A stretch of DNA of 64,000 nucleotides, taken from positions 62,001 to 126,000 of the forward strand of contig CALDSU010000010.1 in the NCBI GenBank assembly GCA_937924525.1, given 5' to 3'. The notes beneath the pieces were generated by a model. It did no database searches. It had not been told where the DNA came from and saw nothing but the letters and a program-made list of their open reading frames with translations. A program made the position numbers and the translations under genes. Shown piece by piece: positions 1 to 64,000 of the stretch. The DNA comes from an uncultured Bryobacteraceae bacterium. GTDB taxonomy: Bacteria; Acidobacteriota; Terriglobia; Bryobacterales; Bryobacteraceae. Every line of letters begins with the position of its first letter. The first letter of the stretch is position 1.

Positions 1-335
1 GGCGCCCAGGCGCGGTGGACCTCGACCACGAAATTGCCCTTGCTGGTTTCAAAGCGCACCTTGAACGTGTCCGGAGCTTTCTCGGTGAACAGCGACGGCT
101 TGGTCAGATCCTTCTTGACGGGTTTCTCGGGTTCCGCCTTCTTGGCCTCTTCCTTGGGGGGCTCGGCGGGCTTGGCGGGTTCGGCGGGCGGTGGCTCGGG
201 CGGTTTGGCGGCCTCGGCCGTTTCGGCGCGCTCGTCGGCTTTCTTCGGGGCGGGCGCCGAACAACTGGACAAGAGGAAAGCCGCAGCGGCCAGCGCCGCG
301 GGAAGCAAACGCATCGCGAAGGGTCGGGAAGTCAT
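1..335 (-). CDS. Cyclophilin-type peptidyl-prolyl isomerase lipoprotein (N-terminal part, cut by window edge)
   Basis: The frame opens at an ATG (335) preceded by an AGAAGG ribosome site and runs off the left edge, giving 111 residues. A lipoprotein signal ends in the lipobox LLSSC at about residues 21-25. A Pro/Glu/Ala/Lys-rich linker of about 55 residues follows, then the start of a cyclophilin fold: FKVRFETSKGNFVVEVHRAW, the usual first strand of bacterial cyclophilins (KGxxxxEL/V). Known family: proline isomerases of the periplasm. Inferred: a lipid-anchored periplasmic folding catalyst held off the membrane by the charged linker. The catalytic Arg and the core are outside the window, so activity cannot be judged. 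A second in-frame ATG at 314 would shorten the signal peptide by 7 residues. Confidence 0.75.
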   Translation of the reverse strand, partial: MTSRPFAMRLLPAALAAAAFLLSSCSAPAPKKADERAETAEAAKPPEPPPAEPAKPAEPPKEEAKKAEPEKPVKKDLTKPSLFTEKAPDTFKVRFETSKGNFVVEVHRAWA

Positions 336-412
336 GGCGTGCCTTCTGAACTTCCTTATCTTATCCATCTTTGGCCGTGCGGAGCGAGGACGGCGCGGAG
401 CGTTGCGGCGGG

Positions 413-1168
413 CTACCGCGACAGCGCAGCCAGCGAATCGGCCACCGTGGGCATCGCGCCGGAGGCCACGGCTTCGCGCCGCAACCGGTGGAATCTGGTC
501 AACGTGGCATTGGCGCGCGCCAAGGCCGCGATCCTCTCCACATACGCTTCCAGTTTGGGGCCCGGCAGGGCGAACAGCGCGACGTCGTCGGTCAGCGCGT
601 CCAGATAAGCTCGTGCTCCGCAGCACCCCAGGCTCAGCGCGCCGCGTCCGGAATTCGCCGCCTGCGGCACAATGGCGCACGCCGGGCGGCCCAACGCGGG
701 TGGAAATCCGCCCTCCACCTGCTGGGTCGCCTCAGACAGAATCAGTGTTTGGGCGGCCTGCACAAACAGGAGCACCACGTCGGGGTTTAACGGCGCCGAC
801 GCCAGCGGCGCGTAGACCACGTATCTGGGTCCCGACCGGAGCGTGGGAATCGCCGCCAGGTCCTCCGGCCGTACGTATCCAAGGTCGCCGAACACTTTCA
901 GGGCGTCTTGCAGGTCCCGCTCGACCGGCGCCGGCATCTCCAGGCGGTGCGTGTAAACCCCAATGGAGCAGAGAGCGTGGTGCGCCGGCGCGGTGGCGAA
1001 GGTGGCGGTGGCGGCCTCCTGCCAGAAGACGCAACCGGCAGGCGGCTGGCCGGCATACGGCGCGACGCCGGGCGCCAACTCATGGGCGAAGCACACCGCC
1101 ACTGGCGGCCTCGACAACGATAATGCCTCGGTGAGCGCCGCGGACAGGCGCGCGAAATCAACCGACAT
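413..1168 (-). CDS. DUF169 family protein
   Basis: A 251-residue protein of the DUF169 (COG2043) family. The family pattern is visible: PPVAVCFAHELAPGV near residues 21-35, the CVFWQEAA segment around 46-53, a Gly/Pro-rich middle (LRSGPRYVVYAPL) and the C-terminal GALSLGCCGARAYL around 176-189 with paired cysteines. No signal peptide or membrane segment, so it should be cytoplasmic. The biochemical role of DUF169 proteins is not established; the conserved cysteines hint at metal or cofactor binding, which is inference. It lies 18 bases downstream of the heavy-metal-associated protein gene on the same strand, so the two are probably co-transcribed. That pairing supports, but does not prove, a metal-related role. 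Confidence 0.75.
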   Translation of the reverse strand: MSVDFARLSAALTEALSLSRPPVAVCFAHELAPGVAPYAGQPPAGCVFWQEAATATFATAPAHHALCSIGVYTHRLEMPAPVERDLQDALKVFGDLGYVRPEDLAAIPTLRSGPRYVVYAPLASAPLNPDVVLLFVQAAQTLILSEATQQVEGGFPPALGRPACAIVPQAANSGRGALSLGCCGARAYLDALTDDVALFALPGPKLEAYVERIAALARANATLTRFHRLRREAVASGAMPTVADSLAALSR

Positions 1169-1186
1169 GGAAACCTCCCCAAAGAA

Positions 1187-1504
1187 TCAACTGGCGGGCG
1201 GCGCGGCGGGCCCCTCTTCCTGCACGGTGAAACCCGCGGTTTGCTGGATGAAGTCGCGCAAAGCGGAAACGTTGGTCCGGCGTCCGTCGAACCCGATGAC
1301 GACGCGTCCTTCCGGATAGGAGGCCTGCGCCCGCACCACGCCGGGCTGCTGTTTCAGCATCGCTTCCAGGCCGACCGCGCACGTCACACAGGTGAAGCCA
1401 CGCACGGCGAACCGTACTTGCCCTGTCTCGGCCGCGCCGGCGCCCGCCGCGCCCAGGCCGGTCGAGGCCGCCGTCATCCGCTGCAAGAAATTCCGCCGAT
1501 CCAT
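1187..1504 (-). CDS. Tat-exported heavy-metal-associated (HMA, MerP-like) protein
   Basis: 105 residues. The N-terminus MDRRNFLQRM followed by an Ala/Gly-rich stretch is a twin-arginine (Tat) signal. The mature part is a single HMA domain: VRFAVRGFTCVTCAVGLEAM carries the metal-binding CxxC (CVTC, about residues 39-42), followed by QQPGVVRAQASYPEGRVVIGF, typical of MerP/CopZ folds. Known: such domains bind soft metals such as Hg(II) or Cu(I). Inferred: periplasmic metal binding or delivery. It is the first gene of a short operon with the DUF169 gene. There is no good Shine-Dalgarno, and a TACACT box sits 6 bases before the ATG, so translation may be leaderless. Confidence 0.8.
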   Translation of the reverse strand: MDRRNFLQRMTAASTGLGAAGAGAAETGQVRFAVRGFTCVTCAVGLEAMLKQQPGVVRAQASYPEGRVVIGFDGRRTNVSALRDFIQQTAGFTVQEEGPAAPPAS

Positions 1505-1510
1505 GCGGCC

Positions 1511-1516
1511 AGTGTA
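1511..1516 (-). promoter_or_regulatory. Putative -10 box (TACACT) of the HMA/DUF169 operon
   Basis: On the minus strand TACACT lies 6 bases before the ATG of the HMA gene. That is where a -10 box would sit if transcription began at the start codon. No matching -35 is visible. Confidence 0.35.
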
Positions 1517-2264
1517 AGGGACCCCGCCGCCCGCCGTCTCTACTCGGAAATCACTAACGAGGCTCCGCCTCGGACCGGCGAGGTATATTCCTAACAGCCA
1601 GCGGCATCAAGGATCATCTACGGGCCTCCTTGAGAGGCGCAAGATCGATGTTCGCGACGCACTTGGGGCCTGTCATTCCGGCCAGCGGACCCATCCGTTG
1701 ATTGAGCGCTGGATCGTCAGTGCCGTCCCCGAGTTCAGCTCTCCAGCGGAAGTTGGCGGTGAAGCATGGCGATGCGAACCGCAACCCGGCTCGTCGACGG
1801 CGCGTTTCAGCAGAAGGTCACTGTCCGGGTTGTGGCAGCTGCCGAAATCGAGCCTTGCCAGCTCGAGGGTCTCCCGCTCGCGGTCCATCCATTCCTGGAC
1901 ACGGTCAATGGCGGACCGGCCCCAGTGCCCCTGCACGCCGGGCCATTGGGCAGGTTGCAAAGGAAACTGATACGGTCCGCTACCATCCGGACTGCGCTTG
2001 ATCAGGAGAACGGATGCAATGCGGCGCTGGCCGCCTCTCGGCGAACAGGCGCGGCAAATTGCTCTTATCGGCGTGGGGGGCCTACCACGGCGAGTTACGG
2101 GTCCAGGTCTGCGTCTATCTCCGTGCTCTTCCTTTTCAGCGAATGGCGGCGATTCGTCTGCGGGCAAGTTAGGCTCCTCCTTGCCCGCTTCGCGGAGCAC
2201 CTGGCTCGCCGGCGGCAAGGGACGGCGGGGCTGAAGTTTGGAGGGCCTTCCCCTCCCGTTCCTT

Positions 2265-2387
2265 ATGGGAGGCGGCCAGGGGCCGGTCGGAAAGACCACA
2301 TTGTTGGACCAGCTCGACAAAAAACTCCAGCGGAAATCGGCGCCAGGCGGAACTTTCGCGGATTTTCCTGGCTGCCGAGGCGAGTGA
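2265..2387 (+). pseudogene. Short open frame with a P-loop-like motif (possible ATPase remnant)
   Basis: A 40-codon frame starting ATG at 2265 reads MGGGQGPVGKTTLLDQLDKK and stops at TGA (2385-2387). GQGPVGKT fits the Walker A pattern GxxxxGKT, and TTLLDQLDKKL is the helix expected after it. Nothing after it continues as an ATPase (no Walker B), and there is no recognisable ribosome site. It may be the 5' fragment of a lost NTPase gene or a chance match in degenerate DNA. Confidence 0.2.
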
Positions 2388-2421
2388 GTTCGTCTGACCT
2401 GGATTGTTTACACTGCTCTTC

Positions 2422-3789
2422 ATGCGCGCTCTGCTGCTGTTGTTTTGGTCCGCCGCTTTGCTGGCGGCCGCTGATCGGGAGGTCTACTGGGCCCTCTGGT
2501 TTGATACCGAGGACTACATCGCGCCGGAGGCAGACGATGCCGCGCTTCGCCTGGCGGTAGAACTGGAAAAACTGGATGTGCGGGCCACCTTCAAGATCGT
2601 GGGAGAAAAGGCGCGCGTACTCGAGCAGCGCGGGCGCCGGGACGTCATCCGGGCGCTGGCCAGGCACGACATCGGATATCACGCGGAAAACCACAGCATT
2701 CCTCCGCCGCCGGCCATGTACCTGCGGCTGCTCGGCATGGATGAGGGGGCGGTGGAGTTCGAACGGCGCGAAGGGCAGGGAGTGCGGGATCTGCAGCGGA
2801 TCTTCGGCGTGACGCCGAGCTGCTATGGTCAGCCTGGCTCTTCCTGGGGGCCGCAGAGCAACATCGCCCTGCGCCGGCTGGGGATTCCGGTGTACATGGA
2901 CGAGGGGTCCCAAGTCGGCCTCGACAACCAGCCGTTCTGGTTTATGGGTGTCCTGCACGTGTTCCGGCTCGGCCCCTACGCCCTACGCGCCAACCTCGAC
3001 GAAGAAGGCAAGCTCGAAGACGCCAAACGGCTGTTCAGCGAGCGGGTGGCGGAACTGAAGCGCAGAGGGGGCGGCGTGCTCCACACCTACTATCACCCCA
3101 CCGAGTTTGTGGCCACCGCGTTCTGGGACGGCGTGAATTTCCCGCGCGGGCGGTATACGCCGCCTGGAGACTACCGCCCGCCCCCGCTTCGCTCGCGCGA
3201 ATCTTCCGAGCGCGCTTACCGGATCTTCCTCGATTTTGTTCGCCACGCGAAGAGCACCGGCGTCCGCATCGTGACGGGCCGCGACTGGCCGCAACTGATG
3301 GAGTCTCCGGTGCGCCCGCTCGAGGCCGGCCAGGCGAAACGGTGGCTGCGGGAAGCCATCGACGTCCGCGGCGCGTATGCGGCGGCCGATCAGCTCCTGG
3401 CCGTGCTTGGGATCTCTCCCCGGCTGGTGGATGGTCCCGCGCAACGGGTCGCCTCGACCCTGCGCGCTCCCGCCTTGCCGCGGCATCTGTTTGAGCGCGG
3501 GAAGCAGGACGCGACCGGCTACCTCGAGCGCCACGGCCGGCTGCCCTCGCACGTGTGGTTCGGCGCGGAGTGTTTGTCGCTCGCGGATTTCGCCGCTACG
3601 GCAGCCGGCGACGAGGGCGGCGCCGAAGTGCGGGTCCGCCGCGGCGTCCTGGCGTTCGAGCGGTTCATCGCGGCGGATCCCCGCAAAGCGTTCACCTGGG
3701 CGATCCACCCCGAGAACTTCGAAGCTCCCGAGTTGCTCGAGCTAGGCCGCTTGCAGGCTTGGACTCTCAAGGCCGCGCGGCTGAAGTAG
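2422..3789 (+). CDS. Secreted NodB-like polysaccharide deacetylase family protein
   Basis: 455 residues from the ATG at 2422, chosen because it begins a clean signal peptide (LLLLFWSAALLAAA); a TTG 18 bases upstream is also in frame but adds nothing. The NodB fold begins at once: WALWFDTEDY (about residues 25-34) supplies the metal-binding Asp motif, RATFKIVGEKA follows, and IGYHAENHS (about 85-93) is the HxxxH metal site. Later YGQPGSSWGPQSN and a VLHTYYHP segment match further deacetylase strands. Known: carbohydrate esterase family 4-like metal-dependent deacetylases. The C-terminal ~170 residues are outside the usual domain and I do not recognise them. Inferred role: periplasmic deacetylation of a glycan, or a related hydrolysis. 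No clear Shine-Dalgarno is visible. Confidence 0.7.
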   Translation: MRALLLLFWSAALLAAADREVYWALWFDTEDYIAPEADDAALRLAVELEKLDVRATFKIVGEKARVLEQRGRRDVIRALARHDIGYHAENHSIPPPPAMYLRLLGMDEGAVEFERREGQGVRDLQRIFGVTPSCYGQPGSSWGPQSNIALRRLGIPVYMDEGSQVGLDNQPFWFMGVLHVFRLGPYALRANLDEEGKLEDAKRLFSERVAELKRRGGGVLHTYYHPTEFVATAFWDGVNFPRGRYTPPGDYRPPPLRSRESSERAYRIFLDFVRHAKSTGVRIVTGRDWPQLMESPVRPLEAGQAKRWLREAIDVRGAYAAADQLLAVLGISPRLVDGPAQRVASTLRAPALPRHLFERGKQDATGYLERHGRLPSHVWFGAECLSLADFAATAAGDEGGAEVRVRRGVLAFERFIAADPRKAFTWAIHPENFEAPELLELGRLQAWTLKAARLK

Positions 3790-3803
3790 GAGCCAAACGC
3801 GCG

Positions 3804-3822
3804 GCCCGGACTCATCCCGGGC
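3804..3822. terminator. Small hairpin between convergent genes
   Basis: GCCCGG and CCGGGC form a 6-bp stem around a 7-base loop in the 66-base gap between the deacetylase and the glycosidase-like gene, which converge here. There is no strong T-tract, so its role as a bidirectional terminator is tentative. Confidence 0.35.
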
Positions 3823-3855
3823 GAACGCACGCCGCTCAGCGACCGGCGGCCAGGG

Positions 3856-6126
3856 TCAGAGCCCGTGGCGCTTGCGGAAGTTGGGGATCTGGCGGTCGAG
3901 CGTCTCGTCGATCAGCTTCAGTTTCTCCTGGATCGTAGCGGGCGTGTAGATGTAATCCTGCTCCCACTCGTAGCCAAGGCGGGAGTCGCGGCGCGCGGTT
4001 TCCCGCGCAGAGACGGTTCGGGCCCGCTCTTCGCGCAGCAGCGCCGTCATGCGGTCGAGCAACGCGCGCTTCGCGGCCGCGTCCGCCGCCCGATGCAGGG
4101 CCAGGCGCAGGCCTTCGAACTCGATGATGGCGTACTCGCTGCGCATCATGCGCTGGATTTGTTCGGCCAGCAACACCTCGCGGTAAGCGGAGGGCCGTTT
4201 GGACTCCGGAGCTTGCCCCGCCGCCCGCCGGTAGGCCTGCAGCCCTTGTTCCATCCGGTCCGCCGCCAGCGCCAGGTACTTCTGAAATACCGGGATGGTG
4301 AAGAAGCGGATATACCGCTCGGCATTGTTCTGCCGGTTGGTGAAGTCGGGCCAGAAGAACAGCCGGCGGGGCACGTAGGGCCAGTACGGATTCAACTGGG
4401 ATTGGCGGCTCCAAAGTTCCTGGTCGGTCCAGGAGTGCTCCAGCGTCATCGCCCGGGGTTGCGGCTTTTCAAAAAACAGCGGCGAGGCCAGCGCGTTGCA
4501 ACTTCCCCAGTTGGGGCCGGTGTCGGGATACACCTGGATGGCTTCGCTAAAGCGCTTCCATGCTTCGAGCGCCAGGTCCTCGTTGCCGGCGCCGAACTCG
4601 CGCCGCGCGATCCGCCGGAGCAAATCCTCGAGCGGCGGAGCGTCCGACCAGGCGTACCAGGCGCGCATTTCCGCCACCCAGTTGGGTTTGAACCCGTAAC
4701 TCCAGGTCTCCAGCGTCCCGTCGATCTTCCATTCCTCCAGCGCCTGGTAGCGCTTGTGCCACTGGTACGGGAACGGCAGATAAGGGAAGGTGCCGAACTG
4801 CCAACTGGCGAAGGTGTCGGCTTTCGAATACAGCGCCCGGAACTTGCGCTGGCGGGCGGCCTTGATCTGGGCCTGCGTCACCTCGGCGGGGCCCACCTGG
4901 TTAATGGCGTAATCCCGCAGATAACCCTTCTGCCCGTCCAGTTCAAAGCTTTTGCCGTTCTCGAAGGTCATAAGCGGGATGGTTGATTGCGGCAGTTGGG
5001 TCATGACGTAGGCCTTGGTTTCGGCTTGTTCGGGCCGGAAGTCCAGGTTGTATTCCCACGGCAGGATTTCGAGCGCGGGATTGATCTTGTGCGCCTCCTC
5101 GGCGGCGATCGCCACCGCGCGCGACCACTCGCGGACCCAGTCGCGCAGATTCTGGTCTCCCTGCCCGCCGGCGCCAAACCAGCGCTTGTAGAAGAACCCC
5201 TCGGTGAGCAGCACATACCCGCGAATTTCCGGGAACTCGGTGACAATCTCCCGGACCAGCTTTCGCAATCCGGCGACGTTTCCCGCGTCACCGGTGTAGT
5301 GGTAGAGAATCGGCGCGTAGAAGTCTACGCCATAGCGCGCCGTGCGCCGCAGCAGGTCCTTCATCGCGCCGGGCGGGTGTTCGCGCATGTCGTCCCAGTG
5401 CGGTCCCACGCCCGGCGCGTTGTTCGGGTTGCGGTAGATCGAACAGTGGATGGCGTCGAACCCGTACAGGGGCAGGGTGGCCAGGTAGCGGTCCGGCCAT
5501 TCCATCCAGCCCAGGCCTGACAGCGTCATCCGCGCCTGAAACAGGCTGTGCCGCACTGTATGCAGGTTGGAGGGCAGGAAGGGCGCCTCGCGCAGGCGGA
5601 ACCGCATGATCAGGTTATAGAGCCCGTACATCGCGCCCCGGTCGTCGAACCCGCAGGTGGCTACCGCGGAATCGGACGCCAGGATCTGATAATCCTTGCG
5701 GGCTTTCAGCGCTTCGCCGCAACCGGGCATGGCCGCCCGCGCGCCCGCCACGATCGCTTGCTTGCGCTCCCGCCAGTTGGCCAGCGACTCGGCTTTCTCG
5801 ATCTCGACGGCCACCTCCATCGCCTCGCGCAGGTAGCGCTGCAACTCCTCGGCCGCCGTATGCAGAGGCAGCGCTGCCCCGGCGGGGATCACGATCCTCC
5901 AGCCGGTTCGGCCAATCTCCATTTCTCCCGCTTCCCGCCGCGCTGCCGGATCGCGTCGCATCGGCGCCAGCCCTCTCGCGTGCTGCTCCAGAAAGGCGTA
6001 CGGTTCCTCGACGGGAAGAGCCGTGAACGCCTTGGCTTCGAAGTTCTCCCGGGAAGCCTGCTCCCGCGCGCAACCCGCCAGCGCCGCTAGCGAGGCAAGC
6101 ATTAGGGACCACACTGCTAAGTGCAT
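3856..6126 (-). CDS. Lipoprotein with glycoside-hydrolase-like (hexosaminidase/alpha-glucuronidase-type) architecture
   Basis: The ATG at 6126 is chosen because it starts a lipoprotein signal (lipobox LAGC at about residues 16-19); an in-frame codon 84 bases upstream would add an implausible leader. 756 residues. Residues ~75-150 look like the N-terminal domain shared by GH20 and GH67 enzymes (GWRIVIPAG, HTAAEELQRYLREAM, CGFDDRGAMYGLYNLIMRF). A large TIM-barrel-like region follows (YGFDAIHCSIYRNPNN, YGVDFYAPILYHYTGD, ILPWEYNLDFRP). Known: these folds hydrolyse glycans from the non-reducing end. I cannot assign a GH family or catalytic acids with confidence. It is divergent from a TonB receptor with a shared palindrome between them, suggesting a co-regulated glycan uptake/degradation pair. 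Confidence 0.65.
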   Translation of the reverse strand: MHLAVWSLMLASLAALAGCAREQASRENFEAKAFTALPVEEPYAFLEQHARGLAPMRRDPAARREAGEMEIGRTGWRIVIPAGAALPLHTAAEELQRYLREAMEVAVEIEKAESLANWRERKQAIVAGARAAMPGCGEALKARKDYQILASDSAVATCGFDDRGAMYGLYNLIMRFRLREAPFLPSNLHTVRHSLFQARMTLSGLGWMEWPDRYLATLPLYGFDAIHCSIYRNPNNAPGVGPHWDDMREHPPGAMKDLLRRTARYGVDFYAPILYHYTGDAGNVAGLRKLVREIVTEFPEIRGYVLLTEGFFYKRWFGAGGQGDQNLRDWVREWSRAVAIAAEEAHKINPALEILPWEYNLDFRPEQAETKAYVMTQLPQSTIPLMTFENGKSFELDGQKGYLRDYAINQVGPAEVTQAQIKAARQRKFRALYSKADTFASWQFGTFPYLPFPYQWHKRYQALEEWKIDGTLETWSYGFKPNWVAEMRAWYAWSDAPPLEDLLRRIARREFGAGNEDLALEAWKRFSEAIQVYPDTGPNWGSCNALASPLFFEKPQPRAMTLEHSWTDQELWSRQSQLNPYWPYVPRRLFFWPDFTNRQNNAERYIRFFTIPVFQKYLALAADRMEQGLQAYRRAAGQAPESKRPSAYREVLLAEQIQRMMRSEYAIIEFEGLRLALHRAADAAAKRALLDRMTALLREERARTVSARETARRDSRLGYEWEQDYIYTPATIQEKLKLIDETLDRQIPNFRKRHGL

Positions 6127-6221
6127 ACAGAAACAGTAGTCGCGTGAGGCGCCGGAAGTCAAGTAACATCCTGAAAGCAAGTGACTTGATGGAGCTGAAA
6201 GTATTGGCAAACAATGGGTTT

Positions 6222-6227
6222 TACAAT
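6222..6227 (+). promoter_or_regulatory. Putative -10 box (TACAAT) for the TonB receptor gene
   Basis: TACAAT overlaps the left arm of the palindrome at 6225-6249 and lies about 88 bases upstream of the receptor start codon. Binding of a regulator to the palindrome would cover it. No convincing -35 at 17 bases. Confidence 0.35.
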
Positions 6228-6249
6228 GTCAATCAACACTGTTGACATT
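6225..6249. promoter_or_regulatory. Perfect inverted repeat, candidate operator between glycosidase-like and TonB receptor genes
   Basis: AATGTCAA (6225-6232) and TTGACATT (6242-6249) are perfect 8-base arms around a 9-base spacer. Inside it, TCAACA and TGTTGA form a nested palindrome around one base. The site lies in the 189-base AT-rich region between divergent genes, the usual place for a LacI/GntR-type regulator site. No regulator gene is present nearby. Confidence 0.6.
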
Positions 6250-6300
6250 TCGGAGAATTTTGTGATCAACTACTTCCATCACCCTAGGGGTGTATACAAC

Positions 6301-6306
6301 AGGAGG
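6301..6306 (+). promoter_or_regulatory. Strong Shine-Dalgarno (AGGAGG) fixing the receptor start
   Basis: AGGAGG is followed after 9 bases by GTG at 6316, in frame with the receptor and directly before its signal peptide. It decides for this GTG over an in-frame ATG at 6214. A CACCC-TAG-GGGTG mini-hairpin lies just upstream of it. Confidence 0.75.
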
Positions 6307-6315
6307 CAGACTCTC

Positions 6316-9300
6316 GTGAAACCAACCCTCGAACGCCATCTCCGGCTCGCACGGATCGTGCTGCTCGCCGCATGCTCGGCGTTTCCGCTCGCCGCGCAGA
6401 GTTTGACCGGCGACATCTTGGGAACCGTGTTTGACCCTTCGCAGGCGGTGATCGTCAACGCGAAGGTGCAGGTGCAGAACATCGGACAGGGCTGGACGCG
6501 CGAAACCCAGTCCGACGAGTATGGGAACTATATCTTCCGGACGCTGCCGCCCGGGCAGTACCGGGTGACGTTCAGCCTTACCGGGTTTCGCACGTTGGTG
6601 GTGCCGCTGGTGGAGTTGGCGGTGGACCAGCGCGCGCGGGTGAACGGCACCTTACAGCCCGGCGAGGTCGCCGAGCAGATCACGGTGGAAGCGGGCGCGG
6701 TTCCCCTGCTGGCGACAGACAGCAACGCGCTCGGCCAAGTGATCGATTCCCGGCGGATCACCACGCTGCCCCTGAACGGACGGCGATTTTTTGACCTGGC
6801 CCTGCTTGCCGCCGGCGCCGCGCCGCAGGGCACGACTTTCAGCAGCGTCGTGTGGGGACGGTCGACGGGCGTCGCCCTCGCCGGCACCCGCGACATCAAC
6901 GTGGGTTTCTTGCTGGACGGTTCGGAAACCCGCGACGAGCGCTATGGCGGCACCTTCCAGTTTTCCAGCGTGGAGAGCATCAAGGAATTCAAAGTTCAGC
7001 AGAACTTCGTAGACGCGCAGTACGGACAGGCTGCCGCGCTGGTCACCGCGGTCACCCAGAGCGGCACAAACAACTTCCATGGCTCGCTCTACCACTTTCT
7101 GCGCAACAATAAGCTGGATGCCCGGAACTTTTTTGACCGCACGGCGCCGCCCCCGTTCCGGTTCAACCAGTTCGGCGGGAGCATCGGCGGGCCGGTCCTG
7201 CTGCCCAAGGTGAACGGCCGCGACAAGTCGTGGTTTTTCTTTAACTACGAAGGCCAGCGCCGCCGGCGGACGACGACGCGCATCGCGACGGTGCCGACCG
7301 AGCGCATGCGTTCCGGCGACTTGAGCGAGATTCCGGCGACCATTTACGACCCGCTCACCGGCAGCGCCGCCACCGGCCAGCGGACTCCGTTCGCGGGCAA
7401 CGTGATTCCCGGCAACCGCATCAACTCGATTTCCCGGAACCTGCTTCCGTTCTGGCCGACGCCGAACCAGCCCGGACGCGCCAACAACATCATCACCACC
7501 GCGACCGACATCGACGATTACGACCAGGTCACCGGGCGCTGGGACCACAACCTGACGGACAAAGACCGGTTGATGGCGCGCTACGCATACATCGATCAGC
7601 CGACGCTGCGCGGCGACTACGCGCCCCTGGCCGGAAGGGTGGCGCCGCTGCGCAACAACAACGCCGCGCTCCAATACACGCGCATCCTGTCGCCGCGCGC
7701 CGTAAACGAGTTCCGCTTCTCCTACGCGCGTTCGGCCGCGAACTTCGCGCAGGAGCCGCAGAGCGAGAACCTGGCGGCGCGCATCGGGCTGCGGAACGTA
7801 TCCACGGACCCGAAGGAATTCGGACTGCCCAGCGTCTCGGTGGCCGGCTATAGCGGCTTCGGATCCTTTTCGCCGACCATCAACAACATCACCGACCGGT
7901 TCCAGTGGTCGGACGATTTCACCTACAACGCCGGTAAGCATAACCTGAAGGCGGGCATCGACCTGCGGCGCGTCCGCTACCGGCAGCGCTCGGCGCAATC
8001 GCCGCGCGGCTTCTTGCAATACCAGGCGAACTTCTCCCGGCCCAGCCCCGGGGTCGGGGGCGGCGATGCGCTGGCCGATTACCTGATCGGCGTGCCGGGC
8101 TTCTGGCAGGTCCAGTTGGAAGAACTCGGTTTCGACGGCCGATCCACGCAACCCGGGCTATATTTCCAGGACGATTTCAAGGTCAGCAAGCGCCTGACCC
8201 TCACGCTCGGCGTGCGCTGGGAGTACAACAGCCCCTGGGTCCAGCCGCGAAACAATATGGCGGTCTTCAACTTCGATACCCGCCAGATCGAGTTTGTCTT
8301 GCGCGATCCCTTCGCCTTCCGCACCAGCACGGAGCCGGGCAACGTAGTGCGCCGCTCGATCATCAACCCGCAGTACAACAACTGGGCGGACCGCGTCGGC
8401 TTCGTCTACCGCCTGAACGACAAAACGGTGATCCGCGGCGGCCACGGCTATTACTGGAACAATGTCAACAACAACCAGCTCACCCAGAGCATGAGCCTGT
8501 TCTACCCGTTCGTCTGGAACCCGCAGCAAACCGAATCCGCCTCGCAACTGGTCCCCACGCGGTTCAACGATACGCTCTATCCCGACCGCCCGACCGGGAC
8601 CGCCTTGCCCAGCGGACCGGCGTTCAGCTTCTTCACCGTGCAGAAGACCTACCGGCGGCCCTATACCGGCCAGTGGAACTTCAACATCCAGCGTACGCTG
8701 GGTAACGATTACGTCGTTGAGATTGGCTACATGGGGAACCGCACCCTCAAGATGCCCGCCACGGCGAATTTCAACCAGGCGCGGTTGCCCGATCCCAACA
8801 TTCCCTTGCAAAACCAACCGCTTCAGCAGCGGCGGCCGTATCCCGAGTATGGCACCATTCGCCAGTTCGACCGGATGGGCAAGGCGCACTACCATGGCTT
8901 GACCGGCCGTTTGGAGAAACGCTTTTCCTCCGGCTTCAGCTTCCTGAGTTCGTACACCTGGAGCAAAGCGCTCGACTCGGGAACCGACATCAGTAGCGAC
9001 CCCGTGAAGGCTCCCGGCGATGCGAACTCGTACCGCGGCCTGGCGGCGCTCGATACCGCCCACCGGTTCGTGTTCAGCTACCTTTGGGAATTGCCGTTCG
9101 GCAAAGGCAAACCCATCTTCGGCGAGGCCCGCGGGATCGCCAATGTGCTGATTGGGGGCTGGCAGGTGAATGGCATCACGACCTTTCAGTTAGGGGTGCC
9201 GATCTCGGTCACGGTTCCGGCCCAGACGCCCGACGTGGACGCGTTCCAGGTGTTCGCCGACCGCCTGTGCGACGGACGCCTGCCGCGCGGCGAGCGGACG

Positions 9301-9597
9301 CGCCTGCGGTGGTTCGATCCGTCCTGTTACGCCATTCCGGCTCCCGGCCGTTTCGGAACTTCCGGCCGCAGCACGATGCGCGCGCCGGGGATCAACAACT
9401 GGGATTTCTCGGTATTCAAGAACTTCGAGCTGCCGGGCGAAGGACGCCAATTGCAATTCCGGTTCGAATCGTTCAATTTCTTCAACCACACCCAATTCGG
9501 CGCGCCCGCCAGCGGGTTGCCGAATCCGGCGTTCGGCGTAATCAATAGCGCGCGCGATCCGCGGCAAATCCAAATGGCTTTGCGCTTGAGCTTTTAA
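6316..9597 (+). CDS. Oar-like TonB-dependent outer-membrane receptor
   Basis: 1093 residues from GTG 6316 (AGGAGG at 9 bases). Order: signal peptide (LARIVLLAACSAFPLAAQ), a carboxypeptidase regulatory-like beta-sandwich (GDILGTVFDPSQAVIVNAKV to GFRTLVV), a plug domain (PLLATDSNALGQVIDSRRI, TLPLNGRRFFDLALL, NVGFLLDGSETRDERYGG, VQQNFVDAQYGQAAALVTAV), then a long beta-barrel ending in aromatic Phe (MALRLSF), the BAM-recognition C-terminus. Known: this class is hugely expanded in Acidobacteriota and related to Myxococcus Oar and SusC; ligands are mostly unknown. Inferred: glycan or oligosaccharide import with the divergent glycosidase-like lipoprotein, TonB-energised from elsewhere. No classical N-terminal TonB box is obvious. 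Confidence 0.9.
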   Translation: MKPTLERHLRLARIVLLAACSAFPLAAQSLTGDILGTVFDPSQAVIVNAKVQVQNIGQGWTRETQSDEYGNYIFRTLPPGQYRVTFSLTGFRTLVVPLVELAVDQRARVNGTLQPGEVAEQITVEAGAVPLLATDSNALGQVIDSRRITTLPLNGRRFFDLALLAAGAAPQGTTFSSVVWGRSTGVALAGTRDINVGFLLDGSETRDERYGGTFQFSSVESIKEFKVQQNFVDAQYGQAAALVTAVTQSGTNNFHGSLYHFLRNNKLDARNFFDRTAPPPFRFNQFGGSIGGPVLLPKVNGRDKSWFFFNYEGQRRRRTTTRIATVPTERMRSGDLSEIPATIYDPLTGSAATGQRTPFAGNVIPGNRINSISRNLLPFWPTPNQPGRANNIITTATDIDDYDQVTGRWDHNLTDKDRLMARYAYIDQPTLRGDYAPLAGRVAPLRNNNAALQYTRILSPRAVNEFRFSYARSAANFAQEPQSENLAARIGLRNVSTDPKEFGLPSVSVAGYSGFGSFSPTINNITDRFQWSDDFTYNAGKHNLKAGIDLRRVRYRQRSAQSPRGFLQYQANFSRPSPGVGGGDALADYLIGVPGFWQVQLEELGFDGRSTQPGLYFQDDFKVSKRLTLTLGVRWEYNSPWVQPRNNMAVFNFDTRQIEFVLRDPFAFRTSTEPGNVVRRSIINPQYNNWADRVGFVYRLNDKTVIRGGHGYYWNNVNNNQLTQSMSLFYPFVWNPQQTESASQLVPTRFNDTLYPDRPTGTALPSGPAFSFFTVQKTYRRPYTGQWNFNIQRTLGNDYVVEIGYMGNRTLKMPATANFNQARLPDPNIPLQNQPLQQRRPYPEYGTIRQFDRMGKAHYHGLTGRLEKRFSSGFSFLSSYTWSKALDSGTDISSDPVKAPGDANSYRGLAALDTAHRFVFSYLWELPFGKGKPIFGEARGIANVLIGGWQVNGITTFQLGVPISVTVPAQTPDVDAFQVFADRLCDGRLPRGERTRLRWFDPSCYAIPAPGRFGTSGRSTMRAPGINNWDFSVFKNFELPGEGRQLQFRFESFNFFNHTQFGAPASGLPNPAFGVINSARDPRQIQMALRLSF

Positions 9598-9618
9598 CGG
9601 CTCGGTCGCGTAAGGCGG

Positions 9619-9644
9619 GAGGGCTGCGCACACGCGCAGCCCTC
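9619..9644 (+). terminator. Strong hairpin terminator after the TonB receptor gene
   Basis: An 11-bp perfect stem (GAGGGCTGCGC with GCGCAGCCCTC) closed by the tetraloop ACAC starts 22 bases after the stop codon and is followed by GATTT. The long GC stem supports termination although the T-tract is short. It could serve both this gene and the convergent ceramidase-like gene. Confidence 0.65.
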
Positions 9645-9737
9645 GATTTGGCAGGCGATCAGCAGTGTTTGGCGGGCTGTTTCCAGGCGGGACCGGCGAT
9701 GCAGGTGGGATCCGATCGTGCCGGCCTCTTAGCCTGA

Positions 9738-11060
9738 TTATCGGGACTGCCCGCGTGAAGTTGCTTCGATCAACTTCGCCACTTGAGCAACAATCGTGTC
9801 CTCGATGGCTTCCGCGAAGGGTCCCGGATGGTTCTGGTAGAGCATGGCGCCGCCTCCTTCGTATCCGCCCTCCCGCAGGATCCGCACGGATGGAATGTAC
9901 CCCATGACGTCGTTGGCATACCCCGCGACCCAGGTGTCGTCCCAACCGTGGTTGCTTTTCAGGCGCAGCGCGTAATCCACCACCACTTCGCCGCCTAGCG
10001 CGACGAACTTGAGGCCATCGCCCAGCCGCCACACCTGAATCGGATACGGATAGGAGTCCGGCAGCTTGCCGTCGCGATCGAGGATGGCCAGCAGGCGTTC
10101 GGCATGGCGGCGGACCACCTGGTCGGCATGGTTGCGCCGCGCCTCGAGTTCGGGGCGCGTGGGCGGCGTCTGGAACGGCGCCGGCACGGTGGCGAACGCG
10201 GTCCGCAGCGGGCCGTGCAGCGGTTTCATTTTGCCGTTGACGACCTCGCTCACCGCGTTGGCGAGCACCTTCCCGTACAGTTCGGCGAGTTCCACGCTGC
10301 GGCGGGGCAGGGGATTGGCATCCGCGCCGCAGCCGGCGACAAACAAAGCCGTGACGCCGGGGTGCATCCGCTCGATCTCGCGCTGGGCGTAACCCGGCCA
10401 GTCGCCGTTGATCAGGTAATCGGCCAGCACCGTGGCGTGGCAGGCATAGCCCGCGACCACAGCGCGCAACCGCCCGTCCGGGGCGCGCACAGTCAGCACC
10501 GGCACATCGTGATCCACCGGTCCCGGGTAATGGCGGTTGCCCACGCGCCGGCGGTTGACGGCGAAGCCTGCCAATCCCTGCTCGAACGCCAGCGTGGCGG
10601 GCGCCAGGTCCGCCAGAGCGGCGCCGATGGCGGCGACAATTTTGTCCGGAAGTTCCTGGCCGTATCGGCCGATCACCTCTTCCTGGCCGGGCGTCATCTG
10701 GTACGAACCGCGCAACTGGTACAGCGGCCCGCTGTGGGTGTGCGAGGCGATCAGCGCGATGCGGTCCCGCTCGAGGCCAAACTGCCGGCGGGCGCGTTCG
10801 GTCACGGTATGGGCCAATTCGCGCGTGACGCCGATCAGGTCCAGCGTGACCAGCACCACGGCGCCGCCGTCCTGGTCACGCAGCGCGAGCGCCTTGCCGA
10901 AAATGTCCTGCCGCACACCAGAGGACGGCTGGGTCCGGGCCGCGTAGCCCGCCATCCAGATCGGTTCGCGCGGGGTAATGGCGACCCGCCCTGCGCCGGC
11001 CTGCCACTGCGCCTGCCCGGCGGCGGCAAGAATTGCAACAACGAGAAACGAGCGCGTCAT
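9738..11060 (-). CDS. Neutral/alkaline ceramidase-like secreted hydrolase
   Basis: 440 residues with a signal peptide (FLVVAILAAAGQAQ). The protein matches the N-terminal neutral ceramidase fold: AGAGRVAITPREPIWMAGYA at the start of the mature protein, VVLVTLDLIGVTRELAHTVT, the zinc-site signature IALIASHTHSGP (about residues 102-113), YACHATVLADYLINGDWPGY (second histidine and Asp) and FVAGCGADANP. Known: zinc amidases of this fold hydrolyse ceramides, but short bacterial members such as this one, lacking the C-terminal immunoglobulin-like domain, are often of unknown substrate. Inferred: periplasmic amidase. It is a single gene with a TACAAT box 9 bases before its ATG. Confidence 0.8.
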   Translation of the reverse strand: MTRSFLVVAILAAAGQAQWQAGAGRVAITPREPIWMAGYAARTQPSSGVRQDIFGKALALRDQDGGAVVLVTLDLIGVTRELAHTVTERARRQFGLERDRIALIASHTHSGPLYQLRGSYQMTPGQEEVIGRYGQELPDKIVAAIGAALADLAPATLAFEQGLAGFAVNRRRVGNRHYPGPVDHDVPVLTVRAPDGRLRAVVAGYACHATVLADYLINGDWPGYAQREIERMHPGVTALFVAGCGADANPLPRRSVELAELYGKVLANAVSEVVNGKMKPLHGPLRTAFATVPAPFQTPPTRPELEARRNHADQVVRRHAERLLAILDRDGKLPDSYPYPIQVWRLGDGLKFVALGGEVVVDYALRLKSNHGWDDTWVAGYANDVMGYIPSVRILREGGYEGGGAMLYQNHPGPFAEAIEDTIVAQVAKLIEATSRGQSR

Positions 11061-11069
11061 CCTTGCCGC

Positions 11070-11075
11070 ATTGTA
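11070..11075 (-). promoter_or_regulatory. Putative -10 box (TACAAT) of the ceramidase-like gene
   Basis: On the minus strand TACAAT ends 9 bases before the ATG, so the transcript would have almost no leader. The box lies in the 21-base gap after lptB. Confidence 0.45.
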
Positions 11076-11081
11076 TGCGAC

Positions 11082-11819
11082 TCAGGGCACCAACTGGCCG
11101 AAGGAGAAGTTTTCGCCGAGATACACCCGCCGCACGTCCGGATCGCGGGACAGATCGGCGGGCGAGCCTGCGCGGAAGATTTTGCCGTTGTTGATGATGT
11201 ACGCGCGGTCGGTCACCGACAGCGTTTCGCGCACGTTGTGGTCGGTGACCAGGATGCCGATCCCGGCGTTCTTTAGTTCGGCGATAATGCGCTGCAACTC
11301 GATCACCTGAATCGGGTCGATTCCCGAGAACGGCTCATCCAGCAGCAGGAATTTCGGGTTGATGGCCAGTGAGCGCGCGATCTCGACCCGCCGGCGCTCG
11401 CCGCCCGACAGCATGAAGCCGCGGTTACGGCGCACCGTTTCCAGGCCAAGCTGTTCGATGAGTTCGTTCATCCGCTCGCGCCGGGTGCGGCGGTCGAGCC
11501 CTTGCAGTTCCAGAATCGCCAGCAGGTTTTCTTCCACGGTCAATTTGCGGAAGACGGAGGGCTCCTGGGGCAGATAGCTGATTCCCAGGCGCGCCCGCTG
11601 GTACATGGGCAGGCTGGTGATCTCGCGTCCGTCGAGCAACACGCTGCCGGAGTCCGGGGGGATTAGGCCGACAATCATGTAGAACGAGGTGGTTTTGCCC
11701 GCTCCGTTCGGGCCGAGAATACCAACCACCTCCGACTCATGAATCGAGACCGACACATTATCGACCACTTTGCGGCCCCGATAGGCTTTGGCGATTTCTC
11801 GGGTTTCGAGGATGGGCAT
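11082..11819 (-). CDS. lptB: LPS export ABC transporter ATPase LptB
   Basis: 245 residues, the standard LptB length. Walker A GPNGAGKT at 36-43, Q-loop [20 protein letters not shown] (a strong LptB signature) around 83-102, ABC signature LSGGE at 137-141, Walker B FLLLDEP at 157-163 and the H-loop TDHNVRETL near 192-200. Known role: cytoplasmic ATPase of LptB2FG, which drives lipopolysaccharide from the inner membrane to the LptC/LptA bridge. Its ATG shares one base with the stop of the upstream LptC/OstA gene (TAATG), implying translational coupling. lptF and lptG are not in the window. Confidence 0.95.
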
Positions 11820-14038
11820 TATTTGCGGCGCAAGCGGCTGGAGGCCGGGCGGGCGGGCTCCCCGTTCACCAACAACCTATCATCGGCGGCAAAGTAGGTC
11901 AATTCGCGGCCCCGGGTGACGCCGGTAATCGAATCGCGAAAGGACGGCTCCCCGCCGCGCAGCAGAATCCGCTCGGACGTCACCTCGTATTCGGCATGCT
12001 CGGCAGTCCCGGTACGGGTGCGGCCGAACTCCGTCTGCACAATCTCGACTTTCCGCTCGGCGATGGCGCGCTCGAGACGGGATTCGGCGTCCGGCGCCGC
12101 CAGTTGGGCGCGCAACTCCAGGGAGCGCACCCGGAGACTGGCCCGCTGCAGAAGCACCCCGCCGGAATAAAAGGCTACGCGGTCGTCGTCGGTATAGACC
12201 AGGTGCCCCGCGCGCACGAGGGTCGCCGGGGGACGCGACCGGCCCTCTTGCACGGCATCCACCAGGTAGGTTTCCACCTGCCCGGAGGCGGCCAGCCGCC
12301 GGGCCTCGCGGTCGATTTCGACGCTCTCCGCCTTGAGCCAGTTGGGACCTTGCCAGAGTTTGACGCCGCCGCGGTAGAAAATCTGGCGGCCGCCGCCGGT
12401 CGCGCGCATCCAGGAAGCGGTGGCCTGAATCGGTTCCGGTCCTCCGCCCAACATCCCCGGCGAGGGCCCCCCTTTCTCATCGGGCCGGCGGCTGGAGGTC
12501 ACCCGGCCTTCGGCCTCGAAGTCGCCGCTCGGCTGATGCAGCCGGATGACGTCCGCCGCCGTAGCGCTGGCGCGATCCCAAACCCGCGCGTTCTGTTCGA
12601 GAATCAGCCGTTCTTCCGTTTGGTCCAGCACGCCCTTGGCCGCCGTGGCCTGTCGGTCGCCTTCTTGGTAGCGAAAGTCGTCCCACTGCTCCAGGGTCTG
12701 CATCTGGCCGGTTTCGGGATGGAAGCGGGCCTCGAGGTGCTTGCTGGAGGTCTTCACCGGAGGCAGACCCTGCCGCGCGGGCGCGGTCACGGTGGCAACG
12801 GAGACCGCCCGGAATGTCTCCAGCGCGTTGCGCGGCCCGTACTGCAAGGAAACGCGCTCGCCTTGCAGGTCGCGCCGCCGCTCGCCCGGCTGCTGGGGAA
12901 GAAACGTGAGTTCGCCCGGGCTGTGTGTGGCCAGCGTGTCCAACTCCTGCCCGCCAGGCCGCATTTTGATTTCGATGACTTCGCTGCGCAGGGTGCGGAC
13001 CGGAGGGGCCGGCTTGCCGGGCGCGGGGAGCGGTTTCGATTCGAGCACGCTCCGCCCGAACCCTACGGCGCGCGTCAGCACGGCTTCGTCCTGCTGCGCG
13101 GTGAACTCGAGGTCGACGCGTTCCGATCGCAGCAGAGTCACCGCCTGCGGCGTGCGGGAAGCGAGGCTGGCGTTCTGCTCGCCGCGGGCCGACTGCGCCA
13201 CGCCTTCGGGGCCGAACTGCACCGCTAATCGATCAGCGGCGTACTCGACCTGGCGCTGGGGATAACGGTCTTCGCCCCTGGCGTTTACCGCTTCCACCTG
13301 CCGGACCACGCCCTCGGCGAGGGTGACGACGGCTTCGCCGGCGCGAATCACGGAAGTCCCGCGGAACAGCGTCGCCCCCTGGGTCAGGAATACTTTCGAC
13401 TCCGTCTCCCGGTACACCAGGTGGCCGGCTTCCAACCGCATCGGACGCGTTCCCGGCCGCGCGAGTCGCAAATGCACATCCGCCTCCATGACCAGTTCTC
13501 GGGTGGTGGGATCGTAGGCGGCGCCCACGGATTTGCCCGTGCCATGTTCGAAAGTAAACTCCGCCGGCCGGGCCGTGGAAGCGCGGCCGGTGGCGCTATC
13601 GAAGGCCACGCCCGACGTCACAATCGAGACAAACTCCCGCCGTGTCTGGTCCTGGGCGGGAATGCCCAGGGTGATCTTTACCTCGCCGTCCGACGAAAGT
13701 TGTTGCTGTTCCGGCGAGAAGACGGCGTGGGCGCTCTCCACGTAGTCGTACACGCCGCCGTCCTGGTGGTACAGGCGCAACCGTACATCGCGGAGTTCGA
13801 CCTTGGATCCGTCGTTGGTCTGCTGGAAATCGCGCGCCCGGATGTCCACGACCGGCCGGCCGCGATCCGTCTTGGTCCAATGCCAGTCGCTGGCGCGGCC
13901 TTCGACCCCGGGGGGCAACGGCGCGGGCTTCTCGGGTACGTCCGCCTGTTGCGCCAGGCGCTGCTGGCGATAGATCGTCGCCACCGCGGCGAGAATCCCC
14001 ACGATGGCGGCCAGCAGAAGAATGCGCGCGCTGCGCAT
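11819..14038 (-). CDS. lptC: Large LptC/OstA (LptA)-type LPS transport protein
   Basis: 739 residues, far longer than E. coli LptC (191) or LptA (185). An uncleaved N-terminal anchor ([20 protein letters not shown], residues 4-23) precedes an LptC-like region ([20 protein letters not shown], about 51-70). Several OstA/LptA-type repeats follow, with recurrent phrases such as [61 protein letters not shown] and [11 protein letters not shown]. Known: LptC and LptA share a beta-jellyroll that forms the periplasmic LPS bridge. Inferred: one membrane-anchored polypeptide supplies several jellyrolls, covering both roles. It is directly coupled to lptB. Confidence 0.8.
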
Positions 14039-14091
14039 GCATCTTCATGATACCGAGCCCGCGGATGACGCCCCGCCTGGCCCGCCCGCGG

Positions 14092-14826
14092 TCAGCGAAA
14101 TTCGGCGCTCTCGATCTCGCACCGAAAGAACTCGCCTTCCCGCGCGAACCGCTCGCCGCCGAAATGCCACCCGACCCGGAGCCGCACCGGAATCGTGAAG
14201 CCGGCGAAGGTCGCCTCCTCTTCGGCCAACGCGCCAAAGTCCACTTCGCCGAATGCGCCGCCCTCGGGATTCCCCCAGCGCCGGAGGCTGATCGATTTCA
14301 GACGGCCGTCCCCGGCCAGGGCAAGGACCAGGTCGCCGCCGGGAACGCGCGCTTTCACATGCGCGGCGTCGACGGTCTCCCAGTGCGTGTCCGCGGAAAG
14401 AAACGCCGAGGGAAGCCAGCACCACTCCGCCAGCCAGCGCCCCGTGGCGGATCGCGCAATGTCGGGTCCGGAAGCGTGCACCAGCGGAATCAGCCCCAGC
14501 ATCTTCCAGCGCATCTCCGCTTCTCCATCCACCAGGCGATCGGCTCCGCGGATGGGCAATCCGCTCATCCGCACCGACGCCGCCCAGATAAAGCCGCGCT
14601 CCCCATGGAGCACCTCCTCGGCGGTGAACGGCCGCCACTTCCCCAACTTGAATTCTCCGCGCATCGTCAGTCGCACTGCCGAGGCAAGCCGCGCGCCGGG
14701 GCAAATCGCGTGCGCCAGGTAACGTTTCGCCCCTTCCGGTAGCGTGGCGAGCGCCTCCGCGGAGAAGATGTCCGCCGCAGGCCCGGCCGCGGCCCATAGT
14801 TGACCGAGGGGCAAGGGATCTTTCAT
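14092..14826 (-). CDS. Conserved hypothetical protein (DUF6544-like)
   Basis: 244 residues, soluble, no signal peptide. Recognisable stretches are LPEGAKRYLAHAI, LTMRGEFKLGKWRPFTAEE, GFIWAASVRMSGLPIRGADR, RWLAEWCWLPSAFL and the C-terminal FGGERFAREGEFFRCEIESA. These match a family found next to oxidoreductases that NCBI calls DUF6544; I name it from memory and with moderate certainty. Function unknown; the beta-rich pattern with a hydrophobic pocket could bind a lipid-like ligand. Its ATG overlaps the stop of the upstream SDR gene (ATGA), so the two are co-translated and probably act together. Confidence 0.6.
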   Translation of the reverse strand: MKDPLPLGQLWAAAGPAADIFSAEALATLPEGAKRYLAHAICPGARLASAVRLTMRGEFKLGKWRPFTAEEVLHGERGFIWAASVRMSGLPIRGADRLVDGEAEMRWKMLGLIPLVHASGPDIARSATGRWLAEWCWLPSAFLSADTHWETVDAAHVKARVPGGDLVLALAGDGRLKSISLRRWGNPEGGAFGEVDFGALAEEEATFAGFTIPVRLRVGWHFGGERFAREGEFFRCEIESAEFR

Positions 14827-16307
14827 GCGCGTGCTCCTTCTGCGCCGGCCGCCGCGATCCGGATCGCTTCGCGCTCAATTCCGCGCAGCATCCCGCGGAA
14901 AACCACGTGATGCAACGGCGCCACGGCATACCAGTACAGCAGTCCGAACAGCCCCCGCGGCTGGAACAACGCCTGCTGGCGCAACAGGCAACGATCGCCC
15001 GACTGGGCCTCCACCTGGAAGTCGAGCAGTGCCTCGCCAGGGAGTTTCATCTCCGCGCGCAGCGACAGCCGACGGTTGCGGTCCATCGCGACTACCCGCC
15101 AGAAGTCTAGCGCTTCGCCGTAGGCGACCTGTTCCGGGTCGCGGCGGCCGCGCCGGAGTCCGGGACCGCCGACTAGCAGATCCATCCAGCCGCGAACTCT
15201 CCACAGCCAATCGGCGGCATACCAGCCATGGCCGCCGCCGACGCGGCAGATCGCGCGGAACACGGCCCAGTCCGGCGCCTCCACCGCCAGCTCCCGCGCG
15301 TCGCGGAACACCGTGCCGCCCGACCAGTCGGGGTCGCCGGGCAGGGGGCCCGCCATCAACCAGCTTGTTTCCACCGAATGCGCCGCCACCTTGCGGAGCG
15401 CGGCGCGAATCGCCTCCCGCACCGTCCAGAGATCCTGAGGCAACCATTCCGCGATACGGTTTTCCCGGCAGACGACGGGATTGCGCAATCCTTCCGCGAG
15501 CGGTTTGGCAATGCTATGGCTGAGCGGCGTCACCAGGTGAATCCAGTACGAGCTGAGGCGGGGGGTAAGGACCGGAACCGGCAGGATCCAGCGGCGGCGC
15601 AACCCGAGTTCTTCCGCCATGATCTGCATGATTTCCCGGTAGCTGAGAACCTCCGGACCACCGATGTCAAAGGTCGCGTCTAGGGTTTCGGGGCAGGAAA
15701 GCACCCCCGTGAGATAGCCGATCACGTTGCGCACGGCGATCGGCTGGCAGGGCGTGCGGACCCATTTCGGAGTCACCATCACCGGGAGCCGTTCCACCAG
15801 GTAGCGGAGAATCTCAAAGGACGCGGAACCGGAACCGATGATCATCGCGGCGCGCAGCACCGTAACGGGAATTCCCGTTGACCGGAGCGCCTGTTCCACT
15901 TCGCGACGGGAAGCCAAATGTTGGCTGAGATCCGGACCCGTCTCGCCCAGTCCGCCCAGATAGATGATACGCTTGACGCCCGCTTCCCGCGCCGCGCGCG
16001 CGAACGCGACGGCCAGCGTCCGGTCCTCCTCGGCGTAACGGGCGCCGGCGGAATTCATGGAGTGCACCAAGTAATATGCGGTGTGGCAGCCGGACAGACT
16101 CTCCCGCAGCGCTTGGGAGTCGGCAAGATTGGTGGCGCAGATTTCCACGCGCGGGTGAGACGCCCACTCGCGGTCGCGCAATTTGCCGGGCGAGCGGACG
16201 AGGCAGCGCACCGCGAAGCCCAATTCCAGCAATCGCGGAGCTAGGCGTCCGCCGATGTAGCCAGTGGCGCCGGCGATGGCGAGACGGAGGGATGGGGGAG
16301 CGATCAA
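14823..16307 (-). CDS. SDR-family NAD(P)-binding protein with C-terminal DUF2867 domain
   Basis: The TTG at 16307 is preferred: it has AAGGG six bases upstream and overlaps the stop of the preceding small gene (TTGA). An in-frame ATG at 16343 has no ribosome site. 494 residues. Residues ~5-300 are an atypical short-chain dehydrogenase: LAIAGATGYIGGRLAP is the GxxGxxG cofactor loop, then AYYLVHSMNS and IIYLGGLGE. The C-terminal ~150 residues (GHGWYAADWLWRVRGWMDLL, LYWYAVAPLHHVVFRGMLRG) are DUF2867. Known: this fusion is widespread in soil bacteria with no defined substrate. Inferred: cytoplasmic or membrane-associated oxidoreductase of lipid or quinone metabolism. Confidence 0.8.
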   Translation of the reverse strand: MIAPPSLRLAIAGATGYIGGRLAPRLLELGFAVRCLVRSPGKLRDREWASHPRVEICATNLADSQALRESLSGCHTAYYLVHSMNSAGARYAEEDRTLAVAFARAAREAGVKRIIYLGGLGETGPDLSQHLASRREVEQALRSTGIPVTVLRAAMIIGSGSASFEILRYLVERLPVMVTPKWVRTPCQPIAVRNVIGYLTGVLSCPETLDATFDIGGPEVLSYREIMQIMAEELGLRRRWILPVPVLTPRLSSYWIHLVTPLSHSIAKPLAEGLRNPVVCRENRIAEWLPQDLWTVREAIRAALRKVAAHSVETSWLMAGPLPGDPDWSGGTVFRDARELAVEAPDWAVFRAICRVGGGHGWYAADWLWRVRGWMDLLVGGPGLRRGRRDPEQVAYGEALDFWRVVAMDRNRRLSLRAEMKLPGEALLDFQVEAQSGDRCLLRQQALFQPRGLFGLLYWYAVAPLHHVVFRGMLRGIEREAIRIAAAGAEGARA

Positions 16308-16531
16308 GTGCGACCCTTCACCGCAAGGCGGATCCACTTCCATTGAAGATCAATTGTGATGCCCGAGGGAAGCCGCTTGCGGTAGGGCCAGAGGGCGCGT
16401 AGGAAAACCAGGGCAGACCGGAGGGTCGGGAAGCGGGCGGCGAAGCGCCCGGCCGACCCTCGCAAACTCACGCGCCGGCCCTGGTATTCCAGGACGAGAT
16501 CCACGTCAAGCGCGCGCAGCAGCGGCATCAT
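16304..16531 (-). CDS. Small conserved-looking protein upstream of the SDR gene
   Basis: 75 residues, basic and rich in Leu/Arg (LVLEYQGRRVSLRGSAGRFA, LWPYRKRLPSGITIDLQWKW). No signal, no known domain. The case for a real gene rests on arrangement: it overlaps the preceding small gene by 26 bases and its stop overlaps the TTG start of the SDR gene. An adjacent in-frame ATG at 16528 is an equally good start. It may interact with the SDR/DUF2867 protein; that is inference. Confidence 0.45.
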   Translation of the reverse strand: MMPLLRALDVDLVLEYQGRRVSLRGSAGRFAARFPTLRSALVFLRALWPYRKRLPSGITIDLQWKWIRLAVKGRT

Positions 16532-16724
16532 CCTTGGTGCGGATCCTCACCGTGCCGTTGACGCGCCACAGGGCGTGCTGCGCGTCCGCGGAAGCCGAAC
16601 TGGGCACGAAGATTTCGAAGTTTTGAAATTCGTACGAGATTTCCGCGCCGCGTCCAGTCAGTTTATCGTAGAGGCCGATCGCAAGTTCCGGCCAGGTTTT
16701 CGTGTCGGCATTCATTCCGTTCAT
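16506..16724 (-). CDS. Small hypothetical protein, first gene of the SDR operon
   Basis: 72 residues from the ATG at 16724 (ATG 16715 is also possible). Sequence such as TWPELAIGLYDKLTGRGAEI and SYEFQNFEIFVPSSASADAQ looks like an ordinary folded alpha/beta protein. An upstream extension to 16895 is open but reads as low-complexity non-protein sequence and is rejected. No domain recognised. It begins a run of four overlapping or closely spaced genes (72 aa, 75 aa, SDR, DUF6544-like). Confidence 0.45.
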   Translation of the reverse strand: MNGMNADTKTWPELAIGLYDKLTGRGAEISYEFQNFEIFVPSSASADAQHALWRVNGTVRIRTKDDAAAARA

Positions 16725-17155
16725 GGTAGGAGAGATGCAAAGAGGCGGGGGGTGGGAATCAAGAAATGTTCCCCGGGTCGGCGCCGCTTCCGAGCCCGGT
16801 TGAAAAGACCCAGCTCCCGGAGGGCAGGAGCCGGCTCCGGCTTGGCGGACCGAGAGACTACCCTGGGGGGCTTCCGTGCGAAACCCGGGGGGCATAGAAT
16901 CAGTGGCTGATGTCTATCCCGAGGGCAGCCGCGACGGGTGCGGGAAGCCCAGAAGTGGGTGAGCACACCCGGCCGCGTGCCGGAAATTCACCGCGGACAA
17001 GTTTCGCGCCGACCTCCGCTGGCCGCTCGATCCTTCTGCAAAACCGTATTGTGCGGGGAATCCGTGGAACCCGGGGCTTTTTCGCGCCGGGGGTTGGCCC
17101 ATGGAAGCCTACGTGCTAGAGAGTAACCGAGGAGTCCTGCGCCCAAGGCCAACCG
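16725..17155. other. 431-base intergenic leader between the SDR operon and the corrinoid operon
   Basis: No coding frame convinces here. Visible structure: an imperfect hairpin at 16773-16799 (CCGGGTCGG against CCGAGCCCGG, one bulge), a 10-base palindrome GAGCCGGCTC near 16830, and GGGTG-AGCA-CACCC at 16957-16970. A TTTTT run following CCCGGGGC lies near 17083. An AAGG seven bases before the ATG at 17156 is the likely ribosome site. The length and structure suit a cis-regulatory leader for the corrinoid operon, but I could not fit it to a known riboswitch class. Confidence 0.4.
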
Positions 17156-18412
17156 ATGACCTGCCGTGAACGAGTCCTGACCGCCCTTGCCCACCGGGAG
17201 CCCGACCGGATCCCGATGGACTTTGGCAGCACTGCGGTCACGGGTATGCACGTCACCTGCGTGGCCGCCTTGCGCGAGCACTTCGGGCTCGAACGCCGTC
17301 CCGTGAAAGTGCACGAACCCTACCAGATGCTGGGGCTGGTGGAACCTGACCTTCAAGACGCCATGGGGCTGGACGTGGAAGGAGTGTTTCCGCGCAAAAC
17401 GATGTTCGGTTTCCCCAACGAAGGGTGGAAGGAGTGGCGTTTTCACGGAGTCGACGTGCTGGTGCCCCGGGATTTCAACACCACGGTGGACGAAAAAGGC
17501 GACCTGCTGATCTACCCGGAGGGCGACTTGACCGCTCCCCCGAGCGGCCGGATGCCGGCCGGCGGTTTCTTTTTCGATACGATCATCCGGCAGCGGCCCA
17601 TCGACGAAGCGCGGTTGGATCCGGCCGATAATCTGGAGGAATTTCAGCCCGTCAGCGCCGCGGACCTGGCGCACTTCCGGGAAGCGGCCGCGGCGGCGCG
17701 CGCGACCGGGAGGGCGGTCATGGCCAACTTTGGCGGCACCGCGTTCGGCGACATCGCCTTGGTGCCGGCGCCGTTTCTCAAGGACCCGAAAGGGATCCGG
17801 GACGTGGCCGAGTGGTACATGGCGACCCACACGCGGCGGGACTACATCCACCGGATCTTTGACCGCCAGAGCGAGATCGCGCTCCAAAACCTGGAGGCGA
17901 TCTACGGGGCGGTCGGCGACCAGGTGGACGCGGTCTTCCTATGCGGGACCGACTTCGGCACGCAGACTTCCTCGTTCTGCTCGACCGCCACGTTCCGCGA
18001 ACTGTACTTTCCCTACTACCGGCGGCTGAACGACTGGATCCACCAGCACACTCCCTGGAAGACGTTTAAGCACTCCTGCGGAGCGGTGGAGCGCTTTATC
18101 GAGTCGTTTATTGAATGCGGATTCGATATCCTGAACCCAGTGCAGTGTTCGGCGGCGGGCATGGAGCCCGCCCATCTGAAATCGGCCTATGGAGACCGGC
18201 TGGTCTTCTGGGGCGGCGGCGTGGACACGCAGAAAACGCTGCCGTTCGGCACGCCGGCGGACGTGCGGGAAGAGGTGTTGGGGCGGTGCGAAGTGTTCTC
18301 CCGCGGGGGCGGATTTGTGTTTGACTCCATTCATAACGTGCAAGCCGGCACGCCCGTGGTAAACCTGGTGGCGATGATCGACGCGGTGCGCGAATTCAAC
18401 GGAAACAAGTGA
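17156..18412 (+). CDS. URO-D family corrinoid-dependent methyltransferase (component 1)
   Basis: 418 residues starting MTCRERVLTALAHREPDRIP, the standard opening of the uroporphyrinogen decarboxylase/MtaA/methyltransferase superfamily. Later landmarks are FKHSCGAVERFIESFIECGF (HxC zinc-type motif, about residues 304-306) and FDSIHNVQAGTPVVNLVAMI near the C-terminus, where relatives with an HxC...C site have Cys. Known: this superfamily moves methyl groups from methoxy, methylthiol or methanol compounds to a corrinoid protein. The B12-binding gene follows after 8 bases, so this is the best candidate for the substrate-specific methyltransferase. Substrate unknown. Haem synthesis is unlikely, given the length and the corrinoid partner. 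Confidence 0.8.
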   Translation: MTCRERVLTALAHREPDRIPMDFGSTAVTGMHVTCVAALREHFGLERRPVKVHEPYQMLGLVEPDLQDAMGLDVEGVFPRKTMFGFPNEGWKEWRFHGVDVLVPRDFNTTVDEKGDLLIYPEGDLTAPPSGRMPAGGFFFDTIIRQRPIDEARLDPADNLEEFQPVSAADLAHFREAAAAARATGRAVMANFGGTAFGDIALVPAPFLKDPKGIRDVAEWYMATHTRRDYIHRIFDRQSEIALQNLEAIYGAVGDQVDAVFLCGTDFGTQTSSFCSTATFRELYFPYYRRLNDWIHQHTPWKTFKHSCGAVERFIESFIECGFDILNPVQCSAAGMEPAHLKSAYGDRLVFWGGGVDTQKTLPFGTPADVREEVLGRCEVFSRGGGFVFDSIHNVQAGTPVVNLVAMIDAVREFNGNK

Positions 18413-18420
18413 GGCGGTTC

Positions 18421-19071
18421 ATGGCGGACTTACAAAAGCTGTACGAGGCGGTACTCAACGGGGACAACAAGACGGCGGTGGCGGTGACCAAAGAGGCGCT
18501 GGCCGAGAACGCTGATCCGATCGAGTTGATCCAGAAATATATGATTCCGGCAATGGCGGAGGTGGGCAAGCGCTTCGAGTGCGAAGAGTACTTTGTGCCG
18601 GAGTTGCTGCTGTCGGCGCGGGCGATGAAGGGCGCGCTTGAACTGCTGCGTCCGTTGTTGGCGGAAAAAGGCGCCGAGCCCACCGGGCGGGTGGTCATCG
18701 GCACGGTGAAAGGCGACCTGCACGACATCGGCAAGAACCTGGTGGCGTCGCTGCTGGAAGGCGGCGGGTTTGAAGTCACCGACCTCGGCGCCGACGTCCC
18801 GCCCGAGAAATTTGTGGAAGCCGTGCAGCTGCGGAACGCCAACGTCGTCTGCCTGTCGGCGCTATTGACGGTAACCATGCCGGCGATGCGGACCACGATC
18901 GAGGCGTTGAAGAACGCCGGCTTGCGAGATCGGGTGAAAGTGCTCGTCGGCGGCGCCCCGGTGACGCCGCAGTTCGCCAAGGAAATCGGCGCGGACGGCT
19001 ACGGCGAGAACGCCAGCGTGGCCGTCAATCTGGCGCGGGATATGGTGAAGGCGAGTTCGCATGCCTGCTAG
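18421..19071 (+). CDS. Corrinoid (B12-binding) methyltransfer protein
   Basis: 216 residues from the ATG at 18421, which has a GAGGCGG ribosome site. Residues 1-85 are the helical cap domain (MtaC/MtmC/MetH-like: IQKYMIPAMAEVGKRFECEE). Residues ~90-210 are a Rossmann B12 domain with the full lower-ligand signature GDLHDIGKNLV (Asp99, His101, Gly104), LSALLTVTM (SxL) and VGGAPVT (GG). Known: His101 replaces dimethylbenzimidazole as the cobalt ligand and the protein carries a methyl group between two methyltransferases. Its 3' end overlaps the next URO-D gene by 11 bases. In the cytoplasm it should be the hub of the operon. Confidence 0.92.
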   Translation: MADLQKLYEAVLNGDNKTAVAVTKEALAENADPIELIQKYMIPAMAEVGKRFECEEYFVPELLLSARAMKGALELLRPLLAEKGAEPTGRVVIGTVKGDLHDIGKNLVASLLEGGGFEVTDLGADVPPEKFVEAVQLRNANVVCLSALLTVTMPAMRTTIEALKNAGLRDRVKVLVGGAPVTPQFAKEIGADGYGENASVAVNLARDMVKASSHAC

Positions 19072-20116
19072 CGTCTTCCGGCGCATGGCGGCGGAGGGCG
19101 GGCGTATTCCCCTGGCAGTGGACCTGGTGCTGCACGAGCAGCCCGACCCGGAAGCCATTCTGACCGATGGCGAACGCCTGGGGCGCGTCCTGGAAGCGCA
19201 TGCGCTCCGCTACGGCAGTCCGGCGGCGTTTCCCCGCATGGACCTCCGCCTGGAAAAGCGCGATCTGCTCCACCGGCTAGGCATCGGAGGGGAGGAGGCG
19301 GACACGTATCACTTCCTCGCTCCGCCGACCGAGGAGCAACTGGCCCGCGTGCGGGACGGCGCGCCCGCCGCTTTTCTCCCCGCGCACCAGGCGCACTTCG
19401 ATTCGATCCGGTATATCGCGGAGGTTACCTCGCTGTTTCCGGTGGGCATGACGATCGGGCCGTTTTCGCTGGCCACCAAACTGGTGGCCGACCCCATCAC
19501 CCCGGTCGCGCTCGCGGGCCGCGGTTTGGGCCCGGACGACGATGAATCCATCCGCATGTTCGAACGCAGCCTCGAGCTGGCGGAAGCCACCGTCGCCCGC
19601 TCGATCCGGGCGCAGTTGGACGCCGGCGCGCGGGCGGTGATCTTCTGTGAACCGTCCGCCAATGCGGTCTACCTCTCTCCCAGGCAGTTGACCGCCGGTT
19701 CGGACATCCTTAACCGGTACGTGCTGCAGCCGAACCTGCGGCTGCGGCGTCTGTTGGACGAAGCGGGCGCCGCCTGGTTCCTGCATGACTGCGGAGAACT
19801 GACCGATGACATGGTGAGGATTCTGGGGGAGACCCTCCATCCCGCCGTGCTCAGCCTCGGCGCGTCCCGCTGCCTATGGCAGGATGCGGCGCTCGTGCCG
19901 GCGGACGTGGTGTTATATGGCAACCTGCCCACCAAGACGTTCTATTCGGACGCCGCCATGCCCGTGGAGCGGGTCGCGGAACTCGCGGGGCAGTTGGCCA
20001 AAGAGATGAAGGCGCTGGACCGGCCGTTCATCCTGGGGTCGGAATGTGACGTCCTGTACGTTCCGGAGGCGGCCGCCACGATCCGCCGTAAACTGGAAGC
20101 GATGGTGGCGGCTTAA
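19061..20116 (+). CDS. URO-D family methyltransferase (component 2)
   Basis: 351 residues. It overlaps the corrinoid-protein gene by 11 bases. Motifs: VGMTIGPFSLATKLVADPIT (about 128-147), VIFCEPSANAVYLSP, WFLHDCGELTDDM (HxC, about 243-245) and FILGSECDVLYVPEA near the C-terminus, giving the HxC...C zinc site of MtaA/MtbA-like enzymes. Known: such enzymes activate a thiol or other nucleophile with zinc and transfer methyl groups to or from a corrinoid. Inferred: either a second substrate-side enzyme or the enzyme that removes the methyl group from the corrinoid. It is only distantly similar to the other two URO-D proteins of the operon. Confidence 0.78.
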   Translation: MPASVFRRMAAEGGRIPLAVDLVLHEQPDPEAILTDGERLGRVLEAHALRYGSPAAFPRMDLRLEKRDLLHRLGIGGEEADTYHFLAPPTEEQLARVRDGAPAAFLPAHQAHFDSIRYIAEVTSLFPVGMTIGPFSLATKLVADPITPVALAGRGLGPDDDESIRMFERSLELAEATVARSIRAQLDAGARAVIFCEPSANAVYLSPRQLTAGSDILNRYVLQPNLRLRRLLDEAGAAWFLHDCGELTDDMVRILGETLHPAVLSLGASRCLWQDAALVPADVVLYGNLPTKTFYSDAAMPVERVAELAGQLAKEMKALDRPFILGSECDVLYVPEAAATIRRKLEAMVAA

Positions 20117-20305
20117 GAGCCGCCAGCGGAAGGTTGTGCAATTCCATCGGGGACTCGCTGTTTCGCAGCCGCGCGAACAAGCGGGTCTTTGCTGGATTTG
20201 ATTACGTGCCGCGAAAACGAAGCGGCGCGTAGGGGCCCCGGGTGTAAAGTCGCAGCGTCGCGGGAACAAGCCCGCGCATTCATGCGCAACTTGGAAGGAC
20301 TGAGG

Positions 20306-21055
20306 ATGCGGCTGAAGCTGATCGGTTGCGAAGTGATCCTCCGGGAGTTGAGTTTTGTCCTGTCGCGGTCGCCCCACACCATCGACGCGGAATTCCTGCC
20401 CAAGGGCTTGCACGACCTGGGCGGAAGCAAAATGCGGGACCGCTTGCAGGAGGTCGTGGACGCGACCGATCCGCAGCGCTATGAAGCGATTCTGCTGGGG
20501 TATGCGCTCTGCGGCAACGGCGCGCTGGGCCTGCGGGCCCGCGCCATCCCGCTGGTGATTCCCCGCGCCCACGACTGTATCGCATTGCTGATGGGCAGCC
20601 GGCGGCGTTATCAGGAGTACTTTGACGCCAACCCCGGCGTGTACTTCCGCTCCACCGGCTGGCTGGAGCGCGGCCGGGACCTCGATCAAACCACGATGCA
20701 GCAAACCCGCTCCCTCACCGGAGCGGGGTACGCCCTCCAGGAACTGGTCGACAAGTATGGCGAGGAGAACGGTCGCTACCTGTTCGAGCAACTCCACACT
20801 TACCGCCGCCACTACCAGCAACTCACCTACATCGAAACCGGCTTGGAACCGGACGGCAGGTTTGAGGAAGACGCGCGCCGGGAAGCTCAGGAGCACGGCT
20901 GGCGGTTCACCAAGATTCTGGGGGACTTTCAATTGTTCGAGCGGCTGGTGGACGGCGACTGGGATCCGGATCATTTTCTCGTGGTGCCGCCGGGGTACGC
21001 GATTGGCGTCTCGTATGACGAACAGATTGTGCGGCTGGAGGAGGCTCCGGAGTGA
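20306..21055 (+). CDS. DUF1638 family protein in the corrinoid operon
   Basis: 249 residues from the ATG at 20306, preceded by GGAAGGA. A longer upstream frame exists but has no protein character. It opens MRLKLIGCEVILRELSFVLS and has EAILLGYALCGNGALGLRAR, IPRAHDCIALLMGSRRRY and a C-terminal FLVVPPGYAIGVSYDEQIVR. These fit DUF1638, a family found beside corrinoid methyltransferases in methanogens and clostridia and without proven function. Conserved cysteines lie at about residue 8, in ALCGNG and in HDCIALL. The 189-base gap before it holds a CGCGGG/CCCGCG hairpin (20259-20276). Its stop overlaps the next gene's GTG (GTGA). Confidence 0.75.
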   Translation: MRLKLIGCEVILRELSFVLSRSPHTIDAEFLPKGLHDLGGSKMRDRLQEVVDATDPQRYEAILLGYALCGNGALGLRARAIPLVIPRAHDCIALLMGSRRRYQEYFDANPGVYFRSTGWLERGRDLDQTTMQQTRSLTGAGYALQELVDKYGEENGRYLFEQLHTYRRHYQQLTYIETGLEPDGRFEEDARREAQEHGWRFTKILGDFQLFERLVDGDWDPDHFLVVPPGYAIGVSYDEQIVRLEEAPE

Positions 21056-22062
21056 CCGGCCGGGAGCGGGTGGCGGCGCACCTGGCGGGAGAAGCGGTGG
21101 ACCGCCTGCCCGTGATGCCCATCACCATGATGTTCGCCGCCAGCCAGACGGGGGTTTCCTACCGGCGGTACGTTACGGATCACGAGACGCTGGCCCGAGC
21201 GCAGGACCGCACCGCCCGGACCTTCGGGTTCGATCATGTCTCGGTGATTTCCGATCCCGCGCGGGAAGCGCACGACCTGGGCGCCAGGATCGAATGGTTC
21301 GAGCACCAGCCGCCGGCCATCGTCGAAAGCGAGGCGCTCCTGGCCGCCAAGGAGCGGCTGAGCGCGCTGAAGCTGCCGGATCCGCGCGCCGGGCGGATGG
21401 GCGACCGGGTGGCGGGGGTGCGGCGGCTGCGGGAGTTGGCCGGCGCGGAACTCTGCGTTGAAGGTTGGGTGGAGGGCCCCTGCGCGATGGCCGCCGATCT
21501 CCGGGGCCTCAACTCCCTGCTGGTCGACCTGCACGACGATCCGGATTACGTCCGGGAACTGTTCGCGTTCTGCGTAGCGATGGAGATCCGCTTCGCGGAG
21601 GCGCAACTGGAGGCGGGCGCCGACTACATCGGCGTGGGCGACGCCGCAGCCTCGCTGGTCGGGCCCCGGTACTATCGGGAAATGGTGCTGCCGTTCGAGG
21701 AGGAACTGGTCGCGGGCATCCACGCGCGCGGCGGGTGGGTGCGGCTGCATATCTGTGGCAATACCAAGAAAATCGCCGCCGGGATGGGATCGCTGGGCGT
21801 CGCGATCGTTGACCTGGATTCGCTCATCCCTCTGGAACTGGCCCGCGCCGAAATGCCGCCCGCGCAAGTGCTGGCCGGCAATATCGATCCGGTGCGGGTG
21901 CTGCGCGACGGCACGGCGGAACAGGTGCAGGCGGCGCTGGCGGAGTGTCACCGGCAAGCCGGCGCGCGCTGGATCGTAGCCGCAGGCTGCGAGGTGCCGC
22001 CCGGCACTCCCGAGGAAAACCTGCGCGCGATGGCTGCTTACGCGCAGACTCATCTACCCTGA
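21052..22062 (+). CDS. URO-D family methyltransferase (component 3, MtaA/MtbA-like)
   Basis: 336 residues, close to the 340 typical of methylcobamide:thiol methyltransferases. GTG start overlaps the DUF1638 stop. Opening TGRERVAAHLAGEAVDRLPV, mid GPCAMAADLRGLNSLLVDLH, GADYIGVGDAAASLVGPRYY, VRLHICGNTKKIAAGMGSLG (HxC zinc motif, about 236-238) and AAGCEVPPGTPEENLRAMAA (third zinc ligand) near the end. Known: MtaA and MtbA move methyl groups from methyl-corrinoid to coenzyme M. This lineage should lack coenzyme M, so the acceptor (tetrahydrofolate or a thiol) is open. It overlaps the reactivase gene by one base. Confidence 0.82.
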   Translation: MTGRERVAAHLAGEAVDRLPVMPITMMFAASQTGVSYRRYVTDHETLARAQDRTARTFGFDHVSVISDPAREAHDLGARIEWFEHQPPAIVESEALLAAKERLSALKLPDPRAGRMGDRVAGVRRLRELAGAELCVEGWVEGPCAMAADLRGLNSLLVDLHDDPDYVRELFAFCVAMEIRFAEAQLEAGADYIGVGDAAASLVGPRYYREMVLPFEEELVAGIHARGGWVRLHICGNTKKIAAGMGSLGVAIVDLDSLIPLELARAEMPPAQVLAGNIDPVRVLRDGTAEQVQAALAECHRQAGARWIVAAGCEVPPGTPEENLRAMAAYAQTHLP

Positions 22063-23564
22063 TGCCGACCCTCCGTTTGCTTCCTCTCGGGGTGGAGACG
22101 CCGGTCCGGACGGGCTCCTCGCTCAGCGACATCCTCTTTCCCCTGGGAGTGGAGTTTCCTTGCGGCGGGCAGGGCACCTGCGGCGGTTGCCGCGTCCGCC
22201 TGCTCCAGGGCGAGTTGGCGATCTCCCCGGAGATGCGGCAGACGCTGACGGACGAGGAACTGCGCGCCGGGTGGCGGCTGGCTTGCTGCACGAGGGTAAC
22301 CGGCGATTTGACGCTCGAGATCGAACAGTGGACCGCGCACGTGCTCGGCGACGACACGCACTGCGCCTTCGAGCCCCGTCCGGGGTGCGCGGTGGCCTTC
22401 GATGTCGGCACCACGACCTTGGCGGCCCAGTTGGTGGACCTGGAGACCGGCGCGATCCTCGGCGTGCGGACCGCCCTGAACCCGCAGGCCGTGCTGGGCG
22501 CGGACATCATGACCCGTGTGAAGGCGGCGTTGGAACAGAGGGATGGCGCCGGGCGGCTGGCCTCGCTGATTCGCGGCGCGGCGGGCGCGCTCACCGCCGA
22601 TCTGGTCCGCGCCGCGGGACGCGCGGATCTGCGCGCGGTCTGGCTGTGCGGCAACACGGTCATGCACCACCTGTTCGGCGGCGTGGATGTCGAGCCCCTG
22701 TCGCACGTGCCGTTCGAGCCGTCGACGCTGGCCGCCCTGCGCTTCACGCCGCGGGAGCTCGGCTGGACCCTGCCGGAGCAGGTGGAGGTGGTCTTCCTGC
22801 CCTGCATCGGGGGGTTCGTGGGCAGTGACATCCTGGCGGGAATCGCCGCCACCGGCATCGCGGAGCGCGAGGAGCTGGCGGCGCTGCTCGATCTGGGGAC
22901 CAACGGCGAAATCGTGCTGGGCAATCGCCACCGGCTGCTGGCGGCTTCCACCGCGGCGGGCCCGGCGTTTGAAGCCGGCTGCATCTCGATGGGCATGCGC
23001 GCCGCCGAGGGGGCCATCACGCACGTGTATTTCCGCGACGGCGCTTTCGAGTGCCGGGTCTTGGGCGGCGGCGGGCCGCGGGGCATCTGCGGAAGCGGAC
23101 TGGTTTCCGCGGTGGCGCGCGCGCGCCAGACGGGTCTGATCGGGCCGGGCGGCCGCTTCACCAACGGCAAGGAGTGGCTGCTGGCGGATCCCGTCCGGCT
23201 GACGCAGGGCGACATTCGCCAATTGCAGTTGGCCAAGGGCGCCATCGCCGCCGGACTGCGCCTTCTGCTTGAGCAGTGGGGCGCGAGCCTGGAAAGCCTG
23301 CACGCCGTGTATCTGGCCGGCGCCTTCGGAAACTACGTGGACGTGACCGACGCCTGGCGGCTCGGCTTACTCGAGATGGATCCCCAACGCGTCGTTCCCG
23401 CCGGCAACGCGGCGCTCCGCGGCGCCAAGCTCATCGCCTTGAACCCATCGGCGCGCGACCGCTGGCTGCGGGACCTGCCCTCGCGCGTGGTCCACGTGTC
23501 GCTCCACACCGATCCGCGCTTTCAGGACACGTTTGTCGACTGTCTAGCCTTTCCGGAAAGGTGA
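22062..23564 (+). CDS. Corrinoid protein reductive activator (2Fe-2S ferredoxin + ASKHA/DUF4445)
   Basis: 500 residues from the ATG at 22062 (TGATG overlap with the preceding stop). The N-terminus is a 2Fe-2S domain: FPCGGQGTCGGCRV with Cys34, Cys40, Cys43 and LACC (Cys75). The rest is an actin/Hsp70-like ASKHA ATPase: VAFDVGTTTLAAQLVDLETG (phosphate 1), LDLGTNGEIVLGN (phosphate 2) and YLAGAFGNYVDV at the end. Known: RACo/RamA-type activators use ATP to reduce Co(II) back to Co(I) when a corrinoid protein is accidentally oxidised. Its place as the last gene confirms that the operon is a functioning corrinoid methyltransfer system. At 500 residues it is shorter than typical RACo (~630). Confidence 0.9.
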   Translation: MPTLRLLPLGVETPVRTGSSLSDILFPLGVEFPCGGQGTCGGCRVRLLQGELAISPEMRQTLTDEELRAGWRLACCTRVTGDLTLEIEQWTAHVLGDDTHCAFEPRPGCAVAFDVGTTTLAAQLVDLETGAILGVRTALNPQAVLGADIMTRVKAALEQRDGAGRLASLIRGAAGALTADLVRAAGRADLRAVWLCGNTVMHHLFGGVDVEPLSHVPFEPSTLAALRFTPRELGWTLPEQVEVVFLPCIGGFVGSDILAGIAATGIAEREELAALLDLGTNGEIVLGNRHRLLAASTAAGPAFEAGCISMGMRAAEGAITHVYFRDGAFECRVLGGGGPRGICGSGLVSAVARARQTGLIGPGGRFTNGKEWLLADPVRLTQGDIRQLQLAKGAIAAGLRLLLEQWGASLESLHAVYLAGAFGNYVDVTDAWRLGLLEMDPQRVVPAGNAALRGAKLIALNPSARDRWLRDLPSRVVHVSLHTDPRFQDTFVDCLAFPER

Positions 23565-23577
23565 CCAATGATTCTAG

Positions 23578-25017
23578 CTAGCGCGCCCGCGAGAGCTGCG
23601 CGGGTTCCGCCCAGGCGTCCCCGGCAATCGCTTTCAGATCCCAGCCGCGGCGGTATTCCCGGTACAGGTGCTGATTCGCTTCGCGGCAATTGGTCACGCG
23701 GAACGCGAGCGGATCCCATTCGATGCGGTGGCCGACCCGCAAGGCGACGTTGCCGAGCAGGTAGGCTTCGGTGAACGGTCCCGCGTAGCCAAAATGGCAC
23801 GGCGCGGTCTTCCCGGTCTTGATGGCGACCACCCAGTCCTTCTGGACATCCTCCCGGCCCCAATCGCGCTGCGGCGGCCAGGGCGGTTCGGGCGCGGTAG
23901 TGCCCGCGAAGGGGCCGCGCCCGTGGGGATAGCTGCCCTTGGTGCCAATCCAAACCAGGTTGCCACGGCCCCGGCGGAGAGGCTGCCCTCCCGTTGCGGA
24001 CGGCGGCGTGGGCGGCGCCAGGTACTCCGGCAGCGGGCGGTTGCCGTCGTGCCAGTGAATCGACAACGCCGGATGCACGCCGCGGCCGGCGTAGTCGAAG
24101 CGCAGATGCGACCAGTCCGGATACATCTCCCGGCGCATGCCGGAGGTGTTCACGACCTCCACGGCCGAAGGCGCGCCCAAGTCCAGCGCCAGAAACACCA
24201 CGTTCATGCTGTGCGGGGCGATGTCGCCCAGCGCGCCGCTGCCGAAATCCACCCAGCCCCGCCAGCAGCCGGGGTGATACACCTGCGGCCCGGACCGGAA
24301 CTGATTCTTCCGGTCCGGATGGTAGACCGCGTGGCCTTCGGGCCAGCGGTCCAGGAAGGGCCGGTGCGGCGCCGTATTCAGCCACAGGTCCCAATCCAGG
24401 CGCGGCGGCAGGGGGTCTTCTCCCGCCGGCCGGTCGTGCCCCTGCGGCCAGATCGGACGGTCGGTGGTCATGTGCACTTCGGTGATCTCGCCGAGCGCGC
24501 CCGACTGAACCAGTTCGACCATCCGCAACGTGGCGGGATCGGCGCTGGTTTGCGTGCCCATTTGGGTGACCACCTTGGTTTCGGCCGCCACGCGCGCCAT
24601 CACGCGCGCCTCGTGCACACAACCCGTAAGCGGCTTCTGACAGAACACGTGCAGGCCATGCTTCATCGCGTAGACGCTGAGGTAGGCATGACTATGATCC
24701 GGCGTCGCGACCACCACGCCGTCCAGTTTTTCCTTCTCGATCATCTTCCGGAAATCGGCGTAGCGGCGCGCGTCCGGAAACAGCGCGCCGCGCTTGTCCA
24801 GTATCTCGCCGTCCACATCGCACAACGCGACGATGTTTTCCCCGAGCGCCTGAAACGCCTGCGCGTTCACCCGGCCGATGCCCGCGACCCCGATGATGCC
24901 CAGATTCAGCTTTTGGTTCGCCTGATAGCCGCGCGCGCTGCCGGAAGGTAGGATCAGAAGCCCGCCCAAGGCGCCTAGGGACTGGCGGCGCGACACGCCG
25001 CCGGATGCAGACCGCAC
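23578..25017 (-). CDS. Tat-exported Gfo/Idh/MocA family oxidoreductase
   Basis: 479 residues from a GTG at 25017 with AGGAGG five bases upstream. A Tat signal (SRRQSLGALGGLLIL) precedes the Rossmann domain LNLGIIGVAGIGRVNAQAFQ, and the family signature VVVATPDHSHAYLSVYAMKH and HVFCQKPLTGCVHEARVMAR contains the catalytic KP pair in CQKPL. Known: secreted members resemble glucose-fructose oxidoreductase, with tightly bound NADP. These are numerous in Acidobacteriota and Planctomycetota and act on sugars or inositols. Substrate not predictable. It converges on the corrinoid operon with only 13 bases between stops and is divergent from a second family member. Confidence 0.88.
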   Translation of the reverse strand: MRSASGGVSRRQSLGALGGLLILPSGSARGYQANQKLNLGIIGVAGIGRVNAQAFQALGENIVALCDVDGEILDKRGALFPDARRYADFRKMIEKEKLDGVVVATPDHSHAYLSVYAMKHGLHVFCQKPLTGCVHEARVMARVAAETKVVTQMGTQTSADPATLRMVELVQSGALGEITEVHMTTDRPIWPQGHDRPAGEDPLPPRLDWDLWLNTAPHRPFLDRWPEGHAVYHPDRKNQFRSGPQVYHPGCWRGWVDFGSGALGDIAPHSMNVVFLALDLGAPSAVEVVNTSGMRREMYPDWSHLRFDYAGRGVHPALSIHWHDGNRPLPEYLAPPTPPSATGGQPLRRGRGNLVWIGTKGSYPHGRGPFAGTTAPEPPWPPQRDWGREDVQKDWVVAIKTGKTAPCHFGYAGPFTEAYLLGNVALRVGHRIEWDPLAFRVTNCREANQHLYREYRRGWDLKAIAGDAWAEPAQLSRAR

Positions 25018-25034
25018 GGAAACCTCCTGGCGAG

Positions 25035-25040
25035 ATTGTA
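25035..25040 (-). promoter_or_regulatory. Putative -10 box (TACAAT) of the exported Gfo/Idh/MocA gene
   Basis: TACAAT on the minus strand lies 17 bases before the GTG start. The AGGAGG ribosome site (25023-25028) lies between them. TGGCGT about 17 bases upstream is a weak -35. Confidence 0.4.
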
Positions 25041-25119
25041 GGGCGATCGCGGAACGAACGCCAGCCCGCTTCCCCTGGAGGCCGCCAGGGCATACAGTGA
25101 ATCTCTGAATAGGTCAACG

Positions 25120-26184
25120 ATGCGACTAGCTACTCTTCTGCTCTTGACGTCCCTGGGTCTGCCGGCTTCCGCCCAGGACTATACCATCGCCTTGATCGGG
25201 CTGCGGCACTCCCACACCTGGAGCCACCTGGAGCATCTCTTGAAGGCTCCGGCGGCCAGGTTTGTGGCCATCGCCGAGTCGGAACCGGACCTGGTGGCGG
25301 AAGCCAAAAAGATGGGCGCCACGGCCGTGCCCTTCTACGACGATTACCGCAAGATGCTCGATGAGGTGAAGCCCACCATGGTCTGGGCGTTCGTCGAGAA
25401 CAACCGCCATCACGAGATCGTCGAGGCGTGCGCGCCCCGCAAGGTTCACGTGATCTTCGAAAAGCCGCTGGCCGCCACGCATGCGCAGGCCGTGCAGATC
25501 CGGCGCGCGGCGCAGAAGCACGGCATTCAGGTGCTCACCAATTTCCCGCCCGCGTTCTCGCCTTCTTACTACGCGGTCAAGGCCAAACTGGATGCAGGCG
25601 AGTTGGGTGCGCCATGGCGCCTGCGCGTGACGACCGGGCATGGCGGCGTGTTTCCCAAAGCGGGCCGGAACAAGTTTTTCCACGAGTGGCTGATCGATCC
25701 GGTGCGGAATGGCGCGGGCGCGCTGATGGATTTCGGCTGCTACAACGCGCTCTATTCCCTGTACTACCTCGGCAGGCCGCAAACGGTCTATGCGCACGCG
25801 CTGCGCTTGCGCCCGCAGGATTTCCCGCAAGTGGAAGACGGCGCCACGATCGTGCTGGGCTACCAGGACAAGGTCGCGATTCTGGAGCAGAGCTGGAATC
25901 TTCCGCCGGGGGTCAACGTGTTTGAAATCGTGACCTACAACGGGTATATCCGCATGGGCGAAGGACCAGCCGAGATCCGGAAAGGCCGCAATCCCGCCAC
26001 GCGGTTGGAGATCCCTCCGTTGCCGCCGGAGCGCTCCGGAGCCATCGCTTACCTGGTGCACTGTCTGCGGACGAACCAGCCGGTCCAGGGCCTGGTATCG
26101 CTCGACTACACCGTGGACGTCAACGAGATTATTGACGCGGCGAAAGCCTCCATCAAAACCGGCAAGCCGGTGGTATTGAAGTAG
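25120..26184 (+). CDS. Secreted Gfo/Idh/MocA family oxidoreductase
   Basis: 354 residues with a Sec-type signal (ATLLLLTSLGLPASAQ) and no Tat motif. The Rossmann start YTIALIGLRHSHTWSHLEHL lacks the usual GxGxxG (it reads GLRHSH), the catalytic segment is HVIFEKPLAATHAQAVQIRR (EKP), and LMDFGCYNALYSLYYLGRPQ matches the C-terminal fold. Known: EKP-family dehydrogenases. Odd points: the degenerate dinucleotide loop and Sec export raise doubt about NAD(P) binding, since Sec substrates cannot carry a folded-in cofactor. Together with the divergent Tat paralogue it may process the same sugar. Confidence 0.8.
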   Translation: MRLATLLLLTSLGLPASAQDYTIALIGLRHSHTWSHLEHLLKAPAARFVAIAESEPDLVAEAKKMGATAVPFYDDYRKMLDEVKPTMVWAFVENNRHHEIVEACAPRKVHVIFEKPLAATHAQAVQIRRAAQKHGIQVLTNFPPAFSPSYYAVKAKLDAGELGAPWRLRVTTGHGGVFPKAGRNKFFHEWLIDPVRNGAGALMDFGCYNALYSLYYLGRPQTVYAHALRLRPQDFPQVEDGATIVLGYQDKVAILEQSWNLPPGVNVFEIVTYNGYIRMGEGPAEIRKGRNPATRLEIPPLPPERSGAIAYLVHCLRTNQPVQGLVSLDYTVDVNEIIDAAKASIKTGKPVVLK

Positions 26185-26189
26185 AGCCG

Positions 26190-26483
26190 GGGAAAGGCCG
26201 AACGTTTCGGGTATTCCTCGCGAGTGGCGTAGCTTTTGGGCCATGCCCCGAGGAGCTGGTATACGCTCCTGCAAACCCGTTCGAATTCTGGATTTTCGAT
26301 CAGGACGGCAGGCGGCTGGAGATCAGGCGGCCGGGGATGGCTTGCTTCACCAACGTCGATCTGGACGCGCTGCGCCAGCCGGCGCCCGTGCGCCGGAGCA
26401 TGGTGGATCGGGCATTTCAGGCCCGGTCCCTTCCCGAGCGGGAATCTGCATTTTGTCCATCTGAATATCCCCCTTGGCGGTGA
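26190..26483 (+). pseudogene. Possible gene remnant without a start codon
   Basis: One frame is open from inside the preceding gene to a TGA at 26481 and reads like real protein (NPFEFWIFDQDGRRLEIRRP, VDLDALRQPAPVRRSMVDRA), with strongly GC-biased third codon positions. There is no ATG or GTG upstream, only an internal ATG at 26337. Just past the stop a second frame (NLHFVHLNIPLGGELFKVRL) looks equally protein-like, which suggests a frameshift. The rest of 26185-26567 holds nothing else I recognise. Function unknown. Confidence 0.3.
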
Positions 26484-26567
26484 GCTGTTCAAGGTCCGGC
26501 TGGCGCGCCGATCAGGTCGCGCCCCGGCGCCGGCGCGCGGGATTTCGTCCTTTGCCGTCGAGCGGGT

Positions 26568-27755
26568 TCACATAAAGTTCCGCGTGTGCAGGCCGGAAAG
26601 CTCGGCGGCCTCCTCGTCAGCAAAGCCCAACCGCTGGAGGTGGTTCCGCCGGGCGGCATCCATATCGGCCAGCAGGCCCACGACGCGATGATGCCCCAGG
26701 CGAAGTTGCCCGGGATCCCATCCGCCGGCAGCCACCAGGAGCAGAGCATCGACCACTTCGCGGTTGAGGCCGGCCGTGTGCCGCAGCGTTTCATGGCGCT
26801 GCCGTGCGGCGAGGGCCAGGCGCGGACGGAAACCTGGGTCCTGCTCGAGGTGCCGCCGGAGATGCGCGAGCCCGAATGCGACGTAGCGGGCTTCGTCCTG
26901 CGCCGCCAGGCGCGCCACCGCCTCGGTCACCGGGTCGGGCGCGTGGCGTTCGAGGAACCAGAGCAGGACGAGGAAACTCCCCTCGCCCAGTACGCTCAGC
27001 AGGAACGACGCGATGGCAAACTCCGGTTCCTCCACCAGGCTCTTCAATGACGCCTGCCCGCCCGCCGTCGACCGGCCGAGACGGTCGCGCCGCAGCAGCG
27101 CCCGGCGGGTGAAGACCTCGACGTGCCGCGCTTCGTCGGCGGCCTGTATCGCCAGCAACTGCATTACCTTGCGGAAGTGCGGATGCAGTTGGGCCAGAAA
27201 CCGGCTGGGCACCATCAGGGCGGCGGTTTCGTTCTCCACCAGGTACGTCATGATTTGGACCACCGCATCCTCGACTTCCGCGGGCAGGTCGAAAGCGGCG
27301 TCCCAGGGGATGGCGGTAGCGGGATTCCACTGCGCGGCGGCGGCCTGCGCATAGAGAGCGGCGGCGGTGTCGGCCCAAACCTCGATCTTGCCCGTGAGCC
27401 GGAAATCGAATTCGGGAGAACCGGCTTCTACCGTAGCGCCACGGGCGGCCAGTCCCCAGCGCAAGGGGGCGCGCTCGGCGACCGCGCCCGGCCGACGGGG
27501 ATCAGCGTGGCCGGCGGGTTCAGCGCCCTCCCAGCGCGCCGCCTCCGCCGCGCCGCGGGACACGAGCAGAACGCCGTCCGGGCCGCACCCGAAGCGATGA
27601 CCTTCCGCTCGGCACCACACCTCCAGGTGCAGCGCCAGGTCGGGTGCGCAGCCCATCACCGCCACCGCCTCGCCGGGCGCCGCGGCGCGCAGCGCCCGCT
27701 TCACCAGCAGGTGGCCGCCTTCTTCGAATCCCAGGTCCCCGAGCTCTACCTGCAC
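26568..27755 (-). CDS. TusA-like domain fused to a ferritin-like diiron domain
   Basis: 395 residues, cytoplasmic. Residues 1-55 resemble TusA/SirA sulfur carriers (LGFEEGGHLLVKRALRAAAP ... LEVWCRAEGHRF), but the active Cys-Pro is replaced by FEEGG, so sulfur transfer is unlikely. Residues ~150-310 form a four-helix ferritin-like bundle: VENETAAL (Glu174/176), ADEARH (Glu208, His211), GEGS (Glu258), QDEARY (Glu288, with Tyr291 where His is expected). Known: such bundles hold a diiron centre and activate oxygen. Inferred: an oxygenase or hydroxylase with an altered fourth ligand set. It overlaps the PhnD-like gene by 10 bases and is last in a three-gene operon. Confidence 0.6.
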   Translation of the reverse strand: MQVELGDLGFEEGGHLLVKRALRAAAPGEAVAVMGCAPDLALHLEVWCRAEGHRFGCGPDGVLLVSRGAAEAARWEGAEPAGHADPRRPGAVAERAPLRWGLAARGATVEAGSPEFDFRLTGKIEVWADTAAALYAQAAAAQWNPATAIPWDAAFDLPAEVEDAVVQIMTYLVENETAALMVPSRFLAQLHPHFRKVMQLLAIQAADEARHVEVFTRRALLRRDRLGRSTAGGQASLKSLVEEPEFAIASFLLSVLGEGSFLVLLWFLERHAPDPVTEAVARLAAQDEARYVAFGLAHLRRHLEQDPGFRPRLALAARQRHETLRHTAGLNREVVDALLLVAAGGWDPGQLRLGHHRVVGLLADMDAARRNHLQRLGFADEEAAELSGLHTRNFM

Positions 27756-28606
27756 TGCGCCACGAGCTTTTCGACAAACGCATCGATGGTGCGAAACCGT
27801 GTGACGGCCGCCTCGAGTTGCGCGTAGCCGCTAGTGCGCCCGGGCAGCCACTGTTTGAGGCCCTCGAGGTCGAGCAGGGGGCGCACCAGCGGGTCGGCGT
27901 AACTCATGGCGAACAGCAGGCGCCGGAATTCGGCGACCAGGGCCTGCGGCGCGCCGTCGAGCACCGTGAAATTGCAGTGGTCGTACGGCGGCGTCCGGTC
28001 GAGGATGCGCGTTGCGCCGGAGGGCAGCGTGCCCTCCTGGCTGAAGAGCAGGTGGTTCGCATCCAGGATGCAAGCCGCCTCCGCGTCGCCGCGCAGCAAC
28101 GCCCGCACGGCCACGCGCTCCCCGCCGATGTGGTCGCCGTGCTTGCCGGGCACGAGATCGAACGGCAAGACCTCACAAGCAGTATTCGGTTCGATCCCCA
28201 GGTGCGCCAGACGCCCGAGGGGAATCAGCGTGGCCTGGGGGGAATCATGCGCCCCGACCGCGATCCGCTTGCCCTGCAAGTCCGCCACCTCGTGGATGCC
28301 ACTGTCCGCCCGCACCAGGATGACGGAGGTCAAATCGCGGTCGGAATCGCGCATGGCGATCGCTTCCACCGTCCTGCCCAACGCCGCCGCGATCCGCTGG
28401 GACTGAATCCACGCCAGGGGAGAATTCCAGGCTACATGCAAGTGGCCGCGGAAGTGCGCTTCCACCTGGCGCTCGTAATTGGCGAACAGGACATAATCGA
28501 AGGGAAGGTGATGGAGGGCGAAGTGTCGCTGGAAGCCGTCCCAAATGGTGACCACTTTCGGATCGTACGCGACCGCGCCCAGGATGAGAGTGTTGGTTCC
28601 GTTCAT
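27746..28606 (-). CDS. PhnD-like periplasmic-binding-protein fold without export signal
   Basis: 286 residues. The fold is that of phosphate/phosphonate/transferrin-type binding proteins: ILGAVAYDPKVVTIWDGFQR, VLFANYERQVEAHFRGHLHV (the two domain-1 strands), AWNSPLAWIQSQR, VILVRADSGIHEVADLQGKR, IAVGAHDSPQATLIPLGRLA and an ACILDANHLLFSQEG hinge. Known: PhnD relatives normally bind an oxyanion in the periplasm and pass it to an ABC transporter. Here there is no signal peptide or lipobox, and no permease or ATPase gene nearby. Inferred: a cytosolic ligand-binding or even catalytic protein (as in the THI5-like fold) serving the flanking flavoprotein and diiron protein. Confidence 0.7.
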   Translation of the reverse strand: MNGTNTLILGAVAYDPKVVTIWDGFQRHFALHHLPFDYVLFANYERQVEAHFRGHLHVAWNSPLAWIQSQRIAAALGRTVEAIAMRDSDRDLTSVILVRADSGIHEVADLQGKRIAVGAHDSPQATLIPLGRLAHLGIEPNTACEVLPFDLVPGKHGDHIGGERVAVRALLRGDAEAACILDANHLLFSQEGTLPSGATRILDRTPPYDHCNFTVLDGAPQALVAEFRRLLFAMSYADPLVRPLLDLEGLKQWLPGRTSGYAQLEAAVTRFRTIDAFVEKLVAQCR

Positions 28607-28636
28607 GAGAAGTTCCCCGGTCCGTGCGTCCGCGGC

Positions 28637-29767
28637 TCAGAACAGCGGCAGGCCGCACACGGCTTTGCCAAGGAAGTCATAGAGCAGATCGGTGGTAGGC
28701 GCCATGACGCCCGCGGCGCGCGTATCGCGAAAGTAACGTTCCACGCCGACGTCCTTGCGGAAGGCCGCGCCGCCGCAGACGCGCATCGCCAGATCGAGCA
28801 CCTCGGTCGCGGTTTCCCCGGCGGCCGCTTTCGCTTCCAGCACCCGCGGCATCGTGTCGGGACGCCCCGTGGCGACCGCCGCCACGGCGTCGTCCAGCAG
28901 CGCGGCGGCCATGTCGCTTTTCACCCGCATCCGCGCAATGTAGCTGCGGATGGTCGGTAGGTCCGCCAGCGCGGTGTCCAGGTGCGCGTAACGGACGCCG
29001 GAGGCGTGCTCCGCGGTCCGGCGCAGAGCGCCTTCCATCAGGCCGATCGGCCAAGCTGCGATCAGGAGGTTGAACAGAGGCAAAACGACGCCCATCATGA
29101 TGTCGAACCCGCCGCCGTCCGGTCCCAGCATCGCGGAGCGGGGCACGCGCGCCCCTTCGGCGGATACCGGCGAGGAATCGTTGCCGCGCAGGCCCAGCCC
29201 TTCGAACGGCCCGTGCACGGGCAGACCGGGCGCGCCGGCGGGCACCAGCCAGATGGTGCTCCATCCGTCAGCCGCGAGCGGTCGCGAGGACCACACATAG
29301 GCCGTGGCGCGCGACGCGGAGGTGACCCAGCTCTTGCGGGCGTCGAGCACAACATCTTCGCCGTCGGCCCGGGCCGTGCTGACCGGGGCCCAGAAGTGGC
29401 TGCGCGAACCGGCTTCGCTGAAGGCCAGAGCGCTGCGATGATCGCCCGCCGCCGCGGCCCGGCGCACGTCCATCGGCGCGTACTGCTCCAGCACCGCCGT
29501 CCCGCAGTAATGCATGCACAACACCATCGCCGTCGAGCCGCACTCCTCCGCCACGCGCCGCACGATCCGGACCGCTCCGGGGATGCCCAGCGCTGATCCG
29601 CCCGTCTCCGGCGCGCTGACCGCTCCCAGCAGACCGGCCGCCTGCAAAGCGGACAGCGAACGCTCGGGGAACGTCCCTGTCCGGTCGACCTCCAGGGCCT
29701 GGGGCGCGATGGTCTCCTGGCAAATGGTCTCTAGAACGTCACGATAGGAATCTGTTTGCGTCGCCAC
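28637..29767 (-). CDS. Acyl-CoA dehydrogenase-family flavoprotein
   Basis: 376 residues from GTG 29767 with GGAG four bases upstream. The three-domain fold is clear: helical start with IAPQALEVDRTGTFPERSLS, LCMHYCGTAVLEQYAPMDVR, ALAFSEAGSRSHFWAPVSTA in the flavin-binding middle, and GVERYFRDTRAAGVMAPTTD near the C-terminus. Known: family members include acyl-CoA dehydrogenases and also FMN-dependent monooxygenases of the DszC/SfnC type that use the same fold. The partners (PhnD-like, diiron) and absence of CoA-pathway genes favour an oxygenase or a dehydrogenase on an unusual substrate; that is inference. It is the first gene of the operon. Confidence 0.78.
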   Translation of the reverse strand: MATQTDSYRDVLETICQETIAPQALEVDRTGTFPERSLSALQAAGLLGAVSAPETGGSALGIPGAVRIVRRVAEECGSTAMVLCMHYCGTAVLEQYAPMDVRRAAAAGDHRSALAFSEAGSRSHFWAPVSTARADGEDVVLDARKSWVTSASRATAYVWSSRPLAADGWSTIWLVPAGAPGLPVHGPFEGLGLRGNDSSPVSAEGARVPRSAMLGPDGGGFDIMMGVVLPLFNLLIAAWPIGLMEGALRRTAEHASGVRYAHLDTALADLPTIRSYIARMRVKSDMAAALLDDAVAAVATGRPDTMPRVLEAKAAAGETATEVLDLAMRVCGGAAFRKDVGVERYFRDTRAAGVMAPTTDLLYDFLGKAVCGLPLF

Positions 29768-30001
29768 TCATCTCCTCGCTTTCGCCGGACCATCGCCGGC
29801 GCCGCGAAGAACGAGCGCTTCACTGGCGCGGGGATGGAGGCGGGAAATTCCACCCGGACCCGCCGGGCGCGGAATGCATTCACCGGAGTGGAAAAAGCCG
29901 GGGCCTATCCGCGGGGTAGTGTACCATTAGCCCGCCGGCGAACGCGCCGCGCATTTGCGGCGCCGCGTGCCGGTCAGGTATGCTGTTCGCACGCTCGCCC
30001 C

Positions 30002-31330
30002 ATGTCCACACCCAGCCGGCGTCTCACTCGCGTTGAATGGCTCATCTGCCTGGTCGCAGCGATTGGTTTTGCCTTCGACATCTACGAACTGTTGATGCTG
30101 CCGCTGATCGTGCAGCCGGCGTTGATGGAGCTCGGCAGAATCAAGCCGGGCACGCCCGAATTCAACACCTGGGTCGGCCTGCTGTTTTATGTTCCGGCGG
30201 TGGCCGGCGGCATCTTCGGAATGATCGGCGGCTACCTGACGGACCGGCTGGGACGCCGGCGCGTGCTGGTGTGGAGCATCCTGCTCTACGCTTTCTCCGC
30301 GCTCGCCGCGGGTTTCGCGACCTCCTTGACGCAACTGTTGATCCTGCGCTGCACGACGTTCATCGGCGTCTGCGTGGAGTTTGTCGCGGCGGTGGCGTGG
30401 CTGGCGGAACTGTTCCCGGAGCCCAAGCGCCGCGAGGCGGTGTTGGGATACACCCAGGCGTTCTCGTCCGTGGGCGGATTGCTGGTGACCGGCGCGTATG
30501 CGCTTGCCGTCACCATCGGCCACGCGCTGCCGGCGATTCATGGCGGACACGAAGCGTGGCGCTACACGCTGATTTCCGGCGTGATTCCGGCGCTGCCGCT
30601 GATGATCATCCGTCCGTTCCTGCCCGAGTCTCCGGCTTGGCGGCAGAAGAAGGAAGCCGGGACGCTGAAGCGGCCCAGCTTCGGCGAGCTGTTCCAGCCG
30701 CAATACCGGCGGACGACCCTGGTGACGGCGTTCATGTTCGCGTGCAGTTACGGCGCGGCGTTCGGCGCCATCCAGCATTTGCCGCGCATCGTCCCCGGCC
30801 TGCCGGAAGTGGCGGAGCTGGCCCGCCCAGCGCAGCAGCAGATCGTGAGCCTGGTGCAGGCGTTTCAGGAGGTCGGCGGGTTGACCGGCCGCTTCCTGCT
30901 GGCTTTTCTCGCGGTGCGGATGGTGAGCCGCCGCGCCCTGCTGCGCGTTTTTCAGGCGCCCGGCCTGGTGCTGGTGCCGCTGGTCTTCTTCTTTCCCGCC
31001 CGCGACAACCTGGAGCTGCTCAAGTGGGGGGTGTTCCTGGCCGGACTGGTGACTGTGGCCCAGTTCAGCTTCTGGGGCAACTACCTGCCCCGGGTGTATC
31101 CGGTGCATTTGCGCGGCACCGGCGAAAGCTTTGCGGCCAACGTGGGCGGCCGCATGGTGGGCACGTTCGCCGCGTTCGTGACGCCCCAACTAGCCAACCT
31201 CATGCCGGGCGAAGGACCCGCCGCCCAGTTGGCCCTCGCGGCGGCGTTGATGGCCCTGCTTGTGTACCTGGGGGGATTCCTGGCCAGTTTCGCCCTGCCG
31301 GAGCCCCGGAACGCCCGCCTGGACGAGTGA
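30002..31330 (+). CDS. MFS transporter
   Basis: 442 residues from the ATG at 30002; a TATGCT box 14 bases upstream supports this start over the low-complexity open frame before it. About 12 membrane helices. The MFS loop 2-3 motif GGYLTDRLGRRRVLV is at about residues 77-91 and RPFLPESPAWRQ marks the sugar/aromatic-acid porter-like middle loop. Known: proton-linked uptake or efflux of small organic acids or sugars. Long loops occur between helices 7 and 8 (RIVPGLPEVAELARPAQQQ). Divergent from the flavoprotein operon over 234 bases; it could import that operon's substrate, though this is only positional inference. Confidence 0.85.
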   Translation: MSTPSRRLTRVEWLICLVAAIGFAFDIYELLMLPLIVQPALMELGRIKPGTPEFNTWVGLLFYVPAVAGGIFGMIGGYLTDRLGRRRVLVWSILLYAFSALAAGFATSLTQLLILRCTTFIGVCVEFVAAVAWLAELFPEPKRREAVLGYTQAFSSVGGLLVTGAYALAVTIGHALPAIHGGHEAWRYTLISGVIPALPLMIIRPFLPESPAWRQKKEAGTLKRPSFGELFQPQYRRTTLVTAFMFACSYGAAFGAIQHLPRIVPGLPEVAELARPAQQQIVSLVQAFQEVGGLTGRFLLAFLAVRMVSRRALLRVFQAPGLVLVPLVFFFPARDNLELLKWGVFLAGLVTVAQFSFWGNYLPRVYPVHLRGTGESFAANVGGRMVGTFAAFVTPQLANLMPGEGPAAQLALAAALMALLVYLGGFLASFALPEPRNARLDE

Positions 31331-31399
31331 ACCCTTCCGGCGCGGCCGCGCTTGGCCCGCCGCCCGTCGCGGTCTATGCTGGGCGGTAGAGGCCCGGCG

Positions 31400-32080
31400 A
31401 TGAACGCCGTCGTGTTGTGTTGTCTTTTGCAGGCGGCCGCGGATCCCTATGCCAGCGCGCGCGAAGCCATGGTCCGCGAGCAGATTGCCTCACGCGACGT
31501 CACCGACCGCGTGGTGATCCAAGCCATGCGGCAGGTTCCCCGGCACGAATTCGTTCCCCCCGAGCTCCGGGATCAGGCTTATGCCGATCACCCCTTGCCG
31601 ATCGGCCACGGGCAGACCATCTCGCAGCCTTATATCGTCGCGCTCATGAGCCAGATGCTGAAACTGGGCCCTGGTTTGCGGGTGCTCGAGATCGGCGCCG
31701 GGTCTGGCTATCAGGCGGCCGTGCTCTCCCGGCTGGCGGCCAAGGTGTATACCATCGAGATCGTGGCGCCGCTGGCCGAAAGCGCCCGGCAGACGCTGAA
31801 GCGGCTGGGATATCACAACGTGGAAGTCCGGCACGGGAACGGCTATCTGGGCTGGCCGGAGCAGGCGCCGTTCGACCGCATCCTGCTCACCGCCGCCCCG
31901 CGCGAAGTTCCGGCGGCGCTGATCGAACAGTTGAAGCCGGGCGGCCTGTTGGTGGCCCCTGTCGGCGGCACTCCCTTTTCCCAGGAACTCGTCACGATCG
32001 AGAAGACGCTCGACGGCAAAATCCGGCGCCGCCGGGGCATCCCCGTGCTCTTTGTGCCGATGGTTTCGCCTCCGGAGTGA
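31400..32080 (+). CDS. pcm: Protein-L-isoaspartate O-methyltransferase
   Basis: 226 residues from the ATG at 31400 with GAGG eight bases upstream; a TATGCT -10-like box precedes it. The family core is complete: ADHPLPIGHGQTISQPYIVA (substrate loop), LRVLEIGAGSGYQAAVLSRL (SAM-binding motif I), YTIEIVAPLAESARQTLKRL, APFDRILLTAAPREVPAALI and the C-terminal IPVLFVPMV. Known: methylates L-isoaspartyl residues, starting repair of age-damaged proteins. A hydrophobic N-terminal stretch (NAVVLCCLLQAAA) is longer than in the cytosolic E. coli enzyme and might be a cleavable signal, so a periplasmic location is possible but SAM supply there would be a problem. Confidence 0.9.
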   Translation: MNAVVLCCLLQAAADPYASAREAMVREQIASRDVTDRVVIQAMRQVPRHEFVPPELRDQAYADHPLPIGHGQTISQPYIVALMSQMLKLGPGLRVLEIGAGSGYQAAVLSRLAAKVYTIEIVAPLAESARQTLKRLGYHNVEVRHGNGYLGWPEQAPFDRILLTAAPREVPAALIEQLKPGGLLVAPVGGTPFSQELVTIEKTLDGKIRRRRGIPVLFVPMVSPPE

Positions 32081-32088
32081 GCGCGAAC

Positions 32089-33201
32089 CTACTGGTACAG
32101 CCAGTCGAGATCGAAATAAGTCATCACGGACCGGCTCAAGTGCGGCAACCCGGAGCCGCCCGCGTTGTATCCCAGGATCACGCGATCGCCGGCGAAATGG
32201 ATGGCCGTATAGCAATACCAGCCCTCCGGATCGTCGGCGATGTTCTTTGCCTTCTCCCAGGTCTTGCCCTCGTCGCGCGAAATCGCCACGGTCAGGGGTG
32301 TCCGCAGCCGGTTGCGAATCGGGTCGCTCACTCGCGCGTGGTCGTTCCAGACGGCGAGCAGGTCGCCGGTTTTCGGAATACGCTGGATGCTGGCCGGGCT
32401 CAGCGGGGACCGCAGCGTGGAGGGTTCGGGCGGAGTCCACGTGTCGCCTCCATCAGGCGAATACGAGTAATACTGGCTGCCCATCCCGGTTCGCATGTAC
32501 ATCAGCAGCCGGCCATCCTTGAGCAGGACCAGGCCCGGTTCCTGGAGACCGGCGGGATGCGGCGCGGGATTCTCAAGCGTGGCGCGGCTGCGCCGCCACG
32601 TTTTGCCTTTGTCGTCCGAGAGGTAGCACATTGCCACGCCGCGGCTGTTAAACCGGGTGGGTTCCGGCGTGTCGTTGCGGTGCAACGCGACCGGCAGCAG
32701 AAGTCGGCCGCCGGGTAACTGCACCACGCGGTCATTGTTCAGGACGTAGTAGCCCGGATCCGGGATAGTCAGCCGCGGCTTGCTCCAGGTCTTACCCTCG
32801 TTCCGGGAGATCCGCAGGTAAGGGCGGCAATCCATCATCGAGTCTTTGCGCATGTAGAACAGAGCCAGTTCGCCCGATTTCAGGCGCAGCAGACTGACCG
32901 ACATGACGTTCATGCCGCCCTCGTTGCCGACCACGGTTTCGTCCTGCTCCGTCCAGGTGGCGCCCTGATCGCGCGAGTAGCGCGCCGCCAGGTCGGCGGC
33001 TCCGGAATCGGCCGGCCCATCGGTGGTGAAGCGCGAGTAGATGAACAGCAGACGGCCGTCTTTCAATTGGGCAAAGCTCCCTTCCGTGTTCCGCGGATTG
33101 CCGGGGCCGGGGGGAAGCAAATGGAGCGTGACCGGGCCGGCCGCCTGCGCAGCGGACGCGGCAAACGCGGCGGCGAACAATGGGAAGAAAAGAGAAATCA
33201 T
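32089..33201 (-). CDS. Secreted sialidase-fold (Asp-box) glycosidase-like protein
   Basis: 370 residues from the ATG at 33201, which begins a signal peptide (MISLFFPLFAAAFAASAAQA). An upstream open extension has no protein character. Five Asp-box turns (SxDxGxTW) are visible: SRDQGATW, SRNEGKTW, SDDKGKTW, SPDGGDTW and SRDEGKTW, giving a six-bladed beta-propeller. Known: exo-sialidases (GH33) and many related propellers. The mature N-terminus (NPRNTEGSFAQLKDGRLLFI) matches the bacterial sialidase-like BNR family rather than proven neuraminidases; an obvious arginine triad cannot be assigned. Inferred: hydrolysis or binding of an acidic sugar in the periplasm. Divergent from bfr. Confidence 0.8.
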   Translation of the reverse strand: MISLFFPLFAAAFAASAAQAAGPVTLHLLPPGPGNPRNTEGSFAQLKDGRLLFIYSRFTTDGPADSGAADLAARYSRDQGATWTEQDETVVGNEGGMNVMSVSLLRLKSGELALFYMRKDSMMDCRPYLRISRNEGKTWSKPRLTIPDPGYYVLNNDRVVQLPGGRLLLPVALHRNDTPEPTRFNSRGVAMCYLSDDKGKTWRRSRATLENPAPHPAGLQEPGLVLLKDGRLLMYMRTGMGSQYYSYSPDGGDTWTPPEPSTLRSPLSPASIQRIPKTGDLLAVWNDHARVSDPIRNRLRTPLTVAISRDEGKTWEKAKNIADDPEGWYCYTAIHFAGDRVILGYNAGGSGLPHLSRSVMTYFDLDWLYQ

Positions 33202-33215
33202 GAGGTTACGAAGGG

Positions 33216-33221
33216 ATTGTA
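33216..33221 (-). promoter_or_regulatory. Putative -10 box (TACAAT) of the sialidase-like gene
   Basis: TACAAT on the minus strand lies 14 bases before the ATG at 33201, in the 106-base divergent region shared with bfr. Confidence 0.4.
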
Positions 33222-33295
33222 TCGCGGCGGCGAAACTTCGGGCGTCCGCCCGGACACTCCCCTCTCCTCCGGGGAGGCGCGGCCGGGCCGCATGA

Positions 33296-33301
33296 TACAA
33301 T
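33296..33301 (+). promoter_or_regulatory. Putative -10 box (TACAAT) of bfr
   Basis: TACAAT ends 6 bases before the bfr ATG, placing the expected transcription start at the start codon itself. No Shine-Dalgarno precedes the ATG, in keeping with a leaderless mRNA. I see no Fur box in the 106-base gap. Confidence 0.45.
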
Positions 33302-33307
33302 CCGGGC

Positions 33308-33784
33308 ATGCGCGGGAATGATCAAATTATTGCTTATCTAAACGAAGTGCTGAAGGCGGAGCTCACAGCGATCAACCAGTATTTTCTCCACGCGAAAATG
33401 TGCGAGAACTGGGGCTATCTCCGGCTGGCCGAGTATATGCGGCACGAGTCGATCGACGAGATGAAACACGCCGATGACCTGCTGCAACGGATCCTGTTCC
33501 TCGAAGGTTCTCCCAACATGAGCGACCTGTTCCCCATCAAGATTGGCCGGGACGTAAAAGAGCAGTTGGAGAACGATCTGGCTCTGGAACTCCAGGCCAT
33601 CCCGCGCCTGAATAACGCGATTCGCCACGCCACCGAAGTGGGGGACAACGCCTCCCGGACGGTGTTCGAGAAGATCCTAGTGGATGAGGAGCATCACGTC
33701 GACTGGATCGAGGCCCAGTTGCATATGATTCAGGAAATCGGCTACGCGCAGTATCTGGCGCAGCAGATGCACAAGGCAGACTGA
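33308..33784 (+). CDS. bfr: Bacterioferritin
   Basis: 158 residues, same length and numbering as E. coli Bfr. All diiron ferroxidase ligands are present: Glu18, Glu51, His54, Glu94, Glu127 and His130, with Tyr25 nearby. Met52, the axial ligand of the inter-subunit haem, is also conserved (ESIDEMKHAD). Known: forms a 24-subunit haem-containing cage that oxidises Fe(II) and stores iron. The gene is alone, divergent from a sialidase gene, and probably translated from a leaderless mRNA. A GGGCGGC/GCCGCCC hairpin at 33809-33833 follows it and reaches into the end of the convergent gene. Confidence 0.96.
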   Translation: MRGNDQIIAYLNEVLKAELTAINQYFLHAKMCENWGYLRLAEYMRHESIDEMKHADDLLQRILFLEGSPNMSDLFPIKIGRDVKEQLENDLALELQAIPRLNNAIRHATEVGDNASRTVFEKILVDEEHHVDWIEAQLHMIQEIGYAQYLAQQMHKAD

Positions 33785-33822
33785 TTCCGGCGACCCATCC
33801 CTTCGCCAGGGCGGCGGATCGC

Positions 33823-34380
33823 TCAGGCCGCCCAAGCCCGCCAGCAGAGCCAGGCCAGTCCAGCGGCGTAGCCGAGCAGCGCTTGGTATTCGCGGTTGCG
33901 CCAGTATTGCCGGAGGCGAAAACCCTCTGTTGGCCATGGCTTCGGCCAGCGCGGCCACAGGGCGGGAACCTGCCGCGCGTACTCTTCATAGGCGGGGAAA
34001 AGTTTGCGCAGGTGTTCTTCTTCCAGTCGGATGACCGGGAGATAGACGAGGAGGAAAACCGCCGCGAACAGCAGCCCCAAGCCAGCGTGACGAGCCGCCA
34101 CAACCAGTCCGGCGGCCACCAGCAGGGTGCCGAGATACAGGGGATTCCGGACGATGGCATAGGGTCCGCCAGTGGCCAGTTGCCGGTTCTTCTCCAGGTG
34201 GCCGGCCGCCCAGCCGCGCAGCGCCAGTCCCGCGAGCGAAACCGGCACACCCCAGAGCAGCGATTCGGCCGACGGGCGCGCCGCCCAGGCGAACGCCGCC
34301 ACCAGGAGAAACCCCCCCGGCACGCGGAGGCGGGCCACCCGGTCCGCGTACCATTTGGGAAAGCGCCATCTCGCGATCAT
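33823..34380 (-). CDS. Isoprenylcysteine/phospholipid methyltransferase-like membrane protein
   Basis: 185 residues with about four membrane helices. The C-terminal signature GGPYAIVRNPLYLGTLLVAA and LEEEHLRKLFPAYEEYARQV is diagnostic of the ICMT/PEMT-like family (RHPxY and EExxL...Y..Y motifs that bind SAM at the membrane face). Known: SAM-dependent methylation of membrane lipids or lipidated substrates; bacterial substrates are mostly unproven. The ATG overlaps the stop of the heptosyltransferase gene upstream (ATGA), so it belongs to the LPS-core block and may modify a lipid or glycan intermediate there. Confidence 0.8.
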   Translation of the reverse strand: MIARWRFPKWYADRVARLRVPGGFLLVAAFAWAARPSAESLLWGVPVSLAGLALRGWAAGHLEKNRQLATGGPYAIVRNPLYLGTLLVAAGLVVAARHAGLGLLFAAVFLLVYLPVIRLEEEHLRKLFPAYEEYARQVPALWPRWPKPWPTEGFRLRQYWRNREYQALLGYAAGLAWLCWRAWAA

Positions 34381-35366
34381 GCCTGGGGATGTATGCCTTT
34401 CCGTGCCGGAGGCGCAGCCGCAGAGTTCGGGAGCACATCGCGAAGGCGTTCGAACACCTCGGCGGGCGTGATAGCGGCCATACTGGGGTCCACGGTCTTG
34501 GCGCGCTTGTAGGTGGTAGGCGCTGCGGCGCTCCGCAGAACCTGCAAGCTGCCTCCGTAGGGTCCGTTCCGGGCGGGGTCCGTGGGTCCGAAAATCGCCA
34601 CGCCCGGTTTCAGGAGCGCGGCGGCCAGATGCAGCGGGCCGCTATCCACCCCGACGACGGCTGAGGCGCGCCGCGTCGCATCGATGAGTCCCTCGATCGA
34701 AGACACATGAATTTGGGCCGTGTCGATGCGGCGCAAGGTGTCCACCGCGTCCGGCGCGCCATTGACCACCAACGGGACACCCAGCTCCCGGTACAGGCGG
34801 CCCGCCAGGACGGAGTAGTGTTCCAACGGCCACTGTTTGGATTCCCAGCCGGCGAGGGGACTGGTCAGAACGAACGGGCCTTCCGGCAGCGGTTCTTCGA
34901 GGCGGCCCGGCGGCAGCGGAAACTCCACGATGCGGTTGCGCGCCCCGGCGGCGGCGGCCAACTCCAAATGTTGGTCCACGATGTGCGCCGCGCGGGTCCT
35001 GGTCGGATGGGAGTAGAACCAGGCTGCCAGCGGCTCCCGCGCCTGCGCGCGGTGATAGCCGTAAAGCCGGTCCGGCCGGGCCGCCGAGGCGACCAGGGCG
35101 GACTTGACGAGTCCTTGAAAGTCGATTCCCAGCTCCGTCCGGCGCGAGCGCAACTGCCGAAACGCCTGCCGGATTCCGCGCAGGCGGCGCCGGTCAAATT
35201 CCACCACCTGATCGACGAACGGGTTGCCCTCCAGCAGGCATTTCCAGCGCGGTTCGATCACCCACACCAACTCGGCTGCCGGGAAGCTGTGCTTCAAGGT
35301 CGCCGCCGCCGGCAGGGCGTGCAGCACGTCGCCCATCGCGCCGAGGCGCACCATCAGGACGCGCAT
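34377..35366 (-). CDS. waaC: Glycosyltransferase family 9, heptosyltransferase I-like
   Basis: 329 residues. MRVLMVRLGAMGDVLHALPA is the GT9 opening and matches WaaC closely (MGDVLHTLP). ELVWVIEPRWKCLLEGNPFV, IDFQGLVKSALVASAARPDR, LTSPLAGWESKQWPLEHYSV and VVGVDSGPLHLAAALLKPGV (ADP-heptose site) are all present. Known: adds the first L-glycero-D-manno-heptose to Kdo in the LPS inner core, at the cytoplasmic face. It lies between a small nucleotidyltransferase-like gene (2-base gap) and the methyltransferase, in one minus-strand operon with waaF. Confidence 0.85.
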   Translation of the reverse strand: MRVLMVRLGAMGDVLHALPAAATLKHSFPAAELVWVIEPRWKCLLEGNPFVDQVVEFDRRRLRGIRQAFRQLRSRRTELGIDFQGLVKSALVASAARPDRLYGYHRAQAREPLAAWFYSHPTRTRAAHIVDQHLELAAAAGARNRIVEFPLPPGRLEEPLPEGPFVLTSPLAGWESKQWPLEHYSVLAGRLYRELGVPLVVNGAPDAVDTLRRIDTAQIHVSSIEGLIDATRRASAVVGVDSGPLHLAAALLKPGVAIFGPTDPARNGPYGGSLQVLRSAAAPTTYKRAKTVDPSMAAITPAEVFERLRDVLPNSAAAPPARKGIHPQA

Positions 35367-35367
35367 G

Positions 35368-35757
35368 CTAAACGGCGTGCCTTTCGCGCACGCGCGCCAT
35401 CAGCGCCGCGCGCTCCTGCTCCTGCGCGGCGTGCTCCCGGTAAACGGCCTGCGGCGCCAGCGCGGTGACGGTTTTTTCCCACTCGCCCTGCTCGGGCAGG
35501 ATCACGAAATCCACATCGCGCAAACCGGCGGCGAGTTCCGCGCGGGCCTGCAAGCTCAGCAGCGGCTCGGGGACGCCCGTCAGGACTACGACCAGGGTTG
35601 CGTCCGGGTGCCGCTGCCGGAGGTCGCGCAACCGTCTGACCGGCGGGGCGGTGAGCCCGTCGAACGGCGCGGCCACCGCGACCACGCGGGACAGATTGCC
35701 GCTGGCGGCGTAACGGTGCGCGGTAACGGCGTCGAGGATTTTCTTGCGCGTATCCAC
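35368..35757 (-). CDS. Small protein resembling a degenerate nucleotidyltransferase (HldE/RfaE C-domain-like)
   Basis: 129 residues from GTG 35757. The pattern VVAVAAPFDGLTAPPVRRLR, ATLVVVLTGVPEPLLSLQAR and AELAAGLRDVDFVILPEQGE follows the order of a cytidylyltransferase fold (first strand, helix, LVV strand, RAE..A.L..VDFV). The catalytic HxGH is missing: the position reads DGLTAP. Known: HldE's C-domain makes ADP-heptose, the donor for the two flanking heptosyltransferases. Inferred: a relict or regulatory relative of that enzyme. It is also possible that the resemblance is superficial; only position within the heptose operon is certain. Confidence 0.45.
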   Translation of the reverse strand: MDTRKKILDAVTAHRYAASGNLSRVVAVAAPFDGLTAPPVRRLRDLRQRHPDATLVVVLTGVPEPLLSLQARAELAAGLRDVDFVILPEQGEWEKTVTALAPQAVYREHAAQEQERAALMARVRERHAV

Positions 35758-35764
35758 AAACTCC

Positions 35765-36802
35765 CTATTTGAGCAAATCCAAGGCGGCCTCCACCACGCG
35801 CCCGGGCCGGACCTTGGCCATGCAGGGATGGCCAGGGATCGGGCATTCGCGCAGCAGACAGGGGCTGCATGCCACCGGTTCCCGGATCACTCGCGTCCGC
35901 GGCCCGGTCGGCCCGGTCGCCAGTTCATCGGTGGCGCCGAACACGGTGACGGTCGGGATCCCCAGGGCCGAGGCGATGTGCATGGCTCCCGAGTCGTTGG
36001 TCAGGAACACTTCGCAGGCGGCGGCCATCTCGATGAACTGGCTTAGTGAAGTGGAACCGGCGAAAACCGCCGCCGCCGCCCCCCGCGTCCGGATCGCCGA
36101 GCCGATCGATTCGCACAGCGGACGCTCCGCAGCGGAGCCGAACAGCGCAACCGCCGCTCCCCGGGCCCCAGCCAGACTGGCGGCAGCCTCGGCGAAATGC
36201 TCGGGCAACCAGCGTTTGGCGTTGCCATAAGCCGCTCCGGGGCTCACCCCCACGACGGGACGGGACAGGCCGGCCGCGGCGAAATGATGTTCCCCGGCCC
36301 GCGCCGCTTCCGCGATCCCGTCCAGGCGGATCGCGTCCGCCTTCGGCGTGCCGTTCGACAGTCCGGCGCGGCGCAATAATTCCAAGTAGTAATAACGCTG
36401 GTGGCGCGGGATTTCCCCTTCTCGCGGCACGCGGACCGGGTGGGTCAGCAGCCACCCGCGCCCATCGCGGTCATAGCCCACGCGAACCGGGATCCGCGCC
36501 AGCCAAACCATCAGCGCGGCTTCGAAGGCGTTCTGCAGCAGGATGGCCCTCTCGAAGCGTTCGGCGCGCAGGGCCGCGGCTGTCTTCCATTTGGCGGTCC
36601 ATCCGCGCCACCCCGGCGGGGCGGCGTCCGGGATCACCCGGTCGATGACGCGTTCGCGCGCGTACAAATCCGCCACCCACGGTTTGGCCAGCACCGCCAC
36701 GTGCGCCCGGGGAAAGACGCGGCGGATTTCGCGGATGGCCGGCAGCGACATCACCGCGTCGCCCACCCAGTTGGTGGCCCGGATTAGAATTTTCTCCGCC
36801 AC
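35765..36802 (-). CDS. waaF: Lipopolysaccharide heptosyltransferase II
   Basis: 345 residues from GTG 36802. KILIRATNWVGDAVMSLPAI is the WaaF opening; VGYDRDGRGWLLTHPV, VGVSPGAAYGNAKRWLPEHF (a WaaF hallmark), FLTNDSGAMHIASALGIPTV and SPCLLRECPIPGHPCM near the C-terminus complete the GT9 fold, the last with the cysteines seen in this subfamily. Known: transfers the second heptose of the LPS inner core from ADP-heptose. First gene of the block waaF, nucleotidyltransferase-like, waaC, ICMT-like. A strong hairpin separates it from tenA. Confidence 0.92.
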   Translation of the reverse strand: MAEKILIRATNWVGDAVMSLPAIREIRRVFPRAHVAVLAKPWVADLYARERVIDRVIPDAAPPGWRGWTAKWKTAAALRAERFERAILLQNAFEAALMVWLARIPVRVGYDRDGRGWLLTHPVRVPREGEIPRHQRYYYLELLRRAGLSNGTPKADAIRLDGIAEAARAGEHHFAAAGLSRPVVGVSPGAAYGNAKRWLPEHFAEAAASLAGARGAAVALFGSAAERPLCESIGSAIRTRGAAAAVFAGSTSLSQFIEMAAACEVFLTNDSGAMHIASALGIPTVTVFGATDELATGPTGPRTRVIREPVACSPCLLRECPIPGHPCMAKVRPGRVVEAALDLLK

Positions 36803-36832
36803 GGCGTTTCTCTGTCTGCTCTGGGCGCCGGC

Positions 36833-36861
36833 CGCGCCGCTTCCGAGCGAAAAGCGGCGCG
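36833..36861 (-). terminator. Strong GC hairpin between tenA and waaF
   Basis: CGCGCCGCTT and AAGCGGCGCG form a perfect 10-bp stem around a 9-base loop, 12 bases after the tenA stop in the direction of transcription. No T-tract follows, so it may act as an attenuator, an mRNA-stabilising element, or a Rho-aided terminator. Confidence 0.5.
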
Positions 36862-36872
36862 AAGCCGGCCGG

Positions 36873-37622
36873 CTACGGCCGCCAGCGCTCCTCCCGCCAC
36901 GCCATGTCCCAAAACATCCACTCGTAGCGGGCCGAACGCTCGAACAGGGCGCGGGCGCGACGCCGCTCCGTCTCAGAGAGTTGGCCCGCTTCCGCGTCCA
37001 TCATATCGAGCACCTGCCGGACCGCCTTTCCGTATTCTTCTCCAGCATACTGGTCGATCCACCGCTGGTAGTCAGGGTCTCGCGAGCCCCGCTTCTTGAG
37101 CTCCTTGCCAACCTCCCAGTAGATCCAGTAACAGGGCAGCATCGCCGCCAGCCCGTGCGCGAACGGCTCCAGCTGGACGGTCGCCAGCAGGTGATTCGTG
37201 TAAGCCGCGTTGGTGGGAGCCATAGGGGTCCCGTCGCGGACTACGGCAGTGACGCCGTAGGACTGCAAAACCGTATCATGCAGTTGGCGCTCCGTCTCCA
37301 GGGCCTCGATGGCGTGGCGGCTGAGCGTCAGCGACCACTCCTCGCGCGGCGCTTTGGCCGCCAGCAGATTCAGCGCCTGTCCGAACGCGCGCAGGTAGAG
37401 GCCGTCCTGGATCAGATAGAACTGAAACCGCGATCTCGGCAGCTTGCCATCAGTCAACCCGCGCACAAACGGGTGTTCGAGCGTTTGGCGGAAAACCGGC
37501 GCAATGTCCGCCCACATCTGGCCGGTCAGCCCGGAGCGGGATGGGCCCGAGGCGCCCGCCGGGAGCACGCACAACAAGCCCCAAGCCAGCCCGCACCGCC
37601 GGATACCGTCACGCCGCGCCAT
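36873..37622 (-). CDS. tenA: TenA/thiaminase II family protein with an N-terminal export signal
   Basis: 249 residues from the ATG at 37622. The first ~25 residues ([20 protein letters not shown]) look like a signal peptide, unusual for this normally cytosolic family. The TenA core is intact: [15 protein letters not shown] (active Asp), [17 protein letters not shown] (catalytic Cys), [16 protein letters not shown] and [12 protein letters not shown] (catalytic Glu). Known: TenA hydrolyses aminopyrimidine thiamine breakdown products for salvage. Inferred: a periplasmic salvage enzyme acting on scavenged thiamine fragments. Its start overlaps the end of the dienelactone hydrolase gene by 14 bases. 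YjbQ, also thiamine-linked in annotation, is encoded 2 kb away. Confidence 0.8.
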
Positions 37623-38478
37623 GTTTTTGAAACCAAGCCAGCAACTGCTGCCACGCTTCCCTGGCCGCGGTTTCATGGTAGGACGGGCGATAGTCGGCGT
37701 GGAAGCCGTGCTCCGCGTCGGGGAAGACCTTGATTTCCGATGGTTTACCGGCTGCGCGCAGGGCGGCGCGCATTTGTTCTACCGTTTCCAGTGGGATGCC
37801 GCGATCCTTGCCGCCGTACAGGCCCAAGACGGGCGCCTTCAGGTCCGCCACCACATCGATGGGATGGCGCGGATTCATCTCGCTGGGCGAGCCCACCAGC
37901 CGGCCGTACCAAGCCGCGGCGGCCTTCACTTGCGGGTTGTGGGCGGCGTAGAGCCAGGTGATCCGCCCGCCCCAACAGAACCCCGTCACGGCCAGCTTCG
38001 AGGAATGCCCGCCGTTGCGCTTTGCCCAGGCCGCGGCGGCGTCCAGGTCCGCCAAGACCTGCGCGTCAGGCACTTTGGAGACCACCTGCGCGATGACGTC
38101 TCGCATGTTGGGGATTTGGGAGACGTCACCCTGCCGGGCGTACAGTTCGGGCGCCACGGCCAAGTGGCCCAGCTTGGCGAAGCGGCGGCAAATGTCCTTG
38201 ATGTGCTCGTGGACGCCGAAAATCTCCTGAATCACCAGCACGACCGGAAACTCGCGTCCGCTGGCTGGCATGGCGCGGTAGCCGGGGATCTCTCCATCCG
38301 GCGCCGGGATCCTGACCTCTCCAGCCGTCAAGCCCGCGGTGTCCGTGGTAATGGTGCTGGCGGCCACCGGCTGCGCCGCCAGTGCGAAGCCGGCGGCCAG
38401 TTTGGTTACCAGGAATTGGCGGCGGTCAAGCGGGAAAGGCTCGGCGGAGCCTTCCAGCAGAATCGGTTCGGATTGCAT
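37609..38478 (-). CDS. Tat-exported dienelactone hydrolase family protein
   Basis: 289 residues from the ATG at 38478. [20 protein letters not shown] is a Tat signal. The alpha/beta-hydrolase core has the dienelactone-hydrolase-type nucleophile GFCWGGR (Cys), the Asp in [10 protein letters not shown] and His in [15 protein letters not shown]. Known: cysteine-dependent hydrolases of dienelactones and related esters; exported homologues are common in this lineage, with unknown substrates. The gene is preceded by CACAAT about 10 bases before the ATG and overlaps tenA, so the two are a transcriptional unit. An upstream in-frame extension to 38577 lacks ribosome site and signal, and is rejected. 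Confidence 0.85.
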
Positions 38479-38634
38479 AGGATCGATTGTGCCACGGATT
38501 TCAGGAAATGTTGGAAGCGCCTGCGCCGCAACGCAGCCCAGAACGGAGGGTCTCCTCTTTTCGCAGTCCGTGTTCAATCGCGCCGAGCCGCGAGTGGGAA
38601 CGAGCGGGCCTCTCCCGGGTGAGACACGCGCTAA

Positions 38635-39213
38635 TTAAGGTTCAACCGCATCGACTCTGCCTTTCCGCAGGCGCACGGACAGGGAGCCGCCGGCGGTGCG
38701 GTACATCCGGGTTTCGCCCTCGGCGCCGGTGATCGACATAAAGGGCCTCCCGAGCGCATCAAGTTCGTCTCGCGTCATCCCGGTACGGATCGACTCGGGA
38801 TCCACGACGGATGCTTCCGGCTCGAGGCTTTGGGGGCGCGCGAGAGCCAGGCGCATCTCCGCCGCAGCCACTTCGTCGGCGCGGCTGTTTTTCCCACGAG
38901 CCGGAGGCTTGGCGGCAGGGCGGGAGCGGGAGACGCGGGTAGCGCGGGTCTTGCCGCGCGCGCGGGAGGCACTGGGCGTCGCCTCCGCAGGTTCCCGCTC
39001 GACCGCCACTTGCGAAGTTTTCGTTTTGTTCGCCTCCGCCAGGGCCTCCTGGGTTTTCCGCAGGCCAGTCTCGACGGTTCCTTTCGCGGCGACACCCAAC
39101 CCGGTGGCCACCGTGGCGCTCTTACCAGCCGCGACGCCGTATTCGACGGCGGTTTGCGAATGAGCGGCAGCCGTCAGGACGGCTGCGGCGGCGAAAAGCC
39201 GGGCGAGGTGCAT
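38635..39213 (-). CDS. Secreted Ala/Arg-rich protein with a C-terminal SmpA/BamE-like domain
   Basis: 192 residues from the ATG at 39213 (signal peptide LARLFAAAAVLTAAAHSQ). A low-complexity, highly charged middle (SRARGKTRATRVSRSRPAAK) follows a region with GVAAKGTVETGLRKTQEALA. The last ~50 residues, SIRTGMTRDELDALGRPFMS and RMYRTAGGSLSVRLRKGRVD, fit the small beta-alpha-beta SmpA/OmlA fold (GMT.DEL..LG.P). Known: that fold is found in outer-membrane assembly and other periplasmic proteins. Inferred: periplasmic envelope protein. The longer open frame to 39480 overlaps the DUF2203 gene and is not used. Confidence 0.6.
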   Translation of the reverse strand: MHLARLFAAAAVLTAAAHSQTAVEYGVAAGKSATVATGLGVAAKGTVETGLRKTQEALAEANKTKTSQVAVEREPAEATPSASRARGKTRATRVSRSRPAAKPPARGKNSRADEVAAAEMRLALARPQSLEPEASVVDPESIRTGMTRDELDALGRPFMSITGAEGETRMYRTAGGSLSVRLRKGRVDAVEP

Positions 39214-39307
39214 GGAATCCTCCAGGCCGACCTTACCAGGAAACGGCTCGGAACCGGTAGCCAGCGGAACCTTAGCCGGCGAGAAGAGGCTGCTGAGTTC
39301 GTGCGGG

Positions 39308-39748
39308 TCAGTGGGCGGGGTCGCCCCGGTGAGACTGGAGGAACTGCTGATCGATCGGCTTGCGCCCGGCAAAGCCTTCGTCAGTGCCGTGCCAGAACTG
39401 GATGGACGGTTCACCCAGACGCCAGCACAAAAAAACATCCCTGCCCTGGTACGAGGTGAGGAAGTCCACCAGCCCGACATCCAGATCCTTCACGACTACG
39501 CCGAGGGAATGAATGGCGTCGAGAGCCGCCTTCAGGCTGGTCTCCGCCGCATTGCGAGCCATGCGCAGTTCGAGAGCGGCAGCGCGGTCGATCGTGATGC
39601 CTCCCAGCCAGGCGGCGCGCTGGGAGAGCGCCTGCAGCGCCTGGGATGCGGAATTCAGCGCCTGTTTTCGCTCGAGCGCTTCGTGGAGGAGGCGACGAAC
39701 TTCCGGGAGCAGACGTTCAGCTTCTTCAACGGTAAAGCGGCGAATCAT
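39308..39748 (-). CDS. DUF2203 family protein
   Basis: 146 residues. The family hallmark is complete: FTVEEAERLLPEVRRLLHEA at the N-terminus, a long helical middle, then LGVVVKDLDVGLVDFLTSYQ, GRDVFLCWRLGEPSIQFWHG and TDEGFAGRKPI at the C-terminus. Known: DUF2203 proteins are small cytoplasmic proteins widely distributed in soil bacteria; no function established. The mixed helix-plus-strand structure and invariant Trp/His residues suggest a ligand-binding role. It lies 45 bases after the YjbQ gene on the same strand, so co-transcription is plausible. Confidence 0.85.
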   Translation of the reverse strand: MIRRFTVEEAERLLPEVRRLLHEALERKQALNSASQALQALSQRAAWLGGITIDRAAALELRMARNAAETSLKAALDAIHSLGVVVKDLDVGLVDFLTSYQGRDVFLCWRLGEPSIQFWHGTDEGFAGRKPIDQQFLQSHRGDPAH

Positions 39749-39793
39749 CGGCCGGATACCGTCCTTTCCTCAGTCCCAGGTTAGCCGAAAGAT

Positions 39794-40300
39794 TCAAACG
39801 CCGGAGACCTGGACCGACATCGAGCGGCTGCGCGGGCCATCGAATTCCGCCAGGATGATGCTCTGCCAGGTGCCCAGCAACACGGCCGAATTGCGCACCT
39901 GCAAGCAGAGCGTCTGGCCCATGAACATCCCCCGCATGTGGGAGTCGGCGTTCCGGCGCTCGCAGTCGGAGTATTCCGGGTCGTTGTGCCGCCAATAGGC
40001 CTCGCGGTTGACCATTTTCTCCAGGAAAGCCTTGGAATCGTGCACCAGCGCGTCCTGCCACTCATTGAGGAAGACCGCCGTAGTGGTATGCAGGGACTGC
40101 AAGTGCACCAGGCCGTCACGCACTCCGCTCTTTCGGACGATCTCGTTAATCCGATCCGTAATGTTGATCAGTTGCATGCGGTCGGTGGTGATCCAGTCGA
40201 TGACGCGGTTGAAAATCTTATAGCTTCCTGGACTTGCGGCGACCGCGCCGCGCTCGGCGGCAGCATCCATCTGCACCACTTCGGCTTTCTTAGGGCTCAT
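39794..40300 (-). CDS. yjbQ: YjbQ (UPF0047) family protein
   Basis: 168 residues, about 30 longer at the N-terminus than typical members. Landmarks: LINITDRINEIVRKSGVRDG, VHLQSLHTTTAVFLNEWQDA (HTTA motif), HNDPEYSDCERRNADSHMRG (NADSHL-like motif with metal-ligand histidine) and TWQSIILAEFDGPRSRSM. Known: a compact metal-binding enzyme family; E. coli YjbQ shows weak thiamine-phosphate synthase activity, giving its database name. True role unproven. It is the first of a pair with DUF2203 and divergent from the SelA-like gene. Confidence 0.88.
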   Translation of the reverse strand: MSPKKAEVVQMDAAAERGAVAASPGSYKIFNRVIDWITTDRMQLINITDRINEIVRKSGVRDGLVHLQSLHTTTAVFLNEWQDALVHDSKAFLEKMVNREAYWRHNDPEYSDCERRNADSHMRGMFMGQTLCLQVRNSAVLLGTWQSIILAEFDGPRSRSMSVQVSGV

Positions 40301-40398
40301 GGCTTTTCTCGCAACACGTTAGATCCCCGCCGCCAACCCGCGGATGGAAGATTGTTACGCGCTTACGAACGAGTATGATTATACCAAGCGAGGAAATC

Positions 40399-41937
40399 AT
40401 GAAAGGTTGGGGTTTCATGGCAAACCGCCGGGATGTCTTCCGGGGCATGGGGTTGGGAATGTTGGGGGGGTGGCTGCGTACGCCGCTGGCGGCGGCGCGA
40501 TCCGACCGGAATCTCTACGAGAGAATCGGGGTGCGCCCCCTGATCAATTGCAAGGGCACCTTCACGATCCTGAGCGGGTCGCAGACGCTGCCCGAAGTGA
40601 AGCAGGCGATGGACGAAGCCTCGCGCCACTACGTGCACCTCGACGAACTGATGGACGGAGTCGGCGCGCGGTTGGCGGAATTGACGAAAGCAGAGTGGGG
40701 ACTGGTGACGGCGGGGTGCGCGGCGGCGCTAACGCACGTTACGGCGGCGGCCATCGCCGGGGCGGATCCGGAAAAGATGCAGCGCCTGCCCGACTTGCGG
40801 GGCATGAAAGACGAAGTGGTGATGCCCAAAGAGTCGCGCAATGTTTACGACCACGCGATCCGGATGCTGGGGGTGAAGATGGTGACGCCCGCCACGGGGC
40901 AGGAATTCCTGGAGGCGCTGCGGCCCAGTACTGCCTTGGTCTCCCTGCTGGGGGAAACGATTTCCCAGCACCCACTCAAACTCGGGGAGATGTGCGAAGC
41001 CGCGCACCGGCGGGGAATCCCGGTGCTGGTGGACGCGGCGGCCGAGCGGCTGACCATACCGAATGTATACCTGGAGAAGGGCGCAGACGTCGTGGCCTAT
41101 AGCGGCGGCAAATGTCTCCGCGGGCCGCAATGCGCGGGCTTGGCGTTGGGCAGGAAGGACCTGCTGCAAGCCGCGTGGCTCAACAGCGCGCCGCACCATG
41201 CCTTCGGTCGATCGATGAAGGTGGGCAAGGAAGAGATCATGGGCATGCTGGCCGCGGTGGAAGCCTGGACGCGCCGCGACCACGACGCCGAATGGAAGCA
41301 GTGGGAAGGCTGGCTGGCTACCATTCGCGCGGCCGTGCAGGATCTGCCCACCGTCCAGACGGAAATTCTGCTGCCGCGCGGGCCCTCGAATTACGCGCCG
41401 CGCCTGCGCATCACTTGGGACCCGGCGGCGCTGGGCTGGACGCCGGCCGCCGCCTCGGAAGCGCTGCTGGAAGGCTCGCCGCGGATCATGATCCCGCCCG
41501 ACCCGCGCGGTCTGACCGTGATGCCCTACATGATGATGCCCGGCGACGATCAGGTAGTGGCGCCGAAGTTGCGCGCGCTACTGGCGACGCCGCGTCCGGC
41601 GCCGGCGACGCAGGGCCGCACGCCCGATGGCGTCGCGATCGCCGGCAATTGGGACGTCGAGGTGACCTTTGTGCGGGGCGCGGCGGCGCACGCCCTGTTC
41701 CTCGAGCAGAACGGGCGCGAGGTGACCGGCCACCATCAGGGAGACGTGCTGTCCGGTCCCGCGCGCGGCTCTTTTGACGGCCAGCGGCTCCAGTTGCGGA
41801 GCGCGCACCGCTACGAGGGGACCTCCCTGACCTATGCGTTTGACGGGCAGTTCGACGGAAGCTCGATACAGGGCACGATCGACCTGGGCGAATACGGCCA
41901 GGCGCGGTTCGTGGCCCGGCGCCAGCGCCGCGGGTGA
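40399..41937 (+). CDS. Tat-exported SelA-like PLP enzyme with C-terminal lipocalin-like domain
   Basis: 512 residues from ATG 40399 (GAGGA at 5 bases); ATG 40417 also possible. MANRRDVFRGMGLGMLGG is a Tat signal. Residues ~35-400 are a SelA/DgaE-type aminotransferase fold: YERIGVRPLINCKGTFTILS, AEWGLVTAGCAAALTHVTAA, VDAAAERLTIPNVYLEKGAD and VAYSGGKCLRGPQCAGLALG (Lys in GGK forms the PLP Schiff base). The last ~95 residues (GNWDVEVTFVRGAAAHALFL to ARFVARRQ) read as a small beta-barrel. Known: DgaE/SelA relatives act on amino sugars or seryl-tRNA in the cytosol. Export suggests beta-elimination on an amino-sugar acid in the periplasm. Confidence 0.78.
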   Translation: MKGWGFMANRRDVFRGMGLGMLGGWLRTPLAAARSDRNLYERIGVRPLINCKGTFTILSGSQTLPEVKQAMDEASRHYVHLDELMDGVGARLAELTKAEWGLVTAGCAAALTHVTAAAIAGADPEKMQRLPDLRGMKDEVVMPKESRNVYDHAIRMLGVKMVTPATGQEFLEALRPSTALVSLLGETISQHPLKLGEMCEAAHRRGIPVLVDAAAERLTIPNVYLEKGADVVAYSGGKCLRGPQCAGLALGRKDLLQAAWLNSAPHHAFGRSMKVGKEEIMGMLAAVEAWTRRDHDAEWKQWEGWLATIRAAVQDLPTVQTEILLPRGPSNYAPRLRITWDPAALGWTPAAASEALLEGSPRIMIPPDPRGLTVMPYMMMPGDDQVVAPKLRALLATPRPAPATQGRTPDGVAIAGNWDVEVTFVRGAAAHALFLEQNGREVTGHHQGDVLSGPARGSFDGQRLQLRSAHRYEGTSLTYAFDGQFDGSSIQGTIDLGEYGQARFVARRQRRG

Positions 41938-42315
41938 ATGACCGGCTCGGCCGCCCACGCGGGATGACGGGCCCGCGAGCAGGCGAGATGTACCCGCCGT
42001 TCTCCGTTGAGGTCGGCGAGCGTGCGGGTCTGGTTTGCGCCAAACTTAACTTGAGCTCGAGTTTGCGCGAAGCTACATCCGGCGCGCGACTCGCAGTCAG
42101 CGCCCGCGCGGCGCCGGCCAACGGCCTGGAAGCGGCAAGGGCAACCGCTGGTCACAGCGTGAAACGGCAGGTGCGGCGCGCGCCAATGCCGCGGGGCCAC
42201 TAGACCGTCCCTCCCATCTAGAAAGCCGTTGTGGCCTCTCACCGGCGCGAAAGGCCCGCTCACGACTTTTTCTTGGGCGACCGGCGAAGTTCTCGGGAAA
42301 CTCAGGAATGCTACC
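41938..42315. other. 378-base leader region upstream of the hmu-like operon
   Basis: No convincing gene. It contains the inverted repeat at 42037-42068 described separately and a run of modest AT content (AAACTTAACTTGAGCTCGAG). No cobalamin riboswitch (no GCCACTG/B12-box pair) and no canonical Fur box were seen. The AGGA before the GTG at 42316 is the ribosome site of the first gene. Confidence 0.4.
42037..42068. promoter_or_regulatory. Imperfect inverted repeat upstream of the hmu-like operon (candidate operator or hairpin)
   Basis: GCGCcAAACT (42037-42046) faces AGTTTGCGC (42060-42068): nine pairing bases with one bulge. The spacer and inner arms contain a second near-palindrome, AACTTGAGCTCGAGTT (42048-42063, one mismatched pair). 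It lies about 250 bases before the first gene and is the only conspicuous dyad in that region. Confidence 0.4.
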
Positions 42316-42975
42316 GTGAACTGGCCGCTGCTCATCCTCGCAGGACTGTCTATCTACCTGATCCGGGACGCGCTGTTGCTCTCGCAGGTAGGCCCGCAGG
42401 TCGGGGCGAGTCGCCTTTATGCGGTCGCCGCAACCGCGGTCTTCTGCGCTCTTGGCATCGCCGCCGAACGGCTATCTAGCGGGGAGGCGTTCGCGCTGCT
42501 GGCCGACCCCCGCATCTGGATTCCCAGCGCCGCCCTGCACCTGATTCAGTGGCTAGCCATGCTGGACCGGCGCCTGTTGGGACGCGCCTCGCCGGCTGTT
42601 TTGCTGGCCCTACCCGCGCCGGTTTGGCTGTTCTCCGCGGGAGGCGTGGTTTGGCTGGTCCTCCGGTCGTGGTCTTCCCTCGATGGCTGGCTGACCGGAA
42701 TGCTGATTGGGTTTACCTGGTCGCTGCTGGTGTGGTGTCTCAGGAGCTTGCTTCCTCGTTCCCCGCAGCGCGCGCGGGAGTTTGCCGCCGGTGCGAATCT
42801 GACCGCCCTGCTGCTGCTCCCGATGCAACAGCAAGCAGGAACTGCCTCCCTGCCACAAGGAGGCGACATCGACTGGCTGTCCAGCGCCTTGCCGCTTGCC
42901 GCCGTGGCTTTGGGAATCCTGGCCAGTTTTCTTTATCACCGCTATCGGAGTCTCCGCCGTGCAGCCCATCCATGA
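42316..42975 (+). CDS. Polytopic membrane protein, first gene of the hmu-like operon (HmuT-like position)
   Basis: 219 residues from GTG 42316 with AGGA eight bases upstream. Six or seven predicted membrane helices (LLILAGLSIYLIRDALLL, LYAVAATAVFCALGIAA, LLALPAPVWLFSAGGVVWLV, GMLIGFTWSLLVWCL, ALPLAAVALGILASFLY) and almost no soluble loops. I do not recognise a named domain. Known: Bacteroidota hmu loci carry an integral membrane protein (HmuT) immediately before the MotA/TolQ/ExbB-like HmuU. Inferred: a partner of the channel protein downstream, whose gene it overlaps by 17 bases. Function in either phylum is unproven. Confidence 0.7.
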   Translation: MNWPLLILAGLSIYLIRDALLLSQVGPQVGASRLYAVAATAVFCALGIAAERLSSGEAFALLADPRIWIPSAALHLIQWLAMLDRRLLGRASPAVLLALPAPVWLFSAGGVVWLVLRSWSSLDGWLTGMLIGFTWSLLVWCLRSLLPRSPQRAREFAAGANLTALLLLPMQQQAGTASLPQGGDIDWLSSALPLAAVALGILASFLYHRYRSLRRAAHP

Positions 42976-43585
42976 GCTTCTTTACCTGATCTCGAACGCC
43001 TTTCTGCTGCCTACCTTGCTCGGCACGCTGCTGGTGTTTGGTTACGGCACCTACGTAGTGGGCCGCTTCCTTAGTGACTGGGTGGATTTTCAGGCCAACT
43101 CGCGTCTGCTGCGCGCGTTTTTCGCGGGGCCGCCTACCCAGGCGCGGTATGAGGAACAGCCTTGGCGGGGCAATTATGCCGTCTTCCAGCAGGCCTTGCG
43201 TCGGTGGCGTGACTTTCCCGCCATGCTCGACAAGCAAGTGACCGACTTGGAGCACGAAATGACGGCCCAAGTGGATCGCCTTGGGGTGTTCGCCAAAGTG
43301 GGGCCCATGCTCGGGCTGATTGGAACGCTTATTCCGCTGCAACCGGCGTTGGCCGGCCTCGCGCGCGGCGATCTGCAAGTGATGGGGGCCAACCTCCAGA
43401 TCGGCTTCACCACCACCGTACTCGGCCTGCTCACCGGCGGCGCCTGCTACGCCATCAGCGTAGTGCTGCGCAACTGGAACCAGCAGACGGTGGCGAATCT
43501 ACACTTTCTGCTCGCCCTTTGGGCGGAGGAATTGGAGCATCATGAACCGTTCCCAGCGCCGGCCGCGGCCGAACATTACCGCTAA
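42959..43585 (+). CDS. MotA/TolQ/ExbB-family proton channel protein (HmuU-like)
   Basis: 208 residues from GTG 42959 with GGAG eight bases upstream. One helix near the N-terminus (AFLLPTLLGTLLVFGYGTYV), a cytoplasmic helical segment, then the ExbB/TolQ hallmark RLGVFAKVGPMLGLIGTLIP and LQIGFTTTVLGLLTGGACYA, the pore-forming helices with the conserved Gly-Leu-x-Gly-Thr and Thr residues. Known: ExbB/TolQ pentamers use proton flow to drive a partner (ExbD/TolR). No ExbD is present here; the DUF2149 protein, whose gene overlaps by 44 bases, takes that genomic position. Inferred: a dedicated energising motor for the operon's receptor or chelatase. Confidence 0.88.
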   Translation: MQPIHELLYLISNAFLLPTLLGTLLVFGYGTYVVGRFLSDWVDFQANSRLLRAFFAGPPTQARYEEQPWRGNYAVFQQALRRWRDFPAMLDKQVTDLEHEMTAQVDRLGVFAKVGPMLGLIGTLIPLQPALAGLARGDLQVMGANLQIGFTTTVLGLLTGGACYAISVVLRNWNQQTVANLHFLLALWAEELEHHEPFPAPAAAEHYR

Positions 43586-43940
43586 TTGGAAAGCTGCCGT
43601 CCGGCGGTTCAGCCACCGGAACGCCGATGACGGCGACCCCCTGCTGGGCCTGATCAACCTATTCGACGCCAGCATGGTGCTGGTGGTGGCGATGCTGCTG
43701 GCGTTGGTAGGTAAAGGCAGCATGGCTGAGGTGGCTGCCCGCCTTTCGCAACAGGACGTCACGATCGTCACCAATCCAGGCAAACCGGACATGGAAATGA
43801 TCATCAAACGCGGCAAGAAAATCGAGAAACTCAAAGCCACCGGAGACCAGGGACGCGGAGCTGGTCAACGGCTCGGCACGGCCTATCGGCTGGAATCCGG
43901 CGAAGTGATCTATGTGCCGGAACAGGAGGGCAATCAATGA
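43542..43940 (+). CDS. DUF2149 protein (ExbD/TolR-like partner, HmuV-like)
   Basis: 132 residues. After a basic N-terminus comes DPLLGLINLFDASMVLVVAM, the DUF2149 hallmark: one membrane helix with an Asp at its start, as in ExbD/TolR. The periplasmic tail holds VTIVTNPGKPDMEMIIKRGK and LGTAYRLESGEVIYVPEQEG, both family-conserved. Known: DUF2149 genes consistently accompany MotA/TolQ/ExbB and CobN-like genes in Bacteroidota and archaea. Inferred: the plug/force-transducing partner of the channel protein, with the membrane Asp as proton carrier. Stop overlaps the chelatase start (ATGA). Confidence 0.88.
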   Translation: MNRSQRRPRPNITANWKAAVRRFSHRNADDGDPLLGLINLFDASMVLVVAMLLALVGKGSMAEVAARLSQQDVTIVTNPGKPDMEMIIKRGKKIEKLKATGDQGRGAGQRLGTAYRLESGEVIYVPEQEGNQ

Positions 43941-46900
43941 GCAAGCGACGCTCTCTGTTCGCCGCCGCTACTCTCTGCGTGCTGGCCGCCGGAGGGCTGT
44001 ATTGGTATCTCTCCCGTCCCAAGCTCGTTTTTCTGGGATTTCCCGGCTCTTACATCGCCTTGATGATGGAAGCTTCGCAGCGGACCGGCATTGCCCACGA
44101 ATTCTGGGGCCGCCGTCAGATGGAGGACCCCAAACTGTCCACCTCGGCGCTGCTGCGTTACAAGGCAATTTTCGTGTCGGGACGCCGCAGCGAGCCTTTT
44201 CCAGACCCGCTCAAGAACGCAATCCTCGCCGCGCAAAACAAGGGCATCCGCGTGATCGTGCTGCCGCCGGGGCAGGGCCCTTCGCTCGGGGTTGGCAACG
44301 CCGACTTTCGCGGCCCCGAACAGCCCATCGAGCGCTACTTCCATTACGGTGGCGTCGAGAACATGGCCGGTCTGCTCCAATACGCCGCGAAAACCTATCT
44401 GGGCAAAAACGTGAGTCCGCCCCCTCCCGCGCCGACGCCGGAAAACGGCTTTTATCATCCGCTGGCGCCCCGGCCGTTCGCACGCACGTCCGAGTACCGA
44501 ACCTGGTATGAACAGGCGGGACGCTGGAAGCCATCCGGACCACGCGTGCTGATCGACTTCGCCGACGGCTGGAAAATTGGCTCGGTAGCAGGCACGAACG
44601 GCATCATCGCCGGTTTCGAAAAAAAAGGCTGGAATGTGGCCGCGATTTTCGGGCGGGAGTCGACCGCGCAGTTCGCCTTGGAATGGAAGCCCGACCTTTT
44701 GCTCACCCGGACGCATGGGCGTTGGTATCAAGGCGACCGGGGCGTGCAACTGATCGCCTCCCGGCTGGATGTGCCGCTGCTGCGCGGCGTGCAACTCCTG
44801 TTTACCGGCGAAACGCTGACTGATTACCGGAAGACCAAAACCGGCATCCGCGGGGCGGGGCTCGCCGTCGGCGTGATCGTTCCGGAACTGGACGGCGCCA
44901 TTGAGCCGACTCTCATTGAGGGGCTCGATGCGGAATGGTATGGCAAGCGGTATGAACCGGTCCTGGAAGACCGCATCGACCGCCTGGTGGACCGCGCGAC
45001 GCGATGGGTGCGTTTGCGCCAGCGCCCGAACGCGGAAAAGAAGATCGCCATTATTTATGTCGCTGGCGTGGGAAAGGGCAAGGTCGTGGCGGCCAGCCTG
45101 AATGTTCCCCACTCCCTTACGCGGTTCCTGGCGAGCATGAAGGAAGCCGGCTACCGGGTCACCCGCCTGCCCCGGGACCCGGAATCTCTGATCGAGGAAA
45201 TGACAACCAAAGGCCGCAATATCGCGGAAACGCAGCTTGGGGACCTCGAAGCCCTTTCGCGAATGCCGGATGTGGAATTGCTCCCCGCGGAGGAGTATGC
45301 CGCTTGGTTCCAGCAGTTGCCAGCGGAGCTTCGCACTCAGGTGACGCAGGCGTTCGGCCCGCCGCCCGGACAACTTATGGTGGTTGAGCGGGAAGGGAAA
45401 CGGTTCTTCGTCATTCCCAAACTCGACTTTGGCAACGTCATCTTGCTGCCCCAGCCCGCTCGTGGCGGCCGCTATGACTCAAAACTGCTCCACAATGACA
45501 AGATTCCGCCGCCCCACCAGTTTTTGGCCGTCTATTGGTGGCTGGAAAAGAAGTTTCAGGCCGACGCCATCGTCAATTACGGCACCCACGGCACCCATGA
45601 GTTCCTGCCAGGACGACCCGTAGGCCAGTTAAGTGACGACTGGTCGGAAGTCACGCTGGGCCGGATGCCCAATATCTATGTCTACATCATGGACAATATC
45701 GGCGAGGCGCTCATCGCCAAGCGCCGTGGCTCGGCGGTCACCGTCAGCCATCAGACGCCGCCAATCGTTCCCAGCTCCCTTCTCGACACTGATCCAATCC
45801 TTGGCGAACTCTACCGCAGCACGCAGCAGTTCGCCACGCAGGAAGAGGGCGCGCTGAAGGAAACATTGCGCAAGAGGATCAGTCAACTGGCTCAGGCGAA
45901 GAAGCTTGATCGCGACCTGGACCAAGACTGGGCCAAGAGCCCGCCTACCGACGCCGATATCGCGGCCCTGGAGACGCACCTCCACCTGCTGGACGAAGAC
46001 CGCATCCCGCTGGGCCTGCACACGCACGGCCGCGCCAACACGCCGGCGGAACTGGCGCCGGTGGTCACGGAGGCGCTCGGAGATCCGTTTGTGCGGCGCG
46101 CCGGCGGCAAGCAGCGCGCGTTGGCGCTGGTGCGCGCAATCCTCGAGTCGCCCGATCCGCCCGCCGCGCCCTCGTCCCACCCTTCCGGCGCCTACCCTCC
46201 CAAACTCACGAAGGCGCCCGCTTCCGAGCCGCCCCATCCTGCGGCCGCCACTTGGCAGAGGACCGCCGAAGCCAAGCCGATTCCCGGTGCTGATGACACG
46301 GCTCGCATTCGCGTTTTGAAAGCCGGATTCGCGGGCACGTCTCGCGAGATCGCGGAGACCTTGCGCGCCTTGGAAGGCCACTACATCCGCCCCGGCGGAG
46401 GTGGCGACCCGGTGCGCAATCCCATGGCGCTGCCTACCGGCAAAAACCTTTACGGCATCAATCCCCAAGAGGTTCCCACGCGGGCCGCCTGGGAGTTGGG
46501 CCGCCAACTGGCCGAAGACCTCATCGAAAACGAACGTAGGCGGCTAGGGCGATTCCCGCGGAAGATCGGCTTTACGCTTTGGAACACCGAACTGATCCGG
46601 CACTACGGAGCCGACTTGGCGCAGATCCTTTTTTTGATGGGCTTGCGGCCTCGCTGGAACGCGCAGGGGCTCGTGGAAGGCGTCGACGTCATCCCCATGG
46701 CGGAATTGGGGCGGCCGCGCATCGATGTGGTGATTCAAGCCGCCAGCCTGTTCCGCGACACGTTCCCTGACCGCATGGAGTTCCTCGATCATGCCGTGCG
46801 CGTCGCCGCCGCGGTCCGCGATGGGGAGAACTACCTGGCGGAAAACACGCGCGCCAACGAACAGCAGCTCAAAGAAGCCGGCCTTTCCGCGAAAGACGCG

Positions 46901-47935
46901 CAGCAGTTGGCCGTGGCGCGCATCTTCTCCAACGCCCCCGGCGGTTACGGGACCGGCGTCATCGACGGCATCGAAAAGTCGGGCAACTACGAGAACTCCA
47001 AACCGATCACCGAGGAATATCTGACCAAGACCGGCGCCGTGTATACGGCTGGGGTCGAATGGGGCAAGTTCATTCCCAAGCTGTACGAACAGCAGTTAAA
47101 AGCCACCGACGCCGTGGCGCTGTCGCGTTCCTCCAACGTGGTAAGCGCACTATCTCTCGACCACTACTTCGAGTATCTCGGCGGCATGACGATGGCGATC
47201 CGCGATACGACGGGCGCTTCGCCAGAGACCTATGTCTCCGATGTGCGCGACGCCTCGCGGGCCAAAATGCTCACCGCCCAACAGGCGTTGCGCAACGACA
47301 TGCGCACGCAATTCTGGAATCCCAAGTGGATCGCCGCGCAACAGAAAGAAGGATTCTCGGGCGCGGCGGAGATCGCCGAGACCACCAAGAACCTCTTCGG
47401 CTGGCAGGTCACCAAACCGGAGGCGATCGGTGATGATGTCTGGGCCACGGTGGAGCAGATCTATGTCGCAGACTCCCTGAAGCTGGGCATCCGGGAGTGG
47501 TTCGACAAGCATAACCCCTATGCCTACCAGTCGACCACGGCCATCCTGCTGGAGAGCGCCCGCAAGGGCTATTGGAATCCGTCGCGGGAGGTGCTGGAGC
47601 GCTTAGCCAACGAGTACGCCTCGTCGGTGGCCCGACATGGGCATGCCGGCGACGCGCGGACGACGGACAACGCCGCCTTTCACGCGTTTTTGAACCAGCA
47701 GCTGAACGCGCCCGGCAACGTGACTGGCCTCTCCCTTTCCCAGGCATATCAGGCGGCGCTGGACCGCGCTTCCGGCGCGGCCGGACAACTGCTGGTCACC
47801 GGACAGCGGCTGGCGCGCGAGGCGGCCAGCCCGCAGACACAAAACCTGGTTCGCTACTCGGGGCTATCGCTCGCCGCCATCGCCGCGTTGGCGCTTCTCT
47901 TTCATTTCGGACTCCGGCGGAGGAATCGCTTATGA
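43937..47935 (+). CDS. Membrane-anchored CobN/HmuS-like chelatase
   Basis: 1332 residues. Hydrophobic helices lie at both ends (FAAATLCVLAAGGLYWYL, residues 8-25; LSLAAIAALALLFHFGL, about 1308-1324). Between them is a complete CobN/BchH fold: FEKKGWNVAAIFGRE, ILLPQPARGG, NYGTHGTHEFLPGRPVGQL (metal/tetrapyrrole motif, about 547-565), VIDGIEKSGNYENSKPITEE and EWGKFIPKLYEQQLKATDAV. Known: CobN is a soluble cobaltochelatase needing CobS/CobT; HmuS of Bacteroidota is a CobN relative reported to remove iron from haem. Neither cobS/T nor B12-synthesis genes are present, and the terminal helices are unlike CobN. Inferred: an envelope chelatase/dechelatase acting on an imported tetrapyrrole. Start and stop both overlap neighbours by four bases. 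Confidence 0.85.
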   Translation: MSKRRSLFAAATLCVLAAGGLYWYLSRPKLVFLGFPGSYIALMMEASQRTGIAHEFWGRRQMEDPKLSTSALLRYKAIFVSGRRSEPFPDPLKNAILAAQNKGIRVIVLPPGQGPSLGVGNADFRGPEQPIERYFHYGGVENMAGLLQYAAKTYLGKNVSPPPPAPTPENGFYHPLAPRPFARTSEYRTWYEQAGRWKPSGPRVLIDFADGWKIGSVAGTNGIIAGFEKKGWNVAAIFGRESTAQFALEWKPDLLLTRTHGRWYQGDRGVQLIASRLDVPLLRGVQLLFTGETLTDYRKTKTGIRGAGLAVGVIVPELDGAIEPTLIEGLDAEWYGKRYEPVLEDRIDRLVDRATRWVRLRQRPNAEKKIAIIYVAGVGKGKVVAASLNVPHSLTRFLASMKEAGYRVTRLPRDPESLIEEMTTKGRNIAETQLGDLEALSRMPDVELLPAEEYAAWFQQLPAELRTQVTQAFGPPPGQLMVVEREGKRFFVIPKLDFGNVILLPQPARGGRYDSKLLHNDKIPPPHQFLAVYWWLEKKFQADAIVNYGTHGTHEFLPGRPVGQLSDDWSEVTLGRMPNIYVYIMDNIGEALIAKRRGSAVTVSHQTPPIVPSSLLDTDPILGELYRSTQQFATQEEGALKETLRKRISQLAQAKKLDRDLDQDWAKSPPTDADIAALETHLHLLDEDRIPLGLHTHGRANTPAELAPVVTEALGDPFVRRAGGKQRALALVRAILESPDPPAAPSSHPSGAYPPKLTKAPASEPPHPAAATWQRTAEAKPIPGADDTARIRVLKAGFAGTSREIAETLRALEGHYIRPGGGGDPVRNPMALPTGKNLYGINPQEVPTRAAWELGRQLAEDLIENERRRLGRFPRKIGFTLWNTELIRHYGADLAQILFLMGLRPRWNAQGLVEGVDVIPMAELGRPRIDVVIQAASLFRDTFPDRMEFLDHAVRVAAAVRDGENYLAENTRANEQQLKEAGLSAKDAQQLAVARIFSNAPGGYGTGVIDGIEKSGNYENSKPITEEYLTKTGAVYTAGVEWGKFIPKLYEQQLKATDAVALSRSSNVVSALSLDHYFEYLGGMTMAIRDTTGASPETYVSDVRDASRAKMLTAQQALRNDMRTQFWNPKWIAAQQKEGFSGAAEIAETTKNLFGWQVTKPEAIGDDVWATVEQIYVADSLKLGIREWFDKHNPYAYQSTTAILLESARKGYWNPSREVLERLANEYASSVARHGHAGDARTTDNAAFHAFLNQQLNAPGNVTGLSLSQAYQAALDRASGAAGQLLVTGQRLAREAASPQTQNLVRYSGLSLAAIAALALLFHFGLRRRNRL

Positions 47936-50799
47936 AAACCGTGACGCTGTTGCTACTGACCACCGCTCTTTGCTTCGGCCAGGGCGAAACCGCTTCGGTC
48001 TCAGGACTGGTCCTTGATCCCACCGGGCAGCCGGTGGCGGGCGCCGTGATTCGGGTCGTGTCCCGCAGCAGCGGGCGAACCATCCAATCGGTCTCCTCGG
48101 AGGCCGGCGTCTTTCGCGTTCCCTCGCTGCCCACGGGAGCTTACCTGTTGACCGTGGAAAAGGACGGCTTCCGCTCTTGGCGCTTGGAGGAAGTGCAATT
48201 ACTCCCTGGTCAGGATCTTTCGAACACTGTGACGCTGGATTTGGGCGCCGTCCGAGACGAGATCCACGTCACCGATGTGCTCCCAGAGATCCAACGCGAC
48301 AGTGGAGCCGGCGTGCGCGGCGCCAGCTACTCCCCTCGTGAGGTGGAGAACGTTCCGATGTTTACCTCCAACGTGGGCCGCAATTACCGCGCCCTCGCCT
48401 ACCAAACTCCGGGAGTCGGATTCTCCCGGGCCGGCCATGCTCCTTTCACGGTCAACGGGAACCGGCCCTTGGGCGCGATGAACACCATGGTGGACTCGGC
48501 CGAGTATAACGACTCATACTCCGGCAATGTGCTGGGACGCGGCATGACGGAACAACCGGTCTCGATGGAGACCGTCGAGGCGTTTCAGATGCAGACGTCC
48601 AATTTCAAGGCTGAGTATGGCAGGGCGTCCGGAGCCATCGTCAATCTGATCACGCGGCGCGGCGGCAATGAATGGCATGGGTCCTTCTACCATTTTTTCC
48701 AAAACGAAATCACCAACGCGCGAAACCCGCTGCTAACCAGCCGCCCCCCGCTGCGTCTCAATATGCCGGGTTTTACCGTGGGGGGGCCGCTGCGGAAGAA
48801 CCGCCTGTTCTTATTTAGCGGCTTTGAGGTGGCGGTGCGCAACGCCTATCGCGCATCGTCCACCGTGACCACGCTAACCGCCGCCGACCGCGCCCGCGCG
48901 GTGCCTGCCATCCAGCCCCTGCTGCGCTACTATCCCGAACCCAACATCCCGGGAACCAATCTCAATAGTGAGGGCATCGCCAGTCCGACCACCACCCCCA
49001 CGGGGCTGTTGCGCGTGGATTACGCGATGAATGCAGCGCACCATCTCAGCGGACGCGTCAATTTTGTGAAGAACACCGGCGGGTTGCGCGAAAGGCTATG
49101 GGGCGGGGATGCATCATCCGCCAATCAGTCCCGGTCCGGAGTGCTCACGCTAGAATCCACTTTCAGCCCCCGCTTGTTCAACCAAGCGCGCGGCACCTAC
49201 ACCTACTTCCACTCCAACGTCGAACCCCATCATCCCTCGTTGGGCGATCCGGCGCTGAACGGGCAGGTAGGGCTGTTGGTCGTCACGGGGTTGCCCATTC
49301 TGGGGCAGTTCCGTTTCCGGACCTGGTCCACCTTCCACAACTATACGGCGGCCGACGATGTGACCTTCTTCCGGGGCGCGCACATTGTAAAGGCGGGCTT
49401 CATCTACCGCCTCACGCAAGCCAACAACGAATTGGATCGGAACTTCAATGGGACGTTGGTCTTCCCTTCGGTGGCGGCTTTTCTCGCCGGGCAGCCGCTA
49501 TCCTACTCCCGTGCCCTTGGCAATTCCCGCCTTGATTTGCGAAATCGGGAAATGGCCGGCTATGTTCAAGACGACTGGCGCATCCTTCCCTCCCTTTCCC
49601 TCAATCTTGGGTTGCGCTACGAGTTCTATGGCGTGCCCAGCGAGAAGTGGAACCGGATCGGGAACTTGTACACGCGCGACGCCAACAACTTCGCCCCGCG
49701 CATCGGCTTCGCTTGGGACCCTATGCGCCGGGGCGCACAAGTGGTCCGCGGAGGATACGGTTTCTTTTACTCGCCCCTGCAAATGGACTTTGTCGGACAG
49801 GCGCGTTTCGCGCCCCCGCTGGTAACCACGTTCTCCCGCTTCCGGCCCACCTTGCCCGATTTGCTCGCGGGAGCGGCCATCGGTTCGGACGCTTTTATGG
49901 TCGCCCGCGCCATCCGGAATCCCTACGTGCAGAACTGGAACCTTACGGTCGACCACCAACTGTGGAATCCTGGCGCCGTATTGAGCGCAGCCTATGTCGG
50001 GAATCGCGGACTACGGCTTCCTTTCACCACCCGGCCCAACGGGGGCGAGAACCTGCCGCTGCCGCAACGGCCCGATCCCTCCCGGGGCGTGATCAGCTAT
50101 CTTACTGATGGTTCGGCTTCCACCTACCACAGCCTTCAGTTGTCTCTCCGTACCGTGGTGCGCAAGCGGCTCAACCTGCGTGCGGCCTACGCCTACTCGC
50201 GCTCCATCGACAACGCGTCGGAATCCGCCTTCAATCCGATCGACGAGCGCAACTGGCGGCTCGATCGTGGCCTGTCGGACTTCGACCAGCGCCAGTTGCT
50301 CACCTTCTACGGGGTCTACGAGTTGCCCTTTGCCTCGCGGAACCGCTTGCTCGGTGGGTGGCAACTGGTGGGACTGCTGTTTTCGCGCAGCGGCACCCCA
50401 TTCTCCTTGCTGGCGAATACCAATACCCCCAACGGCACGCTGCATAACCGCATCCTCGATCTTGCCGGCAGCCTTGTGCGGGAGCCGCAGGGCTCCAGTT
50501 GGTTGCGTCTGGCGCCCGGATTCACGCCGGCGCAGCTGCAGCCCGCCCCTAACCAGATCGGCACCCTGGGCCGGAACACGGAGATCGCGCCCAATTTCGC
50601 CGATCTCAACATGGCGCTGCACAAAGACTTCCGTGTCACCGAGAACGTCCGTCTGCACTTTCGCACGGAAGTGTTTAATCTGGTCAACCGCGCGAATTAC
50701 GACGCCCCGATTAACAACATCGCCAATCCGGCTTTCGGCAGGATTCTCACCGCGGCCGACGCGCGCCAGTTGCAGTTTCTGCTGCGCCTCGCGTTTTGA
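47932..50799 (+). CDS. TonB-dependent receptor of the hmu-like operon
   Basis: 955 residues from ATG 47932, which overlaps the chelatase stop (ATGA). Signal peptide KTVTLLLLTTALCFGQ; carboxypeptidase regulatory-like domain (ASVSGLVLDPTGQPVAGAVI to GFRSWRLEEV); plug (PREVENVPMFTSNVGRNYRA, NTMVDSAEYNDSYSG, SNFKAEYGRASGAIVNLITR); barrel ending LQFLLRLAF. Known: Oar-like/SusC-related receptors. It lacks the FRAP-NPDL box of classical haem receptors, so haem as ligand is not shown by the receptor itself. The tight coupling to chelatase and channel genes makes a tetrapyrrole or metal complex the best guess. A hairpin terminator follows at 50963. Confidence 0.88.
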   Translation: MKTVTLLLLTTALCFGQGETASVSGLVLDPTGQPVAGAVIRVVSRSSGRTIQSVSSEAGVFRVPSLPTGAYLLTVEKDGFRSWRLEEVQLLPGQDLSNTVTLDLGAVRDEIHVTDVLPEIQRDSGAGVRGASYSPREVENVPMFTSNVGRNYRALAYQTPGVGFSRAGHAPFTVNGNRPLGAMNTMVDSAEYNDSYSGNVLGRGMTEQPVSMETVEAFQMQTSNFKAEYGRASGAIVNLITRRGGNEWHGSFYHFFQNEITNARNPLLTSRPPLRLNMPGFTVGGPLRKNRLFLFSGFEVAVRNAYRASSTVTTLTAADRARAVPAIQPLLRYYPEPNIPGTNLNSEGIASPTTTPTGLLRVDYAMNAAHHLSGRVNFVKNTGGLRERLWGGDASSANQSRSGVLTLESTFSPRLFNQARGTYTYFHSNVEPHHPSLGDPALNGQVGLLVVTGLPILGQFRFRTWSTFHNYTAADDVTFFRGAHIVKAGFIYRLTQANNELDRNFNGTLVFPSVAAFLAGQPLSYSRALGNSRLDLRNREMAGYVQDDWRILPSLSLNLGLRYEFYGVPSEKWNRIGNLYTRDANNFAPRIGFAWDPMRRGAQVVRGGYGFFYSPLQMDFVGQARFAPPLVTTFSRFRPTLPDLLAGAAIGSDAFMVARAIRNPYVQNWNLTVDHQLWNPGAVLSAAYVGNRGLRLPFTTRPNGGENLPLPQRPDPSRGVISYLTDGSASTYHSLQLSLRTVVRKRLNLRAAYAYSRSIDNASESAFNPIDERNWRLDRGLSDFDQRQLLTFYGVYELPFASRNRLLGGWQLVGLLFSRSGTPFSLLANTNTPNGTLHNRILDLAGSLVREPQGSSWLRLAPGFTPAQLQPAPNQIGTLGRNTEIAPNFADLNMALHKDFRVTENVRLHFRTEVFNLVNRANYDAPINNIANPAFGRILTAADARQLQFLLRLAF

Positions 50800-50962
50800 G
50801 CGGCGCATCGGCGAAGGGAGCGTGAAGCCGCGTGCTGTGCACTCGCCGTCCGCTTCGCTGTTCTCGGCGCCTCCGCGCAGCTGGACGAGTTCTCATCAAG
50901 GGCGTGGCGATGACCAACGGGCAAGGCGCCCCGGGGGCCAGCCACCATTGCGCCACGGGGGG

Positions 50963-50995
50963 CCGTGGAGCCGCCAGCGCCAGACGGCTCCACGG
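50963..50995 (+). terminator. Hairpin terminator after the hmu-like operon
   Basis: CCGTGGAGCCG and CGGCTCCACGG form a perfect 11-bp stem around an 11-base loop, followed by GCTTT. It lies 164 bases after the receptor stop and upstream of the promoter-like TACAAT of the next gene. The 287-base gap holds nothing else I recognise. Confidence 0.6.
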
Positions 50996-51057
50996 GCTTT
51001 CACTCCGTGCGTCCGGGCCGCCGCGCGGCTCGACAAAGCGAAGCACGCACGTTGCGA

Positions 51058-51063
51058 TACAAT
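51058..51063 (+). promoter_or_regulatory. Putative -10 box (TACAAT) of the acyl-CoA synthetase gene
   Basis: GATACAAT lies 23 bases before the ATG at 51087; a GGAAGGAGG ribosome site lies between. No good -35 at 17 bases. Confidence 0.45.
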
Positions 51064-51086
51064 TCGGGGATTCTGGAAGGAGGCTT

Positions 51087-52676
51087 ATGTTCGTCCCGCT
51101 GACTCCCCTCCGGTTTCTCCATCGCGCGATGGATCTGTATCCGAACAAAACGGGCGTGGTGTGCGGCGAACGGCGCCTGACCTACCGCGCCTTCGGCGAG
51201 CGTTGCGAGCGGCTGGGCTCGGCGCTCGAGCGCTCCGGCATTCGCCCCGGCGACCGCGTGGCGTTTCTCAGCTTCAATACGCACCGCCTGCTGGAGGGCT
51301 ATTTTGGCGTGATCCACGCCAAAGCGATCGTGATGCCCCTGAACGTGCGCCTGACCGCGGCGGAGCTCACGGCGATCCTGAATCACGCCGAAGCCCGCGT
51401 GCTGTTCTTTGAAAACGACTTCGCGGACCTAGTGGCGCGCCTGCGCCCCGCCTGCCCTTCCCTAGAGCGGTTTCTCTGTCTGGACGGCGGCCCCGCCGTC
51501 GCCGACGGCGCCTATGAGGATCTACTGGCCACGGGCGAGCCCGGCCGCGCCGACGTGATGAGCTTCGAGGAGGCGTCGATCGCCGAGCTGTTCTACACCA
51601 GCGGCAGCACCGGCGCGCCGAAGGGCGTGACGCTGTCGCACCGCACGCTGTATCTGCATGCGTTCCCCGTGGCGGCCACGTTCTTTCTCGACGACACGGT
51701 GGTCGACCTGCACACCATCCCGCTGTTTCACGCCAACGGCTGGGGGCGTCCGCAGGCGTCGACCATGATGGGCGCCACGCACGTCATGATCCGCCGTTTC
51801 GAGCCGGCGCGGGTGTTCCAGCTCATCGAACGGGAGCGGGTCACCACCATGGCGCTGGTGCCGACGATGGCCAACGCGCTGCTGAATGCGCCCGAGCGCG
51901 CACAGTACGACCTGTCCAGCCTGCGCGTGGTCTATACGGGCGGCGCCGCTTCCTCCCCGGAGCTGGTCGCGCGGGTGGAAGCCGCGCTCGGCTGCCCTTG
52001 TTATGCCGGCTACGGCTTGACCGAAACCGCGCCGGTGGCCACCAGTTCCCGCCAGAAATCCACCGTCGTCTACCGCGACGAGGCGGACCGCTGCGCCCGC
52101 CAGGCGATGGCTGGCTGGCCGGTTCCGGGCTGCGAAGTCCGCGTGGTCGATGCGGACCTGCGGGATGTGCCGCGCGACAGCAGCACCATCGGCGAGGTGG
52201 TGATTCGCGGCGACAACGTCATGACGGGTTATTACAAAGAGCCGGAAGCCACCCGCGCGGTGATGAGTGGCGCCTGGTTCCACACCGGCGACATGGCGGT
52301 TTGGGACGAGGAAGGCTACGTGCAGATCGTCGACCGCAAGAAGGACATCATCATCAGCGGCGGAGAGAACATCTCCTCCATCGAGGTCGAAAAAGCGATC
52401 TACTCGCATGCGGCGGTCTTTGAGTGTGCCGTGATTGGCGCGCCCGACGAGAAGTGGGGAGAAATCCCGGTGGCCATCGTCGTGCTCAAGGAGGGGCACG
52501 CCTTGACCGCCGCGGAGTTGTTGGCGTATCTGGAAGGCCGGATCGCCCGCTTCAAGATGCCGCGCGTCATTGAATTCACCGACCAGCCTCTCCCGAAAAC
52601 GGGCACCGGAAAGATCGTCAAGCGCGTCCTGCGGGAGCCCTTCTGGGAAGGGCGTGAACGGCGCGTCCACGGATAA
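51087..52676 (+). CDS. AMP-dependent acyl-CoA synthetase/ligase
   Basis: 529 residues from the ATG at 51087 with GGAAGGAGG just upstream. ANL-family motifs in order: A3 loop YTSGSTGAPKGV at about 170-181, YAGYGLTETAP (A5, about 309-319), GAWFHTGDMAVWDEEGYVQI (A7), DRKKDIIISGGENISSIEVE (A8) and PKTGTGKIVK with the adenylating Lys near 510. Known: activates a carboxylic acid to acyl-AMP and acyl-CoA; the pattern resembles medium/long-chain or aromatic acid CoA ligases. Substrate unknown. It is followed 50 bases later by a DapA-family gene on the same strand. Confidence 0.88.
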   Translation: MFVPLTPLRFLHRAMDLYPNKTGVVCGERRLTYRAFGERCERLGSALERSGIRPGDRVAFLSFNTHRLLEGYFGVIHAKAIVMPLNVRLTAAELTAILNHAEARVLFFENDFADLVARLRPACPSLERFLCLDGGPAVADGAYEDLLATGEPGRADVMSFEEASIAELFYTSGSTGAPKGVTLSHRTLYLHAFPVAATFFLDDTVVDLHTIPLFHANGWGRPQASTMMGATHVMIRRFEPARVFQLIERERVTTMALVPTMANALLNAPERAQYDLSSLRVVYTGGAASSPELVARVEAALGCPCYAGYGLTETAPVATSSRQKSTVVYRDEADRCARQAMAGWPVPGCEVRVVDADLRDVPRDSSTIGEVVIRGDNVMTGYYKEPEATRAVMSGAWFHTGDMAVWDEEGYVQIVDRKKDIIISGGENISSIEVEKAIYSHAAVFECAVIGAPDEKWGEIPVAIVVLKEGHALTAAELLAYLEGRIARFKMPRVIEFTDQPLPKTGTGKIVKRVLREPFWEGRERRVHG

Positions 52677-52726
52677 GGACGTCCGTCTGGCGGCGACCTG
52701 CCGGATTCGGTTAGGCTGATTCGTGT

Positions 52727-53674
52727 ATGGACCGCGAAACGTTCCGGCAGGAGATCGCGGGCAACCTGATTCCGTTGCCGACGCCGCTCGACCAGGACTA
52801 CCGCCTCGACCTGACGGCGCTTCGCCGGCTGGTCCGGCGCCTGTTGGACGCCGGTTTCCGCCGGGGCAACGGCGCGCTGCTGGCAGGGGGCGCGGCCGGG
52901 GAGTTCTCTACTCTCGAAATGGACGAACGCAAGGCGGTGCTGGACACGGTGCTGGAAGAAGCCGCGGGCGCCATGGCGGTGGTCTTCGGCGCGCAGGACA
53001 CCAGCACCTTTCGCATTGTGGAGCTGGCGCGTTTCGCCGAGCAGGCGGGCGCCGCAGGCGTACAGGTGGGCCCCACCTACTATGAGCCGGCAACGCCGGA
53101 CGATGTCTTCACCCTGTTCCAGACAGTGTCGGACCGTGCGGCGATTCCGTTGATGGCGTACAACACCTGGTGGACGGGGACGCAGGCCGACCTGGGCGTC
53201 GATCTCGCCGCCCGCCTGGTGGACATCGCCAATGTCGGCGCCCTTAAATGGAGCGCGCCCAACTACTTTCAATATGAGTGGGTTCTCCGGGAACTCGCGG
53301 GCCGGGTGGCCATCATCGACAACCTGGTGAACGAAGTGTACTCCCACATGATGGGGGCCGCCGGATTCGTCAGCCATTTGCCGCTGGCTTGGCCGGAATG
53401 GGGCTTACGGCTGTGGGGAGCTCTTCAACGGCGCGATTACGACGCCGCGCTGGTGATGCTGCGCGGATTCCGCATGCCGTACTACCGGCTGTCCTGGAAG
53501 ACTTTCGCCTACAGCGGCAGCGAGGCGCTGTTCGACAAGGCGATTCTGGAGATGATTGGCCTGCCGTGCGGTCCCGCACGGCCTCCGGCCCGGCCGCTGA
53601 CCGCCCAACTGAGGGAAGAGATCCGGCTCATGCTGCGCGAGGCAGGAGTCCCCGGCGTGCTCCCGGCGCCCTGA
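52727..53674 (+). CDS. Dihydrodipicolinate synthase/N-acetylneuraminate lyase family aldolase
   Basis: 315 residues. TIM-barrel aldolase of the DapA family: NLIPLPTPLDQDYRLDLTAL at the start, LLAGGAAGEFSTLEMDERKA (the GTTGE-like loop changed to GGAAGE), PLMAYNTWW (Tyr145) and GALKWSAPN with the Schiff-base Lys174. The GAAGEFxxL loop and tryptophans in the site differ from true DapA, so lysine biosynthesis is unlikely; an aldolase or dehydratase for a sugar acid or other 2-oxo acid is more probable (inference). A TAGGCT box lies 9 bases before the ATG. Convergent with the third TonB receptor. Confidence 0.82.
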   Translation: MDRETFRQEIAGNLIPLPTPLDQDYRLDLTALRRLVRRLLDAGFRRGNGALLAGGAAGEFSTLEMDERKAVLDTVLEEAAGAMAVVFGAQDTSTFRIVELARFAEQAGAAGVQVGPTYYEPATPDDVFTLFQTVSDRAAIPLMAYNTWWTGTQADLGVDLAARLVDIANVGALKWSAPNYFQYEWVLRELAGRVAIIDNLVNEVYSHMMGAAGFVSHLPLAWPEWGLRLWGALQRRDYDAALVMLRGFRMPYYRLSWKTFAYSGSEALFDKAILEMIGLPCGPARPPARPLTAQLREEIRLMLREAGVPGVLPAP

Positions 53675-53693
53675 GTCCGCCGGCGGTTTCCCG

Positions 53694-56045
53694 CTACAGG
53701 CGAAAGCGCACCTGCACGGTCACTTGGCGTCCCGGCGCGATCGCCGTGCCGGAAAACAGGCCGCTGAAGTTGATCACGTTCAGGCGGTTGGCGGCGTTCC
53801 GCACGTCGCACTGGAGGGTGACGGAGCGCGATGCGCGCTCCCACAGGCGAATCCCGGCGCCGAAGTCCAGACTGAAATTGGGGCCGAGACGCCCGCGGCT
53901 TTCGTTCACGCGGTCGAGAATGGCTGGCGAGATTCCTGGGCCGGGGGGATGGTTATCATCGTCGTCGTCGCCATCATCATCATCGTCATCGTCATCAGCC
54001 AACTCGACCGGCAAGCCGCTGCCATAGCGGACGCCCGAGATCAGCCAGAACCGCCGGTGTGGCTCGATGCGGACCTGCGCCGCGACGGTGTTGCGCTGGT
54101 CCTGGGAGATGGGGAATCGCTCGACCACGTTGCGCAGTTCCTCCGCCGCGCCGCCGCGCAGAAACAGGCCGCCGGTAACCGGCGAGGAGGCGACTCCCTT
54201 CATGTTCGAGTAGCTGGCGAGGGACGAGAGCCCGCGCCACCGGGGCATCTCCAGGCGCAACTCCGTACCCTGAATCCGGGCCGTATCAAAGCTGATCGGG
54301 AACGAAACGCCCGTATTCAGGAATACGTCGTCGTCGAAGTAGTGGCGGAAGGTCCGCCAGTAGTGAGTCGCGTCCAGGCGCAGGCGGTGGCCGAGCGGTT
54401 TGCGGATGCCCGCTTCGAAGAAGTTCGCGCGGCTGGCGGGCACGTCAAGCAGGCCCCGGAACTGTGGCAGGTCCAACCGGCCCGCGCCGGAACTCAGCAG
54501 CAGATTCTCCTGCGGCGGGGGCTGGAACACACGGTCGTATGCCGCGCGGAGCAGCAGATCGGCGGCGGGGATGTAATAGCTGATCGCCAGGCGGGGACTC
54601 CAGGCCGTGTCGCGGACCAACAACCGGTGGTGATCGAGGCGCAAGCCCGCCATGGCGGAAAAGTTGCCCAGCCGCACGTGGTCCTGAACAAAGGCGGAGG
54701 CATCCACGCCGCGCCGCCGGTCGCGAAAATCCACGGCGAAGTCCGGTACATCGTCCGGCTTGGCCGCGCGGAACTGCTCACGGAGGCGGCTGGAGCGGAA
54801 GTCGCCGCCGAACTTCCAGGTATGCCGCTCGCCTTCCCTGGTGACGGTTCCCACCAGGGCGCCTTCGCGCAACCCGCGGTTCTGCTCGGCGAACAGGGGC
54901 GTCGCCAGCGGATTGCTCCACAACCTGGACGAGAGGTCGCGGACCATGCCGCGCGCGGAGCCGAGAACGCGGCTGGAGAACATGTGCTGGTAGTGAACCT
55001 GGCCGGCCGATTCGCCGTTCCGGCGGTCCTGACGCTGTCCGGCGGCCTGCTGAAGCGGGTCGTTCGGAACCAGGAATCCCGTGCGGTTCGATCGGAAGTA
55101 GAACGTCAGGCGGTCGCCCAGCCCCAGGTTTTGTTCCCACCGGCCATGCACGCCGGAAGCTGCGCCGTGGTTCGAAAAGTTTTCGAGCGCGGGCGGGTCC
55201 AGGTGCCGGTCCGTTCCGCCGCCATAGGCCCCCAGGGAAAAAGCATGCGTCTCGGCGCGGTACAGATGGGCCAAGGAGGCGAAGTAGGAGGCATAGCTGC
55301 CGGCCTGCCAGGCCGCCTCGGTGCGATGCCCGTCCTGGCCGGCCCGCCGGGTGTCGAGGGCGATCACGCCGCCGAGCCGCCGTCCATATTCGGCCGGAAT
55401 GCCCGCGGTCAGCACGCTCACCGCTTCGAATTCGCTGTTCTCAAAAGCGGGCGCAAACGCCAGGGACCGGTTATCGTAGAGCGGCATGCCGTCGATCACG
55501 TACTGGGTGTCGTACTCGCTGCCGCGCGGATGCAGCACCGCGTTCGCCTCCAGCAGCCAGCCCGGCATCGTGGTCACCACGTCAATGGTGCTGCGTCCCA
55601 GAGTGGTTCCGAGCGTTTCCTCAAGCTGGCGGCGTCCGGCGTGGGTGACCAGGCCGGGCTGCGACGGGTCCAGCAGCGGAGCGTCGGTGCGGACGACGAT
55701 CTCGGTGGAGACCGCCGAAATTTGCAGCGTGACGCGCCGCTCCTGCGGCACGGCCGAGCGCACCTCCACCTGCTCGCTGAAGTCCTCGAAGCCGGAATGG
55801 GTCACCCGCAGGCGATACCGGCCGGGAGGAAGGCGGGTCAGCCGTCCGGCGCCGTTTCCGTCCGCGTCGGCCGCCGCGTGAAAATCCGGTTGATTCCCGT
55901 CAAGCTGGATCCGGGCGGCGACCGGCCGCCCGGCCGGATCCCGCACCGTCAGGCGGAGTTCGGCTTCCATCACCTGCCCGAAGACCGGGCGGGCGACCGC
56001 TCCTGCCAGGCATGCCGCCACCGTGACCAGCGCGCGGAGTTGCAT
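53694..56045 (-). CDS. TonB-dependent receptor with a poly-aspartate loop
   Basis: 783 residues from the ATG at 56045 (signal peptide LRALVTVAACLAGAVARPVF). Order: carboxypeptidase-like domain (LRLTVRDPAGRPVAARIQLD to RVTLQISAVS), plug (VTHAGRRQLEETLGTTLGRS, YVIDGMPLYDNRSLAFAPAF, VLTAGIPAEYGRRLGGVIAL) and a barrel ending VTVQVRFRL. The final residue is Leu rather than Phe. Smaller than the other two receptors. A run of 13 Asp interrupted by one Gly lies at about residues 684-697, between predicted strands, so in a loop. Ligand unknown; a cation-binding loop is inference. Divergent from der with about 100 bases between starts. Confidence 0.85.
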   Translation of the reverse strand: MQLRALVTVAACLAGAVARPVFGQVMEAELRLTVRDPAGRPVAARIQLDGNQPDFHAAADADGNGAGRLTRLPPGRYRLRVTHSGFEDFSEQVEVRSAVPQERRVTLQISAVSTEIVVRTDAPLLDPSQPGLVTHAGRRQLEETLGTTLGRSTIDVVTTMPGWLLEANAVLHPRGSEYDTQYVIDGMPLYDNRSLAFAPAFENSEFEAVSVLTAGIPAEYGRRLGGVIALDTRRAGQDGHRTEAAWQAGSYASYFASLAHLYRAETHAFSLGAYGGGTDRHLDPPALENFSNHGAASGVHGRWEQNLGLGDRLTFYFRSNRTGFLVPNDPLQQAAGQRQDRRNGESAGQVHYQHMFSSRVLGSARGMVRDLSSRLWSNPLATPLFAEQNRGLREGALVGTVTREGERHTWKFGGDFRSSRLREQFRAAKPDDVPDFAVDFRDRRRGVDASAFVQDHVRLGNFSAMAGLRLDHHRLLVRDTAWSPRLAISYYIPAADLLLRAAYDRVFQPPPQENLLLSSGAGRLDLPQFRGLLDVPASRANFFEAGIRKPLGHRLRLDATHYWRTFRHYFDDDVFLNTGVSFPISFDTARIQGTELRLEMPRWRGLSSLASYSNMKGVASSPVTGGLFLRGGAAEELRNVVERFPISQDQRNTVAAQVRIEPHRRFWLISGVRYGSGLPVELADDDDDDDDGDDDDDNHPPGPGISPAILDRVNESRGRLGPNFSLDFGAGIRLWERASRSVTLQCDVRNAANRLNVINFSGLFSGTAIAPGRQVTVQVRFRL
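53955..53996 (-). repeat. GAT/GAC trinucleotide repeat encoding poly-Asp
   Basis: Fourteen consecutive codons on the minus strand are GAT or GAC except for one GGC, giving Asp8-Gly-Asp5. The mix of GAT and GAC with stretches of identical units (GAT x4, GAC x3) suggests growth by slippage in whole codons, so the reading frame is kept. Confidence 0.85.
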
Positions 56046-56134
56046 GAATTCTTTATCTGACTCCAGCGGGCGACTCTCCGTCAATGAACGGGAGGAGGCC
56101 GCCCGAATCTTCGGCCGCCGGGGCCTCTCGATGC

Positions 56135-56140
56135 TACGAT
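56135..56140 (+). promoter_or_regulatory. Putative -10 box (TACGAT) of der
   Basis: TACGAT ends 9 bases before the ATG at 56150 and no Shine-Dalgarno lies between, fitting a nearly leaderless der transcript. Confidence 0.35.
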
Positions 56141-56149
56141 GAGCCGCAG

Positions 56150-57460
56150 ATGGCCACCACCGAAAGGCTGCCGTCCGTGGTCATCGTCGGACGGCCGAAC
56201 GTCGGGAAATCCACGCTTTTTAACCGCATCACCGGGCAGCGGCGCTCCATCGTCGGCGACGAGCCGGGCATCACCCGCGACCGTATTCACGGCGAAGCGG
56301 AACACCGCGGCAAGCGCTTCGAGGTGGTCGATACGGGAGGTATCGTCGTCAATGACGCCGATTATATCCCCAGCCAGGTGCTCCGCCAGGCCCGCGTAGC
56401 GCTGGAGCAGGCCGCGCATATCATCTTTCTGATCGATGGCCGGGCGGAGATCACCGGCGCGGACCGCGAACTCGCCCGCTTGCTCCGTCGCCTGGGGAAA
56501 CCGGTGACGGTGGCGGTCAACAAGATCGACGTCGAGAAGCGGGAGATCCTGGCCCACGAGTTCCACGAACTGGCTCTGGGCGAGGTGTTTGCCGTTTCCG
56601 CCGAGCATGGGCTGGGCGTGGACGAACTGCTGGACCACATTGCCGCGCCGCTGCCGGAGCCAGCCCGCGAAGCAGAGTCCGGCCCGCCCCGCCGGATCAA
56701 AGTCGCGATCATCGGACGGCCGAACGTGGGCAAGTCCACCCTGCTGAACGCCCTCACCGGCCAGGAAAGGGCGATTGTGTCTCCGGTGGCCGGCACCACG
56801 CGCGACGCGGTCGATGAAAGCGTGCGGCACCAGGGCACCGAGTACGTCTTCATCGACACGGCGGGCATTCGCCGGAAGGGCAAGACGCGGCTGATGGCGG
56901 AAAAGCTGAGCGTGGTGATGGCCCGCCGCCACATCCGCCTGGCCGATGTCGTGCTCATGGTGATGGACGCCAGCGAAGGCGTCCTGGGTCTGGACGCCAC
57001 CATCGCCGGCTATGCCCACGAAGGCGGACGGGCCCTGATCCTGGCCGTGAACAAATGGGACCTGATCGAGGAAACCGGCAAGCGCCGCTTCGAGCGCGAC
57101 CTCCGCGACGAAATGAAGTTCCTCGATTACGCCCCCGTGCGTTTCCTGTCCGCGCTGCAAGGCGAGGGCATTCGCGGCCTGTTTCGCACCATCCGCGAAG
57201 CCTACGAATCCGCTTCCTTCCGAGTCCCCACCGGCGAATTGAACCGCTTCGTCGAGGCGCTGCGATTCGAAGATCGGAAGATTTACTACCTGACCCAGGC
57301 CGCGGTGCGCCCGCCGACCTTCGTGGCGTTCGTGGACCGCGGCGGACCGCTGCACTTTTCCCACGAGCGGTACCTGATCAACCAGTTGCGTAAACGGTTC
57401 GGCTTCGCGGGCACCCCCGTGGTGCTGAAGACCAGGATCAAGGGAAAAAATCCCCGGTAG
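56150..57460 (+). CDS. der: Ribosome biogenesis GTPase Der (EngA)
   Basis: 436 residues from the ATG at 56150; an upstream in-frame extension carries no homology. Two tandem GTPase domains, unique to Der: first G1 GRPNVGKS at 14-21, switch GITRDR near 40-45 and DTGG at 61-64; second G1 GRPNVGKS near 188, GTTRDAVDES and DTAGIRRKGKT; both NKxD motifs (NKID, NKWD). The C-terminal KH-like domain ends PVVLKTRIKGKNPR. Known: essential factor in 50S subunit assembly. Single gene; it is followed 66 bases later by an exported propeller protein. Confidence 0.96.
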   Translation: MATTERLPSVVIVGRPNVGKSTLFNRITGQRRSIVGDEPGITRDRIHGEAEHRGKRFEVVDTGGIVVNDADYIPSQVLRQARVALEQAAHIIFLIDGRAEITGADRELARLLRRLGKPVTVAVNKIDVEKREILAHEFHELALGEVFAVSAEHGLGVDELLDHIAAPLPEPAREAESGPPRRIKVAIIGRPNVGKSTLLNALTGQERAIVSPVAGTTRDAVDESVRHQGTEYVFIDTAGIRRKGKTRLMAEKLSVVMARRHIRLADVVLMVMDASEGVLGLDATIAGYAHEGGRALILAVNKWDLIEETGKRRFERDLRDEMKFLDYAPVRFLSALQGEGIRGLFRTIREAYESASFRVPTGELNRFVEALRFEDRKIYYLTQAAVRPPTFVAFVDRGGPLHFSHERYLINQLRKRFGFAGTPVVLKTRIKGKNPR

Positions 57461-57526
57461 ATAATTGCTTGGGACAAGCCCGGCGGTTGTGGTGTAATGC
57501 CTTTTGCAGCGGAGGCAGCACCTGAC

Positions 57527-58600
57527 ATGAAGCGGTTTACCATTAGCGCGATCTTTGTTTCCCTGCTCGTTGGGGGAGCGGCTTTCGGCCCCGGCGCGCG
57601 ACGCGGCGCGGCCCAGGCGGGAGCGTCCGGAGTGAGTGGGCAGGGCAAGTACCGGTTCCGCGTCCTCTACACGTCCAGCCACCTGCCGCCGGAAGCGCAA
57701 CGCGTGCTCAAAGCGGCCCACGGCGGCTTTGCCGTCGACCGGCGTCCGGGACGCGGCGAGGCGTATTTCGCCTTGCCCGGCGCCGGCATCATTCAGATCA
57801 GTTCCGACTTCCGATCCACCCGCATGGTGGAGACCGCCCCCGAAGTCCGGGACACCAACATGCACAACACCACGCTTTGGTACGCCCCGGATGGCACGCC
57901 GTATCTGACGTTCCCGGGCAACGCGGTGGGGCGCGTCTTCACGACGTCGCTGGATGGCGAACTGGTGCACACCTTGTCCGCGCCGGACGGCAGCAAGGAT
58001 CTGGGGCACCCGATCGCGACGGATTATTTCGCCGGCCGCGGCAACCTGGTGCCGACCGATGTCGAGCAGGTGGACGGTCTGCTCTACGTCGCCACCGGCT
58101 ATTCCAATCTCGATTTCGTGCTGACGGCGAAGATCCTGAGCTTTCGTCCCTTCCGCGCCGAATGGTACGATCTCGCGTTCGGCGGCAAGGGCTCCGGCCC
58201 CGGCCAGTTCGGCACCGGGCACGGCATTACTGTCCCTCCGGGAACCACGCGTATCGACGTCGCTGACCGCCCCAACTCCGAGATTGACCGCTTCACCCGG
58301 CATGGCCAATACCTGTCGACGTTGCGCATGCCGCTCGGATCGTTTCCCTGCGACATCTTCTATGAAGGCAACTACGCCGTGGTCGGCTCGCTGCACGGTC
58401 CCGATCGGAGCAAGGGGGCGCCGATCTATCTCCTCGAGAACGACCAGCTCGTCTCGACTATCATGCCGAAAGAAGACCTGGGGTTGGCCAACTTCCAGCA
58501 CATCCACAACGCCGCCATGCGGATCGTGGGCGGCAAGATCTATATCCTGGCGCAGGCCTGGAATCCGGGCGACTTCGCCATCCTGGAGCAGGTGCTGTAG
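57527..58600 (+). CDS. Secreted NHL/six-bladed beta-propeller protein
   Basis: 357 residues from the ATG at 57527 (GGAGG ten bases upstream); signal peptide FTISAIFVSLLVGGAAFG. The mature part has propeller-like blades: GEAYFALPGAGIIQISSDFR, TPYLTFPGNAVGRVFTTSLD, NLVPTDVEQVDGLLYVATGY, FGGKGSGPGQFGTGHGITVP (a clear NHL signature), RFTRHGQYLSTLRMPLGSFP and a final FAILEQVL. Known: NHL propellers are binding scaffolds and some are lyases (peptidylglycine-amidating). Conserved histidines (DTNMHNTT, FQHIHNAAMR) could bind a metal as in that lyase. Function unassigned. Confidence 0.7.
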   Translation: MKRFTISAIFVSLLVGGAAFGPGARRGAAQAGASGVSGQGKYRFRVLYTSSHLPPEAQRVLKAAHGGFAVDRRPGRGEAYFALPGAGIIQISSDFRSTRMVETAPEVRDTNMHNTTLWYAPDGTPYLTFPGNAVGRVFTTSLDGELVHTLSAPDGSKDLGHPIATDYFAGRGNLVPTDVEQVDGLLYVATGYSNLDFVLTAKILSFRPFRAEWYDLAFGGKGSGPGQFGTGHGITVPPGTTRIDVADRPNSEIDRFTRHGQYLSTLRMPLGSFPCDIFYEGNYAVVGSLHGPDRSKGAPIYLLENDQLVSTIMPKEDLGLANFQHIHNAAMRIVGGKIYILAQAWNPGDFAILEQVL

Positions 58601-58619
58601 CGGGCCGGGCGTGGGGAAT

Positions 58620-58652
58620 GGGACGGCGGCAGGCCTGGTCCCTGCCGGTCCC
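58620..58652. terminator. Bidirectional hairpin between convergent genes
   Basis: GGGAC plus CGGCAGG pair with CCTGCCG plus GTCCC (12 pairs, a 2-base bulge, 7-base loop), 20 bases after the propeller gene stop and 82 bases from the convergent glycosyltransferase stop. Confidence 0.55.
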
Positions 58653-58734
58653 GGCTCCTCGGTCCGGGCACGGTGTGGAGTTGCGAAGGTTCCGAGCCAC
58701 GAACGGGACGATGATTGTCGACGCGGGCGGTTAG

Positions 58735-60222
58735 TTAGGGCGGGGCTTCGTAGAGAACGCACGAACCCAGGTCCGCTCCCGGTTGGCGGTGGCGGCGAAC
58801 GAACGCGATGAGCCGCCGGGGCGCGGCGCCGCCGGGCCAGTCTTCATTGACGCAAACGACGGGAAACCGGCCCGCCGCGAGGGCGGCGATCAACTGGTCT
58901 TCCCCGTGGCGGCCGAGGGCGGTGCTTGCCGGCAGGTCGAACGGCGTCGGATTGCGCAGACCCGCAGCCAGATAAAGCCCCCCGGCGTCGTTGGTGATCA
59001 GCAGAGGCCGTTTGCCGGCCCGCATGGTGTCTTCGAGGCGCGCCACGGTGGCTTGAAATGTCTCCGCTTGTTCGCGATTCATCCACATGCCGCGATAGGG
59101 GTGGATGGCGGCGGGCGCCCACTTGCCCGTAAATAAAATGTGGGCGAGGGGCCGCGCGCCGACCCACAGCCACCCGCAGACGACCCATGCCACCGCGGCG
59201 CGCGACAGCCAGGCCGGCGCCCGTTCCAAATGACGCCACGCGTAGACCAAAGCCAGCAGGAGAATGGGCGCCGCGTTGAGGAAGTGGGACCACAGCGCGT
59301 GCGGAACCAGTAGGGAAAGCCCGGCGGCGGAGAAAAAGAGCGCGGGCCAGGCCCGGTCCGGTTCACGAGCTGCCGCGCGGCCGAAGGCGGCGGCCAGGAG
59401 TCCGAGACTCAGCGGCGTCAGCAGCAAAAGCAGATACGACGAAAACAGCAGGTCGAGCAGGCCTCGGAAGTTGCCGGCGGCAGCCAACTGCTTGCGCAAT
59501 TCCACGGCGGGCGCAAACCGGTCGAGGGCCAACTGGACGTAGCGGGTTTTGTTCAGCAGGACGTAGTCGGCGAAGGCGGGCGCGGCATCGGAGAACAGCA
59601 CCGGCGCCAGCAGCAGCAAGGTGAGCGCGGCGTACAGCCCACCCGCGAGCGCGGCGCGGCCCAACCGCAACCTGGCGGGAAGGGACGAGTCCCCCAGGAT
59701 GACCAGCAGCAGCGCTCCGCACGCCGCCAAGCCAACGTGGTACTTGGCGGCGGTGCTCAAGGCCGCCGCCGCCGCGGCCAGCACCAGCCAGCGCGGCGTC
59801 TTGGTCTCCCGCCACGACAACGCCGCACGGTAGCAGGCCAGCAGAAACACCATCGCCAGCGGGCTGTAATAGCTGAAGTGCTGGAGGGTAAACAGGAGCG
59901 TCGCCACCAGCAACCGGCCGCGGCCGGGCAGCCGCAATTGCCCGGCGATGCGCGCGGCCAGCGCCAGCGTCGCCAGTTGGATCACTGCAAACAGCAGGCG
60001 CAGCGCGAGCAGTCTTCCGCCGCCGGCCCGCGCCAAGGGCTCCGCCAGCCAAACCGCCAGCGGCGTGGACCCAAAGAAGACGTCCCGGTAGAGGGTTTCT
60101 CCAGCCGCTACCCGCGTGACAACTTGCAGGAACCAACTCTCGTCCGTCAGGATGGGCGGTCCCAGCAGGCAGCGGTACAGGACTAAAGCGGCGAGCGCCG
60201 TCGGCCACCACCGGTCCCTCAC
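58735..60222 (-). CDS. Polytopic membrane glycosyltransferase-like protein (GT39/ArnT-type)
   Basis: 495 residues from GTG 60222, which overlaps the methyltransferase stop (GTGA). An in-frame extension to 60321 overlaps that gene and is rejected. About 10-12 membrane helices. The first periplasmic loop reads GPPILTDESWFLQVVTRVAA with the Asp-Glu pair characteristic of GT-C enzymes (DE motif), followed by GETLYRDVFFGSTPLAVWLA. A soluble C-terminal part (LLITNDAGGLYLAAGLRNPT) follows. Known: GT-C enzymes use polyprenyl-phosphate sugars in the periplasm. Inferred: attaches a sugar to a lipid or envelope glycan made by this operon. Confidence 0.75.
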   Translation of the reverse strand: MRDRWWPTALAALVLYRCLLGPPILTDESWFLQVVTRVAAGETLYRDVFFGSTPLAVWLAEPLARAGGGRLLALRLLFAVIQLATLALAARIAGQLRLPGRGRLLVATLLFTLQHFSYYSPLAMVFLLACYRAALSWRETKTPRWLVLAAAAAALSTAAKYHVGLAACGALLLVILGDSSLPARLRLGRAALAGGLYAALTLLLLAPVLFSDAAPAFADYVLLNKTRYVQLALDRFAPAVELRKQLAAAGNFRGLLDLLFSSYLLLLLTPLSLGLLAAAFGRAAAREPDRAWPALFFSAAGLSLLVPHALWSHFLNAAPILLLALVYAWRHLERAPAWLSRAAVAWVVCGWLWVGARPLAHILFTGKWAPAAIHPYRGMWMNREQAETFQATVARLEDTMRAGKRPLLITNDAGGLYLAAGLRNPTPFDLPASTALGRHGEDQLIAALAAGRFPVVCVNEDWPGGAAPRRLIAFVRRHRQPGADLGSCVLYEAPP

Positions 60223-60956
60223 GCCGGCAGACCTGGTTTGACGCCCGCGATCAATTGATAGGGACGGAAGCTCTTCCACAAAGGCGCTCTTCCCAGGACC
60301 GCGTCGACCCGGGGACCCCACCCGCGGTTGTACAGCACGGGTGGCAGAAACCCGAAGCGCTCCAGGCGCAGGTTCGTGAAACCGGCCTCCCGCATCGCCG
60401 GGAAGAGAATCGAGCGACGCATCAGGCCCATGCCCTTATCGCCCTCCCAGGTCATGCCTGGCGTGATGAGGATTTGCAGGTAGAAAAGCGGGTTGTACGC
60501 ATTCGGTTCCAGAAACACCACCTGTCCGCCCGGTTTGAGCATGCGCCACATCCCCCGGTAGCAGGCGGTGAAGTCATGCAGATGGTGCAAGGTGAAGAAG
60601 CCGACGATGAAATCGTAGCGGCCCGTGAGCTCGGGCGGATGGTCGATCAAATCGGCGCAGTAGAGGGGAATCCGGAAGCGCCCGCCGTCGGCCTGGCGGA
60701 GCTGATCCAGCAGGAAGGGCGTCAGGTCCAGGCCCTCGACGCGCAGACCCCGTTCGGCCAGGGGAAGCGTATAGCGCCCCATGCCGCAGCCGGCATCGAG
60801 GATCAGATGGTGCGGCTGGATGCCTGCGAAACGGATCAATTCCTCCACCTGCCGCTGCACGTGCGGGGCGCCGCGCGGCACCATGCGGGGTTTGATGCCG
60901 CGGGAAAAGTAGCGGCGCTGTCGCTCGTTGTGTTGTGCCAGGGCTTCGGGCGTCAT
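60219..60956 (-). CDS. Class I SAM-dependent methyltransferase
   Basis: 245 residues. SAM motifs: LILDAGCGMGRYTLPLAERG (motif I, about 52-71), VEGLDLTPFLLDQLRQA (acidic loop), YDFIVGFFTLHHLHDFTACY (motif II) and LKPGGQVVFLEPNAYNPLFY (motif III). Known: Methyltransf_11/25-type enzymes methylate sugars, lipids or quinones. ARRPA-type polyketide motifs are absent. ATG overlaps the GT2 stop (ATGA) and its own stop overlaps the next gene, so it is co-translated with both glycosyltransferases; a sugar or lipid-linked sugar is the likely substrate. Confidence 0.85.
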   Translation of the reverse strand: MTPEALAQHNERQRRYFSRGIKPRMVPRGAPHVQRQVEELIRFAGIQPHHLILDAGCGMGRYTLPLAERGLRVEGLDLTPFLLDQLRQADGGRFRIPLYCADLIDHPPELTGRYDFIVGFFTLHHLHDFTACYRGMWRMLKPGGQVVFLEPNAYNPLFYLQILITPGMTWEGDKGMGLMRRSILFPAMREAGFTNLRLERFGFLPPVLYNRGWGPRVDAVLGRAPLWKSFRPYQLIAGVKPGLPA

Positions 60957-61708
60957 AAGCGGGACTCCAGGGCGGCGGCATTTCGAAAACGGGCGCCGAG
61001 TTTGGTGCGAAGGGCGGGGGGCGCAGCGGCCTCCGCGTCCGGGCGGCGGGGTTGCAAAGCCCGCCAGGCCAGCCGCAGCCGTTTGGCCAAGGTGTACGAG
61101 GAACGCCCCTCGGGGTTGGTTTGGCGCCGCACGGGAATCGAGCGCATGGGCAGTCCGCTATCGGCCATGCGCCGCAAGACATACAGCGGCGCCCCGCCTT
61201 GCGCCAGCACCCGCAGCACCATTTCCTGGCTCATGGCCACGCACAGCCCGGCGTCCGGGGGCAGCAAGCCCCCAGAGCGCCAGTGGAGCAGCCGTTTGAA
61301 CACGTAGGAGGTAAGCAGCCGCGAGGCGGATTCGTACCGCCCGCGCCGTCCGGCGAAAACCGCGGCTACTCCCGGCTGGAGCGCCTCGAGCAGCAGGGGA
61401 ATCGCCTCCGGCGGGTCCTGCAGGTCCGCGTCGAGCACCGCCACCCGGGGGGCGCGCGTGTACGCCAGACCGGTGAGCACCGCGGCGTTCTGGCCGGCGT
61501 TGCGTGCGTGCGCCAACACGGCGACGCGCGGATCCTCCTCCGCCAGGGACGCCAGCACCGCCAGTGAATTCTCCGGACAGCCGTCGTCCACGAACAGCAG
61601 TTCCCAGCGCCAGCGGGCCAGCGCGCGCTCGAGGCGCTGGTGCAGTTCGCGAAGCGTCCCGGCGTTGCGGTAAACGGGCACGACGATCGAGACTTCGGGT
61701 GGCGCCAT
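60953..61708 (-). CDS. Family 2 glycosyltransferase (DPM1/ArnC-like)
   Basis: 251 residues from the ATG at 61708, which shares one base with the stop of the dehydrogenase gene (TGATG). The upstream open frame overlaps that gene and is a shadow. GT2 motifs: VSIVVPVYRNAGTLRELHQR, WELLFVDDGCPENSLAVLAS, AHARNAGQNAAVLTGLAYTR and VAVLDADLQDPPEAIPLLLE (DAD metal site; DLQDPPE is typical of dolichol-phosphate/undecaprenyl-phosphate transferases). YELPLRSIPVRRQ-like tail (MRSIPVRRQTNPEGRSSY) also fits. Inferred: loads a sugar onto undecaprenyl phosphate, the donor for the polytopic enzyme downstream. Unlike ArnC there are no C-terminal membrane helices. Confidence 0.85.
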   Translation of the reverse strand: MAPPEVSIVVPVYRNAGTLRELHQRLERALARWRWELLFVDDGCPENSLAVLASLAEEDPRVAVLAHARNAGQNAAVLTGLAYTRAPRVAVLDADLQDPPEAIPLLLEALQPGVAAVFAGRRGRYESASRLLTSYVFKRLLHWRSGGLLPPDAGLCVAMSQEMVLRVLAQGGAPLYVLRRMADSGLPMRSIPVRRQTNPEGRSSYTLAKRLRLAWRALQPRRPDAEAAAPPALRTKLGARFRNAAALESRL

Positions 61709-62658
61709 CAATACCCGGCCTCCCGGTCGACGACATTCAGCAGCGGCTCGCCGGAGGCGAAGCGACGCAGGTTCTCGATGAAGAGCGGCTCCCAGCGGAA
61801 TGAAGCGTTCTCCGCGCTGCGGGCCACGTGCGGCGTGATCAGGAGATTCGGGACCCGCCAGGCGGGATGGGAAGCAGGCAGCGGCTCTTCTTCGAACACG
61901 TCCAGCGCCGCGCCGGCCAGGTGATGGCGGCGAAGCAGGTCGAACAGCGCGGCTTCCTCCAGCGTGCCGCCGCGGCCCACGTTGACGACGTACGCTCCGC
62001 GGGGGAGCGCCCGCAACTCGGCCTCGCCGGCCAGGTGGCGGGTCTCGCGCGTGAGCGGCAACGCGAGGAGCAGCAAATCGGCGCGGGGGAGGGCGGCGCG
62101 CCAGCTTGCCGGACCCCACACGCGAAATCCCTCCGGAGTTGTCTCCCCGCTTTCCGGCGCGCGCCGGCGAACTCCTTCCACGGCGATGCCGAAGGCCCGC
62201 AACCGGCGCGCGGCGGCTTGCGCCACCCCGCCCCAGCCTAAGAGCAGCGCGCGCAATCCGCCCAGCGCGGGCAGCGCCGCCCGCTCCCAAACCGCCTGTT
62301 GCTGCTGGGCGAAAAAGCGAGGCAGCCGCCGCAGCAACGCCAGCACGAGCGCCAGGGCATGATCGGCCATCTCCTCATCGTAAACGCCGCGGGCGCAGGT
62401 GAGCGTCACCTGGCTGAGGCCGGCGCCAGCGCCTAGGATGCGGTCGACGCCCATCGAATTGGATTGCATCCACCGCAGGCGGCGGGCGTGCGGCAGCGAT
62501 TGGAGAAAATAGCGGTTCCCCAGCACGGCGTCGGCGTCGGCGATTTCGCGCGCGGCTTCGGCTTCGTTGCGGGCGACGGCGAAGGCGGCTCCCGGCGCGG
62601 CGGCGCGCAAGGCGGCTTCGTGTTCGGGGGAAGGCGGATACATCAAGAGGATCTTCAT
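61708..62658 (-). CDS. D-2-hydroxyacid dehydrogenase
   Basis: 316 residues from the ATG at 62658 (ATGA overlap with the aldolase stop). Dehydrogenase fold: MQSNSMGVDRILGAG, YDEEMADHALALVLALLRRL, LRALLLGWGGVAQAAARRLR (cofactor loop, GxGxxA variant), ALPRADLLLLALPLTRETRH, VNVGRGGTLEEAALFDLLRR (catalytic Arg region), ALDVFEEEPLP (catalytic Glu) and ITPHVARSAEN (catalytic His). Known: NAD(P)-dependent reduction of 2-oxo acids such as glyoxylate, hydroxypyruvate or 2-keto-sugar acids. Paired with the aldolase, it could interconvert the aldolase's 2-oxo-acid product. Confidence 0.88.
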   Translation of the reverse strand: MKILLMYPPSPEHEAALRAAAPGAAFAVARNEAEAAREIADADAVLGNRYFLQSLPHARRLRWMQSNSMGVDRILGAGAGLSQVTLTCARGVYDEEMADHALALVLALLRRLPRFFAQQQQAVWERAALPALGGLRALLLGWGGVAQAAARRLRAFGIAVEGVRRRAPESGETTPEGFRVWGPASWRAALPRADLLLLALPLTRETRHLAGEAELRALPRGAYVVNVGRGGTLEEAALFDLLRRHHLAGAALDVFEEEPLPASHPAWRVPNLLITPHVARSAENASFRWEPLFIENLRRFASGEPLLNVVDREAGY

Positions 62659-63515
62659 CGCCCGCGCTCCGCCTCGGGACGCCATGCCTCGATGGCTTCC
62701 ATCAGCCGGCGCCGGTCGGCCGCGACGGCGGGAGCAGGCCGCGCCGCGGCTTCCGACAGCGCCTGCCGGATCCGCGGCACCTCGACGCGCAGATCGCGCC
62801 CTTCGGTATCCGCCCGGAACGAACGCCGCAAGAAGCTGAACGAACAGCGCAACCGCGCCATCTCGCCGATCAGCAGGCGGCACGGAATCGGCGAGCCCCG
62901 CTCGGGCAGCGTCAGACCGCCAAACCCGAAAGGCGCCCGAAAGGCGCGGCGCACGGCTTCCAGCGTGCCGTCGGTCACCGCGGTGAACAGATTCGGCGTC
63001 CGGCGCTCGATGGCGAGGTCGTTCAGCCCCACGTAGACGCGCGCCAGCGGCAGCGCGGCGAACTGCTCCACGCGGCGAACCGCATCGGTGGTCTCGATCA
63101 GCATGCCCACGCCGGCGCGCCCGCCCGCCAGGTCCAGCGTGCGCTGGACTTCATCCGGCATGCGCGCCATCGGCAGCAGCAGCTCGTCCGCGCCAGCCTC
63201 GATCGCGGCCGCCACTTCGCTGGGGGTGACGTCCGGATCGTAGCCGTTGATCCGGCAGATCACCCGCGCGTCCGTGGCGGCGCGCACCCGCCGGAGATCG
63301 TCCAGCGTGTCGTGGTTGATCTCGGTGTCCGCGTCCGCCTGACGCTGCTGCTTGCCGCGGTTTTCCCAATCCACCAGGATGGCGTCGAGGCCCGCCGCCA
63401 CCGCCTCCCGGACCCGCGCCGGATCGGTGGAAAACAGCAGCAGCGAAAAAGAGGCCGCCAGGGACTCGTCGGGAGATGGGGTCTCGCGTTCGGGCGGCGT
63501 GGCGTGCAAAGACAT
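62655..63515 (-). CDS. HpcH/HpaI aldolase/citrate lyase family protein
   Basis: 286 residues from ATG 63515; TTG three bases upstream is also in frame. Family landmarks: LLFSTDPARVREAVAAGLDA, ILVDWENRGKQQRQ (DxE-type metal region), VICRINGYDPDVTPSEVAAA, GADELLLPMARMPDEVQRTL (metal-binding LPM segment), GVGMLIETTDAVRRV (Glu metal ligand in LIET) and VYVGLNDLAIERR. Known: metal-dependent C-C lyases of 2-oxo acids or CoA esters (4-hydroxy-2-oxoheptanedioate aldolase, citrate lyase beta). Substrate not predictable. First gene of the five-gene operon ending at 58735. Confidence 0.85.
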   Translation of the reverse strand: MSLHATPPERETPSPDESLAASFSLLLFSTDPARVREAVAAGLDAILVDWENRGKQQRQADADTEINHDTLDDLRRVRAATDARVICRINGYDPDVTPSEVAAAIEAGADELLLPMARMPDEVQRTLDLAGGRAGVGMLIETTDAVRRVEQFAALPLARVYVGLNDLAIERRTPNLFTAVTDGTLEAVRRAFRAPFGFGGLTLPERGSPIPCRLLIGEMARLRCSFSFLRRSFRADTEGRDLRVEVPRIRQALSEAAARPAPAVAADRRRLMEAIEAWRPEAERGR

Positions 63516-63755
63516 CAAGGATGAAGGCCTTTCATTGTCGCAAATCGCGCCACGGTTGGCAGCGAACCGCCACGTCTGATCCGGCAGAACGGGGGGCCGA
63601 CTTGCCGTGTGTCCACAACGCGCCGGTTGATTCTAAGCGCGCGCCACGGCGTCAGGCGCGGGGAGAATCCGGATGCCTGAGGGGCAAGTCTCGGCCTGGC
63701 CCGTGCCCGTCGCCTTGATCACGTTTCACCGGCGCGGCGACAGGCCTGCTCTCCG

Positions 63756-63761
63756 TATAAT
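63756..63761 (+). promoter_or_regulatory. Putative -10 box (TATAAT) of ileS
   Basis: An exact TATAAT lies 35 bases before the ileS ATG in the 281-base gap to the divergent aldolase operon. No good -35 at 17 bases and no T-box leader (no AGGGTGG-type antiterminator sequence) were seen. Confidence 0.5.
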
Positions 63762-63796
63762 GAGAACTGCGATCCCGCGGGCGATCAATCAACATC

Positions 63797-64000
63797 ATGG
63801 AGTCCACCACCCTGGATCTGAAGAGGACCGTTAACCTGCCGAAAACGGATTTCCCGATGAAAGCGAACCTGCCGCAGACCGAGCCCAAGATGCTCGAAGA
63901 GTGGCAGCGCCAGCACATTTACCGGCAGATTCGCGAGGCGCGGGCGGGGCGGCCCCAGTTCGTCCTGCACGACGGCCCGCCTTACGCCAACGGCAACATT
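63797..64000 (+). CDS. ileS: Isoleucyl-tRNA synthetase (N-terminal part, cut by window edge)
   Basis: 68 residues are visible. [20 protein letters not shown] and [20 protein letters not shown] form the IleS N-terminal extension, and [15 protein letters not shown] is the start of the class I catalytic core, immediately before the HIGH signature expected just past the edge. Known: charges tRNA-Ile, cytoplasmic, essential. The start at 63797 is supported by the position of KTDFPM and by the TATAAT box upstream. Type and editing domain cannot be judged from this fragment. Confidence 0.93.

Follow-up and report, generated by a model that had tools for sequence, protein, structure and literature searches.

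Which methyl group might this locus remove, and what would accept it? We addressed this question in a window of 64,000 nucleotides, the whole stretch of DNA that was analysed, from an uncultured Bryobacteraceae bacterium whose genome (5.5 Mb) is 99% complete. Six genes lie in order on the plus strand between positions 17156 and 23564:

17156..18412, plus strand: URO-D1, 418 aa (PF01208, E 2e-14), proposed substrate:corrinoid methyltransferase
18421..19071, plus strand: corrinoid protein (COR), methyl carrier, 216 aa (PF02310 and PF02607), with GDLHDIGKN
19061..20116, plus strand: URO-D2, 351 aa (Pfam E 1.7e-7), His-Cys...Cys zinc-type site, proposed corrinoid:thiol methyltransferase
20306..21055, plus strand: DUF1638 protein, 249 aa (PF07796, E 8.7e-36), proposed partner in corrinoid reactivation
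21052..22062, plus strand: URO-D3, 336 aa, MtaA-like, HIC...GC (PF01208, E 7.4e-59), proposed second thiol-side methyltransferase
22062..23564, plus strand: RACo/RamA-type reductive activase (RACo), 500 aa, N-terminal 2Fe-2S and ASKHA ATPase domains (PF14574, PF17651, PF00111)

The Pfam assignments and the coordinates bear out the six-gene parts list of the original prediction, and its motifs were also found as described, namely GDLHDIGKN in COR, HDC...SEC in URO-D2, HIC...GC in URO-D3 and HSC in URO-D1, with HN replacing the last Cys. The likely start codons are at 18421 for COR, at 20306 for DUF1638, with an SD-like stretch upstream, and at 22062 for the reactivase. The genes had been called mostly overlapping. 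Three junctions do overlap: COR and URO-D2 by 11 nt, DUF1638 and URO-D3 by 4 nt, and URO-D3 and RACo by 1 nt. URO-D1/COR and URO-D2/DUF1638 are separated by gaps of 8 nt and 189 nt. No Rfam riboswitch family reached its gathering score across the whole window, and a scan for sigma-70 promoters, which was uninformative, found none. Among eight other loci, one cobalamin riboswitch was seen, between BtuF-like and FecCD genes (L084).

COR carries the helical cap and the DxHxxG motif expected of the carrier in a corrinoid three-component system (PF02310, E 1.1e-30; PF02607, E 1.1e-24), and its best PDB match was 1y80 (E 1.1e-58), followed by the TMA corrinoid protein 7xcn (E 5.1e-48). The ATP-dependent reductive activase is predicted to be RACo (Pfam E 1.4e-63 and 2.3e-42, plus Fer2 6.5e-11), which matches the PDB RACo 3zyy with E 3.2e-70. 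Three UROD-fold proteins, of which two gave confident models, would supply the substrate and acceptor methyltransferase parts; their roles are putative. RACo and DUF1638 are each present in a single copy in the genome, located in the operon. No second stand-alone methyltransferase-type corrinoid carrier was found among the seven other PF02310 matches considered: MetH accounts for one, a second (C5:246606) falls in a 151-aa ORF whose neighbour is a 526-aa ORF, which we take to be mutase-type, and the other five were assessed on size and score alone. The MetH of this genome is complete and has an activation domain of its own, which leaves the single-copy RACo and DUF1638 free for COR; a complete MetH also means that methionine is not otherwise missing in the host, which counts against a methionine-forming relay. 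There is good support for reading the operon as one of corrinoid methyltransfer in an Acidobacteriota-type host: URO-D2 is 60% and 56% identical in the two nearest named relatives, which belong to Bryobacteraceae/Bryobacterales.

For DUF1638 paired with a RamA-like activase, the nearest functional precedent comes from marine alphaproteobacteria, in the form of their split corrinoid methionine synthase (PMC5764234, PMC12478193); the original comparison with acetogens and methanogens overlooks it. DUF1638 has no assigned role, although at least one corrinoid methionine synthase depends on it (PMC5764234); in Phaeobacter inhibens both it and a RamA-like protein are required for that enzyme. In the roseobacter systems both proteins are reported as cofit or co-induced with the corrinoid protein (PMC5764234, PMC12478193). 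Like the split cobalamin methionine synthase of P. inhibens and MtgBCDE of Ruegeria pomeroyi, the present operon combines a stand-alone COR with DUF1638 and a ferredoxin-ASKHA (RamA-like) protein, and in some of its relatives the cluster also includes a homocysteine module that stands alone. However, as described in these two papers, the roseobacter methyl comes from a pterin-binding module or, for betaine, from the MttB-type MtgB, whereas here three URO-Ds are found.

A stand-alone pterin-binding module was not found. In the whole genome PF00809 matched only MetH and a 338-aa, FolP-sized and FolP-scoring protein, so that the original statement that the operon has no pterin-binding methyltransferase is true of the genome too, except for these two proteins. 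The H4folate (MtrH-like) second methyltransferase of the acetogen O-demethylases (VdmB/MtvB/OdmB) is thus found neither in the operon nor in the genome. Two other genomes, G345 and G062, each carry a third, stand-alone PF00809 protein, and folate may therefore be the acceptor there.

A different candidate for the acceptor comes from the homocysteine S-methyltransferase HcyMT (PF02574). HcyMT adjoins COR in 7 of the 23 COR loci fetched outside the window (L082, L085 and L202-L206; called by Pfam for L082, L085 and L202 and by tblastn for the remaining loci), and no MtrH-like neighbour was found in these seven by one tblastn query, which would miss distant ones. The gene orders are RACo-DUF1638-HcyMT-COR in L082, URO-D1 (69%)-COR-HcyMT in L085 and, elsewhere in relatives, RACo-HcyMT-COR-MttB; URO-D1-COR-HcyMT is the order in G062, and URO-D1, HcyMT and URO-D3 occur together, without COR, in L136. 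No HcyMT was seen beside COR in the other 16 loci, some of which end early; among these 16, DUF1638 and RACo are present at L084, L087 and L190, and MttB at L207/L208. COR itself was detected by tblastn in L088, L089 and L190. The operon in the window has no HcyMT. A stand-alone HcyMT is encoded elsewhere in the same genome and, in a tree from which the contig-edge row G211_306 was disregarded, it did not group with the COR-linked HcyMTs. The methyl acceptor, originally considered not evident, now has a candidate in homocysteine, which the HcyMT-COR linkage in relatives suggests and does not prove.

On the donor side, H306, C308, H393 and N394 never vary across the 21 URO-D1-type proteins that were aligned; the place of the third ligand is therefore taken by a conserved His-Asn and is not simply lost. 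The structure model of URO-D1 has a pLDDT of 92.5, and phmmer searches with URO-D1 and URO-D2 against PDB chains, at cut-offs of 0.01 and 1, returned no match, MtaA included. URO-D1 is present in 17 of 396 genomes (E<=1e-90), of which 16 have COR at E<=1e-50, compared with 78 of the 396 overall, a count read by hand from the match table. A Sugar_tr porter lies directly downstream of URO-D1 in 6 of the 18 fetched orthologous loci (L178 and L173 included), all six confined to two families of the phylum; three of the 12 loci without it (L085, L174, L177) have less than 1 kb left downstream. Glycoside hydrolases or sugar enzymes adjoin some other URO-D1 loci. These transporter and sugar-enzyme neighbours, at part of the loci, support the demethylase of an environmental compound that had been inferred originally. 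A common upstream partner of URO-D1 was rejected because L130, L085 and L136 encode unrelated proteins upstream of it.

These neighbours also bear on the possibility of a classic methoxyaromatic O-demethylase, in which URO-D1 would demethylate lignin-type methoxy compounds and the methyl would pass to tetrahydrofolate through a URO-D acting as an unrecognised H4folate methyltransferase. Aromatic O-demethylases and the chloromethane system CdmBCA, as described in PMC13222342, resemble the operon in having a first methyltransferase of the UROD superfamily, a corrinoid protein and an activating enzyme; URO-D1 has no third Cys, and O-methyltransferases are described as departing from His-Cys-Cys (PMC10418091). 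In addition, structures show methylfolate bound by MetE-type relatives of the fold. Nevertheless, the second methyltransferase of those systems (CdmA etc.) is taken to methylate H4folate (PMC13222342), whereas such a protein is absent here, and both the sugar porters or glycosidases at part of the URO-D1 loci and the HcyMT-COR loci speak against this explanation, which we consider unlikely.

The relay might also run in reverse and methylate a product made by the cell, in biosynthesis or modification, with the methyl of methionine or methylfolate. Corrinoid methyltransfers are reversible in principle, and at one URO-D1 paralogue locus (L130) the neighbour is multihaem-cytochrome-like, not catabolic by Pfam. 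However, the porters beside URO-D1, together with a link of URO-D2 to the methanol:corrinoid enzyme MtaB, indicate uptake and demethylation as the direction, and reverse flow seems highly improbable.

This MtaB link was observed in two Phycisphaerae (L033 and L034), where MtaB adjoins URO-D2, out of four loci. It would suit a methylotrophic C1 catabolism, in which methanol or another simple methyl donor enters by a URO-D or an MtaB-like enzyme and some carrier thiol serves URO-D2, which would work as MtaA does; with one tblastn query, however, MtaB was found neither in the window nor in the URO-D2 loci L031, L032 and L084, and we regard this route as very unlikely. URO-D2 and URO-D3 resemble MtaA of the methanol:coenzyme M methyltransferase MtaABC (4ay7) in fold or sequence and in zinc-type residues, whereas the use of coenzyme M is only putative here. 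In URO-D2, H242, C244 and C329 are invariant in 6 orthologues; the best VIA match of its model (pLDDT 90.4) was 4ay7 (Z 27.5, about 15% identity over the aligned model), tied with UROD, and MetE barrels scored about 20, below MtaA and UROD (about 27). URO-D2 and URO-D3 matched PF01208, with no MetE-type family at E<=0.001 in Pfam and NCBIfam scans. In this they differ from the folate-independent core methionine synthases MesA-MesC, which they would resemble in using a zinc TIM barrel to pass the methyl of a corrinoid protein directly to homocysteine (PMC7857596, PMC7005905).

URO-D2 was rejected as a common Acidobacteriota gene, since it matched in 2 of 297 genomes, its own and one at E 9e-4; G345, outside the matches of that search, also carries it. 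Both HcyMT and URO-D2 are present in G345 and G396, so URO-D2 need not be the homocysteine enzyme. In a tree, the three URO-Ds formed three separate well-supported clades, each with orthologues, and a recent triplication was therefore rejected. The DUF1638-URO-D3-RACo order recurs in G062. Among the 396 genomes URO-D1 is present in 17, URO-D3 in 10 and both in 9 (hypergeometric 4e-13), in a test that ignores kinship and uses cut-offs of our choice; because the URO-D3 match of G156 (33%) falls outside the URO-D3 clade, the counts without it are 17, 9 and 8 (1.5e-11).

The operon can also be likened to the type 1 mlp gene clusters of PMC10418091, which combine several UROD-fold enzymes with a corrinoid protein and RACE and lack an H4folate methyltransferase, as here with three UROD-fold enzymes, COR and RACo. 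Their definition there requires at least Mlp2 and Mlp3, each sharing >25% identity with a soluble CoM methyltransferase, and a His-Cys-Cys site in the Mlps, from which several Mlp1 are exempt. That site is present in URO-D2 and URO-D3, whereas URO-D1 has His-Cys-(His-Asn), and URO-D3 alone is visibly MtaA-like, its 318 residues aligned with 4ay7 including 79 identical ones (24.8%). Moreover, DUF1638 is an extra part, the word being absent from the main text of PMC10418091, and no sulfur or selenium gene except homocysteine methyltransferases was seen among the Pfam-tested part of the neighbours. An mlp-type function appears quite unlikely.

We give about an even chance to a corrinoid methyl relay in which URO-D1 demethylates an imported compound, COR carries the methyl and a thiol accepts it, the product most likely being methionine, made without folate. 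The imported methylated compound that URO-D1 would bind may be an O-methylated sugar or cyclitol, and its methyl would be transferred by URO-D1 to the Co(I) of COR (216 aa). The methyl-Co(III) COR would then dock on a zinc methyltransferase, which may be URO-D2 (perhaps URO-D3) or the stand-alone HcyMT encoded elsewhere in the genome, and the methyl would end up on a thiol, for which homocysteine is the likeliest candidate. As homology suggests, Co(II) formed by accidental oxidation would be reduced again by RACo (2Fe-2S, ATP) together with DUF1638.

A more specific form of this relay, which is tentative and rather doubtful, would be a folate-free Acidobacteriota/Phycisphaerae route from the methyl groups of O-methylated sugars or cyclitols to methionine, with URO-D2 as a new UROD-fold homocysteine methyltransferase and one COR, kept active by DUF1638 and RACo, served by several scattered URO-D1-type donors. 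It would be the first corrinoid demethylase for such carbohydrates; neither corrinoid demethylation of O-methyl sugars nor corrinoid homocysteine demethylation in Acidobacteriota was found among the matches listed in a literature search. If true, this would tie DUF1638 to a wider class of corrinoid carriers and would bear on UROD-fold clusters without a folate enzyme, a puzzle that PMC10418091 also raises for its type 1 mlp clusters. It would also provide a direct path from plant or microbial carbohydrate methyl groups to methionine in Acidobacteriota.

The gene list of the original prediction, a six-gene corrinoid methyltransfer operon with three URO-D proteins, was borne out, with only small corrections to starts and gaps. 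Compared with NCBIfam models, the corrinoid protein (COR) lies near MtgC, MtbC and pyl_corrinoid with scores under their cut-offs, URO-D3 lies near MtaA and CmuA, also below cut-off, URO-D1 is weakly placed, and no NCBIfam family matched URO-D2 or the DUF1638 protein. Among named relatives, URO-D2 was found in two from Bryobacteraceae/Bryobacterales and in two Phycisphaerae MAGs, which makes a host from the Acidobacteriota likely. Window positions 26568-28606, 3' of the operon, encode a 395-aa protein that matches no Pfam family, together with a periplasmic binding protein of the phosphonate type.

In the URO-D tree (37 rows), URO-D1, URO-D2 and URO-D3 each form a clade of their own, well supported and including orthologues from further genomes. 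The models of URO-D1 (pLDDT 92.5) and URO-D2 (pLDDT 90.4) exhibit UROD-type barrels. For URO-D2, MtaA (Z 27.5, rmsd 3.2, 308 aligned) and human UROD (Z 27.1, rmsd 3.1, 307 aligned) are tied, and the MetE barrels follow with Z about 20; for URO-D1, the values are Z 24.3, rmsd 3.4, 311 aligned with UROD and Z 23.1, rmsd 3.7, 308 aligned with MtaA. Neither of these predicted folds says which ligand is bound. Residues of MtaA serve as zinc ligands, and the residues aligned with them here agree with these roles.

The genome containing the window (5.52 Mb, 21 contigs, 99.3% complete) presents RACo and DUF1638 each in a single copy, that of the operon. PF01208 gives 16 matches, including one HemE (by score) and one fragment; the HSC...HN type of URO-D1 is common to proteins at contigs C1, C7, C12 and C11, and there are four full-length URO-D1 paralogues, the closest being 67% identical, at C11. 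This closest paralogue follows a multihaem-cytochrome-like protein after a short gap (L130:5702-7537). A short minus-strand segment at L038:8035-8208 resembles URO-D1 (47% over 58 aa) and appears to be left over from a gene of the URO-D1 type. Another URO-D protein, without HxC (L036:7859-8899), is in line with genes for polyprenyl synthetase, FAD amine oxidoreductase (phytoene-desaturase-like) and phytoene/squalene synthase. Among eight PF02310 matches are COR and MetH; one further match is, by its neighbour, a predicted mutase-type small domain, and the five remaining were classed by size and score alone. With COR as query (E≤1e-20), two matches were obtained, COR itself and one other, presumably MetH. 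The MetH is complete, including its own activation domain, and the genome also encodes a stand-alone homocysteine S-methyltransferase (HcyMT, open frame of 306 aa) and an HcyMT-MTHFR fusion.

Gene order in relatives' loci (L, fetched loci; G, genomes; f, families of the phylum), from tblastn at E≤1e-10 on 62 stretches: the window, L031-L034, L081-L091, L130-L139 and L173-L208
L084 (G345): RACo-DUF1638-COR-URO-D2-URO-D1-like, then BtuF-like and FecCD genes, cobalamin riboswitch
L136 (G345): URO-D1, HcyMT and URO-D3 together among GH59, six-hairpin glycosidase and GH94
L085 (G062): URO-D1-COR-HcyMT, ended by the contig edge; PF02574 over the first 83 positions
L191 (G062): DUF1638-URO-D3-RACo, order identical to the window
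L082 (G396): RACo-DUF1638-HcyMT-COR
L031 (G396): URO-D2, apart from L082, adjoining two URO-Ds and RhaT
L190 (G367): COR-URO-D3 divergent from DUF1638-RACo
L202-L206 (five genomes, f42): RACo-HcyMT-COR-MttB
L207, L208 (two genomes, f63): RACo-COR-MttB, without HcyMT
L033, L034 (Phycisphaerae): MtaB adjoining URO-D2 in both
L034: also COR, a URO-D and a MetH-activation-like protein

HcyMT adjoins COR in 7 of the 23 COR loci outside the window and was not seen beside it in 16 of the 23 (tblastn table). In G062, HcyMT stands next to COR where the window has URO-D2, and this positional swap is the main hint that URO-D2 may act on the acceptor side. The DUF1638 and RACo of L190 are only 32% identical to their window counterparts. 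The L202-L206 cluster, from a single acidobacterial family, is a candidate folate-free amine-to-methionine route; in its example, L203:3226-9566, an amino-acid-permease gene precedes it, the permease and MttB having been Pfam-tested in L203 only. In L088-L090 (f28), a corrinoid protein, 59-66% identical, adjoins a protein weakly resembling thymidylate synthase (PF00303; Pfam tests on L088 and L090) as well as a molybdopterin oxidoreductase and its 4Fe-4S partner (Pfam test on L088). Stand-alone relatives of the MetH activation domain occur in corrinoid methyltransferase clusters at L034:5611-6390 (PF02965), L207:961-1563 and L208:4717-5340 (both 28-32% similar), and are perhaps an alternative or extra reactivase.

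Among 396 sampled genomes of the phylum (URO-D1 E≤1e-90, URO-D3 E≤1e-40, COR E≤1e-50), and with kinship ignored throughout, URO-D1 was found in 17, URO-D3 in 10 and both in 9, against 0.43 expected; these numbers become 16, 9 and 8 with the window's own genome left out. The URO-D3 match of G156 (33%) is placed outside the URO-D3 clade of the tree, and leaving this genome out gives 17, 9 and 8, against 0.39 expected, kinship again ignored. COR is present in 16 of the 17 URO-D1 genomes compared to 78 of 396 overall (kinship ignored), the sole exception, G282, being 88% complete.

To check for MtrH, pterin-binding PF00809 proteins were surveyed in eight genomes. In the window's own genome (G000), G396, G397 and G398 they are FolP-like and MetH proteins only, the two own matches being a 338-aa FolP-like protein and MetH; G399 has one FolP-like protein only, and in G211 (84% complete) MetH is accompanied by a FolP-like gene split in two. 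A third PF00809 protein is present in each of G345 and G062, and therefore these two may use folate. No MetH-sized protein was found via PF00809 or PF02574 in G399, the possibly incomplete Phycisphaerae MAG of L034 with MtaB, URO-D2 and COR.

Regarding the donor, a Sugar_tr-type porter lies directly 3' of URO-D1, on the same strand, in 6 of the 18 fetched loci with URO-D1 orthologues, the window aside (L085, L130, L136, L173-L184, L186, L188, L195), namely L173, where it is split over two tblastn pieces and assigned by tblastn alone, without Pfam, L175, L178, L181, L183 and L195. These six fall in two families, f42 and f63, and are included in the eight stretches of the 62 with porter matches; in L175 and L181, the predicted ORFs of URO-D1 and porter overlap by 4 nt. 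GH3, a xylose-isomerase-like barrel or glycosidases are nearby in others (L176, L174, L136), and no sugar genes were seen in L177, L179, L180, L182, L184, L186 and L188, where few neighbours were Pfam-tested. Less than 1 kb remains 3' of URO-D1 in L085, L174 and L177. Two Gfo/Idh/MocA genes lie 3' of the window operon, and such genes seem, as an uncounted impression, common in these genomes. A methylated carbohydrate or cyclitol as donor is, on these grounds, a hypothesis.

In P. inhibens, PMC5764234 reports DUF1638 and DUF4445/ferredoxin proteins as cofit with its split methionine synthase and rescued by methionine, and the excerpted text proposes no specific role for DUF1638. In R. pomeroyi on N-osmolytes, both proteins are more abundant, and one corrinoid protein serves betaine demethylation and methionine synthesis, according to the excerpted PMC12478193. 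Other papers describe type 1 mlp clusters, reported from anaerobes only (PMC10418091), the CdmBCA system (PMC13222342) and folate-independent methionine synthases (PMC7857596, PMC7005905). Judged from its genes, the operon would work like the known three-component systems. It has parts in common with the roseobacter methionine synthase, but a separate pterin module, a defining part of that family, is absent from the operon, which cannot be filed under it. Overall, the six genes make up a genuine corrinoid methyl relay that looks complete, whose methyl acceptor is probably a thiol, most likely homocysteine, with a sugar as a candidate lead for the donor.
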